A stretch of DNA of 42,166 nucleotides. Origin: Verrucomicrobiota bacterium (GTDB lineage Bacteria; Verrucomicrobiota; Verrucomicrobiia; Opitutales; UBA2995). Below the pieces are notes generated by a model that did not search any database, was not told the DNA's origin, and was given only the letters and a program-made list of their open reading frames with translations. The stretch spans positions 1 through 42,166 of the forward strand of contig JAQBYJ010000043.1 of assembly GCA_027622555.1 (NCBI GenBank), in the 5' to 3' direction. The position numbers were made by a program, and so were the translations under genes. Position 1 is the stretch's first letter. The number at the start of each line of letters is the position of its first letter. Shown here piece by piece: positions 1 through 42,166 of the stretch.

Positions 1-3
1 GCT

Positions 4-67
4 CGGAAGCAAGCTACCTCCTACATTTCGTATCGCATATACAACTGTAGGAGGTAGCTCGCTGCCG
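4..67. repeat. REP-like inverted repeat
   Basis: A perfect 14-bp inverted repeat (AGCTACCTCCTACA at 12-25 pairs with 46-59) extends to about 22 bp per arm with two mismatches (4-25 with 46-67) around a 20-nt loop. The TGTAGG/CCTACA ends recur in other gaps of this window (20929-20996, 28073-28145, 31551-31647, 42006-42030), so this is one copy of a dispersed family rather than a single terminator. Confidence 0.75.
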
Positions 68-398
68 ATTTCGAATGCTCAAACTTCCTATCAGTCACCG
101 ACCCCGCGGAAGAGACCACGGGAAATTACAAGTTAAAGAACGTTTTATGGAAGTTAGCATAGAATATGGTAAGCCCACTAAAAGTGAGGATACAAAAACG
201 CACCCTTGCAGGCTAAAACCGACATGCGCGAGGAGCTGCGTTCCAGCCCGCAACCTGCTTGGTCACGTTGTTATCTACGCTCCCGCGCTAGCTTGCGAAC
301 TGCGCCTTCCGCCGTCGCCCAAGGGCGTGACACGTGCTCCTCATCACATTGGTTGATGTCGTTTCACTCGGTACAATTTTTTGAAACGCTTGAGGTAA
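68..398. other. Gene-free stretch, no recognised feature
   Basis: No open frame here has a start context, a recognisable domain or a plausible partner. The part from about 225 to 350 is visibly richer in G and C than its surroundings and contains small hairpins such as CGCCC-AA-GGGCG near 315-326. It could be a relic of another repeat or of a gene lying to the left. I could not identify it. Confidence 0.4.
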
Positions 399-1172
399 CT
401 ATCGAGGAATGAGTTCGTAGTCCTTCCAGTCACTCTGGATGTGGTAATTGATTTTCTTATGCGGAGAGGTTGAGGAGAAAATGATTTTCTCTCTGTCCTG
501 AAATCTGTCGTAGCGCGAAAATGAAGTCTTCAGCACCATACCCGGCGTGAGTGGGCCATGAGTGGTGATGGCTTCGGCATTCACTTTGGCCAGAACGGTC
601 CAACGGTGGTTTTCATGGTCCACGTCAACCCAGCTGGTCAGTAGTGGCTCCTCCACCATATAGTCTACCGCACGTATTCCTTTCGCCCTCAGCTCGCTGA
701 TCGCCTGGAAATCAGGCCAGACAATTTGTAAGTGAACATTTCCAGTCGTCACGTGGAATTCGAGGTAACGTTCACTGCCGGGGGTAACGAGGAATATTTC
801 AAACACGTCGCCCATTTCCCAGGTGGGATCATTTAACTTTGTGGCTGTGTTGTAGATGTCTTCGTCCTCCAATTTGGCCAGGATCCAAAGGCCATCAGAA
901 TGCCACAGAACCCTGGCTTCGGCCGGGCGGAAATTCGGACTGGGAGCCTCCACCCAGACTTCGGCATAGTTAATTGCTTCTGCCTCGGAAAATACTTTTT
1001 CGATCCCTGCCCAATCCCCGATCGGCATGTCTACCTCCAACTCCTGAAAGGTGAGTTTGTTCGCCGAATCACTTGGGTCATCCATTTTGCCGCATGACGC
1101 GAAAAGGAGAGTTGTAAGAATCAACCATCCAGATGCGAGATGAGTTGTGCTTTTTATTATACTCGTGGTCAT
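399..1172 (-). CDS. Lipoprotein with CBM9-like/DOMON-like beta-sandwich domain
   Basis: The 257-residue product starts with a signal peptide ending in a lipobox (LLFASC), so it is probably a lipid-anchored outer-envelope protein. The rest looks like the carbohydrate-binding module family 9-like domain: an early W plus EAxxVxxAEVWVEAP segment, then 'ARVLWHSDGLWILAKLEDEDIYN', then 'WEMGDVFEIFLVTPGSERYLEFHV', the alternating strand pattern of DOMON/CBM9 sandwiches that bind sugar ends. An in-frame TTG at 1193 would overlap the upstream sulfatase stop; I chose the ATG at 1172, ten bases after that stop, because it gives a compact signal peptide with one early lysine. The short gap suggests co-transcription and perhaps coupled translation with the sulfatase, so it may hold or present substrate for it. 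The fold is well supported by pattern; the ligand is unknown. Confidence 0.7.
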   Translation of the reverse strand: MTTSIIKSTTHLASGWLILTTLLFASCGKMDDPSDSANKLTFQELEVDMPIGDWAGIEKVFSEAEAINYAEVWVEAPSPNFRPAEARVLWHSDGLWILAKLEDEDIYNTATKLNDPTWEMGDVFEIFLVTPGSERYLEFHVTTGNVHLQIVWPDFQAISELRAKGIRAVDYMVEEPLLTSWVDVDHENHRWTVLAKVNAEAITTHGPLTPGMVLKTSFSRYDRFQDREKIIFSSTSPHKKINYHIQSDWKDYELIPR

Positions 1173-1182
1173 TTTCAATTGC

Positions 1183-2724
1183 TCATTCCTCAACTTTTTT
1201 CAGGCGAAAGGTGAAGGCCCAAGGGTCAAATTCGACTTCGTTGTTGGATTCGATTTGCGGCGTGGCCTTGACGGGCATTCTTTTGGAAAGTGTAGCTTTC
1301 AGGTCGGCAAATTGTGGATCCGCAGCAAGGTTGTTCCATTCATTGGGATCGCTTCTGTGATCATATAATTCTTCCCCGCCATCACGGTAGCGAATGTACC
1401 TGAAATCTTGGGACCTGACCGAATAGTTCCCGGGGCCATGCGTGGTTAGAGCCGGCCGATCCCATACACGGTTTGGATTTTCCAGCAGAGGCACCAGACT
1501 GATTCCATCCAGACCTTCCACAGGATCGAGTCCGCAGAGCTCGTTCAAAGTAGGGAAAATATCGATCAGTCCTACCGGTCGCGAACTTCGCTGGCCTGGT
1601 GTGGTCTTTCCGGGAGCGACCACGATAAAAGGAACCCGGGTGCTGCGTTCCCACAAGGTAAATTTGTGCCAGTGTTCCTTTTCACCCAAATGCCATCCAT
1701 GGTCGGACCAAAGCACTATGATGGTGTTAGTTGCATAAGCGCTGGCATTCAGGGATTTCAACAACTCACCCAGCAGCGCATCTGCCATGGAGATGCTCGC
1801 CAAATACGCTTGAACCGCTTCAGGGTACCGGCCTTGCGACTTCAGATAATCAAAATCGGGTTTGCTGCTTTGGGCCATTTGTTTCCCCGATTCCGGCAGG
1901 TCATCCAGATCGTCTTCCTTGAGGATTGGCATCACGATTTCGTCGAGCGGATACATATCGAAATAGGGTTCTGGCGCATACCATGGCAGATGCGGTCTGA
2001 AAATTCCCACCGCCAGAAAGAAAGGGTCTGTGTGCTCCATATCGAGAAATTGATCGGCCCAGGCAACGGCCCTGCCATCTCCTGTTTCCATCAATCCTTT
2101 ATCCAGTGGCCCCCAGTCAAATTCACGGGGACCGCCGGGTGGGGATTGAACCGGGTTTCGCACATTCTCCAGACCGTTTAAGGGGAACCCCTCCGGCCAC
2201 TTCACTACAGGTTTCGGCCAACCACCCAACGACTTCAAACTACCCGCGGGATAGCGATGGTAGGGATCGTCCCAACGCTGCTTGAAAAAATAATGCCACT
2301 GATCAGGCGGATTATGGCCCGGCGTGTGATGAAAAACCTTGCCCCCACCCTCCACTCGATAGCCATGTGATTTGAACTGCCTGGGAATGGTCAGGAGACT
2401 CGGGTGGTTGTAAGGCCAATAGGAGCTATTCCCATACACACCCGTTGTCGTCGGATCCAGACCGCTCAAGAGAGCCAGACGCGAAGGATTGCAAACCGGA
2501 GCCGCGCAATGCGCATTTTCGAAAAGCAAACCCCGCTCCGCCAAGCTATCAATATTCGGCGTCTTGACCTGGGGATGCCCGCCTAGGCAGCCGACCCAAT
2601 CATTCAAGTCGTCCACACAAATCATCAGCACGTTTGGGCGTTTGGCCGCGGTATCCAATACGGCAAAACTCAAAGTTAAAACGACCAACACTCCGAAGTT
2701 AAAAACTCTGAAAAGTGATTTCAA
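1183..2724 (-). CDS. Sulfatase, iduronate-2-sulfatase-like (secreted)
   Basis: This 513-residue protein has a signal peptide (cleavage near DTAA, residue 27) and a complete type I sulfatase core. Metal ligands sit in 'MICVDDLNDW' (Asp38, Asp39). The formylglycine site is Cys78 in C-N-P-S-R, followed by LALLSG. The second metal site is in 'SDHGWHLGEKEHWHKF', a signature typical of iduronate-2-sulfatase-like members, with the neighbouring 'TLWERSTRVPF'. It should hydrolyse a sulfate ester on a saccharide in the periplasm or outside the cell after Cys78 is converted to formylglycine. It is followed at once by the CBM9-like lipoprotein gene and faces a second sulfatase across a 234-bp gap. The family assignment is secure. 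The natural substrate is not readable from the sequence; a sulfated uronate- or rhamnose-containing algal glycan is an inference from the neighbours. Confidence 0.93.
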   Translation of the reverse strand: MKSLFRVFNFGVLVVLTLSFAVLDTAAKRPNVLMICVDDLNDWVGCLGGHPQVKTPNIDSLAERGLLFENAHCAAPVCNPSRLALLSGLDPTTTGVYGNSSYWPYNHPSLLTIPRQFKSHGYRVEGGGKVFHHTPGHNPPDQWHYFFKQRWDDPYHRYPAGSLKSLGGWPKPVVKWPEGFPLNGLENVRNPVQSPPGGPREFDWGPLDKGLMETGDGRAVAWADQFLDMEHTDPFFLAVGIFRPHLPWYAPEPYFDMYPLDEIVMPILKEDDLDDLPESGKQMAQSSKPDFDYLKSQGRYPEAVQAYLASISMADALLGELLKSLNASAYATNTIIVLWSDHGWHLGEKEHWHKFTLWERSTRVPFIVVAPGKTTPGQRSSRPVGLIDIFPTLNELCGLDPVEGLDGISLVPLLENPNRVWDRPALTTHGPGNYSVRSQDFRYIRYRDGGEELYDHRSDPNEWNNLAADPQFADLKATLSKRMPVKATPQIESNNEVEFDPWAFTFRLKKVEE

Positions 2725-2958
2725 ATGTAATTGGGGTTAGAGGTAATTCGACAAACTTGATAGAGAATCAAACTACATTTTCGCAAACAAAAGGAAAGGG
2801 GTTTCTCAAAAGAATCTTCGCCTTCCTCTTTTTAATCACTGATGGTTTAAATGAATTTTCGAGGCTGGCCCCCACATTCTATTGAGGTGTATGACGGTGT
2901 TGAATCTCCCGTATATCGCGAGCTTGCCAAGTGAAAGTATGAGACAACAATTACAACT
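2725..2958. promoter_or_regulatory. Divergent intergenic region between two sulfatase genes
   Basis: The 234 bp between the divergent sulfatase starts must hold promoters for both directions. It is A+T-rich near both genes. I found no convincing -35/-10 pair and no clear operator palindrome, so the assignment rests on gene orientation alone. Confidence 0.4.
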
Positions 2959-4308
2959 ATGAAAAAGTCTAAGTTGTTGGTGGCATCACTCCTGTCTTTC
3001 TTCTGTACTTTTGCGGTGGCAACAGAAAAGCCCAACGTAATCGTAATCCTGGCGGACGACATCGGCTTCGAATGCTACAGCGGTTATGGGAGCGAGTTTT
3101 ATTCAACGCCCAACATCGATAAGCTGGGCGATACGGGTGCGCAATTCACACAGGCTTACTCGCAACCTCTTTGCACCCCTTCACGGGTCAAGATTATGAC
3201 TGGGCGGTACAACTTTCGAAATTACGTTACTTTCGGCCGCCTGGATCTGGCTCAACCAACCTTCGCAAAAATGGTAAAAGACAACGGCTACTCCACCTGC
3301 GTGGCTGGTAAATGGCAGCTGAGCGAATTGGACCTGGAAGGGCCCCACGAAGCGGGTTTCGATGAGTATTGCCTCTGGCATTTTACTCCCGAAAAGAAGA
3401 GTAAACAACAGCCATCGGAGCTGTTTCGTAATAAAGGTTCACGCTATAAGTCACCGAAGCTTTTCCGCAACGGCCAGCTGGTTCCGGATACCGAAGGGCT
3501 GTATGGCCCCGACCTGGTGACTGATTACATCCTCGATTTTATCGAGCGCAAACAGGACGAACCCTTTCTGGTTTATTACCCAATGTTCCTCGTTCACAGT
3601 CCCTTCGATCCGACACCGTTGAGTCCGGATTGGGAAGTGACGGACAAGGACCGGGGAGGTCTGGCCCATTTCCGGGAAATGGTCAGTTACATGGACAAGA
3701 ATGTAGGGCGAATTGTCACCATACTTGATCAGCTCGGTCTGCGGGAAAATACACTTATCCTGGTTACAGGCGACAATGGTACGAATAAAGCGATCACATC
3801 GCCCTTTCCCGGTCGCGGTGAAATTCAGGGCGGTAAAGGTTTGCTGACCGATGCCGGTACCCGGGTGGCCTTCGTCGCGAATTGGTTGGGACAAATTGAA
3901 GCGGGAACGACGATGGACTCACTGGTCGATTTTGCGGATGTGCTGCCCACGATCGGAGACGTCACAGGATCCACTATTCCAGATGGAAGCGACGGACAGA
4001 GTTTTCTTCCCCTGCTGCACGGCGACACCAGCAAAGCCCGACCCTATAATTTCATATCTTATTCGAGCGGGGGTCCGAAGGATGCTCCCTTCCGTTGTTT
4101 TGTCCGGGATCAGCGGTGGAAACTCTACGCCGACGGACGACTCTTCGACGTGCCAAATGATTGGCTCGAAGCGTCACCCGCCAATGGTCCCGAGGCAGAC
4201 AAGGCCCGCAAGCGCTTGCAACCCATTCTCGACCGTATCCTCAAAGATGCTCCGGCAGGATACATTCAATACGATCCCAAGGCGACTCCTCCACCCGACC
4301 AGGAATAA
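2959..4308 (+). CDS. Sulfatase, arylsulfatase A-like (secreted)
   Basis: The 449-residue product has a signal peptide (MKKSKLLVASLLSFF...VAT) and a type I sulfatase domain. Asp residues in 'ILADDIGFE' and the later 'VTGDNGTNKAI' are the metal ligands. Cys72 in C-T-P-S-R, followed by 'VKIMTGRYNFRNY', is the residue converted to formylglycine. 'VAGKWQLS' replaces the more usual GKWH-L, a small but notable change next to the active site. The C-terminal part 'RDQRWKLYADGRLFDVPNDWLEASP' is the usual sulfatase C-subdomain ('KLY...LYDL..D'). It belongs to a different branch from the divergent 1183-2724 enzyme, so the two may remove different sulfate groups from the same polymer. No strong Shine-Dalgarno sequence precedes the ATG, as for most genes here. 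The enzyme class is secure and the substrate unknown. Confidence 0.9.
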   Translation: MKKSKLLVASLLSFFCTFAVATEKPNVIVILADDIGFECYSGYGSEFYSTPNIDKLGDTGAQFTQAYSQPLCTPSRVKIMTGRYNFRNYVTFGRLDLAQPTFAKMVKDNGYSTCVAGKWQLSELDLEGPHEAGFDEYCLWHFTPEKKSKQQPSELFRNKGSRYKSPKLFRNGQLVPDTEGLYGPDLVTDYILDFIERKQDEPFLVYYPMFLVHSPFDPTPLSPDWEVTDKDRGGLAHFREMVSYMDKNVGRIVTILDQLGLRENTLILVTGDNGTNKAITSPFPGRGEIQGGKGLLTDAGTRVAFVANWLGQIEAGTTMDSLVDFADVLPTIGDVTGSTIPDGSDGQSFLPLLHGDTSKARPYNFISYSSGGPKDAPFRCFVRDQRWKLYADGRLFDVPNDWLEASPANGPEADKARKRLQPILDRILKDAPAGYIQYDPKATPPPDQE

Positions 4309-4406
4309 AATAAGCATTTTTATGATCTTAAGACCCTCTATAAAAACAAAACGGTCGTTTCGATTAACTGAGAACTCCTTATGACACAAAAGGCAAAGGG
4401 AGAATC

Positions 4407-5906
4407 TTAAGACCGCTGGCTGTTAGTCAGCTTTTCAACCAACACGTTTCCAAATAAAGAGAAGAAAAGAAGCGCCAGAATAAATAGAGTAACAGGCCGT
4501 TCTAACAGGTAGCTCCATTGACCACCGCTGATCTGATAAGAGTAAATCAATGATTCTTCAGCCATTCCGCCAAGGAGTATTCCAACGACCGCTGCTGGAA
4601 CGGAGTAATTGAAGCGTTTGAACAACCAGCCAACTATGGAAAAAATCATAACAGTTATCGGCCCCGACATATCTCCGGTCAATCCGAAGGCTCCAAAAAT
4701 GGCCAACGCGAGCACGGAAGGCACCAAGTAGCGCATGGGGACTTTTACTACATTTGCCAGTATCGGGATAAAAAGCAGACCAAGCCCCATGAGTAATACC
4801 GCCTGTCCGAAATTGGCAAAAATAATAGCGTAGACAATGTCTGTTTCTTCCCGAATAAATTGAGGCCCGCCTGTGATGTTGTGCATCGCGAAAGCAGCCA
4901 ACATAACCGCAGTTGCTCCGCCACCCGGAATTCCCAAGGCTAGTAAGGTCGCCATGGACCCTGCCTCAGAGGTGCTGTTGGCCGATTCTGAAGCGACTAC
5001 TCCCGCAGGATTGCCTTGTCCAAACGACTTCGGATTGGCGGCTTGTTTCTTGGTAAGCATGTATGAAACCAAATTGGCAATGGATGAACCCACACCAGGT
5101 ACCGATCCTATAAATACGCCTACCAAACTACCCTTCAGAATAATCCACGGATAACTAATCGTTTTTTTGAATCCGGAAAATATTTCCCTTATGCTTACAA
5201 TCCTGGCTTCGCTGTCCTCGACCAGATAGTTCGTCTTGGCAAGTTTGAACAGTTCGGCGGCCGCAAACATTCCAATCATCGCTGGAATAGCCGGAATGCC
5301 GTCAAGCAGATAAGGACTTCCCATGGTTCCTCGAGACACTCCTGCTTCACTATAACCAACCGTTCCAATCAATAAGCCAATCATCCCGGAAATGATTCCT
5401 TTCAAAAGGCTGCCACCGCTCAAGGTTCCGATTAGGGTTATTCCCCAAAGGATCACGACAGCCATTTCTGCCGGGCCGATTTTTAGGACCAGTTTTGAAA
5501 TAGGACCAATGAGAATAAACAAGATGCTGTATCCGATTATGACTCCAATACACGAAGCACCTAATGCAATCCCAAGCGCGGTGTTGTGCTGACCCTTTCG
5601 CGTCATAGGATATCCATCAAACGACGTTGCAATAGAAGAGGAGGTTCCGGGAATGTTCATCAGAATGGCAGGGATGCTTCCTCCAAATCCTCCACCAGTG
5701 AATATGGAGGTCAGGAAAAGCATGGCTTGTATGAAATCCATATACAGAGTCACTGGCAGGAATATTGCCATGGCCATGGAGATTTGTAACCCCGGCACGG
5801 CTCCGAATAATAATCCGATAAGAATACCCGGAATAATAATCAACCAGTAGGAAGGATTTGAAAACAATTGCGTCAGTCCATCGAACGCTGCTGAATAATC
5901 GATCAT
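4407..5906 (-). CDS. tctA: Tripartite tricarboxylate transporter, large permease TctA
   Basis: This 499-residue membrane protein has the TctA layout: about a dozen transmembrane helices and the repeated Gly/Pro-rich signatures 'GILIGLLFGAVPGLQISMAMAIFLP' near the N-terminus and 'GSVPGVGSSIANLVSY' in the second half, which in this family contact the substrate. It forms the channel that takes carboxylates from a periplasmic binding protein using the ion gradient. The reading frame stays open 41 codons further upstream to 6029, but the ATG at 5906 gives the family's normal length and N-terminus (MIDYSAAFDGL) and overlaps the tctB stop by 4 bp (ATGA), which points to translational coupling. It is the last gene of a probable six-gene operon. 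The substrate is unknown; characterised relatives carry citrate, aromatic acids or other organic acids. Confidence 0.93.
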   Translation of the reverse strand: MIDYSAAFDGLTQLFSNPSYWLIIIPGILIGLLFGAVPGLQISMAMAIFLPVTLYMDFIQAMLFLTSIFTGGGFGGSIPAILMNIPGTSSSIATSFDGYPMTRKGQHNTALGIALGASCIGVIIGYSILFILIGPISKLVLKIGPAEMAVVILWGITLIGTLSGGSLLKGIISGMIGLLIGTVGYSEAGVSRGTMGSPYLLDGIPAIPAMIGMFAAAELFKLAKTNYLVEDSEARIVSIREIFSGFKKTISYPWIILKGSLVGVFIGSVPGVGSSIANLVSYMLTKKQAANPKSFGQGNPAGVVASESANSTSEAGSMATLLALGIPGGGATAVMLAAFAMHNITGGPQFIREETDIVYAIIFANFGQAVLLMGLGLLFIPILANVVKVPMRYLVPSVLALAIFGAFGLTGDMSGPITVMIFSIVGWLFKRFNYSVPAAVVGILLGGMAEESLIYSYQISGGQWSYLLERPVTLFILALLFFSLFGNVLVEKLTNSQRS

Positions 5907-6364
5907 GACGGAAAGACTAACATGGGCATGGGATAAGGAAGCATGGCTGCAAAAAACAATGAGACGATGGAAGCGAAGCACACCGCATAACCAATAATCC
6001 AGGGCCACCGCCGCTCGCCATTGAACCAAAGGAACACAGCGATAAATATTCCAGTACCTACATCAAATCCAAGCCAGGGCAAAGTAAGTGTATACATCAC
6101 AAAAATACCTATAACAGGAAGTACACTTGTTACAGGTTCAACTTCCTCTTCTTCAGGTAACCGACGAAATCCCTGACGAACAAACTGAATCAAACACAGA
6201 ACCAAGATGAGGCCCGTAAGTGGCAGAATAAGTATCAAATTAAGGACATGGGTCGAAGCAGTATGAGCGTCAAAAAAGTACCATACTACCAAACTTGAAA
6301 GAACCAACAGCACCACAAGATCCGCAATCTGATTACCACTGAATGATTTTTTGATTTTGTTCAC
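5903..6364 (-). CDS. tctB: Tripartite tricarboxylate transporter, small permease TctB
   Basis: The 153-residue product contains four predicted transmembrane helices (starting at about residues 14, 38, 80 and 120), the size and topology of TctB. The family is poorly conserved, so the call depends strongly on position: it lies 13 bp after tctC and overlaps tctA by 4 bp. TctB is needed together with TctA for transport, although its exact role is unclear. An acidic stretch (PEEEEVEP) in the loop between helices 2 and 3 is common in this family. Confidence comes mainly from the complete C-B-A gene set. Confidence 0.88.
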   Translation of the reverse strand: MNKIKKSFSGNQIADLVVLLVLSSLVVWYFFDAHTASTHVLNLILILPLTGLILVLCLIQFVRQGFRRLPEEEEVEPVTSVLPVIGIFVMYTLTLPWLGFDVGTGIFIAVFLWFNGERRWPWIIGYAVCFASIVSLFFAAMLPYPMPMLVFPS

Positions 6365-6377
6365 TTTACTCCGACAT

Positions 6378-7394
6378 CTACAACTTCAACAAATAGGAAT
6401 AGTCTTTAAAAATCGTAAAACTTGTCTCCATAATTTTCTCAGATTCTTCGGGCCCTGTCCATCGACTTCCAATATCTGAACGCTTTAATTGTCGCTGAAG
6501 TTCTTCATCCTGCAATGCTCGTTGAAATGCAGAGACAAGAATGTTAAAGCGTTCGGGATGCTGGTGCTTGAATTCGGCGGTAGTCGCGAAACCTCTCGCC
6601 GACCCAGGAAGAACAGGCACTGAGACACCCAATGGTTTCAAGGCCTCATTTATGGAAGGTGCATTCCATTCATCATTTGCCTCATGGCTTACAATCGCTA
6701 ATGGTCGGATATACTCCCGGATGGTTTCGGACCCCGTAGCACTGATAACGATAAAGTCCACCACTCCACCCGCAACAGCGGCACGGGCCTGGCCACCGCT
6801 ATTGTAAGTAACCAGGTTGAGATTTTCTTGAGGAATCCCACTCACTTCAAGAAGAAGCTTGGCCATTAAATGCCCGGCGGAGCCGCGAACCACTGAGGCC
6901 TTGATTGTTTTTGGTTTGTCGCGAATGCCCTGAATGAGTTCAGGTAAATCGCGAAACTTTGACCCTTGGTAAAGCGCAATCAAGTCTTCATCAAACCATT
7001 GAAAATTTATGTAGGCAAAATCGCCTACCGTATATTTGGCATTCCCTTCAAGAATCGTATTCAGGAGGTATGGAGAGAAGGTATTCGCAAATACAGTGTA
7101 TCCATCAGGTGGTTGCCCCAATACATAGTTCGCTCCCAGCAACGTTCCAGCTCCCATTTTATTTATTACCTGGATGGGCTGCCCCAGCTCCTCGGATACG
7201 GTAGTCGACATGGCACGAGCCATCCGATCCGCACTGCCTCCGACCCCGAATGCTACCACCATCGTCACAGGTTTATCAGGATAATCCTGAGCGACACTCG
7301 TATCGGGAAATACAATCAGGAAGCATGACCCGATTAACAAATAAAGGCAAGACAGGCTCATAAACGTCTCTCCACAAATGGTTGATTGCTTCAT
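6378..7394 (-). CDS. tctC: Tripartite tricarboxylate transporter, periplasmic binding protein TctC
   Basis: The 338-residue protein has a signal peptide ending near SVAQ-DYPDKPV, after which comes the family's typical mature start 'YPDKPVTMVVAFGVGGSADRMARAM'. In Bug/TctC receptors this Gly-rich loop and the later 'VRGSAGHLMAKLLLEVSG' and 'VTYNSGGQARAAVAGGVVDF' segments bind the carboxylate of the ligand through main-chain amides and ordered water. A later in-frame ATG at 7361 is possible, but the first start supplies the only early lysine. It lies 67 bp downstream of the TonB-dependent receptor gene, with a strong hairpin in between, and directly before tctB. It presumably receives the compound imported by that receptor; this link is an inference from gene order. 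Confidence 0.93.
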   Translation of the reverse strand: MKQSTICGETFMSLSCLYLLIGSCFLIVFPDTSVAQDYPDKPVTMVVAFGVGGSADRMARAMSTTVSEELGQPIQVINKMGAGTLLGANYVLGQPPDGYTVFANTFSPYLLNTILEGNAKYTVGDFAYINFQWFDEDLIALYQGSKFRDLPELIQGIRDKPKTIKASVVRGSAGHLMAKLLLEVSGIPQENLNLVTYNSGGQARAAVAGGVVDFIVISATGSETIREYIRPLAIVSHEANDEWNAPSINEALKPLGVSVPVLPGSARGFATTAEFKHQHPERFNILVSAFQRALQDEELQRQLKRSDIGSRWTGPEESEKIMETSFTIFKDYSYLLKL

Positions 7395-7404
7395 CGTGCC
7401 GTCC

Positions 7405-7432
7405 AGCCAAGCGGGATTGAACCCGCTTGGCT
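7405..7432. promoter_or_regulatory. Strong intercistronic hairpin before tctC
   Basis: A perfect 11-bp stem (AGCCAAGCGGG with CCCGCTTGGCT) closes a 6-nt loop in the 67-bp gap between the receptor stop and the tctC start, ending ten bases before the tctC ATG. No U-run follows on the minus strand, so it is unlikely to be a simple terminator. An mRNA-stability or processing element that sets different levels of receptor and transporter, or a control on tctC translation, fits better. Confidence 0.6.
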
Positions 7433-7461
7433 AGTCTTTTGAAAGTATAGGCAATGGGTTC

Positions 7462-10400
7462 CTAGAACCTGAACGAATTAGATAAGTAGATTGTGCGTGG
7501 ATTCGGAATACGGATAACGGCCACCTGGCCATCCGGATTGGTTACGACCGGTATATCGTCATTGTCACCGAATGCGTTGCGGATGTTGAGACGGATTCTC
7601 CAATCGATTTTGTCATCCCAAATTCTCCGGCTGAAGGAGGCCCAAAGATCTCCACTGAATAGACCATCATCCAGAAACGGTCTATTGGTATCAGCAAATG
7701 GAATGGGCACTTCAGCGTTCGAATCAAAGGTAGTGACGTATCCGGTTGCAGCTTCATCTTCCCAACGAATAGCTCCCCCGACTTCAAACCCCTTAAGACG
7801 TCCCTCCAAGAATTCGTAGTTGGTTACGCCTGTAAACCGCCATTCTCTTTGTTCAGCCGTTTTGGTACCATCTCGGGCGGTCAATGACACCAATGGTATA
7901 AACCTATCTCTAAACCAAGTGTCCCCTTGGGTACGGTCGGCAACTTGTCTCTGTTGTATCACCTCATACGTACGGGAAGCTCGGCTATTTGCCAAAGCCT
8001 CTTGCCAGACTTTGAGCATGAGCTGTGCGGTGTTGGAATTCACACTTTCCTGTCTGCTTATGTTTGCCAATACTCTCCAGCCAGGGGTCAGACGTGCAAC
8101 CAGTTCAATTTCCATACCCTCTGCCACTAAATCGCGCGTGGAGCTCAGATTTTGAATACGGTCCCAATCGAAAGTATCCCAAGTTCCATCTCCATCGGAA
8201 TCTTCCCGGCGAGGATTGATCAGCGTGGCCATTCCTGCAGGAAGATCTTTTTCAGCCAATTGATAATATTGTTCATAGCTTTGAATGGGAAACGCAGCCG
8301 GATCTCCATTAACCAGGACAAGATTTTCGGCCCAGAGCTTTCCACCCAGTTCCGCCTGGCGGTAAGAGGTCAACTGTCCAATAATGTCCTGAGCAATATC
8401 AGATCCAAAACCTACATCGATTTTCGTTAGACTGGTTTCAAACCAATTTACCTTAACGGAGAATCTGTTCTCTGCGAAAGATGCCGTAAACCCATATTCC
8501 TTAGTCGTGCCTGTGGGCTGACTTATGGTTTGACCCAAGGCATTATTCCTTAAGCCAATCGGATTAAAGTTCTCAGACTCGGCATAATGAGCCTGCAGGT
8601 CCATTCCTTCGGGCAGGCCTCCCAGGATTTTCTCCGGATACCTCCCTACTACGCTCCAAGTAACCGTGTCCCCCGTTTCGACAAGACCTGCAGTCTTTGA
8701 CAGTCTGGTGAACGTAGGATCCCAGCGCCCCTCAGAATCAGTATCGTCGAAACCCACTTCAGACTCACTCGCTCTGCCAAAGCTTTTCGTGTCGTCTTCA
8801 CGATAACCCGCTAGTCCGACAATATGGTTATTCAATAGATAACTCTGCCACGACAGAGCCTTTGATTCAATTTCAGTTCTCCCAATCGATTCTTCCCGCA
8901 GGATTTGTTCGAGAACCCAGGTTCCTCGTTCCACTTTCCTAGGCGCAGGATTACTGGAAGAATATTTACCAACATTCAGCATTTCTGCATAGATACCATC
9001 AAAAGTGTCTCCATGTTGTGGCCTTTGGATATTGATCTGTTGAAGTCGCACATCATCTATGGATTGAAGGCCCAGCAGCGACTCACTGGTATATACCACA
9101 GCGTTAACCACTCTACCCGACTGGTTCAGAAGGCGATTTCTTCCTGCGGAACGACCATCGAAATCAAGACCGTCCAGTGCATCGAGAAGAATGGTTCCAT
9201 GCGTATCGACCTGATAATCGCTGAAGAGACCGGTGAATCGATGCTTTCCAAAATGTTTCAACCAGCCATCGTTTTCCGTAAGGTCAATCTCACCGAAGGC
9301 CGTGATTCTAAATGTCTCACGATCAGTCTCCGAGAATTCGATTTCAGGAAAGACAACCCGTGTATAAGCCCGACCAAAATTGGGATTACGCTGTCCATCG
9401 GTCAGGTACTCCGAAATCGAGACGTAAATGTCATAGGGACCGGCCGTGCTTCCTCCGCCACCTCCGGTAAAAAAGAAATCCTGAGTCGATTCATAATGCT
9501 GATCATCGTAGGCAATATCGATGCCAAATCTATTGTCTAAAAACGTTTGTTCGAGCGCGAAACTCTTTGCATCAAACTCGCGTTCAACGTGGTCAATCCC
9601 ACCGGAATAAACCTTGTTATGATAATCAAATACGTTCCTATTCTGCAAACTAGGGACTGTAAAGCCGGCGGCAAATGGCTCCGCATAGGGACTATTCGTG
9701 TGGTATTCGGTAACCCGTTTCACCTTGGTGCTTCCGGGAGCATCCGCACCGAACGTAGTAATGGCTGCAGCCGTACCAGCTAAACCCGTGCTGTCGAGCG
9801 TATCAGCATTGGTCCACGGGATAGCGCCATAATTGACCTGAAGTCCATCTCCCGTGCCGACATCGGGAATCGCCGAATTCGGATTGGTCCAAGTAATCCC
9901 GGGCCCTTGGAATAAGGATGGGTGCACATTGGTGAAAATCTGATTCTCCTTGTTTAAGATAAACGGATTGTAGGTTTCCTGGAATTTCCAGTTACCTCCC
10001 TCACTAGGGGATATAACATTGGCTGTAGGCTTCGAACCAGTGAATTGCTCAAGGTTGGCAGGAGTAGGTTCAAACCATCCATGGTAAGCGACTGAGGGCG
10101 GGATGATTTCCACGGGCGATCCTTTGGAATTACCGGTTTCATAATTGGTCTTAAACCGCGTTTCACCCAGGAAATTGCTGTTTTCATTTTTAAATAAGAC
10201 CGCCGTTAAAGTGGCAAATAGACGTTCATCTCGATTCCAGGCTGGTTCCTGTTTAAACTCTGCATCGTCATGCAGGCCGGCTATTCTCAGAGCAACTCGA
10301 TCATTGGCAAAGCTCCGGTTAATATCGAGCTCCGTCCTCAAGCTACCGTAATTATCAAACCTGATTTTAACTTCTCCAAAGTTTTCGCCCATGAGTGCTT

Positions 10401-11361
10401 CTTTCAAACTGTTATCAATCACTCCTCCCGCACTTCCGATGCCGAAGAGCAATGAATTGGGCCCCCTGCTGATGGTGACCCGGCTCGTATTGTAACTATC
10501 GAATGGAATGTCCGTCAAAAAGAGTCCCCGGGTAAGATCGGCACTTAGGATACCTCGAACCCGTTGATTGCTTTGCGGATTCGTTCGCTGACTTGAAATG
10601 TCGACCCGGCTGGGATGGACATCGGCCCCGCCGGCAAAATTGCCATGATTGCCACCGACTTCCGTATTCGCGGTGTAAGATAACAAAGACCCGGCATCCG
10701 TAGCACTGAGGTCTTCCATTAGCTCGGAGGTCACCACTGAAATAGCGGCACCCAAATCATTCAGATCCGTTCGAATGCGCGTGCCCGATAAGGTGGATGT
10801 TGCGGTGTACCCACTATCCTCTGAGGCATCCACGGTAAATGGGCTGAGTTCAAAGATGTTTTCCGTGTCGTCCTCCTGAGCGTTGAGTGTGCCAGAATTA
10901 CCAGCAACGCCAAGTGTTAGCACCGTGGCCAGTGTTTTTAAAAAGTTCTTTTTTTTAGGAGTCATTTCAGTTTGAGATTCTTGAGTTGTTTTTAATGTTG
11001 GTTGATCGCTTTGGCCAAGGAGTTCATTTTCACCTGGCAGTTCCTGATTGGTAATACCGAATGCTTTACCATCACTAACCGGGACGACCACGAGTTGGGT
11101 GCCCTCCAACATCAGTTCCAACGCTTCTCGAACAGGGAATCTCCCTTTTACCGAATGCGTAGTAACTCCTCTTACAATCTCTGCTGCGTAGAGAAGTTGG
11201 ATTCGACCTTGCTCCGAAGCGGTGACAAGCGTGTCCACCGCCGGACCGGATTCGATGTCGAAACTTTCTTCCCTCTCCTCGGCACCACTCAATAGAGTAC
11301 AGAACATCAACGTTCCAGCGAGTGCCGGAACTCTGATCACCTTCCAAACAAAGGGTGTCAT
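7462..11361 (-). CDS. TonB-dependent receptor with N-terminal STN signalling domain
   Basis: The 1299-residue outer-membrane protein begins with a signal peptide and an STN (secretin/TonB short N-terminal) domain at about residues 33-105 ('FDIESGPAVDTLVTASEQ', 'LLYAAEIV', 'VREALELMLEGTQL'), the part that in FecA-type receptors touches the anti-sigma factor. A second signal-peptide-like segment follows at 133-162 (MTPKKKNFLKTL...LNAQ). Then comes the usual receptor start (ELSPFTVDASEDSGYTA), the plug (about 185-330, with 'VTISRGPNSLLFGIGSAGG') and a large barrel ending in '...YLSNSFRF', with the C-terminal Phe needed for barrel insertion. It lies downstream of the sigma and FecR genes and upstream of tctCBA, so it probably both senses and imports the ligand. 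The ATG at Met133 (10965) is a possible second start giving a receptor without STN. The receptor call is certain; the ligand is unknown. Confidence 0.95.
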   Translation of the reverse strand: MTPFVWKVIRVPALAGTLMFCTLLSGAEEREESFDIESGPAVDTLVTASEQGRIQLLYAAEIVRGVTTHSVKGRFPVREALELMLEGTQLVVVPVSDGKAFGITNQELPGENELLGQSDQPTLKTTQESQTEMTPKKKNFLKTLATVLTLGVAGNSGTLNAQEDDTENIFELSPFTVDASEDSGYTATSTLSGTRIRTDLNDLGAAISVVTSELMEDLSATDAGSLLSYTANTEVGGNHGNFAGGADVHPSRVDISSQRTNPQSNQRVRGILSADLTRGLFLTDIPFDSYNTSRVTISRGPNSLLFGIGSAGGVIDNSLKEALMGENFGEVKIRFDNYGSLRTELDINRSFANDRVALRIAGLHDDAEFKQEPAWNRDERLFATLTAVLFKNENSNFLGETRFKTNYETGNSKGSPVEIIPPSVAYHGWFEPTPANLEQFTGSKPTANVISPSEGGNWKFQETYNPFILNKENQIFTNVHPSLFQGPGITWTNPNSAIPDVGTGDGLQVNYGAIPWTNADTLDSTGLAGTAAAITTFGADAPGSTKVKRVTEYHTNSPYAEPFAAGFTVPSLQNRNVFDYHNKVYSGGIDHVEREFDAKSFALEQTFLDNRFGIDIAYDDQHYESTQDFFFTGGGGGSTAGPYDIYVSISEYLTDGQRNPNFGRAYTRVVFPEIEFSETDRETFRITAFGEIDLTENDGWLKHFGKHRFTGLFSDYQVDTHGTILLDALDGLDFDGRSAGRNRLLNQSGRVVNAVVYTSESLLGLQSIDDVRLQQINIQRPQHGDTFDGIYAEMLNVGKYSSSNPAPRKVERGTWVLEQILREESIGRTEIESKALSWQSYLLNNHIVGLAGYREDDTKSFGRASESEVGFDDTDSEGRWDPTFTRLSKTAGLVETGDTVTWSVVGRYPEKILGGLPEGMDLQAHYAESENFNPIGLRNNALGQTISQPTGTTKEYGFTASFAENRFSVKVNWFETSLTKIDVGFGSDIAQDIIGQLTSYRQAELGGKLWAENLVLVNGDPAAFPIQSYEQYYQLAEKDLPAGMATLINPRREDSDGDGTWDTFDWDRIQNLSSTRDLVAEGMEIELVARLTPGWRVLANISRQESVNSNTAQLMLKVWQEALANSRASRTYEVIQQRQVADRTQGDTWFRDRFIPLVSLTARDGTKTAEQREWRFTGVTNYEFLEGRLKGFEVGGAIRWEDEAATGYVTTFDSNAEVPIPFADTNRPFLDDGLFSGDLWASFSRRIWDDKIDWRIRLNIRNAFGDNDDIPVVTNPDGQVAVIRIPNPRTIYLSNSFRF

Positions 11362-11430
11362 TTGAGATCTGCAGGTTGAGATAGTTAAAAGTCATCGAAG
11401 GCGGGTTTGCTCTTCGAGACACCGAGTCAG

Positions 11431-11445
11431 CTTAGTATTACTAAG
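11431..11445. promoter_or_regulatory. Palindrome upstream of receptor gene, possible operator
   Basis: CTTAGTATTACTAAG has two perfect 7-bp arms about one centre base and lies 70 bp before the receptor ATG, in an A+T-rich 236-bp gap after the FecR gene. A palindrome of this length is expected a few times by chance in a window this size; only its position makes it a candidate for a regulator site or part of the receptor promoter. Confidence 0.3.
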
Positions 11446-11597
11446 ACTATTTTAACTTTTTTCTTAAAGCACCAAAAATAGAAAATTTAAAACTCAACAA
11501 GGAAATACACACGGGCTTTCTGAATAAATACGAGACGAACGCAAGATTGCTATAAGGTTATCCGATCTTCAAAGTGCGACGTTGGAATTTCGAGAAA

Positions 11598-12656
11598 TTA
11601 ACGTTTTTTGCGAAGAACAATAACAGACTCGCCTACCTTCTCGCCCTCAATGCCCTGAGTGACTTCCAAAACCTTAACAAAGGCATCTACATTGTTAGGC
11701 ACAAATGCTCCCGTCAATTCCAGCCCCCTGATTTCAGGATCTTCGATCGTAATCTGAGTATAGTTTCGGCGATTAAATTCATTAACGATGTCTGAAAGAG
11801 GAGCAGCCTGGAAACTAAGGACTTGTTTCAACCAGGAGAGTTGTTGCTCGATTTCCACGGTCGAAACTGTTTGGACCAACGCTTCAGGTTCTGCCGTTTT
11901 CAGATCGAACACGGATCGCTGACCAGCAGACAAATGCTGGGTAGGAACACCCAGCAAATCGAGAGGCTGATCGAAGGTCTCAGTATCCCGGTGGTCAACA
12001 GCCACACGTCCCTCGGTGACCAACACGCTTACGGAATCCTCTTTGATTTGAACATTGAAGATGGTACCAATGGCTTGAACAGCAACACCACGGGCATTCA
12101 CAATGAAAGGACGATCCGGGTCTTTAGTTATGGTAAAGTGGGCCTCGCCCGATTCGAGCGTTACCTGCCGCATATTTTTTGAAAATTCAACCAGTGCTTG
12201 AGAACCTCGATTTAACTCCACAATGGAGCCATCTTCCAAGCGATGCCGCTCATACCTTAATGCGAAACCTCCTGCTGCAAGTTGTATCGATTTAGAAACC
12301 TCCTCTTTACTCACAACATTCCAGGAAACGAATCCAATTACCACGGCAGCGGCTAATCCAGTCACAAAAAGAATTATATTACCAAAGGAATTTGAACGGT
12401 CCTTAGAGGAGGAGGCCTGTAACAAATCAGGATTAGGTTTAAGGCTGTGCTCGGGTCGCCACTCCGCCAGTGAATCCAATTCGCTCCAAACCTGGCGACG
12501 TCTAGAAAATGCTTCAGCGTGCTCGGGATCTGCAGCAAGCCATTCAAAAAATGCGTCCTGTTCCTCAGCGGTGAACCCTATGCTTTGCTTTATCGCCCAC
12601 TTAGATGCCTCAATGTCCTTAGGCCGCTCTTCGGGGTTCTGTGATTCCTTACTCAT
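11598..12656 (-). CDS. FecR-type transmembrane anti-sigma regulator
   Basis: The 352-residue protein has the full FecR architecture. A cytoplasmic sigma-binding N-domain comes first ('EASKWAIKQSIGFTAEEQDAFFEWLAADPEHAEAF', the DUF4880 pattern). One transmembrane helix spans about 92-115. A periplasmic FecR beta-rich domain follows at about 125-225 ('YRHRLEDGSIVELNRGSQ'-like motif, 'VTLESGEAHFTI', 'VQAIGTIFNV'). The C-terminal STN-like domain at about 285-352 ('FQAAPLSDIVNEFNRRN') would meet the receptor's STN domain. An ATG at 12698 is in frame, but the ATG at 12656 overlaps the sigma stop by 4 bp (ATGA) and has AGGA upstream, so I prefer it. It should hold or activate the adjacent ECF sigma factor depending on receptor occupancy. 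Family and role are well supported; whether it inhibits, activates or does both is not visible. Confidence 0.93.
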   Translation of the reverse strand: MSKESQNPEERPKDIEASKWAIKQSIGFTAEEQDAFFEWLAADPEHAEAFSRRRQVWSELDSLAEWRPEHSLKPNPDLLQASSSKDRSNSFGNIILFVTGLAAAVVIGFVSWNVVSKEEVSKSIQLAAGGFALRYERHRLEDGSIVELNRGSQALVEFSKNMRQVTLESGEAHFTITKDPDRPFIVNARGVAVQAIGTIFNVQIKEDSVSVLVTEGRVAVDHRDTETFDQPLDLLGVPTQHLSAGQRSVFDLKTAEPEALVQTVSTVEIEQQLSWLKQVLSFQAAPLSDIVNEFNRRNYTQITIEDPEIRGLELTGAFVPNNVDAFVKVLEVTQGIEGEKVGESVIVLRKKR

Positions 12657-13189
12657 GATAACTGTATCCTGTTGCGACTCTGGATAAATTTCGTGCATTT
12701 ATCCAGCCCGATATAAAGTTGGTTGTAGACCGTGGTGTCGGAAAGCTCCAGTTCCTTGGCAATCTCTCGTGGCAGCATGCCGTAGACCTTATATAAGGTG
12801 AAAATCTGCCTACAACGTTTCGGAAGAGTCTGTATGGCGAGTGTCAGAGTTTCGAGCTCCTGGTTTCGCTCAATAATTTCGTGGATATCCTCTCCGTTAT
12901 CGAGCATGTCAAAATCATCACCCTTGTAGTGAATGTTTTCGCCACGAACGGCCGCTGCGCGGACTGCGTTGAGTGCAATATTTCGTGCTGTTGCAAATAG
13001 AAAAGCCTTCGGTGCCAAAATTGGCTTCTCCTTATAAGCCTTCAATACCCGCAGGTAAGCTTCCTGAACAATATCATCCAGATCCAAATCCCGGGCAAAT
13101 CGACTCCTTAACCATGCCCGGAGCATAGGTTCATGCGGATGTAAATGATCCGCAAACCATTGATTTTCCTCTGAAAGACAGTCAGTCAT
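12653..13189 (-). CDS. ECF-type RNA polymerase sigma factor (FecI-like)
   Basis: This 178-residue sigma-70 family protein has region 2 at about 25-90 ('LRSRFARDLDLDDIVQEAYLRVLKAY', then 'PKAFLFATARNIALNAVR') for core binding and -10 recognition, and region 4 at about 120-170 ('LPKRCRQIFTLYKVYGMLPREIAKELELSDTTVYNQL') for -35 recognition. There is no sigma region 1 or 3, as expected for ECF factors. AGGGA sits directly before the ATG. It opens the operon with the FecR gene overlapping by 4 bp, the classic FecI-FecR-receptor order. Its likely targets are the receptor-tct genes and perhaps the neighbouring lyase and sulfatase genes; that regulon is an inference. Confidence 0.95.
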   Translation of the reverse strand: MTDCLSEENQWFADHLHPHEPMLRAWLRSRFARDLDLDDIVQEAYLRVLKAYKEKPILAPKAFLFATARNIALNAVRAAAVRGENIHYKGDDFDMLDNGEDIHEIIERNQELETLTLAIQTLPKRCRQIFTLYKVYGMLPREIAKELELSDTTVYNQLYIGLDKCTKFIQSRNRIQLS

Positions 13190-13443
13190 TCCCTAATAAT
13201 TGAACTTCATCGTCCTACCGGACAAGCCAAGTGTTGTGAATTACCAAAAGTTTTTTGGAAAAATGCGAATGTCGCTGGGTGGGATCACAAGGAATTTTAC
13301 TTTTAATAGAATAGCAAATGGGAAAACCCATCCGTGTCTAGTCTTAGCGAAAGGCAAGAATGTAGCCATGATCTTAAGACCATGGACGGCCACAAGGCAG
13401 GCGCATAAATTCATCCAATGGTGTGACTTACATTCCTACATTA
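13190..13443. other. Intergenic leader of the sigma operon
   Basis: These 254 bp separate the lyase-like gene stop from the sigma gene and should contain the operon promoter. A 20-bp palindrome with one mismatched pair (CCATGATCTTAAGACCATGG, 13366-13385) is present, but such a site is expected about once by chance in this window, so I do not call it an operator. No small gene was found. Confidence 0.35.
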
Positions 13444-14814
13444 CTACTTATCGCGCCCGTCCCAGAGAAAAGCCTCCCCAGGATTTTCGCGACCGTCCCA
13501 GCCATAGAACAGGAGCATGTTTTTCATGGGCTCTTTCATCGCGTTGGAAATATACTGAATGTTCTGGTAGTGCATCCCGCGAACGGGTGAGAGGTCCTTT
13601 TCTTTTTCCCAACTAGCGCCGTCATCCGCGGAGGTCCAATGTTCGATACCCAATCCATAACCGTATTCGTCCATGCCTTCTTCGATGACCTTCTCGCCAC
13701 TGCCGGTGATCATTGTGGCATGGTACACGCCATCCTCCGCTTGTTCCAGGTAGCTGGAGTTGAAGGGATGAAGTGTTTTGGTGATCTGCACCGTTCTCCA
13801 CTCATTTTGCTCGTGGGAGACAAAATAGAAATGAGACCGAAGAATATCATCTTCATCGGAAACAGGTAATAGGAAATGCGGTTTGTCATCCTTATCCAAT
13901 GAAATGGAAGGACCTGCCACAGCGGGACGCTCGTCCGTGTCCCAAACCAGTAGTTTCTCATCGGCGGTTTTTTTCCTTACCGGCAATTCCACTTCCTCGC
14001 CCTGGATATTGTAGGCTTTGCCGGAAGGAAGATCGACATAGAGGTAGTAGAGATTGTAGCGCTGGGTATGGTCGTGAAGAATTTCATTGTAACGGGTATT
14101 GAACACGGGATCTTCCACTTTCCAGATGAAGGCAATGTGCAGTCGCTTTCCATCGGCACTGACGGCAGTCGTATTGTAGGATCCGGAAAATGAAGCCCAC
14201 TTACCATCCTGAGGTTCGCCGCTTAAATTGATCGCAGGCTTGGGCAGTTCATCCCAGGTGCGACCTCCGTCTCCGGAAATATGATACCACCAATAGCCCA
14301 GGTGTCCGGATAAACGTGAATAAATCAAAATCTGGTCATTGTAGATGCGATGCACCTTGGGGTAAGAAATGGATTCCGATATATCCGGACCACGAACCCA
14401 GCGTTCAGCGGAACCGGGTTTCGCAGATATGAGATGCATCCCTTTGGTCCGATGACAACCATGCAAGACATGGAGATAATTATCGGAGTCCGACCAGATA
14501 ACCGGAGCTAAATGATGATCTCTCTCATAGTGCCGCAAGTCAGCCTCATCTTCATAGCCGACCATTAGATTGAGAGATTTTGAAAATTCTCTCTTCTTGA
14601 GGTCATAGCTAATAACAAAAGGATGTCCGTCTGCTCCCCGCCAGACAGCAAACATGGTTTCGTCCACCACCACCGCCTGGGGGTACATGCGATTGTCGTA
14701 GAACATTTTCAGTGTCCCGTTGTTGGCGAAGGAAGTGACCTTGGCGTGAGAGACACTTTGGCCAAACAATAGAGCAGCTAACAAAAGTAAAATTTGAATC
14801 TTTATTTTTCTCAT
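13444..14814 (-). CDS. Secreted BNR-4 beta-propeller protein, candidate ulvan-lyase-type polysaccharide lyase
   Basis: The 456-residue product has a signal peptide (cleavage near SHA, residue 24) and a repeated propeller pattern including a BNR box ('ISGDGGRTWDE') and 'TSADDGASWEKE'. Residues His101 (in RDHHLAP), His121 (in LHGCH), Tyr151 (in SISYPKV) and Arg167 (in LIYSR) are placed like the catalytic set of the seven-bladed ulvan lyases of families PL24/PL25: the two histidines are 20 apart and Tyr to Arg is 16 apart, the spacing I recall for PL25. Such enzymes split sulfated rhamnose-uronate chains by beta-elimination. TTG at 14832 is in frame, but the ATG at 14814 gives a normal signal peptide. 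It sits just upstream of the sigma/receptor/tct operon and near sulfatases, which suits the role. BNR-4 membership is likely; lyase activity is inferred from motif spacing. Confidence 0.7.
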   Translation of the reverse strand: MRKIKIQILLLLAALLFGQSVSHAKVTSFANNGTLKMFYDNRMYPQAVVVDETMFAVWRGADGHPFVISYDLKKREFSKSLNLMVGYEDEADLRHYERDHHLAPVIWSDSDNYLHVLHGCHRTKGMHLISAKPGSAERWVRGPDISESISYPKVHRIYNDQILIYSRLSGHLGYWWYHISGDGGRTWDELPKPAINLSGEPQDGKWASFSGSYNTTAVSADGKRLHIAFIWKVEDPVFNTRYNEILHDHTQRYNLYYLYVDLPSGKAYNIQGEEVELPVRKKTADEKLLVWDTDERPAVAGPSISLDKDDKPHFLLPVSDEDDILRSHFYFVSHEQNEWRTVQITKTLHPFNSSYLEQAEDGVYHATMITGSGEKVIEEGMDEYGYGLGIEHWTSADDGASWEKEKDLSPVRGMHYQNIQYISNAMKEPMKNMLLFYGWDGRENPGEAFLWDGRDK

Positions 14815-14953
14815 TGTTCTAATTTCTTTCAACAGAGGCAGGACTATTGCGCGTGCCTTGGCGAAGCTTTAGCGAAGACTGGTCCTCGCAGTGCCGCGGC
14901 TAATCCAAGAACGGCATAGCCAGAGGCTATTGCCCTACCCATCCTGCAAGTCT

Positions 14954-14988
14954 TTTGCGTAATTTAGCGCCTTTCGTAGTTAAACAAT
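14954..14988. repeat. Dispersed repeat, half-palindrome copy
   Basis: This segment (...GCGTAATTTAGCGCCTTTCGTAGTTAAACA...) matches 35330-35372 with few changes and resembles one arm of the palindromic element at 35493-35567. It lies directly after the stop of the gene at 14991. The neighbouring bases hold a small hairpin (ATAGCC-AGA-GGCTAT, 14916-14930). Confidence 0.65.
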
Positions 14989-14990
14989 TT

Positions 14991-17870
14991 TTACTGCTGG
15001 AGGTAAGCAATAAGATCAACGACCTCCTGTTCCTTCAAGGTCTGCAATAAACCTTCCGGCATGGTGGATTGTTCAAGTTGTTCCTGTTTCATCACCTCCG
15101 AAACGGGAATGACCTCTACGCTATCCAAACCTGAGATGGTAATGGTATGCCTGGATTGTGCGGAGATGTTTCCACTCAATATGCGTCCATCTTTCAAGGT
15201 CACCACCGTCATGCGATAGTCCTGGGGAAGCACCGCACTGGGATCGATCAGATTCTCCAATACATAATACAAATCATGACGGTTGGTTCCGTCGAGGTGA
15301 GGGCCCAGATTACCACCTTCCCCAAAGAGCGAGTGACAGGAACTGCAAGTTTGTTCGAACACACGCTTTCCATTTTGGATACTGGCATTCGAAATCACAG
15401 ACGATGTGAGCCTGGACTGCCAGGAAGCGATTTGGGTTTGTTTTTCCTTCGGACTCTGTCGCAATTTTCCCCAAATTTGCTCCAACTGCTTGTTCAATTG
15501 ATCATCGCCCAGATTGAAAATCTGGCGGGCATAAAATGCAGACACCTCAGATGGCTTCACTTGTCCATTCTTCATAGCCTGCACCAGGGTACCGGCGAAG
15601 GATCTACGGGAGCTCAGCGTGGAAATGGTTGCCAGGCGATCCTCCGTCAAATGCCGGCTATAGGGCTTGAGTAAAATACCGGCTATCTTCGGGTCATCGA
15701 AGGATGCCAATTCGCGGATGGCTTGATTCCGACGAGATTGATTATCCAAAAGATCCAGCCAATCATTGGCAGTCATTGGACTACCCTGATCAAAAACGGG
15801 CTGCAAACGTGCGGCTTCTTTTCGAATCAAGGCATTATCGGATCCTGCAACCAGATCCCAATTGGAAGGGGCATCAATCCCTTTCAGCCCATGCAGAGCT
15901 TCCTCAATACCTGTCACACCCGCTTTCGCATTGTCTATCATACCGGACCCGGCAGTGGATACTATCGCGGTAACCAAACTCGGCATCAGCTTGGCATTCA
16001 AATCAAAGTCCGAGGCGATGCGTCTTACGATATTCTTATAGACCAAAGGATCGAAACAGGTTTTCAAAAGGCCCAGAGCACGGACAGGATCCGCCGACAC
16101 GAGTGGCCGCAAAGCGAACCAGATCATGTTCGGAAGATTCTGATCTTCCTTGTACCCAAAATCCAACAACAGGTCTTGAGCAACATCCCATTGTTGAGTT
16201 TCTGAAAATCTTGGGAAAGTGGATGCGACATACAAACGCACCAACGGGGATTCTCCATTCCGAGCCAGATTCTTGATCTTGTTAAACTGTTCCTCATTCG
16301 GTTCACCGCCCTCCCCGATCAAACGAACAGCCCAACTCCTCAAGTGCTCGTTCTTGTGGTCCAACAAATTCGTGAGCCGCTTTTCACCAACTCCACCGAT
16401 ACTGTGTAAAGCCCAGACAAAACGAAGTTGCCGGTCTACAGTTTGGTCAGGCTCCTTGAACAAGCGTAGTAACTCTTTGCGGGCGTCTTGAATATCCTGC
16501 CCCGCCACGAAACGTTCCTGAAGAATACGCCGGGCATGCCGCACGTACCAGTCGTTCTTGTGCAACTGATAGGCCACCAATTTCAGGTTGGATTCTGCGG
16601 CTAGATTTAAGCGTCCTGGATTATCAACTTCGCCGTATGAAACTTTGTAGATCCGACCACTGGTCCGGTGAACACCATCATTGTCATGGCACTCACCTAT
16701 GTCTGTCCAATCCGACATAAAGACGCTTCCATCCGGTCCATAGATTTGAGTAACCCCTTTATACCAGGGATGATTGGACTTCATAAAATCTTCGCCGTGC
16801 AGCCCAACATAACCTGAGCCTTTGCGCTGAAGAATGTCGTTGTTAATGCGTCGACCGTGCGTGTTGCTCAAGAAGATCGTATTTCGGTATTTATCGGGCC
16901 AATTATCACCGAGATAAATCATAGCTCCGCAATGCGAGTGCCCGCCACCAATGATATCGGTGAGCCCTTCTGCGTTGTCCCGAAACTTTTTCCGGTCAGT
17001 CCACTCGCCTTCGTGGTGCAGATGATCGGCCATTAGACCAATCCTATCATACACATGGGAAAAAGATCCTTGCCCGTGCATGCGCGGATAAAAGGCTCCC
17101 GGGACCACATGCCAGAGGTGACCGTTCACATTGCCGGTCATGAACATTTCGCCCATGTCATTCCAATCGAGTCCCCAGGGATTGGTCGTTCCTCTAACGA
17201 CGATCTCAAACTCGCGTGTGACCGGATGCATCCGCCATATACCGCAACTCACATCAGTCCGCTCGGAGTTCGATGTTCCTGGAGTACCTACCAGTGAAGA
17301 CGCAGTGATGCCATGCCTGCCATACATCCAGCCATCCGGACCCCAATCGAGCCCATTGAAAAAGTTGTGGTTCGCATCGGTCGTAAATCCATCAAGCACA
17401 ACCTCTGGCGGACCATCCGGAATATCGTCTCCATCCCGGTCAGGGATAAACTCAAGGTTGGGAGAATTACAGATCCAGACCCCGCCAAAGCCGACCGCCA
17501 TGCCCGACAAGTGTGTGGCTTTGTCATAAAATATTTTCCGTGAATCGAAATGGCCGTCGTTGTCGGTGTCCTCGAACACCAGTATCCGATCCTCCCCTTT
17601 CATTTCCCACTCTTTATAAGAATAGGATTCGGCAACCCAGATACGCCCCCGATCATCGATCTGCATGGCAATGGGTTGCCGCACATCCGGTTCTCCAGCG
17701 AAAAGCGTGACCGAAAATCCCTCGGGCACCGACATGACCGCCGCGGCTTCCTCCGGCGAAAGAGGTTCGCGCCCCGGCTCCTGTGAATTGAAAGGCACGT
17801 AGTCGTCGGAAGCGAAGACAGGAACCGAAGTTAACAAAAGAAGTCCGAGGAATTGGGGAAGTCGTTTCAT
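14991..17870 (-). CDS. PVC-type membrane-bound dehydrogenase-like protein with C-terminal heme-binding (CxxCH) domain
   Basis: The 959-residue secreted protein has three parts. The first is an N-terminal six-bladed propeller of the kind found in soluble glucose dehydrogenases and peculiar to PVC bacteria ('VPEGFSVTLFAGEPDVRQPIAMQIDDRGRIWVAES'-type start, 'GGVWICNSPNLEFIPDRDGDDIPD', 'FNGLDWGPDGWMYGRHG'). The second is a HEAT-like helical middle (about 440-800). The third is a C-terminal cytochrome c-like domain with C842-S-S-C-H846 and a downstream 'STMPEGLLQTL' Met as likely axial ligand. These proteins are exported and are thought to oxidise sugars or other substrates and pass electrons to a c-type heme, though few have been tested. 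It stands between the lyase-like gene and a divergent peptidase gene. The family is certain; the substrate is unknown. Confidence 0.92.
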   Translation of the reverse strand: MKRLPQFLGLLLLTSVPVFASDDYVPFNSQEPGREPLSPEEAAAVMSVPEGFSVTLFAGEPDVRQPIAMQIDDRGRIWVAESYSYKEWEMKGEDRILVFEDTDNDGHFDSRKIFYDKATHLSGMAVGFGGVWICNSPNLEFIPDRDGDDIPDGPPEVVLDGFTTDANHNFFNGLDWGPDGWMYGRHGITASSLVGTPGTSNSERTDVSCGIWRMHPVTREFEIVVRGTTNPWGLDWNDMGEMFMTGNVNGHLWHVVPGAFYPRMHGQGSFSHVYDRIGLMADHLHHEGEWTDRKKFRDNAEGLTDIIGGGHSHCGAMIYLGDNWPDKYRNTIFLSNTHGRRINNDILQRKGSGYVGLHGEDFMKSNHPWYKGVTQIYGPDGSVFMSDWTDIGECHDNDGVHRTSGRIYKVSYGEVDNPGRLNLAAESNLKLVAYQLHKNDWYVRHARRILQERFVAGQDIQDARKELLRLFKEPDQTVDRQLRFVWALHSIGGVGEKRLTNLLDHKNEHLRSWAVRLIGEGGEPNEEQFNKIKNLARNGESPLVRLYVASTFPRFSETQQWDVAQDLLLDFGYKEDQNLPNMIWFALRPLVSADPVRALGLLKTCFDPLVYKNIVRRIASDFDLNAKLMPSLVTAIVSTAGSGMIDNAKAGVTGIEEALHGLKGIDAPSNWDLVAGSDNALIRKEAARLQPVFDQGSPMTANDWLDLLDNQSRRNQAIRELASFDDPKIAGILLKPYSRHLTEDRLATISTLSSRRSFAGTLVQAMKNGQVKPSEVSAFYARQIFNLGDDQLNKQLEQIWGKLRQSPKEKQTQIASWQSRLTSSVISNASIQNGKRVFEQTCSSCHSLFGEGGNLGPHLDGTNRHDLYYVLENLIDPSAVLPQDYRMTVVTLKDGRILSGNISAQSRHTITISGLDSVEVIPVSEVMKQEQLEQSTMPEGLLQTLKEQEVVDLIAYLQQ

Positions 17871-17990
17871 AGGGTATTACCAAAGTGGCTAATTCAAATG
17901 TCGCCAGAATAAGCCGCTCGGGTCAAGAAACTGTCTTCTTCAAACGCGAACTTGTTTGCGCAGGCATTTTTCATTTCCAAGTATCCAATC

Positions 17991-20822
17991 ATGATTCAAT
18001 CACGTTTATCCCACATGAATTCATTCCTCCACCAGAATCTGCTCCTTTCGCTCCTTGTCGCCTCCCTCGCGATCACATCCAGCCTTCTTGCTCAACCCGA
18101 TCAAATCCTCCCCCTGGATCCTCAGATCACGATAGGAAAACTCGAAAACGGACTGACCTACTACATACGCGAAAACAGCGAACCGGAAAACCGGGCTGCG
18201 TTTCGCCTGGTCATAAAAGCTGGATCAATCCTGGAAAAAGACGGCACGGAGGGTCTCGCTCATTTTCTGGAACACATGGCGTTTAACGGCACCAAGAATT
18301 TTGAAAAACAGGAGCTGGTCGAGTTCATCGAGGGCATAGGCATGCAATTCGGGGCAGACCTCAATGCCTACACCTCCTTTGATGAAACAGTTTACATGCT
18401 GGAGATCCCCATGGATGACGAAGAGATCCTGACCAAGACCTTTCAAATCCTTGAGGATTGGGCGCACAACATTTCTTTCGATCCGGAGGAGATTCAGAAG
18501 GAGCGGGGGGTTGTCCTGGAAGAGTGGCGGCTACGATTAGGCGCGGGAGATAGAATACAGGACCTTCAACTTCCTGTTCTCTTCAATGGTTCTCAATACG
18601 CGGACCGCCTTCCGATTGGATATCCTGAGATCATTGAGACAGTCGATCGCGATGCCTTTGTCGATTTCTATAACAATTACTACCGCCCGAACTTGATGGC
18701 ATTGATCGCAGTGGGGGATTTTGAAACGGAAAAAATGGAAAGCCTGATTCGCAGACAGTTTTCCCATTTAAAAAACCCGGAAGATGGGAGGCCTCGAACC
18801 GAGTTTGAAATTCCCGGACATACCGAAACGCTTTCATCGATTGCTACCGATCCGGAACTCTCATCCACCAGCGTAAGCATCAACTACAAACGCGCAAAAA
18901 AGACAATGAAGACCGAAGGCGATTATCGCCGCGTCATTGCCGAGTCATTGTATAGCACTATGCTAAACGGCCGTTTGAGAGAAAGAGGCGAACAGAAAAA
19001 CCCACCTTATTTACGAGGGAGTATTCGTAAGTCAGGGTTTATTGGTCCGCTCGATATGGTTTCACAGTCCGCGAGTGTTGAAGAGGGAAAGTTTGCTGAA
19101 GGACTCAAGACAGTCCTGCTCGAACATAAGCGAGCAAAGGCGGGAGGATTTACGGAAAGTGAACTTTCCCGGGCCAAATCGAATTTACTGCGCAGCTATC
19201 AGCAATCTTTCCGGGAGCGGGACCAACGACGCTCCAGCAGTCACGCCGGCGAGCTCACATCTCATTTCCTGGAAGATGAACCGGTACCGGGAATCGAGTT
19301 TGAGCTGAATCTGGTTGAGAGGATCCTCCCCACCCTGTCGCTTGATGTAGTGAATCACATTGCAGATGATTGGATTACAGAAACCAATCGGGTTATCCTT
19401 TACTCAGCTCCAGAGAAGAATGGCGTACCGGTTCCGACAGAAGCGGATATTTTGGCCGTTGTGAAAGAAGCTGAAAATACCAGCTTTGAAAGTTACGAAG
19501 AAGCAGACCTGTCTTCACCCTTACTGAAAAACGAACCTCGCGCAGGCAAGATTGTTAAAGAGCTCCATCACGAAGAGGTCGATGTGACCGAATGGACGTT
19601 ATCCAACGGAGTCCGTGTGGTGCTAAAAAAGACGGATTTCAAGAACGACCAGATAATCTTTACCTCCTTCAGCCCAGGAGGACATAGCCTCGTTGACGAC
19701 GCTGATTTTGTTTCCGCACAAAGCGCAAGCCAGACCATTTCAGGCAGCGGCTTGGGAGATTACGATGCTTTGGATCTCCGCAAAAAACTGGCAGGCAAAC
19801 GAGCCCAAGTGCGCCCATCCATAGGTGAACTTTACGAAAACCTGGGCGGCTCAGCTTCCCCGGAAGATTTGGAAACGCTGTTCCAGCTCATTTATCTTCG
19901 ATTCACGGAACCGAGGACCGATGAAGACTCCTTTGGAGCCATGCTGACGCAACTGCGCACTTTTCTGGTCAACCGTCTGAACGACCCTCGACAGGTCTAT
20001 AGCGACGCAGTCGAAAAAAAGCTCTTTAATGACCACCCACGGCACCAGCCGCTGAACCAGGCCTATATCGATTCACTCGATCTTCAAAAATCTCTGGAAA
20101 TCTACAAAGACCGCTTTGCCGATGCCAGCGACTTTACTTTTATTTTCGTCGGAGCATTCGACTATGATACAGTCCGTCCACTGACCGAAAAGTATTTGGC
20201 CAGCTTGCCGAATCTCGATCGCAAGGAAACCTGGCGCGACATCATGGACACTCCGATACGCGGGCAGAACGAAGTGGTCGTTCATAAAGGGCTGGAACCT
20301 AAGAGTTCCGTTCAGTTGCGCTTCTATGGTGACGCCGATTGGTCCTACCAGGAAAATTACGTTTTAAGTAGTATGATTGATGTGATCGAAATTCCACTAA
20401 GAGAAGCCTTGAGGGAAGACAAAGGCGGTGTTTACGGAGTCGGTGTTTCAGGTGGATTGTCACGCGACCCAAAAGGCACCTTTTCAAGCAGTATTCGTTT
20501 TGGCTGCAATCCAGACAAGGTGGTCGAGCTCATTGAGGCTGCCAGAGAGGTAGTGAGGAAAATGCAAACGGACGGCCCCGACCCGGACGATCTGGCAGCA
20601 ATCAAAGAGCAGCAAATTCGTGGTCAAGAAAACGACATCAAGGAAAACGGATTCTGGATGAGCGCCCTTAGCACCTACACGCGATACGATATTGATTTTA
20701 ATGCGATCAATCAACGCATTGCTCGAACCGAAGCCTTAACCGCAAAAATGATCCAGGACGCCGCGATTAAATATTTTGATGACAGTAATTACTTCGTATC
20801 AAAGCTGTTGCCGGAGAAGTGA
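17991..20822 (+). CDS. M16 family zinc metallopeptidase (pitrilysin-like, secreted)
   Basis: The 943-residue protein has a signal peptide and two M16 repeats. The N-terminal repeat carries the inverted zinc motif H91-F-L-E-H95 ('GLAHFLEHMAFNGT'), with the third ligand Glu171 in 'KERGVVLEEWR', 76 residues later as in pitrilysin. 'SFDETVYMLEIP' is the conserved strand after it. The C-terminal half (from about 515, 'TLSNGVRVVLKKTDFKNDQI') is the catalytically empty partner, with 'REDKGGVYGVGVSGG' as the usual substrate-cradle motif. It should degrade peptides in the periplasm or at the surface. A TTG at 17952 is in frame, and a later ATG at 18015 would leave a signal peptide without Arg; I chose 17991. 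It is transcribed away from the heme protein across a 120-bp gap. Confidence 0.93.
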   Translation: MIQSRLSHMNSFLHQNLLLSLLVASLAITSSLLAQPDQILPLDPQITIGKLENGLTYYIRENSEPENRAAFRLVIKAGSILEKDGTEGLAHFLEHMAFNGTKNFEKQELVEFIEGIGMQFGADLNAYTSFDETVYMLEIPMDDEEILTKTFQILEDWAHNISFDPEEIQKERGVVLEEWRLRLGAGDRIQDLQLPVLFNGSQYADRLPIGYPEIIETVDRDAFVDFYNNYYRPNLMALIAVGDFETEKMESLIRRQFSHLKNPEDGRPRTEFEIPGHTETLSSIATDPELSSTSVSINYKRAKKTMKTEGDYRRVIAESLYSTMLNGRLRERGEQKNPPYLRGSIRKSGFIGPLDMVSQSASVEEGKFAEGLKTVLLEHKRAKAGGFTESELSRAKSNLLRSYQQSFRERDQRRSSSHAGELTSHFLEDEPVPGIEFELNLVERILPTLSLDVVNHIADDWITETNRVILYSAPEKNGVPVPTEADILAVVKEAENTSFESYEEADLSSPLLKNEPRAGKIVKELHHEEVDVTEWTLSNGVRVVLKKTDFKNDQIIFTSFSPGGHSLVDDADFVSAQSASQTISGSGLGDYDALDLRKKLAGKRAQVRPSIGELYENLGGSASPEDLETLFQLIYLRFTEPRTDEDSFGAMLTQLRTFLVNRLNDPRQVYSDAVEKKLFNDHPRHQPLNQAYIDSLDLQKSLEIYKDRFADASDFTFIFVGAFDYDTVRPLTEKYLASLPNLDRKETWRDIMDTPIRGQNEVVVHKGLEPKSSVQLRFYGDADWSYQENYVLSSMIDVIEIPLREALREDKGGVYGVGVSGGLSRDPKGTFSSSIRFGCNPDKVVELIEAAREVVRKMQTDGPDPDDLAAIKEQQIRGQENDIKENGFWMSALSTYTRYDIDFNAINQRIARTEALTAKMIQDAAIKYFDDSNYFVSKLLPEK

Positions 20823-20928
20823 TAAGCAACCGTAGGAATTGTCCACGGTGTCACCACCATGGCTACAGTAAGAAGTAGCGATGCTTCTGGTGACAGCATC
20901 GACGGTAAACAAACTTCAATTCGCCTTC

Positions 20929-20996
20929 TGTAGGCGAGCTTGCTCGCGAATTGAACCACCTTCGACATTCGGGTCACGAATAAATTTGCTCCTACA
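20929..20996. repeat. REP-like dispersed repeat (TGTAGG...CCTACA)
   Basis: The unit starts TGTAGGCGAGCTTGCTCGCG and ends with TTTGCTCCTACA, giving imperfect inverted arms around a central spacer. It occupies the convergent gap between the peptidase and the glycosidase-like gene. The left arm is close to the TGTAGGAGCGAGCTTGCTCGCGA-type REP sequence best known from Pseudomonas. Confidence 0.7.
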
Positions 20997-21011
20997 AAAA
21001 AGAGCTCACCA

Positions 21012-21998
21012 CTAATCAATCCGCAACTCCGCAATCGCGATTCCTTCTTCCCCTGCCACCGAGTACAGTAAATACAACTGACCGTCTTCTTCAAAGATGC
21101 CGGGATCACGCAGTTCCTGAACTTCGATTCCACCACCCTTACCGGAAGGTGCGTTTGGGTAGGCTATACCCTCGTAATCCAGTTCCGGACGAAGCACTTC
21201 AATAGGGTCCGTGGCTTTCCAGCTTTTCCAATCAGCCTCGAGCGGAACCTTGGCCATCACAATTCGTTCCGGGGCATCGCTCTTTCGCGTATAGAACAGA
21301 TAGAGGACATCGTCCCGCACATAGACCGCCGAGTGACGCATGCGAATGTCGTCGCGCTTTCCAAACGCATCTTGTGTCGACACCGGCCCAATCAATTCAG
21401 GCTCATGCCTTTCCCATCCATGATCTGGATGGTCGGACCGGTTCAAAAAACCAAGGGCATCAATCGCGTAGTTAGCACCCTTATACTCAAACACCCGAAA
21501 GTAGCTGTAGCCGTGAATCGTATCAAACACATCGAAGGTCAGACCATCTTTGGAAACAGCCGACACGGTACGTTGATTTGTGCCTGGATGCGATCCGTGT
21601 AGATACATTCGGATGGTTTGGTTTTCATGGTCGATATGCACATCGGGAGAAGCAATATGGTCTTCAAGCGACTTTGCTTCCTCCAAATGGATCGTACCTG
21701 GCTCGTAGATACGCCAGGGACCATGCAAATCATCCGCATAGGCAAGCCGGATAAAATTACCTTTGTGGTGCGCAAAGTAGAGATAGTATTTACCAAGAGG
21801 ATCTTTCACCCACTCAGGAACGCGGATCAAAGAAGGTCCGTTGAGTTTGTTGCCCAAAGTATCGGAAGAACTCCCATCCAGAATCGGATTCTCAGCAAAC
21901 CGTACCACTTGAATCCGTTCCTCTTTCTCAGCGAAACAGGCAACCACCAACAATGAAATCACCCACAAACAACTCAGAATCCAAAAAATACGTTTCAT
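21012..21998 (-). CDS. Secreted beta-propeller glycosidase-like protein (GH43/GH117-like fold)
   Basis: The 328-residue product has an N-terminal signal or lipoprotein-like segment (WVISLLVVACFAEKEE; the Cys could be lipidated) and repeated blade signatures of five-bladed glycoside hydrolases: 'GPSLIRVPEWVKDPLGKYYLYFAHHKGNFIRLAYADDLHGPW', 'ASPDVHIDHENQTIRMYLHGSH', 'MRHSAVYVRDDVLYLFYTRKSDAPERIVMA' and 'ELRDPGIFEEDGQLYLLYSVAGEEGIAIAEL'. The acidic residues (Asp in 'VKDPLGK', Asp in 'SPDVHID', Glu/Asp in 'ELRDPGI') are placed where such enzymes keep catalytic or pKa-setting residues, but I cannot assign a family number. Its start overlaps the rhodanese gene stop by 4 bp, so the two are translated together. 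It may trim oligosaccharides released by the lyases nearby. Confidence 0.7.
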   Translation of the reverse strand: MKRIFWILSCLWVISLLVVACFAEKEERIQVVRFAENPILDGSSSDTLGNKLNGPSLIRVPEWVKDPLGKYYLYFAHHKGNFIRLAYADDLHGPWRIYEPGTIHLEEAKSLEDHIASPDVHIDHENQTIRMYLHGSHPGTNQRTVSAVSKDGLTFDVFDTIHGYSYFRVFEYKGANYAIDALGFLNRSDHPDHGWERHEPELIGPVSTQDAFGKRDDIRMRHSAVYVRDDVLYLFYTRKSDAPERIVMAKVPLEADWKSWKATDPIEVLRPELDYEGIAYPNAPSGKGGGIEVQELRDPGIFEEDGQLYLLYSVAGEEGIAIAELRID

Positions 21999-22420
21999 AG
22001 GTTTGGTTCCAATAATGAAGCTGCCCGCTTATAAGATCCAAGATTAAACGACTGCTTGTACCCGGCTTTCCTCAACCGATGAACTGCAATGGCTGAAAGG
22101 CCCCCGCTTTCGCAATGACAAAGAATGATTCTAGCCTTGTCACCGGACAACCGCCCAATCGATTTTCCAATCGATAAGGCCGAAACATTCTCAACACCTG
22201 CCAAATGTTTCTGAGCATATCGTTTTGGTGGTCTGACATCCACCACTAGAGCACCCGCAGCCAGGTAATCCTTAACCTGCTGATCACTGACTCGCCCTAT
22301 CAACTTAAACCAAAGCAGCAGGCCTACGGAAAAAACCAGCAAAACAGAAAAGCTGATCAGAATGGGAACGGAATTGAGCAGTGAAAACACGACCTTGAAA
22401 TTATGGGATAGTCGAACCAT
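21995..22420 (-). CDS. Membrane-anchored rhodanese-like sulfurtransferase
   Basis: The 141-residue protein has one N-terminal transmembrane helix (about 17-40) followed by a single rhodanese domain: 'LVVDVRPPKRYAQKHLAGVENVSA' and the active-site loop with Cys103 in C-E-S-G-G-L-S. Many rhodaneses have Arg residues in this loop (C-R-S-G-x-R); here they are Glu and Leu, so the substrate pocket differs. It overlaps the start of the glycosidase-like gene by 4 bp (ATGA) and is divergent from the hydrolase gene at 22492. It could carry persulfide sulfur or act on inorganic sulfur species; a link to sulfate-ester metabolism is only a guess from context. Confidence 0.85.
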   Translation of the reverse strand: MVRLSHNFKVVFSLLNSVPILISFSVLLVFSVGLLLWFKLIGRVSDQQVKDYLAAGALVVDVRPPKRYAQKHLAGVENVSALSIGKSIGRLSGDKARIILCHCESGGLSAIAVHRLRKAGYKQSFNLGSYKRAASLLEPNL

Positions 22421-22491
22421 TGCTAGAGAATAATTGTAGAGTCGTTTTGCAACGCTTGCTCTTCGGCATTCGACTCCTTTTTATTAAGCCG

Positions 22492-24492
22492 ATGAAATAC
22501 CCCTGTCTTTCAAAATTTGTTACTGGAATTCTGATTCTGCTCTCCACGAGCACTCTCTTTTCTCAAACAGTTCCCAATCCACCGCCGGGTATTCCAGTCC
22601 CTGCGGAAATTCGATCAGCCCTCGAAAAAGAAACATCGGAGCTAAAAGAAGTGATCGTTGAACTCCAAACTATTCATCGGGACGATCCGGACAAACTGGA
22701 TCTGATCAACGACGTGACTATCTACTACAATGCCGTTCACTACGCGCTGGTACATGATCAGTTTTATTCCGATAAAAAGGATGACGATTTCGCGATAGCC
22801 TTTCGACAACTGCAAACGGGGCGTACCCGGGCGGCCGCGCTCAGAAAAGGCAATGCTCCCTGGACTCGGCAAACCGGCCTGATAGTCCGTGGCTACGTTT
22901 CAAAAATCGATAGCTCCGTTCAGCCTTACGGATTGATTATCCCCGAGTCGTTCGATTTCGACTCCTCAATGCCAGCGCGGCTCGACATCTGGTATCATGG
23001 TCGAGGTAACACCTTGTCCGAACTGAAATTTATTGACCAGCGGGAAACCGATGCAGGGAAACTCATCACAGATCAGGCCATTGTGCTTCATCCCTACGGC
23101 CGTTACTGCAACGCCAACAAGTTCGCGGGCGAAGTAGATACCTTCGAAGCAATCGACCACGTAAAGAATCATTACAATATAGATCCAGATAGAATTTCCG
23201 TACGCGGATTCTCCATGGGCGGAGCAGCCACCTGGCACATGGCAACGCATCACGCGGGACTTTGGTCCGCAGCAGCTCCCGGAGCGGGTTTCGCGGAAAG
23301 TGCGATCTATGCCAAGGTCATGCAAAAAGACCCGAAGCCAACTTGGTACGAACTCAAACTTCACAGCTTTTACGACGCCACCAAATACGCTGCCAACCTT
23401 GCTCAATGCCCGACCATCGCCTACAGCGGATCCATCGATCCGCAGAAACAAGCGGCAGATATTATGGCCGAGTACCTGTTGAAAGAAGGTATGGAATTGA
23501 AGCATATCATCGGCGAAGGAATGGGACACAAGTTCGACGATGTATCACTCGAAATCATAAACAGCACGGTCGACGAATGGGCAAGTAAGCCTAAAAATAA
23601 ATACCCCAGTAAGATCGATTTCGTAACCTACACGCTTCGCTATAACAAAATGGATTGGCTTACAGTCGATGCGCTTGAAGAACATTGGACTGAGGCTCGG
23701 GTGAGGGCTGAAATCCTTGATTCTAATACTATAAGCATCGGCACTAAGAACCTAACAGCCCTAACATTAGAACTTCCCCTCAAGAATCCAAAATTTAAAC
23801 CGGGAAATCGAGTCACAATCAAAATCGATAATTCTTCGCTCTCCGTTTCCAGCAAAAGACAACCGATTTCCCTCATCAGGAAAAACAATTCCTGGCAGCT
23901 GGCACCTGACACCGCCTCCCCTTCCCTCAATAAACGCCACGACCTCCAAGGTCCGATCGACGACGCCTTCATGGAAAGTTTTATTTTTGTCCTGCCAAGT
24001 GGTGACGAATCCAATGCCGCCCTATCCGAATGGGTTGATTCAGAGGCTGCCGATGCTCAACTTCAGTGGTGGCGACAATTCCGCGGCGAGCCGATAGTAA
24101 AAAAAGACACAGAGATCACCGAAGCGGACATACAAAACAATCATCTCATTCTCTGGGGTGATCCTTCGAGCAACGCGGTCATTAAGCGTATTCGTCAATC
24201 CTTGCCAATAAGCTGGGACGGCGCGCGATTCTCGCTTCACGACAAAGAGTACTCCACAGACCAACACCTCCCGGTTTTAATTTACCCCAACCCGTTAAAC
24301 CCAAACCGTTATATCGTTCTCAACTCCAGTTTCACGTTCAGCGAATTCTCTGGTGGCACCAACTCTCTCCAAATTCCTAAACTTCCTGATTGGGCGGTAG
24401 TCGATTTATCCGTGCCACGTAACATACGACATCCATTGGGTGTAGTTGTCGCAGGATTCTTTGACGAAGGTTGGCAATTCAAGCCGCGCTAA
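22492..24492 (+). CDS. Secreted alpha/beta hydrolase, prolyl-oligopeptidase/esterase-like
   Basis: The 666-residue protein starts with a signal peptide (MKYPCLSKFVTGILILLSTSTLFSQ). An in-frame TTG at 22420 would give a less sensible N-terminus. The alpha/beta hydrolase core shows Ser241 in G-F-S-M-G-G, Asp in 'YSGSIDPQKQAADIM' and His in 'GEGMGHKFDD', a complete Ser-Asp-His triad, and an oxyanion-type 'LDIWYHGRGN' strand. The N-terminal 130 residues are helical and the C-terminal 230 are a beta-rich region that recurs in PVC proteins annotated as prolyl oligopeptidase-family hydrolases. It may act as a peptidase or as an esterase on substituted sugars. It ends 34 bp from the convergent end of the NRPS gene. 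The substrate is undetermined. Confidence 0.85.
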   Translation: MKYPCLSKFVTGILILLSTSTLFSQTVPNPPPGIPVPAEIRSALEKETSELKEVIVELQTIHRDDPDKLDLINDVTIYYNAVHYALVHDQFYSDKKDDDFAIAFRQLQTGRTRAAALRKGNAPWTRQTGLIVRGYVSKIDSSVQPYGLIIPESFDFDSSMPARLDIWYHGRGNTLSELKFIDQRETDAGKLITDQAIVLHPYGRYCNANKFAGEVDTFEAIDHVKNHYNIDPDRISVRGFSMGGAATWHMATHHAGLWSAAAPGAGFAESAIYAKVMQKDPKPTWYELKLHSFYDATKYAANLAQCPTIAYSGSIDPQKQAADIMAEYLLKEGMELKHIIGEGMGHKFDDVSLEIINSTVDEWASKPKNKYPSKIDFVTYTLRYNKMDWLTVDALEEHWTEARVRAEILDSNTISIGTKNLTALTLELPLKNPKFKPGNRVTIKIDNSSLSVSSKRQPISLIRKNNSWQLAPDTASPSLNKRHDLQGPIDDAFMESFIFVLPSGDESNAALSEWVDSEAADAQLQWWRQFRGEPIVKKDTEITEADIQNNHLILWGDPSSNAVIKRIRQSLPISWDGARFSLHDKEYSTDQHLPVLIYPNPLNPNRYIVLNSSFTFSEFSGGTNSLQIPKLPDWAVVDLSVPRNIRHPLGVVVAGFFDEGWQFKPR

Positions 24493-24526
24493 ACATGGTT
24501 AGCCGCAAGGCTGGCACTTTAGAATT

Positions 24527-26383
24527 TCAGTCTTTCTTATTGAGGAGAGAAATTTGCTCACTCAGTTGAAGGGGTGTCGGATGGTCAAAAATCAAGGAAA
24601 GCGGAAAATTGACCTGGATCAGTTTACTGATCCGGTTCCTGATCTTCGTAGCGAGAAGAGAGTGTCCGCCCAAATCAAAAAAACTATCTGTCTCAGACAC
24701 AGGACCACAATGAAGGACTTCTTCAAAAATAGTTGCGATGGCTGAAACATCGGATTGCCCGTTCGATGGCCGCACAATTTCAGTTTTCTGAGATAGATTC
24801 TGAACCAAAGTTTTTCTATCCAACTTTCCACTTAAAGTGTGTGGAAGATCCTTCATTGGCTCAAATGTACTAGGAATCATTATTGCTGGAAGCTGATTCG
24901 AGAGATACGGTTTTAGCTCATTTGCGAGAGCTTCGATAGCTCCAGGCGCTGGAACGTAGTAAGCATGTAATCGGGAATCATTCGGTCCATGCTCTAGTAA
25001 AACTACCGCAGCTTCACGAATATCCCGACGGCGATTCAGGAGTGACTCGATTTCGCCAACCTCAATTCGATAGCCACGAAGTTGAATCTGATGATCTATT
25101 CTTCCTAAAAATTCAATAGTGCCGTCCGGATGGTATTTCGCCAAGTCTCCAGTCTTGTATAAGCGCTCGCCACGGCCTTCCGGCAATGGATTCGTGATAA
25201 AGGTTTCCTCGGTAAGCTCGGGCAGGTTTTGATACCCTTCCGCCAGACAAACACCACTCAGATAAATTTCTCCCACTATTCCGATTCCCACGGGTTCATG
25301 ATCTTTATCCAATAGATAAACCTTGGTGTTAGATACGGGGTTCCCAATTCGTATGGGCTTCGCACCCGGATAGCTTTTCCAAACGATGGAGTTTACACTG
25401 GTTTCAGTTAAGCCGTACCAATTATGGAGCTCAGCGTCCAAAGTGGCGTGAAATTTATCATTAATTTCTTCGGTGAGTGCTTCGCCGCCTGCAAACACAA
25501 GTTTAAGGGAGTTGCACTCAGAAATCTGGGGTAGATCGAGTAACGCTCGAAGCATAGACGGAACCGTGGAGTAATGAGTCACATTCTTTTCGAGAATGGT
25601 ATTTAGAATATACTCAATGTTCCGTTGCCCTCCTCGATGCGCTACGACTATGGTGCCTCCGTTCAACAATGGCCAGAAAACCTCTGCCATGGAATTATCG
25701 AAAGAAATGGAAGCGGATTGCATCGACCTGTCTCCTGACACCATTCCATAAGCTTCCTGAATCCAATGCATCAGATTAATAATTCCACGCCTTGGCATTC
25801 TAACGCCCTTCGGATTTCCGGTAGAACCCGAAGTGTAAAGGATGTACATCAGGTCGTCCGCCGTTGCAGTAATTGGAAACGCTTTTTGGGTGGCATCGAA
25901 ATCCATCCAGTTTATTTCATCAACGAAAATTCGCTCAACTGAACAGTCGGTCAAAGCCTGGTTAATCCCAGAATGACTCAACAACAGCTTCGCTCCGGAA
26001 TCCTCCAACTGAAACTGTAGCCGTGATTCAGGGTTGTCTGGCTCCAAAGGCACAAAAGCGGACCCCACCTTAAGCACAGCAAACACAGAAATCAGGTGCT
26101 CAATCGATCGATAAAAACACAGACCTACGACATCACCGGACACCAATCCCGAGGCCTGAAGTCTGAATGCCAAATAATCCGCCCGACGATTTAATTCGCC
26201 ATAGGTTATGGTTTCGTCACCACAAATCACCGCCACAGCCTTTGGGGTTTTAGAGACTTGGACTTCAAAAAGCTGTTCAATGGTGAGATCCGCAGGATAA
26301 GAACGGTCCGTTTTGTTCCATTCCACTAAAATTTTTTGCCTTTCAACAGCATCTAACATCCGGTTCGTTTCCCACAAAAACAA
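24527..26383 (-). CDS. Free-standing NRPS adenylation-carrier (A-PCP) didomain
   Basis: The 618-residue protein contains a full amino-acid adenylation domain (about 30-530) with A3 'LYTSGSTGNPKGV', A5 'NWYGLTETS', A7 'YKTGDLAKYHPDG', A8 'GRIDHQIQLRGYRIEVGEIE' and the A10 lysine Lys520. A peptidyl carrier domain (about 545-612) follows, with phosphopantetheine Ser575 in D-L-G-G-H-S-L. There is no condensation, reductase or thioesterase domain. Aligned by eye to GrsA, the pocket residues read D229, N230, A233, S272, V296, A298, W322, V330, N331, K520. The first Asp indicates an alpha-amino acid; I do not recognise the code. Met9 (26359) is an alternative start. The divergent gene 88 bp away is a PLP decarboxylase, so the pair may make or modify an amine-derived small molecule. 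Confidence 0.92.
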   Translation of the reverse strand: MFLWETNRMLDAVERQKILVEWNKTDRSYPADLTIEQLFEVQVSKTPKAVAVICGDETITYGELNRRADYLAFRLQASGLVSGDVVGLCFYRSIEHLISVFAVLKVGSAFVPLEPDNPESRLQFQLEDSGAKLLLSHSGINQALTDCSVERIFVDEINWMDFDATQKAFPITATADDLMYILYTSGSTGNPKGVRMPRRGIINLMHWIQEAYGMVSGDRSMQSASISFDNSMAEVFWPLLNGGTIVVAHRGGQRNIEYILNTILEKNVTHYSTVPSMLRALLDLPQISECNSLKLVFAGGEALTEEINDKFHATLDAELHNWYGLTETSVNSIVWKSYPGAKPIRIGNPVSNTKVYLLDKDHEPVGIGIVGEIYLSGVCLAEGYQNLPELTEETFITNPLPEGRGERLYKTGDLAKYHPDGTIEFLGRIDHQIQLRGYRIEVGEIESLLNRRRDIREAAVVLLEHGPNDSRLHAYYVPAPGAIEALANELKPYLSNQLPAIMIPSTFEPMKDLPHTLSGKLDRKTLVQNLSQKTEIVRPSNGQSDVSAIATIFEEVLHCGPVSETDSFFDLGGHSLLATKIRNRISKLIQVNFPLSLIFDHPTPLQLSEQISLLNKKD

Positions 26384-26471
26384 CAGATATACAAGTGCTC
26401 GTTTTTAATGGTTCGCTCACTTGATCTTCCCGCCTTAATGCAATACTCATGTTAGGAAAATAATCACGGGC
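26384..26471. promoter_or_regulatory. Shared divergent promoter region of NRPS didomain and decarboxylase
   Basis: These 88 bp separate two divergent starts and probably contain overlapping promoters, which would link expression of both genes. TTGATC at 26421-26426 is a fair -35 candidate for the decarboxylase, but the matching -10 (near 26444) is poor. No clear operator is visible. Confidence 0.35.
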
Positions 26472-27983
26472 ATGCCGCAAGACCAATCCAACCAGCAATT
26501 AAAAGATAGACATTCTCCTTTGGAAATGTCGGGAGATGAGTTCCGCAAGGCGGGACATCAACTGGTGGACGAAATCGCCAATTTCCTTGAATCACTTCCT
26601 ACACGAAAAGTTGTAGAGACGAAGTCAGTTTCGGAAGTCCAGGCTTTGGTTGGAAATGAGCCATTGCCTACCAAAGGAGTTGATACTTCACAGCTGCTGA
26701 AAGAAACCACCCAGTTGCTCGTTGATCATTCCCTCTTCAACGGACATCCCCGCTTCTGGGGATACGTTACCTCTTCAGCTGCTCCGATTGGCATTCTCGG
26801 CGACTTCCTGGCATCAGCCGTAAATCAGAATTTAGGGGCCTGGCAGCTTTCGCCGGTTGCTACCGAAATCGAAGCTCAGACGATTCGCTGGATCGCCGAG
26901 CTCATTGGTTACAATACCGATTGTGGTGGCCTGATGGTGAGTGGTGGAAATATGGCAAATTTTGTTGGCTTTCTCGCAGGTCGTAAATCCAGGACTCCCT
27001 GGGACATTCGTAAAGAAGGCATCCAGAAAAAGGACAAGGCCCTGCGCGTTTACTGCTCCGATGCGACGCATACCTGGGTCCATAAAGCTGCCGATCTTTT
27101 TGGCCTGGGGACAGACGCCATTCGTTGGATTCCCAGTGACCTCGACCAACACATGGACCTGGCCAAATTGGAAGAACAGATCCGGGCCGACATTCGCTTA
27201 GGTTTTATTCCATTGTTGGTAGCAGCCTCTGCAGGCACAGTAGCTACCGGGGCTGTTGATCCGATCAACGCGATTGCGGATCTTTGCGAAGAGCACAACT
27301 TGTGGTTACACGTCGACGGAGCTTATGGAGCGATGGCGGCGGCATTGCCTGAAGCCAGTGAAGATTTGAAGGCGATTAGCCGGGCTGACTCGGTTGCACT
27401 GGACCCACACAAGTGGCTCTACTCTCCTCTGGAAGCTGGCTGCACCCTCGTTAAGAACAGGCAGGATCTGCACGATACTTTTGCGTTCCATCCGGACTAT
27501 TATAAATTTAATCTGGAAGGCGACCAAGCTCCCACCAACTACTACGAACTGGGGCTGCAAAACTCCCGCGGATTTCGAGCACTCAAGGTATGGTTGGCGT
27601 TTAAACACGTAGGTGGACCTGCGTTTGTCGAGACCATCAGACAGGACATCGCGCTGGCACAAGCCATGTTAAAAATTATTTCTGATCATGAAGAACTGGA
27701 AACCTTCACCTGTCACTTAAGTATCACCACGTTCCGGTTTGTCCCCAAAGATCTACAGGAGAAAAAAGACGAACAACTCAACTACTTAAACGAGCTCAAC
27801 GAAAAACTGCTCAACCAACTTCAGGAAGAAGGAGAGGTCTTTGTTTCGAACGCCGTCTTACAGGGCACTTATGCTTTACGGGCCTGTATTGTAAATTTCA
27901 GAACAACTCTGAAAGAAATCGAAAAACTTCCCGGGATTGTAACGCGAATTGGTCAGGAGTTGGATGGGAAGATGAGGAGGTAA
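26472..27983 (+). CDS. PLP-dependent amino-acid decarboxylase, group II (aromatic-L-amino-acid/tyrosine-decarboxylase-like)
   Basis: The 503-residue enzyme is a group II PLP decarboxylase. Visible landmarks are 'NGHPRFWGYVTSS' (90-102), 'SGGNMANF' (157-164), the His-containing 'SDATHTWVHKA' (196-206) that stacks on the cofactor ring, 'ASAGTVATGAVDP', Asp282 in 'WLHVDGAYGA', and Lys314 in D-P-H-K-W that forms the Schiff base. The length and order match the aromatic-amino-acid decarboxylase branch rather than glutamate decarboxylase, but the substrate cannot be read off. It should release CO2 from an amino acid to give an amine in the cytoplasm. It is divergently paired with the NRPS didomain, which suggests the amine or its parent amino acid is used there. 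The stop lies two bases before a tandem repeat. Confidence 0.9.
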   Translation: MPQDQSNQQLKDRHSPLEMSGDEFRKAGHQLVDEIANFLESLPTRKVVETKSVSEVQALVGNEPLPTKGVDTSQLLKETTQLLVDHSLFNGHPRFWGYVTSSAAPIGILGDFLASAVNQNLGAWQLSPVATEIEAQTIRWIAELIGYNTDCGGLMVSGGNMANFVGFLAGRKSRTPWDIRKEGIQKKDKALRVYCSDATHTWVHKAADLFGLGTDAIRWIPSDLDQHMDLAKLEEQIRADIRLGFIPLLVAASAGTVATGAVDPINAIADLCEEHNLWLHVDGAYGAMAAALPEASEDLKAISRADSVALDPHKWLYSPLEAGCTLVKNRQDLHDTFAFHPDYYKFNLEGDQAPTNYYELGLQNSRGFRALKVWLAFKHVGGPAFVETIRQDIALAQAMLKIISDHEELETFTCHLSITTFRFVPKDLQEKKDEQLNYLNELNEKLLNQLQEEGEVFVSNAVLQGTYALRACIVNFRTTLKEIEKLPGIVTRIGQELDGKMRR

Positions 27984-27985
27984 AC

Positions 27986-28041
27986 GGTGTCAGGTGTCAG
28001 GCGTCAGGTGTCAGGTGTCAGGTGTCAGGTGTCAGGTGTCA
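27986..28041. repeat. Tandem 7-bp repeat, eight copies of GGTGTCA
   Basis: Eight head-to-tail heptamers run for 56 bp immediately after the decarboxylase stop; only the third differs (GGCGTCA). It is a microsatellite-like array liable to copy-number change, outside any coding region. Confidence 0.95.
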
Positions 28042-28072
28042 AAAGACGTTCCGAAGCCATTTGATTGTCAAG

Positions 28073-28145
28073 GTGTATGAGCAAGCTTGCTCGCGACCTG
28101 GAAGTTCTCTGATATACAAATCGCGGACAAGCTTGTTCCTGTAAG
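28073..28145. repeat. REP-like dispersed repeat with perfect GAGCAAGCTTGCTC palindrome
   Basis: A 14-bp perfect palindrome (28079-28092) is followed by CGCGA; after a spacer, TCGCGGACAAGCTTGTTCCTG gives a second, related arm. It belongs to the same family as 4-67 and 20929-20996. Confidence 0.7.
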
Positions 28146-28166
28146 AAGGAGAATCGAAAAGACAGA

Positions 28167-28220
28167 GCCAAGCTGGGGCTTGGCGTTCCCAGGAGGATCG
28201 GGGGATTAACCCCCTCCTAC
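28167..28220. repeat. Second repeat class (GCTGGGGCTTGGCGTTCCCAGG) plus G5/C5 hairpin
   Basis: GCCAAGC-TGGG-GCTTGGC forms a perfect 7-bp stem, followed by GTTCCCAGG, which can pair with the CTGGG in an alternative fold. A GGGGG-ATTAA-CCCCC hairpin (28200-28214) comes next and ends in CTCCTACA. Related copies are at 31593-31620 and 35775-35804. It lies directly beyond the stop of the sulfatase gene at 28226 and may shape that mRNA 3' end. Confidence 0.7.
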
Positions 28221-28225
28221 AGCGT

Positions 28226-29791
28226 TTATTCCTTCGCGATCGGCGGACCCCAACGTTGCTTCTGGGTGACATCAATAATCACTTCCGTGTCATTCGCCTG
28301 CGCTGGTCCAGGACGGCTTGTTCCGCGGGCAACCAGGGTTCGAATACGTTCGTCCAACTGCTTTAGTTTCTCCGGATGCCTGGTGGCCACGTTCGTCGTT
28401 TCGGCAATATCCTCTTCAAGATTGTAGAGCTCAACAATACGCGGTTTTCCCCGGGAAGCATTTAAGTTCTCGGATTCATTCCGGTAGACAATTTTCCAGG
28501 GTCCTTCCAATAGGGTGAACTCCCCCGCAGTAGAGTGCGCAATCACATGATCTCTCTCTGGCTCGACCTCACTATCGAAAAGTGAGCTTAAAAAACTAAT
28601 GCTGTCTTCAGCGGCCTCCTGCGGGAGGACCGTACCTAAAATCTCGGCACAGGTTGCAAAAATATCTACTAAACTCAAAGCCTGACCGCGCTCCGCTCCG
28701 GCCTCAATTTTCCCAGGCCAGCGAACCATAAACGGCTCACGGTGTCCGCCTTCCCAGATTTGGCTTTTGTGACCGCGGTAAGGACCACTCGGATAATGTT
28801 CCGCCTCCAACAAGGTTTCCCAGCCGGTATAATGCGAGTGCCCGTTGTCGGCGGTAAAAATAACCAGAGTATTATCAGCAATCCCGGCATCCTCGATCGC
28901 TTGAATTACCTGACCTGCCGACCAGTCCGTTTCCATTACAAAATCGGCAACAGGCGCAATATCACTTTTCCCTTTAAAATTCGCCGAAGGAACGACGGGC
29001 TCGTGAGGAGAGGTTTGGGAGAAGAAAAGAAAAAATGGTTCATCCTGGTCGGCCTTTTCGTGAATGAATTGGACTGCCCGTTTCGTGATCTCTGGCAAGA
29101 TCTGATCCCACTGCCAGCCGGGAGCGATTGGATTCCCGTCGAATCCTTGGGGCATCACCGTACCTTCATTGGGATCCCACTTGTAGCGGTCGGTGGGTTG
29201 AACAACCACCCGGTCATTCTCAATAAAAGTAAAAGGAGGAAAATTGGGCACATGCGTTCCAAAGTAGTAATCGAATCCACGCGCCGTAGGTCCATCGGCG
29301 ATTGGCTGGGTGTAATCCCATTCTTTTTCCTGCAGAACATTGCGAACCTCTTCGCGTGTGCTCGGCTGGGCTCCAGCCCAATTCCAACCGAGGTGCCATT
29401 TTCCGATCAGTCCGGTATCGTAACCTTGCTGCTGCAACAACAATGGCAAGGTAAGTCGGCCCTCCTCAATTAGCGGAGGCTCGTAAGCCGCCTGCACCCA
29501 TTCCTGTAAACTGGAGCGCCAGGCATAGCGACCGGTCATCAAACCATAGCGCGTAGGAGTGCAACAGGCCGAGCCGCTGTGCGCATTCGTAAAACGCATT
29601 GCCTCAGCTGAGAACGCATCGAGGTAAGGCGTAGCAATTTTGTTATCCGGGTAATGTGCCTGGATATCGCCTATTCCAAAATCATCAGCAAGGATGATAA
29701 CTATATTCGGACGTTGTTGCGTTTTCTTACTTGAGCATCCCTGGAATAAAAATCCGATGGTTAAGCAGCTAAGTAGAAGTCGAATAAACAT
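28226..29791 (-). CDS. Lipoprotein sulfatase (arylsulfatase-like), paralog A
   Basis: The 521-residue enzyme has a lipoprotein signal (lipobox GFLFQGC19) and a full type I sulfatase domain: metal-site 'ILADDFGIGDIQ', formylglycine site Cys77 in C-T-P-T-R with 'YGLMTGRYAW', 'GLIGKWHLGWNW' with the catalytic Lys-His pair, and 'FTADNGHS'. The residue before Cys77 is also Cys. It is very similar over most of its length to the next gene (for example 'HVPNFPPFTFIENDRVV' is identical in both), so the two arose by tandem duplication. It lies last in a co-directional cluster with a PL10 lyase. Membrane anchoring suggests action on oligosaccharides at or just under the outer membrane. Substrate unknown. 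Confidence 0.93.
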   Translation of the reverse strand: MFIRLLLSCLTIGFLFQGCSSKKTQQRPNIVIILADDFGIGDIQAHYPDNKIATPYLDAFSAEAMRFTNAHSGSACCTPTRYGLMTGRYAWRSSLQEWVQAAYEPPLIEEGRLTLPLLLQQQGYDTGLIGKWHLGWNWAGAQPSTREEVRNVLQEKEWDYTQPIADGPTARGFDYYFGTHVPNFPPFTFIENDRVVVQPTDRYKWDPNEGTVMPQGFDGNPIAPGWQWDQILPEITKRAVQFIHEKADQDEPFFLFFSQTSPHEPVVPSANFKGKSDIAPVADFVMETDWSAGQVIQAIEDAGIADNTLVIFTADNGHSHYTGWETLLEAEHYPSGPYRGHKSQIWEGGHREPFMVRWPGKIEAGAERGQALSLVDIFATCAEILGTVLPQEAAEDSISFLSSLFDSEVEPERDHVIAHSTAGEFTLLEGPWKIVYRNESENLNASRGKPRIVELYNLEEDIAETTNVATRHPEKLKQLDERIRTLVARGTSRPGPAQANDTEVIIDVTQKQRWGPPIAKE

Positions 29792-29882
29792 AAGTATTTA
29801 ATTGTTGGCCACGAAAGTGCCAGGATCAATCACGGATTTTTATTTCGATTTCATGCTCCTACATTTTAAATCTCATCGCTAC

Positions 29883-31499
29883 TCAATCCTCAATTGGTGG
29901 TGCCCAACGCATTTGTTGGGTCACATTGAAAATGACCTCGGTATCGTTCGATTGATCCGGACCCTCCCGGCTGGTTCCTCGGGCGACCACCGCTTTTAAT
30001 TTATCACTCAGGCCTTTGGCTATCTGCGGTTCCTTTTCGACCAGATTGTTTGCCTCGGCAATGTCGTCCTCAAGATTATAGAGCTCGACGATACGAGGTT
30101 TGCCCCGGGACTGATTTAGATTGGCATGCTCATTTTTAAAAACGATTTTCCAAGGTCCTTCCATATAGGCAAATTCTCCATCGACCGAATGGGCCACCAC
30201 ATGATCTCGATGAGGGTTGTTGTTGTTTCCTAATAGCGTAGATAAAAAGCTGAAGCTGTCTTCGGCTGCGTCATCGGGAAGATTTTTTTCCAGAAGTTCC
30301 GCACAGGTGGCGAACACATCGTTCAAACTGAGAATATCGCTCGTCGCCTGACCAGCTGCTATACGTTTTGGCCATCTTGCCAAAAAGGGAACACGGTGTC
30401 CACCCTCCCAGATGTCTCCCTTGCGGCCACGAAAGGGTCCGCTCGGAGAGTGACCGGCATTGATGAGTTCATTCCATTCCTGAGGAGCGTGCCCGTTGTC
30501 GGTAGTAAATATCACAAGGGTATTGTCCGAAACACCTGCGTCCTCCAGCGCCTGAATCAGCTGCCCCGCGGACCAATCCGTTTGCATGACCCAATCAGCG
30601 GCGTGCGCAATTCCGCTTTCCCCTTTGAACTGCGCAGTAGGCACAATGGGTGTGTGAGGAGAGGTCATAGGAAAATATAAAAAGAATGGCTCATCTTGCC
30701 CTGCCTGGTCATGGATGTATTGCACAGCCCGCTCTGTGATCTTCGGCAAAATTTGATCGAAGCGCCAATCGGGTGCCATGGGATTCCCATCAAATTGAGC
30801 CGGCATGAAGGTGCCATCGTCGGCAGAGTATTTAAACCGCGAAGTCGGTTGCTCCACAACCCGGTCGTTTTCAATAAAAGTAAACGGAGGGAAATTGGGC
30901 ACATGCGTACCGAAGTAATAATCGAATCCACGGGTGGTTGGTCCATTGGAAATCGGCTTGGTGTAATCCCATTCCCTCGTTCGCAAACCGTTTTTTTCTT
31001 CCTCCATTGTACTCGGCTGGGGTCCTGCCCAATTCCAACCCAAATGCCATTTTCCGATACACGCGGTAGCATAACCTTGCTGTTGCAAGAACTTGGGAAG
31101 CGTGAGCCGATCTTCCGCAATCAACGGCGGCTCGTAACAGGCCAACACCCATTCCTGCAACCGCGTTCGCCAAGCATACCGCCCCGTCAGCAATCCATAC
31201 CGTGTTGGCGAACAAACCGCCGATCCTGTGTGCGCATTCGTAAACCACATGGATTGTTCTGTGAACCGATCGAGGAAGGGAGTCGGTATTTTGTTATCCG
31301 GGAAATGCGCCTGGATATCCCCCACCCCGAAATCATCGGCCAGGATGATTACGATGTTGGGCTTGTCCTGCGTGTCCCGTCGAAGCCCCTGGGCGGAGTC
31401 GGAAGCCTGTCGAATGGGACCTAATTGGGTTTCCTTTTCCCCGCAACCGCATAGAAAGAAACCGAGAACGAAAATAATCAAAAGACTGTTTAGCTTCAT
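29883..31499 (-). CDS. Lipoprotein sulfatase (arylsulfatase-like), paralog B
   Basis: The 538-residue paralog of the preceding entry has a lipobox (FFLCGC19), an extra 25-residue linker before the domain, and formylglycine Cys96 in C-S-P-T-R ('YGLLTGRYAW'). The metal and catalytic motifs 'ILADDFGVGDIQ', 'CIGKWHLGWNW' and 'FTTDNGHA' are intact. Differences from paralog A cluster around the Cys (VCSPTR versus CCTPTR) and in the loop after DNGH, where A has 'SHYTGWETLLEAEHYPSGPYRGHKSQIWEGG' and B has a shorter, different loop; these lie near the substrate pocket, so the two may act on different positions or chain lengths. The gene is 91 bp upstream of paralog A and 161 bp downstream of the unknown protein gene at 31661. 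Confidence 0.93.
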   Translation of the reverse strand: MKLNSLLIIFVLGFFLCGCGEKETQLGPIRQASDSAQGLRRDTQDKPNIVIILADDFGVGDIQAHFPDNKIPTPFLDRFTEQSMWFTNAHTGSAVCSPTRYGLLTGRYAWRTRLQEWVLACYEPPLIAEDRLTLPKFLQQQGYATACIGKWHLGWNWAGPQPSTMEEEKNGLRTREWDYTKPISNGPTTRGFDYYFGTHVPNFPPFTFIENDRVVEQPTSRFKYSADDGTFMPAQFDGNPMAPDWRFDQILPKITERAVQYIHDQAGQDEPFFLYFPMTSPHTPIVPTAQFKGESGIAHAADWVMQTDWSAGQLIQALEDAGVSDNTLVIFTTDNGHAPQEWNELINAGHSPSGPFRGRKGDIWEGGHRVPFLARWPKRIAAGQATSDILSLNDVFATCAELLEKNLPDDAAEDSFSFLSTLLGNNNNPHRDHVVAHSVDGEFAYMEGPWKIVFKNEHANLNQSRGKPRIVELYNLEDDIAEANNLVEKEPQIAKGLSDKLKAVVARGTSREGPDQSNDTEVIFNVTQQMRWAPPIED

Positions 31500-31550
31500 C
31501 GAATAATATTTTGTTTATGAATTCAGTAAATCTGCGGATCCCCATCTCGC

Positions 31551-31647
31551 ACCTGTACAAGCAAACTGTTGTTCGCGACTCATAAAAAAATTGCCACGCT
31601 GGGGCTTGGCGTTCCCAGGGATGTCGCGATGAAAATTGCTCCTACAT
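31551..31647. repeat. Composite dispersed repeat: GCTGGGG unit inside REP-like arms
   Basis: REP-like ends (CTGTACAAGC...TTCGCGAC on the left, TCGCGATG...GCTCCTACA on the right) flank a copy of GCTGGGGCTTGGCGTTCCCAGG (31598-31619). The same order is seen at 28073-28220, so the two classes travel or evolve together. The unit sits just after the stop of the gene at 31661. Confidence 0.65.
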
Positions 31648-31660
31648 AATTAAAGTGTCC

Positions 31661-33478
31661 CTAGTTTCTATTCCACGGAAAACTCATCGTTGGCTGACCG
31701 ACATACCTCTCATTTGAAATAACGAGACGCGTGCCACATCCCGGTTCCAATCGCACAACAAAGGTCGTGCTATCCACTTTCACTGAATCCTTACCGTGTT
31801 TGACCTGGGTAATCCTATGTTCACCGTAGGCTCCAGCCTGGACAATCAACTCTCTCGCCTCTGATTGGTTTACATTTACCAGAGTTACCGAAACCTGCTC
31901 ATCACTCACTTGGTCAATCAGCGCAGCGACGTCCTCCGGAATCCCAGCCCTCCGATTCACCGGATCGAAGTAACGCAAGCGACAATGAAGCGGAGCAGCG
32001 CCCCGGCCGGGATCAAGTCCAGCCATCATCAATTTGTTCAAAGTGTCGACGGTTGCCGGGTTAAAAGCCATCGGATCATCAGCCAGGCGGGTGTCGGGCG
32101 TGGTCAGGTCGGCACGCATTCCCGCTACACGAGTGCGAATCGTTCCAAAATCCTTCCCCAATTCACGAGCAGGGAAGTCATCATCGTCGCCGTTAAGATA
32201 TCTCACCCAGGGATCGTTCTTCACACGAGCCTTGTCCTTTTCGTCCATGGTCCAGAACCAGCAATTCAACAATCCCCAGGAAACCGGGTTCGGTTGAAAG
32301 TCATACCAGCCATCATCCCCATACATGTTTGGGTAACGCCGGACACCATCGATCATTTTTGAATTGGAATTCACAATATCGATCATACGAGTCCAGGCAT
32401 CGATATACTTCCGATCTCCCGTGAGCAGATAGGCATTTCCAAATCCATCCACCGCGCGATAGACACGGGTCCGGTGGGCCAGTTCACCGGTTTGAGGAAC
32501 CTCAACTGAGAACCCCCAACCATAGACGCTACCCCACCATTTGCCATCCGTTTCACCACCAATGGTTCCGTCGAGTCCGACGCTGGAGGGAATGATGCCG
32601 TTGTTATCCTTCATACGTTTGAGCCAGGCATCGGCGTAGTCGACCAACCATTTTTTGTACTTTGCTTCACCGGTCAGGATATAGGCGTTCGAAGCCAAGG
32701 TCATGGAGGACATGTTCTGCGGATGGTCTCCGAGGATGTCGTTGTAATCTTTAAAATGCGCGACCATCTCAGCATAGTTACGCTCACCATGACCTAAATG
32801 AAAGCGGTTTTCCACCTCGATGGGATCACCCGCCCAATCGAGCCCCGTGGTCTTGCGCATCAATGGTCCCCGGCTGCCGTTGAACATGCTCCGGATGATC
32901 TGATGCTCGAAGTCGAAATTCTGCGCACCCGGATCTTCGTTCATGTAAAATCCGGCAAAGCGTCGCACCCTGTTTTGGAAATCAAGGCTATCCGGATCGG
33001 ATAACCCTTGCAGATTAAAGACCCGCAATCCTTCTCCGTTATGCATCCAATCCATCATGACGGGAAACTCTTTATAATACATGCCGTCGCGGGCAAAGGG
33101 CACATCTGTCGTCTTCGCTTCCGTGTATTGCCTGAGGTGACCTTCCCAGGCTTTACGATACATCGTGAGAATGGCGTCATCCCCACCCAACGCATGCAGA
33201 ATCGGCCAGTCTGCCACATTCTCAATCGCATCGTCCGGTCCGTCGTCTCCTCCCCATCGTTCCACACACAAAAGGTAACCGCGTTCATCAAAGTATTTTT
33301 CAAAAAACTCCGAGCAGGCGACGGTATGAGCCCTGAGCAACTCGCGTTCAAGCAATGCCCATTCCGGTGGCGCCATTGGGGAACTAACGTCGATAACAAC
33401 GGAGCGGGCGAATCCATTAATGGAAAGAAGAAAGGAGGAAGAAAAAACTAAATATCTGAGTAAGCGAATATGTTTCAT
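31661..33478 (-). CDS. Secreted protein of unknown function, candidate alpha-toroid polysaccharide-active enzyme
   Basis: The 605-residue protein has a signal peptide (cleavage near GFARS, residue 25). I do not recognise a named family. The body looks like an (alpha/alpha) toroid: helical segments alternate with Trp/Tyr/Asp-rich loops such as 'CVERWGGDDGPDDAIENVADWPIL', 'FEHQIIRSMFNGSRGPLM', 'FHLGHGERNYAEMVAHFKDYNDILGDHP' and 'ASNAYILTGEAKYKKWLVDYADAWLKRM'. The last 90 residues are beta-rich, ending '...PGCGTRLVISNERY', like an all-beta sandwich. This arrangement is common in uronate lyases and in GH88/GH105-type or GH127-type enzymes. The gene stands between a PL10 lyase and two sulfatases in one direction, which supports a role in the same degradation pathway. 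Activity is inferred from context and overall shape only. Confidence 0.6.
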   Translation of the reverse strand: MKHIRLLRYLVFSSSFLLSINGFARSVVIDVSSPMAPPEWALLERELLRAHTVACSEFFEKYFDERGYLLCVERWGGDDGPDDAIENVADWPILHALGGDDAILTMYRKAWEGHLRQYTEAKTTDVPFARDGMYYKEFPVMMDWMHNGEGLRVFNLQGLSDPDSLDFQNRVRRFAGFYMNEDPGAQNFDFEHQIIRSMFNGSRGPLMRKTTGLDWAGDPIEVENRFHLGHGERNYAEMVAHFKDYNDILGDHPQNMSSMTLASNAYILTGEAKYKKWLVDYADAWLKRMKDNNGIIPSSVGLDGTIGGETDGKWWGSVYGWGFSVEVPQTGELAHRTRVYRAVDGFGNAYLLTGDRKYIDAWTRMIDIVNSNSKMIDGVRRYPNMYGDDGWYDFQPNPVSWGLLNCWFWTMDEKDKARVKNDPWVRYLNGDDDDFPARELGKDFGTIRTRVAGMRADLTTPDTRLADDPMAFNPATVDTLNKLMMAGLDPGRGAAPLHCRLRYFDPVNRRAGIPEDVAALIDQVSDEQVSVTLVNVNQSEARELIVQAGAYGEHRITQVKHGKDSVKVDSTTFVVRLEPGCGTRLVISNERYVGQPTMSFPWNRN

Positions 33479-33580
33479 GGGGTGAAGCAGACTAGCTTCA
33501 TCGCAGTTACAAACTCCAGAAAAATAATCGCCCTTTCTTAAGCTCCTTACAACTTCCTGGTTGTTCAGTTCTTGGGAGAA

Positions 33581-34921
33581 TCAAATCGTTTTCAACAACT
33601 CCAGAAACTCACAAAGAGTATTCACATTATTGATGAAAACCCGGCTGCTGATGCGGTCTTTTACTTCCCATTCTCCATTCCACGTTTGGTCCTTAATCTT
33701 TTTCTTGAATCGATCATCAATTGTTATCCAACGACCTTTTTTGTCCTGGGCCTCAACGATCGCCTTTACCTTAGGCTCCAGCTCGGTGATCCTCTGCATG
33801 GGATCAGCAGGCTCTTCCTTATCAAAATCCCAGCCTTTAAAATTGAGTCTTTCAAAACGAGCACGGGTTTTTGCGATTTTCTCAGTCAGGTCGGTTTCGT
33901 AACCATAACCCGTTCGACGCTCCTCACTCAGCTCCTCAGGACTGTCTACACGAATCCGTCCACGGTCATAGTAAAGGGGTTTCCCTGTACCAATCTCAAT
34001 AAACCGGGGCCACAATCCATTGGGCAACTGACAATCATCCAACCAACGGAGAGAGTCGTGAATCGGCTCCAGATACTCGGATTTCTTGAAAACCACGGCC
34101 AAGTCCATCAGCGAGTTCAGATTATTAACCGTTGCCAGCGGACAAAGGGAAGGCGGCTCAAAACTACGCGCCCATGCGGGTTGATTGAATTCATTGTATT
34201 GCTGCGCCCAACCTGGTTGAGGGGGAGGAAGTTGCGACATCATTATAAAACGTGCCGCTCTATTTAAACTAATCCCGATCTGATCATTGCTGTAATAGCC
34301 GTCCGCTTCAATCATGACGCGAATACAGTCATTCATTCCTTCGTCGTTGAAGGTTGCGTAGTCATGGTAGTTAAACTGACGAGGGAACTTATGTGGCCAA
34401 CCACCATTACTCAGCTGGGAGGTGGTCATCAAATTCAGAGACTTCTCAATGGCCCCCCAGAATCCCTCTCCACCAAACTTGAAATCTGCTGCCATCAGGA
34501 AACTTATCGTCGACTGGGTCTGATCATCATCAAAGCTCACAACCCTCGACGGGGCTTTGCTAAAATTTATGGTGTGATCCCATCCACCTAAACTGTTTTG
34601 TCCCCTTATCAACGCATCAGCCGCATCCTTGGTGGCACGCATAGCCGGATTATATTGAGTAACATTATACGCCCTCAAAAACGCCATCCCCACAGCGGGT
34701 GTTCCAGGAGCTTGAACCTCGATGGTACTCTCATCAGCAATCCCTTCACCCCATCGCTCGCTCAAATCCGACGTCACGTACCACACGTAACCACCCTCGG
34801 TGCTGATCGAATGAAAGAATTTAACCCCGCGCTCCAATGCCTGCTCAGCATCTCGTTTAAGATCAGCCGAAACGGTTACACAAAATGAAAAACTTAAAAG
34901 GATGAGTAGCATTTTTTTCAT
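33581..34921 (-). CDS. Secreted pectate lyase, family PL10-like
   Basis: The 446-residue protein has a signal peptide (MKKMLLILLSFSFCVTVSA) and PL10 (pectic acid lyase) landmarks: 'GGWPHKFP' (173-180), 'PGWAQQYNEFNQPAWARSFEPPSLCP' (236-261), and 'NGLWPRFIEIGTGKPLYYDRGR' (301-322), in which Arg306 aligns with the catalytic base Arg of the 'ARFYELGTNKP' motif. The acidic metal site corresponds to 'SFDDDQTQSTISFL' (129-142). PL10 enzymes cut polygalacturonate by beta-elimination using calcium and an arginine base. The gene heads the co-directional cluster with the unknown toroid protein and the two sulfatases, so its natural substrate may be a sulfated uronate polymer rather than land-plant pectin; that is an inference. 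Confidence 0.88.
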   Translation of the reverse strand: MKKMLLILLSFSFCVTVSADLKRDAEQALERGVKFFHSISTEGGYVWYVTSDLSERWGEGIADESTIEVQAPGTPAVGMAFLRAYNVTQYNPAMRATKDAADALIRGQNSLGGWDHTINFSKAPSRVVSFDDDQTQSTISFLMAADFKFGGEGFWGAIEKSLNLMTTSQLSNGGWPHKFPRQFNYHDYATFNDEGMNDCIRVMIEADGYYSNDQIGISLNRAARFIMMSQLPPPQPGWAQQYNEFNQPAWARSFEPPSLCPLATVNNLNSLMDLAVVFKKSEYLEPIHDSLRWLDDCQLPNGLWPRFIEIGTGKPLYYDRGRIRVDSPEELSEERRTGYGYETDLTEKIAKTRARFERLNFKGWDFDKEEPADPMQRITELEPKVKAIVEAQDKKGRWITIDDRFKKKIKDQTWNGEWEVKDRISSRVFINNVNTLCEFLELLKTI

Positions 34922-35041
34922 ACGGAGAATAATAAATACTCTAACTCAACGTCTTCCAAGCGTTAAGAGATGCTCGATAAAAGTTCCCGGTCTCTGCTTA
35001 GAAAACGACGAAAAAGAACCTGGAGCAACAAAGCACCAACC

Positions 35042-35195
35042 AAAGTTTAACTCAACCACAGATTGCTCAGATGGGCACAGATATTTTAATTATGAAACCA
35101 CGAATGGACAGGAATCATGAGGTAGGGACTGATCGCCGACTGTGTCGGGTCGAAGCTTTCAGCGTAGCCTGAGCGGTCCGATATCCTGAAGGGTT
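35042..35195 (+). repeat. Long direct repeat, copy 1
   Basis: This matches 35585-35743 over about 150 bp with few substitutions and a roughly 11-base gap after GGACA. It includes ACAGATTGCTCAGATGGGCA, then AATCATGAGGTAGGGAC, then GTCGGGTCGAAGCTTTCAGC and GCGGTCCGATATC. Confidence 0.9.
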
Positions 35196-35232
35196 CAAGG
35201 CATCTTTCTAAACGGAAAAAAGATACAAATTT

Positions 35233-35299
35233 TAACCACTGATAGCACTGATTTTCACCGATAAAAAACGAAAAAATATTCGTGATCCATTCGTGGTTA
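35233..35299. repeat. Small inverted-ended element (TAACCAC...GTGGTTA)
   Basis: Seven-base perfect terminal inverted repeats enclose a run of near-repeats (CACTGATAG, CACTGATTTT, CACCGATAAA) with about 10-bp spacing. The start resembles the AACCACAGATTGCTCAGATG start of the long direct repeats. Confidence 0.5.
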
Positions 35300-35329
35300 G
35301 TTTATGATTTTTAAAGGAACCAGCCTTCA

Positions 35330-35372
35330 GTTTTTCGCGTAATTCTGCGCTTTTCGTAGTTAAAACATTTTT
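35330..35372. repeat. Dispersed repeat, half-palindrome copy
   Basis: TTTTTCGCGTAATTCTGCGC followed by TTTTCGTAGTTAAAACA closely matches 14954-14988, and the end resembles the right arm of the palindrome at 35493-35567. Confidence 0.7.
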
Positions 35373-35383
35373 CTTCGAACGTA

Positions 35384-35423
35384 TTTTTTTGAACAGAAGC
35401 AAACGGAGGAAACGGAGAAAAAA
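35384..35423 (+). repeat. Dispersed repeat AACAGAAGCAAACGGAG, copy 1
   Basis: T-run, then GAACAGAAGCAAACGGAGG and AAACGGAGAAAA. A second copy in the same orientation is at 39638-39673, 4.2 kb away in the next repeat-bearing gap. Confidence 0.8.
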
Positions 35424-35492
35424 GAATCTTCATACCTTGTTTATTTGGCGGTCTGATTGAAATCTGCCAGTGGCGGATAAAAAATTATTTAT

Positions 35493-35567
35493 TAACTACG
35501 AAAGACGCTAAATTTCGCGAAACAGGATGAAGAATAATTTCGCGCCATTTCGCGTATTTCGTAGTTA
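35493..35567. repeat. 75-bp palindromic element (MITE-like)
   Basis: Perfect 11-bp terminal inverted repeats (TAACTACGAAA / TTTCGTAGTTA) continue inward as imperfect arms (GACGCTAAATTTCGCGAAA against TACGCGAAATGGCGCGAAA), so nearly the whole 75 bp can fold into one hairpin. Single arms recur at 14954-14988 and 35330-35372. Confidence 0.75.
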
Positions 35568-35584
35568 CAATAATAACGGTTTTA

Positions 35585-35743
35585 AAAGTTTAACTACAGA
35601 TTGCTCAGATGGGCACAGATATTGTAATTATGAAACCACGGATGGACACCAAGCGACACGAATCATGAGGTAGGGACCGATCGCAGACTGTGTCGGGTCG
35701 AAGCTTTCAGCGTAGCCTGAGCGGTCCGATATCATGGAAGGTT
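35585..35743 (+). repeat. Long direct repeat, copy 2
   Basis: Second copy of 35042-35195, same orientation, 543 bp downstream. It contains CCAAGCGACAC, absent from copy 1. Confidence 0.9.
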
Positions 35744-35774
35744 GGTTCGTTTATTACCAATCAACTTCAAAGAT

Positions 35775-35804
35775 GCCATGCTGGGGTTTGGCGTTCCCGG
35801 GGGG
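35775..35804. repeat. Dispersed repeat, GCTGGGG class, third copy
   Basis: GCCATGCTGGGGTTTGGCG followed by TTCCCGGGGGG. The inner stem seen in the 28167 copy is weakened by changes, so this copy is degenerate. Confidence 0.75.
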
Positions 35805-35911
35805 AATGCGGTTTCAGGTTTCGGGTCTGATTCTTGGAATGGTTAAATGATTCTGTCATAAAGAAAGGAGACAAAATCATGGGGAACAGAATAAAGGAGT
35901 AGGCTCTGTCC

Positions 35912-36298
35912 CTAAGGATTGAGAAAGCAGGAAGTACTCGCCGCTCCTTCGGTTGTCTCATGCCGGATGGGCGGGAGTCGATTCGTGTGCGCCTCGTCGT
36001 TACCCAACCCACCCTGGATAACCTCTATCAGCACATCGTTGTCCGGTTGATTGAGCATGGTAACCACACGATAAAAGTAGGCGCCCTCAAACCGGTGCTC
36101 ATCCACATACCTCAAAAAGTTCCCTGCTGTGACTGGCGCATCCTCCTCATACACTGCTATGGTAATTACGCCTAAATAAGTGACCAATTGAACGTGGGTG
36201 TTAGACTTAGTGCATCCGACAAAAACGAGAGCGACTAGCAAGGCACTCACGACCGAAAATCGATATAACGGGTATCCCATCGAAGCCGGTGAATTCAT
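35912..36298 (-). pseudogene. Truncated cyclophilin-type peptidyl-prolyl isomerase lipoprotein
   Basis: The 128-residue frame has a lipobox (LVFVGC29) and the first half of a cyclophilin domain: 'VTYLGVITIAVYEEDAPVTAGNFLRYVDEHRFEGAYFYRVV' (with the catalytic Arg of F-Y-R-V), then 'IQGGLGNDEAHTNRLPPIRHETTEG'. After HETTE a normal cyclophilin continues with about 70 residues including 'GTVSMAR' and 'SSEFFI'; here the frame ends 11 residues later. The half carrying much of the proline-binding pocket is missing, so the product is probably inactive. A TTG at 36310 is in frame; the ATG at 36298 is 15 bp after the EF-P stop. The break faces the repeat island, which may have caused it. Confidence 0.75.
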
Positions 36299-36313
36299 AA
36301 GTTTCGACAACGG

Positions 36314-36877
36314 TTAAACTCGTCCCTGGTAACTACTATCGCTCGTGCTAACTTTAATGGAGTCGTCCACTTTGATGAACGCAGGCGTGCGGACTTCCAA
36401 GCCGGTTTCGGTAACCACCATTTTTTGTACGTTCCCTGAAGAGTCGCCTTTAATGGCCACTGGCGCCTCCACCACTTTCATTTGAACGCTCAACGGAAGA
36501 TCGATCATCATCGGTACATCTTCAACCATCATAATATTGTACTCCAATCCTGGCACCATGTATTTCCTGGCGTCACCGATGATCTCCGCACTCAGTTCTA
36601 TCTGCTCGAACGATTCCAGGTCCATGAACGCAAATAAACCCTGGTTTTCATAGCTAAACTCCATTTTAACGCTCTGGTTATGCATCACGTTGAAGCTGTC
36701 GCCGGCGTTGGTCCGCACATGCACCACTTTATTGGTTTTCACATTGCGCAGTTGCATCGTGCAAAAGGAAGTCAGGTTGGGCGGTGTATGAATGGTCCGT
36801 TCCAAAACGAAACAAGGTTGCCCTTGATATTCGATTACATTGCCGCGCGATATTTTGTTTACCTGAGTATTAGCCAT
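36314..36877 (-). CDS. efp: Translation elongation factor P
   Basis: The 187-residue protein aligns without gaps to the N-domain of E. coli EF-P and has the three-domain length of the family, ending '...RTPAFIKVDDSIKV'. EF-P enters the ribosomal E site and relieves stalling at consecutive prolines. The tip residue at position 34, Lys (modified) in E. coli and Arg (rhamnosylated) in Pseudomonas, is Asn here, within T31-P-P-N-L-T-S37. It therefore cannot carry those modifications and must work unmodified or in another way. The frame runs to 36919, but the ATG at 36877 gives the normal start (MANTQVNKISRGNVIEY). The damaged prolyl isomerase gene follows 15 bp later in the same direction, a natural pairing of two proline-related functions. 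Confidence 0.93.
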   Translation of the reverse strand: MANTQVNKISRGNVIEYQGQPCFVLERTIHTPPNLTSFCTMQLRNVKTNKVVHVRTNAGDSFNVMHNQSVKMEFSYENQGLFAFMDLESFEQIELSAEIIGDARKYMVPGLEYNIMMVEDVPMMIDLPLSVQMKVVEAPVAIKGDSSGNVQKMVVTETGLEVRTPAFIKVDDSIKVSTSDSSYQGRV

Positions 36878-37255
36878 GATCCTGTGTGTTTTAAAAAGTA
36901 GCTGAAGTAAGCAGCGCAAATAACTGGTGTCCAGCCATGAATTATGGCTACTCCGCTCGAATTATCGCTCCGGTGAATATCAGCGCCTTTTGTTTACTCA
37001 AATACCTCGCCCAAACAAAGCACTCGGTGAATCAGACGGGCGATCCAATGCCTCACCATAAAAAAAGCTCTAATCATCCAAAGAAGAAAAGGCATCAACG
37101 AGTACTTCAAACGGCATGACGACACAGCACGAGATTTAGCCGTTAACCATCCTGAAAATAAGGTTCAGCATAGTGTAGGAAAACTATTTATACAAAACTA
37201 CCAGGACCGTCCCGTTCGGCTCGTCTTGTTCAAATAGCAACAAAGCGAACTCTGG
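36878..37255. other. Intergenic stretch upstream of efp, no gene recognised
   Basis: These 378 bp hold the efp promoter and the 3' end of the MFS gene transcript. A short plus-strand frame ending in a basic tail (HPKKKRHQRVL, stop near 37119) lacks a start signal or known relative. No hairpin with a T-run stands out. Confidence 0.4.
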
Positions 37256-38398
37256 TTAGGAACCCTGACGCACTTTCTTTGGCAGATAGGTTCCGGCTAT
37301 ATAGATCAATGAACCCACTAAAGCCCCGAGGGACATGATTCGGAACATAAAAACATAGCCGACATTTTCCGCCAGGTAACCACTAAGAGCGGCGCCGAAG
37401 AGTTGACCGAGCATGCGAACAGCCAGGTAGTAGGAAAGGACGGTCGCTTTGTGTCCTTTCTTTGCCAAGGAGGATAGGTAAACGATGGCGGCAACTTCGA
37501 TACCTCCCCAACAGAGACCGTGAAACATGATGGGGATCCAAAGCATTTCTACCTGACCAATAAACGAGGTAACAACTACACGCAGGGGTTGAGCCAGAAA
37601 TGCAAGGGCAAGAATGTGTACGGGATTAACGTGATCAATCCACTTACCAATCAGAGGCAGCGAAACAAGAGCGACCAATCCCATCAGCCCCGATAACAAA
37701 CCGAGTGAGCGGGTACTGGCTCCCAACTCGCGCGCATAGGCTGAGAAAAATTGATGAACAGGTGGCTCAGCCAATGCGACAAAGAAGAAGGCGATGAGAA
37801 ACAGCTTAATCCCGGGATGTAATCCACGAAAACCAAGCGGCGCCACTTTCGGAGGGTTGGTATCCGGTTCAGGGATTTGGAGGACTAGAGGGATGGATAA
37901 AAATATAAAGAGTGATCCCACTGCGCTGATAGTGGCGATGTCATTAAACAATAGCGGTAACCCCATAGCACCGACGGTAAAACCAAGGGAACCAAACGCG
38001 CGATAAATACCAAAGCTTCTTCCCTGACGAGCTCCACCAAATGCTTCAACCGCCAGCGTAGGCATCATCCCGATAATCATGGGGACCAGAATAGACTTCA
38101 ATACAGAATAGAGTACAAACTCCCAGACATGCTCGCAGATGGAGAAGTAGAGCATAAGCACGCCGTAGCCAATTGAACCCCAAATAATGAAAGCCTTATG
38201 TAGATGATTGCGGTCGGCCAAGCGGCCAAAAAACAAAGAGCTTATGATGAATATCCCACTACTGGCTCCTAAGATAAGGCCAATAGCGGTTTCGCCAATG
38301 CCGACGTCTTTCATGCGCACAGCTTCGAACACAAACAAAATCCCAATGCCTGCGATTTGCATCATGCAGGACATGCGAAGAATCCAGTTTAAATTCAT
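37256..38398 (-). CDS. MFS transporter
   Basis: The 380-residue membrane protein has about 12 transmembrane helices and the MFS loop 2-3 signature as 'GRLADRNHLHKAF', with a weaker second-half counterpart 'GKWIDHVNPVHIL'. 'AEPPVHQFFSAYARELG' in helix 7 and the overall length resemble the MFS_1-like/nucleoside- or sugar-proton symporter group (LacY/NupG type). The frame opens at 38425, but the ATG at 38398 (MNLNWILRMSCMMQIAG) gives a standard first helix. The gene stands alone, divergent from the SDR gene across about 430 bp. The substrate cannot be predicted; import of a sugar or uronate product would fit the rest of the window. Confidence 0.85.
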   Translation of the reverse strand: MNLNWILRMSCMMQIAGIGILFVFEAVRMKDVGIGETAIGLILGASSGIFIISSLFFGRLADRNHLHKAFIIWGSIGYGVLMLYFSICEHVWEFVLYSVLKSILVPMIIGMMPTLAVEAFGGARQGRSFGIYRAFGSLGFTVGAMGLPLLFNDIATISAVGSLFIFLSIPLVLQIPEPDTNPPKVAPLGFRGLHPGIKLFLIAFFFVALAEPPVHQFFSAYARELGASTRSLGLLSGLMGLVALVSLPLIGKWIDHVNPVHILALAFLAQPLRVVVTSFIGQVEMLWIPIMFHGLCWGGIEVAAIVYLSSLAKKGHKATVLSYYLAVRMLGQLFGAALSGYLAENVGYVFMFRIMSLGALVGSLIYIAGTYLPKKVRQGS

Positions 38399-38831
38399 GG
38401 TTATGTTGGGCTGCAAGCACGGCATAGAAAAGGAATAGCTATCTAAAAAGCGACCACCAAAATGTTATTTATGTGTATTAACCTGGATACCTTCCGGCCT
38501 TGAAACGGTCCTTTTTAGATAAGACCTTGCAATCCTATGAGGACAAATAATCTTGTTAGAACTCTGTTCCGCCTTTGGTGGATCAAGGGACCCCAGGGAG
38601 CGATGTTTAATATTTAACAACGCTTTGTTTGATAGTGCTACACGCCAACAGGATCCAGCAAAGCTGGAAGAGCCCAACGATCCAACGCCGGGACATCAAC
38701 CCACTCCGCGGGCCTCGACGGCGGAGTTAAATAGCCACAACATCGCAAGCAAGCGTACCACAAAATTACCATCCTGACAGAATGCAAAATTGTGTTGGCA
38801 GAAAAATAAGATGCATGGTCTAACTAACAGG
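38399..38831. other. Long divergent intergenic region, no gene recognised
   Basis: These 433 bp should hold promoters for the MFS gene and the SDR gene. Short frames on both strands overlap each other and match no family I know. A small hairpin (CTCCGC/GCGGAG, near 38703-38725) lies in the middle. The stretch may be gene debris, but I cannot identify its source. Confidence 0.4.
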
Positions 38832-39593
38832 ATGAGACTGAAGGATAAGGTGGCATTGATCACAGGCGCCGGGTCAGGTATCGGACGGGCAAGCGTGAAA
38901 AAGTTCTTGGAAGAAGGGGCGAAAGTCGTGGCCTCGGATATCAACGAGAATGCCCTTTCGGACCTCAAAACTGAGTTCAGCGCTATTGAAACGGTGACTG
39001 GGGATGTAACCATTCCAGCCGATACTGAGCGCATGGTTCAAACGGTGCTCGATGCATTTGGGCAAATCGATATACTGGTTAACTCCGCCGGGATAACTCA
39101 AAGAAACGTGAGCGGCGATGCCAGTTTCGAGGAGCGCTGGGATACCGTGATGAAGGTCAATGTGAAGGGAACAATGCTCATGTCTCATGCCGCAGTGGAA
39201 GTCATGCGGAAAAGCGGAGGTGGCTCCATCGTCAATCTTGGCTCCATCATGAGCTCCGTGGGTTATCCGACGGTTTTGCCCTTCACGGATGGATTCAATG
39301 CATACCCAAGTAGCAAAGGTGCGGTAGTTCAATTAACCAAAGACATGGGGGTTCGGCTCGCCAAGGATGGCATTCGCGTAAATGCCGTTTGCCCCGGTTT
39401 CATTTATACCGCCCTGACAGAGAACGTAACCAAGATTGAGGAGATTCATAAAACCATGAGCAAACTTCACCCGTTGGGCCGCATGGGCCAAGCGGAAGAG
39501 GTGGCAGGCGTAATCGCGTTTCTTGCCAGTAATGAAGCATCGTTCGTGACTGGTGCAGCGTGGATGGTCGATGGTGGATATACGGCTCAGTAG
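38832..39593 (+). CDS. Short-chain dehydrogenase/reductase (SDR, classical)
   Basis: The 253-residue enzyme is a classical SDR: cofactor motif T-G-A-G-S-G-I-G near residue 11, Asp in 'VVASDINENAL' favouring NAD(H) over NADP(H), 'NSAG' structural motif, catalytic Ser in 'NLGSIMSS', Tyr and Lys in Y-P-S-S-K, and the family end 'FVTGAAWMVDGGYTAQ'. It oxidises or reduces an alcohol/ketone; many relatives act on sugars or sugar acids such as gluconate or fucose derivatives. The frame continues upstream to 38790, but the ATG at 38832 (MRLKDKVALITG) is the usual SDR start; ATG 38811 is an alternative. It is monocistronic as far as can be seen. Confidence 0.93.
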   Translation: MRLKDKVALITGAGSGIGRASVKKFLEEGAKVVASDINENALSDLKTEFSAIETVTGDVTIPADTERMVQTVLDAFGQIDILVNSAGITQRNVSGDASFEERWDTVMKVNVKGTMLMSHAAVEVMRKSGGGSIVNLGSIMSSVGYPTVLPFTDGFNAYPSSKGAVVQLTKDMGVRLAKDGIRVNAVCPGFIYTALTENVTKIEEIHKTMSKLHPLGRMGQAEEVAGVIAFLASNEASFVTGAAWMVDGGYTAQ

Positions 39594-39906
39594 ATATCTC
39601 AGAACAAGAAACTTGATCCCAACAACGTAGACTCGAATTTTTAAACAGAAGCAAACGGAGAAAACGGAGTAACGAGCCGCCAGCTGAACAATGGTAGAGC
39701 GGTTGTAGTTCGCTTCACTCTCGACTTCGTTTTTGAGTTGGCCCAAAACCGCAGATTGTAAGACGGCTCGCTCGGCGATCAAGCCCTACCCAGATTTCAT
39801 CATTCCACGCTTTTTGATACTTTTCAAAACCATTGCCGAAGAAAAAATACTTCGCTGAAAACGCCCTTGCTTACCGGGGTGTGAGGTCATATTTTTCGGA
39901 CACACT
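39594..39906. other. Intergenic stretch between SDR and cyanophycinase-like gene
   Basis: No gene is visible in these 313 bp. It contains the AACAGAAGC repeat (39638-39673) and, next to the start at 39907, the promoter region of the three-gene operon; no clear -35/-10 pair was found. Confidence 0.45.
39638..39673 (+). repeat. Dispersed repeat AACAGAAGCAAACGGAG, copy 2
   Basis: TTTTTAAACAGAAGCAAACG followed by GAGAAAACGGAGTAAC, the same unit as 35384-35423 and in the same orientation. Confidence 0.8.
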
Positions 39907-40782
39907 ATGAAAAAGTTCACAGCGCCCCTACCCTGGATAATATACATAGTACTCATTGGTTTTATTTCGGCCCAATCCAAGTCTGATACTCCCACAACAG
40001 TTGGCCCACAAAAAGGTTCGCTTGTAATAGTAGGCGGTGGCCTATTGGACACGTCCATCCTGGAAAGGTTTATCGAATTGGCTGGAGGTAAGGACGCCCC
40101 CATCGTGGTGATTCCAACTGCCTCCGGAGAATTTTCGCCAACCAGTCTTGAACAGAAACTGGATATGTTTAGAAACCTAGGTGCAACCCAGGTGACGCCT
40201 CTACACACGACCGATCCGACCGAGGCTAATATGGATTCCTTTGTAGAGCCGTTGAAATCAGCCAAAGGCGTGTGGTTTGGCGGAGGTCGGCAATGGCGTC
40301 TGGTGGACTCTTACAAGGGGACCAAGGTCGAAGAGCTTCTTTGGGAAGTATTGGACCGTGGCGGCGTCATTGGTGGAAGTTCAGCCGGAGCATCGATTCA
40401 AGGATCGTATTTGGCTCGTGGAGACACCAGTGGAAATCAGATCATGACGGGGGATCACGAAGTGGGTTTTGGTTATCTTCGAAACGTAGCGATTGATCAG
40501 CATCTCCTGGCGCGCAACAGACAATTTGATATGTTCACCATCTTGAAACAGTATCCACATCTTCTCGGATTTGGCATAGACGAAAATACGGCAATGCTGG
40601 TCCAGGGTGATGAATTTGAAGTTATAGGCCAAAGTTATGTCGTCGTTTACGACGGAACATTCTGGTCAAGTGAAGGGTTCAGCCAAAAACAAATTCCAGA
40701 TAGTTCCTCCTCGTTTTATTTCCTCTCGCCTGGCGATAGGTATAACCTTGCGGAAAGAAAAGTGATTAGTAGAAATCGTTAA
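39907..40782 (+). CDS. Secreted cyanophycinase-like serine peptidase (family S51)
   Basis: The 291-residue protein has a signal peptide (cleavage near FISAQS, residue 23) and the S51 fold: 'GSLVIVGGGLLD' first strand, 'VVIPTASGE', 'VWFGGGRQWRLVD', nucleophile Ser159 in G-S-S-A-G-A, and 'LGFGIDENTAMLV' near the C-terminus, as in cyanophycinases. These enzymes release beta-Asp-Arg dipeptides from cyanophycin; exported relatives use external polymer or other isoaspartyl peptides. No cyanophycin synthetase is in the window. It starts a tight three-gene plus-strand run with two PepSY-type membrane proteins (gaps of 16 and 6 bp), so its role may be linked to them rather than to cyanophycin. Confidence 0.88.
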   Translation: MKKFTAPLPWIIYIVLIGFISAQSKSDTPTTVGPQKGSLVIVGGGLLDTSILERFIELAGGKDAPIVVIPTASGEFSPTSLEQKLDMFRNLGATQVTPLHTTDPTEANMDSFVEPLKSAKGVWFGGGRQWRLVDSYKGTKVEELLWEVLDRGGVIGGSSAGASIQGSYLARGDTSGNQIMTGDHEVGFGYLRNVAIDQHLLARNRQFDMFTILKQYPHLLGFGIDENTAMLVQGDEFEVIGQSYVVVYDGTFWSSEGFSQKQIPDSSSSFYFLSPGDRYNLAERKVISRNR

Positions 40783-40798
40783 TTCAAAATAATACTCG

Positions 40799-41383
40799 TT
40801 GATCAGAAAAATACATCTCCTCCTGGCATTATTTCTCACACCTTGGGTTCTCATGTACGCAATGAGTTCAATCGCGATGCAGCACCGGGAATTATTTTAT
40901 GGCTCGAAGAATCGGGTAGCACCCGACTACAAGATGGTTGAAGAAGTCACCTATCAACAAAACCAGATTGAAGGCTTGGACTCAGAGGCAGCTGGCCTGA
41001 AGATTCTCAAAGACCTGGACCTGGAAGGTGCGCACAGAACTCGCGGAACTATCGAGAGTGGGCAAATCGAAATAACCCGTGATCGACCCATCGGTGCCTA
41101 CCGCATAATTTGGTCCGCTGAAACTGAAAAAGTAACGGTGGAGAAACAAGAATTCGGTATGACTAACTTCTTGGAGATGCTTCATCGACGACGTGGGTTC
41201 AATCAACCTTTCTGGGCCAACGATGTTTGGGCCGTGATTGTCGACTTTGTGATCGTAGCCATTCTTGCCTGGGCGTTCACCGGCTTGTGGATGTGGTGGA
41301 AAATGAAGCCGACTCACAAGTTGGGTACGCTCAGTATGATTCTGGGATCGATGTTGTTCGCATTTTTTATCTTCACGATTTAG
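40799..41383 (+). CDS. PepSY-associated transmembrane protein, copy 1
   Basis: The 194-residue protein has a first helix 'IHLLLALFLTPWVLMYAMSSIAMQH', a soluble PepSY-like alpha/beta domain (about 45-120) and two C-terminal helices ('DVWAVIVDFVIVAILAWAFTGLWMWWKM', then 'LSMILGSMLFAFFIFTI'). PepSY-TM proteins are found as iron-reductase-like or peptidase-inhibitor-like membrane proteins. This one is about half the size of the common forms. The start must be TTG at 40799, because the next ATG would cut into the first helix. It lies 16 bp after the peptidase gene. His and Trp residues in the helices ('IHLLLA', 'AMQHRELF') could bind heme or metal; that is not shown. Confidence 0.75.
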   Translation: MIRKIHLLLALFLTPWVLMYAMSSIAMQHRELFYGSKNRVAPDYKMVEEVTYQQNQIEGLDSEAAGLKILKDLDLEGAHRTRGTIESGQIEITRDRPIGAYRIIWSAETEKVTVEKQEFGMTNFLEMLHRRRGFNQPFWANDVWAVIVDFVIVAILAWAFTGLWMWWKMKPTHKLGTLSMILGSMLFAFFIFTI

Positions 41384-41389
41384 CAGCAG

Positions 41390-41998
41390 ATGAAACCCCA
41401 TTTCCATCACATCAATCGCCGCCTGCATCTCTACCTGGGGATGTTTTGCCTACCCTGGTTTATTATGTATGGGATCACCTCCATCGCTTTTAACCACAAC
41501 TCGTGGTTTAACAATGGCAACGGACAAGCTGAAGGTGAATGGAAGGAAACGGCCTCATGGCAGTGCACCGTCGAGATTCCTGCAACGGGAGAAATCCCCA
41601 AGGATGTAACCCGTGCATTGTTGGATATCGCGGAAATAGACACCAACGCCTTCGGAGGCTTCAGACAAGCGCCCAACCGAATGATCGTTTATTTGCCGAA
41701 CTTCACGAAAATGAAACAGCTCATTTACCACATGGATGAACAGAAGCTGGTGATGCAGGAAAGAAAGAAGTTTTCCCAGCAATTCCTAACTGGGATGCAT
41801 GCACGTGGAGGCTACGGTCATGACAGTTTCCTCAATGACGCCTGGGCATTCGTAGTGGATGTCGTCTGTTCGGCGTTTGTGCTCTGGGTGATCACCGGAA
41901 TGATCATATGGTGGACCATAGGCAACATGCGGGCATGGGGAGCTGTAGCTCTGATCGGTGGATTTCTGAGCTTTGGATTGTTTATGGTGTGGCTGTAA
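41390..41998 (+). CDS. PepSY-associated transmembrane protein, copy 2
   Basis: The 202-residue paralog of the preceding gene starts 6 bp after it. It repeats the same plan: 'RRLHLYLGMFCLPWFIMYGITSIAFNHNSWF', a soluble middle domain, 'HARGGYGHDSFLNDAWAFVVDVVCSAFVLWVITGMIIWWTI' and a last short helix. The shared pattern (H-L-x3-L-x-x-F-x-x-P-W-x-x-M-Y at the front; 'NDxWAxxVDxV' before the second helix) shows a tandem duplication, and the two may form a heterodimer. The His-rich N-terminus (KPHFHHINRRLH) is not present in copy 1. Function unknown; co-expression with the S51 peptidase is likely from spacing. Confidence 0.78.
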   Translation: MKPHFHHINRRLHLYLGMFCLPWFIMYGITSIAFNHNSWFNNGNGQAEGEWKETASWQCTVEIPATGEIPKDVTRALLDIAEIDTNAFGGFRQAPNRMIVYLPNFTKMKQLIYHMDEQKLVMQERKKFSQQFLTGMHARGGYGHDSFLNDAWAFVVDVVCSAFVLWVITGMIIWWTIGNMRAWGAVALIGGFLSFGLFMVWL

Positions 41999-42005
41999 AA
42001 ACAGT

Positions 42006-42030
42006 AGGAGCGATCTACGCCGCGATTGGT
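42006..42030. repeat. REP-like repeat fragment
   Basis: AGTAGGAGCGATCTACGCCG, then CGATT, resembles one arm of the TGTAGGAGC...CGCGA family. It lies directly after the stop of the last plus-strand gene. Confidence 0.5.
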
Positions 42031-42086
42031 TCAGGATCTCCACATCCCAAAGATAAAATAGTGTCTGATAAAGCTAGTGTAGTGCG

Positions 42087-42166
42087 TCAAGCAGTCTGTA
42101 ACATATCAAGCTTTGCTCGAGCACGCTTTACTTTTTCCAGAATGTCCTTCGCGCTGGCGGTCCAGA
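42087..42166 (-). CDS. C-terminal end of a probable transposase (partial, cut by window edge)
   Basis: Twenty-five codons and a stop are visible on the minus strand, reading WTASAKDILEKVKRARAKLD and ending MLQTA. The W-T-A-x-A-x-x-I-L-x-K-V pattern resembles the end of IS630-family transposases. The bases just beyond the stop (42055-42086) may contain the element end, but no terminal repeat can be confirmed without the other side. The identification is tentative because so little is present. Confidence 0.45.
   Translation of the reverse strand, partial: WTASAKDILEKVKRARAKLDMLQTA

Follow-up and report, generated by a model that had tools for sequence, protein, structure and literature searches.

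TonB-dependent receptors are usually discussed together with ABC, MFS or similar importers, and the best-known case of FecIRA-like signalling is that of ferric citrate. In the FecIRA and FoxIRA systems the genes for an ECF sigma factor, a FecR-type anti-sigma factor and an STN-bearing TonB-dependent receptor follow one another in that sequence, and the importer is an iron ABC system (PMC9249621, PMC11637429). In Pseudomonas aeruginosa, an outer-membrane gene lies in an operon with tctCBA (opdH-tctCBA), which is carboxylate-induced (PMC4513871). Both kinds of arrangement have a counterpart on the minus strand of a 42,166-nucleotide stretch of Opitutales DNA, analysed as a whole and referred to here as the window, where genes for a sigma factor, FecR, an STN/TonB receptor, TctC, TctB and TctA lie in this order at 4407-13189. 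The features are as follows.

13444-14832, minus strand: upstream gene, BNR_4 and distant relative of PL25 ulvan lyases (Pfam BNR_4; 5uam/5uas ulvan lyase PL25, E 4e-11); possible functional partner
12653-13189, minus strand: ECF sigma factor (FecI-like), 178 aa; Pfam Sigma70_r2 and r4_2 over cut-off; TIGR02937
11598-12656, minus strand: FecR-type anti-sigma factor, 352 aa; Pfam FecR PF04773, DUF4880 and FecR_C over cut-off
11416-11422, minus strand: GTGTCTC, a candidate ECF-sigma promoter element some 60 nt ahead of the receptor start; position fixed in the sigma subclade
7462-11361, minus strand: TonB-dependent receptor/transducer, 1299 aa; Pfam STN PF07660 (11074-11202) and Plug PF07715 (10420-10764) over cut-off
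10876-10965, minus strand: signal-peptide-like segment MTPKKKNFLKTLATVLTLGVAGNSGTLNAQ, residues 133-162, between STN and plug (from translation)
7405-7432, no strand assigned: 11-bp perfect inverted repeat AGCCAAGCGGG-N6-CCCGCTTGGCT in the receptor-tctC gap
7408-7429, no strand assigned: palindrome core CAAGCGG-N8-CCGCTTG, ending 13 nt before the tctC ATG
6378-7394, minus strand: TctC solute-binding protein, 338 aa; Pfam PF03401, E 3.6e-13; ligand-pocket comparison
5903-6364, minus strand: TctB small membrane subunit, 153 aa, GTG start; Pfam PF07331, E 2.9e-11
4407-5906, minus strand: TctA large membrane subunit, 499 aa; Pfam PF01970, E 6.5e-119

A sequence-only reading had proposed this six-gene order on one strand and its tight spacing, and both are borne out. 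All six genes lie above the curated cut-offs in a Pfam profile search, and the sequence gives a 4-bp ATGA overlap at each of the sigma/fecR and tctB/tctA junctions, with gaps of 13 bp between tctC and tctB, 67 bp between the receptor and tctC, and 236 bp between fecR and the receptor. (The sigma/fecR overlap follows from a fecR start taken at 12656; the mechanically called open reading frame begins farther upstream, at 12698.) Four features were missing from that reading: the inverted repeat in the 67-bp gap, the GTGTCTC element, the signal-peptide-like segment of the receptor and the PL25-like gene. The adjacent sigma, FecR and receptor genes, with STN at the receptor N-terminus, give the first part of the locus the gene make-up of FecIRA-type systems, and TctC, TctB and TctA encoded together form a TTT transporter (TC 2.A.80). 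We suggest, with about even confidence, that the best account of the locus is a cell-surface-signalling (CSS) receptor coupled with a TTT carboxylate importer.

The arrangement is not a chance one, since a second Opitutales genome in a separate assembly (L137) has the identical six-gene order; the lack of conservation in related genomes that would have refuted the earlier reading was not seen. FecI-FecR-receptor genes lie directly upstream of this type of tctCBA in two of five Opitutales loci. Elsewhere, tctC of L058/L038 is preceded by a different receptor and an intrinsic terminator, on a contig that stops within the receptor so that the presence of FecI-FecR there cannot be judged; tctC of L067 has no receptor before it, sulfatases flanking its tctCBA; and in L073 FecI-FecR-receptor is convergent to tctCBA. 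These three loci count against the coupled account.

The locus falls into two parts of different history, receptor-tctCBA and sigma-FecR. First, the body of the window receptor groups phylogenetically with that of L137 (support 100/100; 80% identity in the plug and 71% in the barrel), and the alternative grouping with L146 is rejected (AU p 5e-6). Second, the window sigma factor and FecR group with loci other than L137, again with support of 100/100, and one locus in that group is attached to an unrelated receptor. Identity to the window STN over about 80 residues is 52% in L146, 48% in L139 and 43% in L137, which bears on whether STN moved with sigma and FecR. Since the sigma/FecR lineages of the window and L137 differ and the upstream position is found in only two of the five loci, FecI-FecR is not a stable member of the unit. 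The earlier proposal of a receptor-transporter unit under FecI-FecR stands for the CSS-type receptor adjoining a complete TTT, and is weakened as regards the signalling pair. Receptor body and tctCBA have the look of a pair, because their order is kept in L137 and because sister receptors, 49-52% identical, share tightly packed operons with further TTT transporters (L056, L152, L041 and L047). In one complete genome (G032), a TonB receptor lies no more than 7 kb from four of the seven TctC genes, a result that random placement would give with P about 4e-4. The difference in history between sigma-FecR and the receptor-transporter pair shows that regulation and cargo are separately exchangeable, and bears on the rewiring of uptake in polysaccharide-degrading bacteria.

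The exact core of the palindrome before tctC occurs once per genome in three genomes, each time before tctC; its arms are the same in the window and L137, with differing loop and flanks, and L067 keeps it although its tctC has no receptor upstream. The L067 core indicates that tctCBA has local cis-control, and on this evidence tctCBA is unlikely to be a mere tail of a FecI operon. Three other candidate roles were rejected: an intrinsic terminator, the hairpin having no minus-strand T-run in either the window or L137; a REP-like repeat, as the palindrome occurs once in the genome; and a receptor-junction element, given the core in L067. The core arms are all identical, with no compensatory changes among them to prove an RNA stem, and a DNA operator and an RNA hairpin are therefore inseparable; an Rfam search up to E 1 returned nothing. 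As a single site before tctC, it is a specific control element open to testing.

That the palindrome belongs to tctCBA also favors a rival explanation with two independent neighbors, in which FecI-FecR-receptor is an ordinary signalling unit, tctCBA is separately promoted and horizontally acquired, and the shared adjacency in the window and L137 reflects descent and not function. The terminator separating receptor from tctC in L058 and the apparently foreign origin of tctCBA point the same way, as does the presence in the window's own genome of six FecR units of similar size, of which only the one at 4407-13189 is seen adjoining a TTT. We consider this possible but rather unlikely: the order in L137 is the same despite a different sigma/FecR lineage, a TonB receptor lies directly before tctC in L058 and within 10 kb of it in several marine Gammaproteobacteria, and other TTTs share operons with the sister receptors.

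The candidate promoter precedes the receptor gene and not tctC. Each of the four sigma-subclade loci (the window, L146, L139 and L161) has GTGTCT[C/A] at -60 to -67 from the receptor start; the motif is present neither in the tctC gap nor in L137. Over the 34 gaps as a whole its enrichment is modest (it occurs in 15, where shuffling gives a mean of 8.1), and only the fixed position within the sigma subclade is informative.

Most receptors linked to FecR across the Opitutales have segments similar to the signal-peptide-like one inside the window receptor. The buried segment has a K-rich start, a hydrophobic core, and AQ ahead of an acidic stretch. One reading, which we regard as doubtful, is that in the Opitutales surface signalling acts as a cap that can be transferred, with sigma, FecR and STN joined before complete TonB-receptor genes that retain their own signal peptide; the buried signal peptide would release STN or yield an STN-less receptor. 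STN cleavage has been proposed for FoxA (PMC11637429), and the cap would be a built-in version of it, such that one receptor-transporter pair could be placed under different sigma factors.

TctA is 57-87% identical to its best 80 homologues, mostly from Opitutales and Gammaproteobacteria. The probable source of tctCBA is marine Gammaproteobacteria, in which relatives adjoin TctDE, tricarballylate dehydrogenase (TcuA) and sometimes TonB receptors. No TcuA was found in the window's own genome at E 1e-20, which counts against the coupled account. TctDE genes are absent from the flanks available for the window, L137, L058 and L067, and L073 has a TctD-like match of 37% only. Alginate-oligosaccharide TTTs are recognized by more than 45% identity together with pocket residues F19, G24, T25, D26, P104, G183 and T225; the window TctC is 27% identical to the Vibrio sp. 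C42 alginate TTT-C, the essential positions G24, T25, P104, G183 and T225 are occupied in it by S, A, E, T and S, and it is not of that type. For this reason, and because its relatives adjoin tricarballylate dehydrogenase, uronate is not the first-choice ligand and a tricarboxylate-like one appears likelier; the lyase-like and sulfatase neighbors keep uronate in view.

Those neighbors are the basis for an acidic-sugar explanation, which follows the ligand idea of the sequence-only reading and in which the receptor would take unsaturated oligo-uronides from the PL25-like lyase and sulfatases, and TctCBA would carry uronate or oligo-uronide. The PL25-like gene is directly upstream, the window also has a PL10-like gene and four sulfatases, and sulfatases flank tctCBA in L067. 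Sister receptors adjoin TTT, MR_MLE and RraA genes, MR_MLE being a family that includes sugar-acid dehydratases. In Vibrio sp. C42 an alginate-oligosaccharide TTT is established by experiment (PMC13390454). The divergent TctC pocket and the TcuA and TctDE genes beside the gammaproteobacterial relatives nonetheless make this explanation unlikely. An AlphaFold model of a 605-aa neighbor (31661-33478) was unusable (pLDDT 37).

A sub-case of the coupled CSS-TTT account is ferric-citrate-type scavenging with citrate as carbon, the receptor importing a metal-carboxylate complex from which TctCBA would take the carboxylate. FecIRA-like signalling is chiefly known for ferric citrate, TctC is of tricarboxylate type, and the plug is nearest FhuA/FoxA among named models. 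That score is low, however, and the similarity generic, nothing in the PDB matches the barrel, the closest receptors adjoin lyase-like and sulfatase genes, and no iron ABC importer is seen within the window; we think this sub-case improbable.

In the general form of the coupled account, which we prefer, ligand on the TonB-dependent receptor would alter the STN-FecR contact, and the freed ECF sigma factor would transcribe the receptor from the GTGTCTC-type promoter at about 11416-11422. Through the receptor, the ligand itself or a complex bearing the carboxylate would reach the periplasm, to be captured by TctC and imported by TctAB. Read-through from the receptor would probably add to tctCBA expression, and the palindrome would give the transporter local control via an operator-binding regulator or an RNA hairpin. 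A small di- or tricarboxylate, for instance citrate, tricarballylate or aconitate, is the likeliest ligand, whether free or bound to a metal. If TonB receptors and TTTs recur as partners in Verrucomicrobiota, organic acids would have a defined route from the outer to the inner membrane, and what TctC binds would predict the ligand of the receptor.

Of the described systems, opdH-tctCBA (PMC4513871) resembles this locus in the placement of an outer-membrane gene with tctCBA, but has a porin and the two-component system TctDE where here there are an STN-bearing TonB receptor and an ECF sigma/FecR pair. The likeness to FecIRA and FoxIRA is in the signalling genes; the locus differs from both systems in having a TTT as inner-membrane partner and the signal-peptide-like segment between STN and plug. 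In the locus for alginate utilization of Vibrio sp. C42 (PMC13390454), a TTT likewise occurs in a marine polysaccharide setting, with a porin in place of the TonB receptor and a TctC that differs in its pocket residues. The marine gammaproteobacterial loci L061-L066 have an orthologous TctCBA (TctA 76-77% identical) together with TctDE, a ModA-like protein and a TonB receptor inside the cluster or next to it; there TctDE replaces FecI-FecR, the receptors are from another subfamily, and TcuA is present in some.

The six genes at 4407-13189 (ECF sigma factor, FecR, STN/TonB receptor, TctC, TctB and TctA) have the strand, order and spacings described in the sequence-only reading, which had taken them for one surface-signalling operon coupling the receptor to a TctCBA-type (TTT) carboxylate transporter. 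The window corresponds to contig C43 in a 6.0 Mb assembly of 238 contigs, and the compared tctCBA loci were gathered by scanning genome contigs with TctA and annotating the flanks. The same gene order is conserved in one further genome, at locus L137, whose products are 44% (sigma), 35% (FecR), 68% (receptor), 74% (TctC), 69% (TctB) and 87% (TctA) identical to those of the window; among about 45 FecR-linked loci across the order, only these two have tctC directly downstream of a receptor. Five Opitutales loci, the window included, carry this TctCBA, the window's nearest relative being in G064, a genome of the same genus. They are monophyletic (100/100), and their position among marine gammaproteobacterial sequences makes acquisition from that side likely. 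In L058, tctC is directly preceded by a TonB receptor of another subfamily, with an intrinsic terminator between them (the contig stops inside the receptor, short of where any FecI-FecR genes would lie); in L073 a sigma-FecR-receptor set adjoins tctCBA but is convergent; and in L067 tctCBA is flanked on both sides by sulfatase genes, with no receptor on its 6.2-kb contig. The sister of L137 in the TctCBA tree is L067 (100/100), not the window, which would imply either loss of the receptor in one line or passage of the receptor-transporter pair between lines.

The 67-bp gap upstream of tctC contains a perfect 11-bp inverted repeat. Its core, CAAGCGG-N8-CCGCTTG, is present exactly once in each of the window, L137 and L067 genomes, each time 13 nt upstream of the tctC start codon (ATG), and because L067 keeps it without a receptor before tctC, the palindrome belongs to tctCBA. 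The gap is predicted to fold well as RNA (z -5.4 in the window, -5.0 in L137). Nonetheless, a putative DNA operator fits at least as well as an RNA hairpin, since the window and L137 have the same arms, followed by a few matching bases, with no compensatory change, while the loop and the remaining gap differ; the spacer appears inverted between the two, which weakly favors an operator.

Signalling genes and receptor do not share one history. When sigma and FecR sequences from 43 loci are concatenated for a tree, the window groups with L146, L139 and L161 (100/100), apart from L137, and forcing the window and L137 together is rejected (p 0.013, to be read with caution as L137 is a long branch), whereas the receptor bodies of these two are sisters (100/100). 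A pairing of the window and L146 receptor bodies was rejected (p 5e-6). L139 (G064:C214) has sigma and FecR of the window's type (57% and 52% identical) and an unrelated receptor body (16 and 13%). Signalling genes and receptor have therefore been exchanged relative to each other. In L139 the window-type sigma and FecR, and a window-type STN domain that may have moved with them, are joined to a barrel of another TonB-receptor subfamily. Receptor-transporter pairing is supported by comparative evidence, but a single FecI-driven six-gene regulon is weakened by this exchange and by the separate cis-control of tctCBA.

Two features concern the receptor itself:

11416-11422, minus strand: candidate GTGTCTC element upstream of the receptor

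10876-10965, minus strand: signal-peptide-like segment between STN and plug

Within the window's sigma subclade, all four loci have the motif GTGTCT[C/A] 60-67 nt upstream of the receptor start; it is absent from the gap before tctC. Another subclade (L138, L142, L166) has CGTCTCTGGAG at -38, and neither was found before the receptor of L137, which has a different sigma. This distribution fits a putative sigma-specific promoter of the receptor. By a simple scoring rule, 21 of 31 FecR-linked Opitutales receptors have the internal segment (among others L137, L138, L142, L145-L147, L163, L166, L168, L170, L171, L173, L178, L182, L192, L194 and L198); by the same rule it is often missing in family f13, and L139 lacks it.

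Receptors 49-52% identical to the window's occur in L047, L056, L041 and L152, each in a tight, conserved operon of TonB receptor, 605-aa-type protein (no Pfam family), VPS10/BNR protein, TctC-TctB fusion and TctA, followed in L056 by MR_MLE and RraA; this is a second receptor-TTT system in the window's family. Of the remaining TctC genes in that family, roughly every second one is such a fusion, 436-456 aa long (L056:9707-11038, L041, L042, L045, L047, L048, L052, L054, L150, L152, L154), judged from Pfam TctC and TctB in L056 and TctB-like tails elsewhere; the only fusions mentioned in a TTT review are rare TctAB ones (PMC5812351). Of the seven TctC genes in the complete genome G032, four have a TonB receptor <7 kb away (P ~4e-4 against random placement), a figure to which co-clustering in polysaccharide islands could add. 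Eight marine gammaproteobacterial loci (L060-L066, L069; L061 and L062 look like one species or a duplicate) carry a TonB receptor <10 kb from orthologous tctCBA, upstream on the same strand in L063 and L064; TctDE is present and a receptor is lacking in the Halomonas, Vibrio and Arcobacter/Sulfurospirillum loci. In this marine clade (L061, L063, L064, L065, L068, L069 and L073) a gene for a ModA-like (SBP_bac_11) solute-binding protein lies directly 5′ of tctC, overlapping it in several loci; it would be a second binding protein for a TTT transporter.

Two further genes of the window were noted:

13444-14832: distant PL25 ulvan-lyase relative (match to 5uam, E 4e-11)

31661-33478: 605-aa protein adjoining a PL10-like pectate lyase gene

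The 605-aa protein has no Pfam match, no convincing PDB match and no usable AlphaFold model; its homologues occur in the L056/L152/L041/L047 operons. A uronate, one of the ligand types raised in the sequence-only reading, is a possible cargo of the transporter: the PL25 relative is directly upstream of the six genes, the window also has the PL10-like gene and sulfatases, and a TTT system for alginate oligosaccharides is published (PMC13390454), but the pocket of that alginate protein is not kept in the window TctC. TctDE is the usual neighbor of related tctCBA, TcuA (tricarballylate dehydrogenase, passing one NCBIfam cut-off) lies just 3′ of tctA in L069 and relatives, and AcnD of the methylcitrate pathway is near tctCBA in L068; TcuA was not found in the window's own genome. 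We rank a tricarboxylate-like candidate ligand ahead of uronate, without certainty.

Word searches of an open-access collection of papers found no description of FecI-FecR-receptor genes joined to TTT genes, an absence that is weak evidence. The closest known systems are the opdH-tctCBA operon (PMC4513871) and those of the cell-surface signalling literature.
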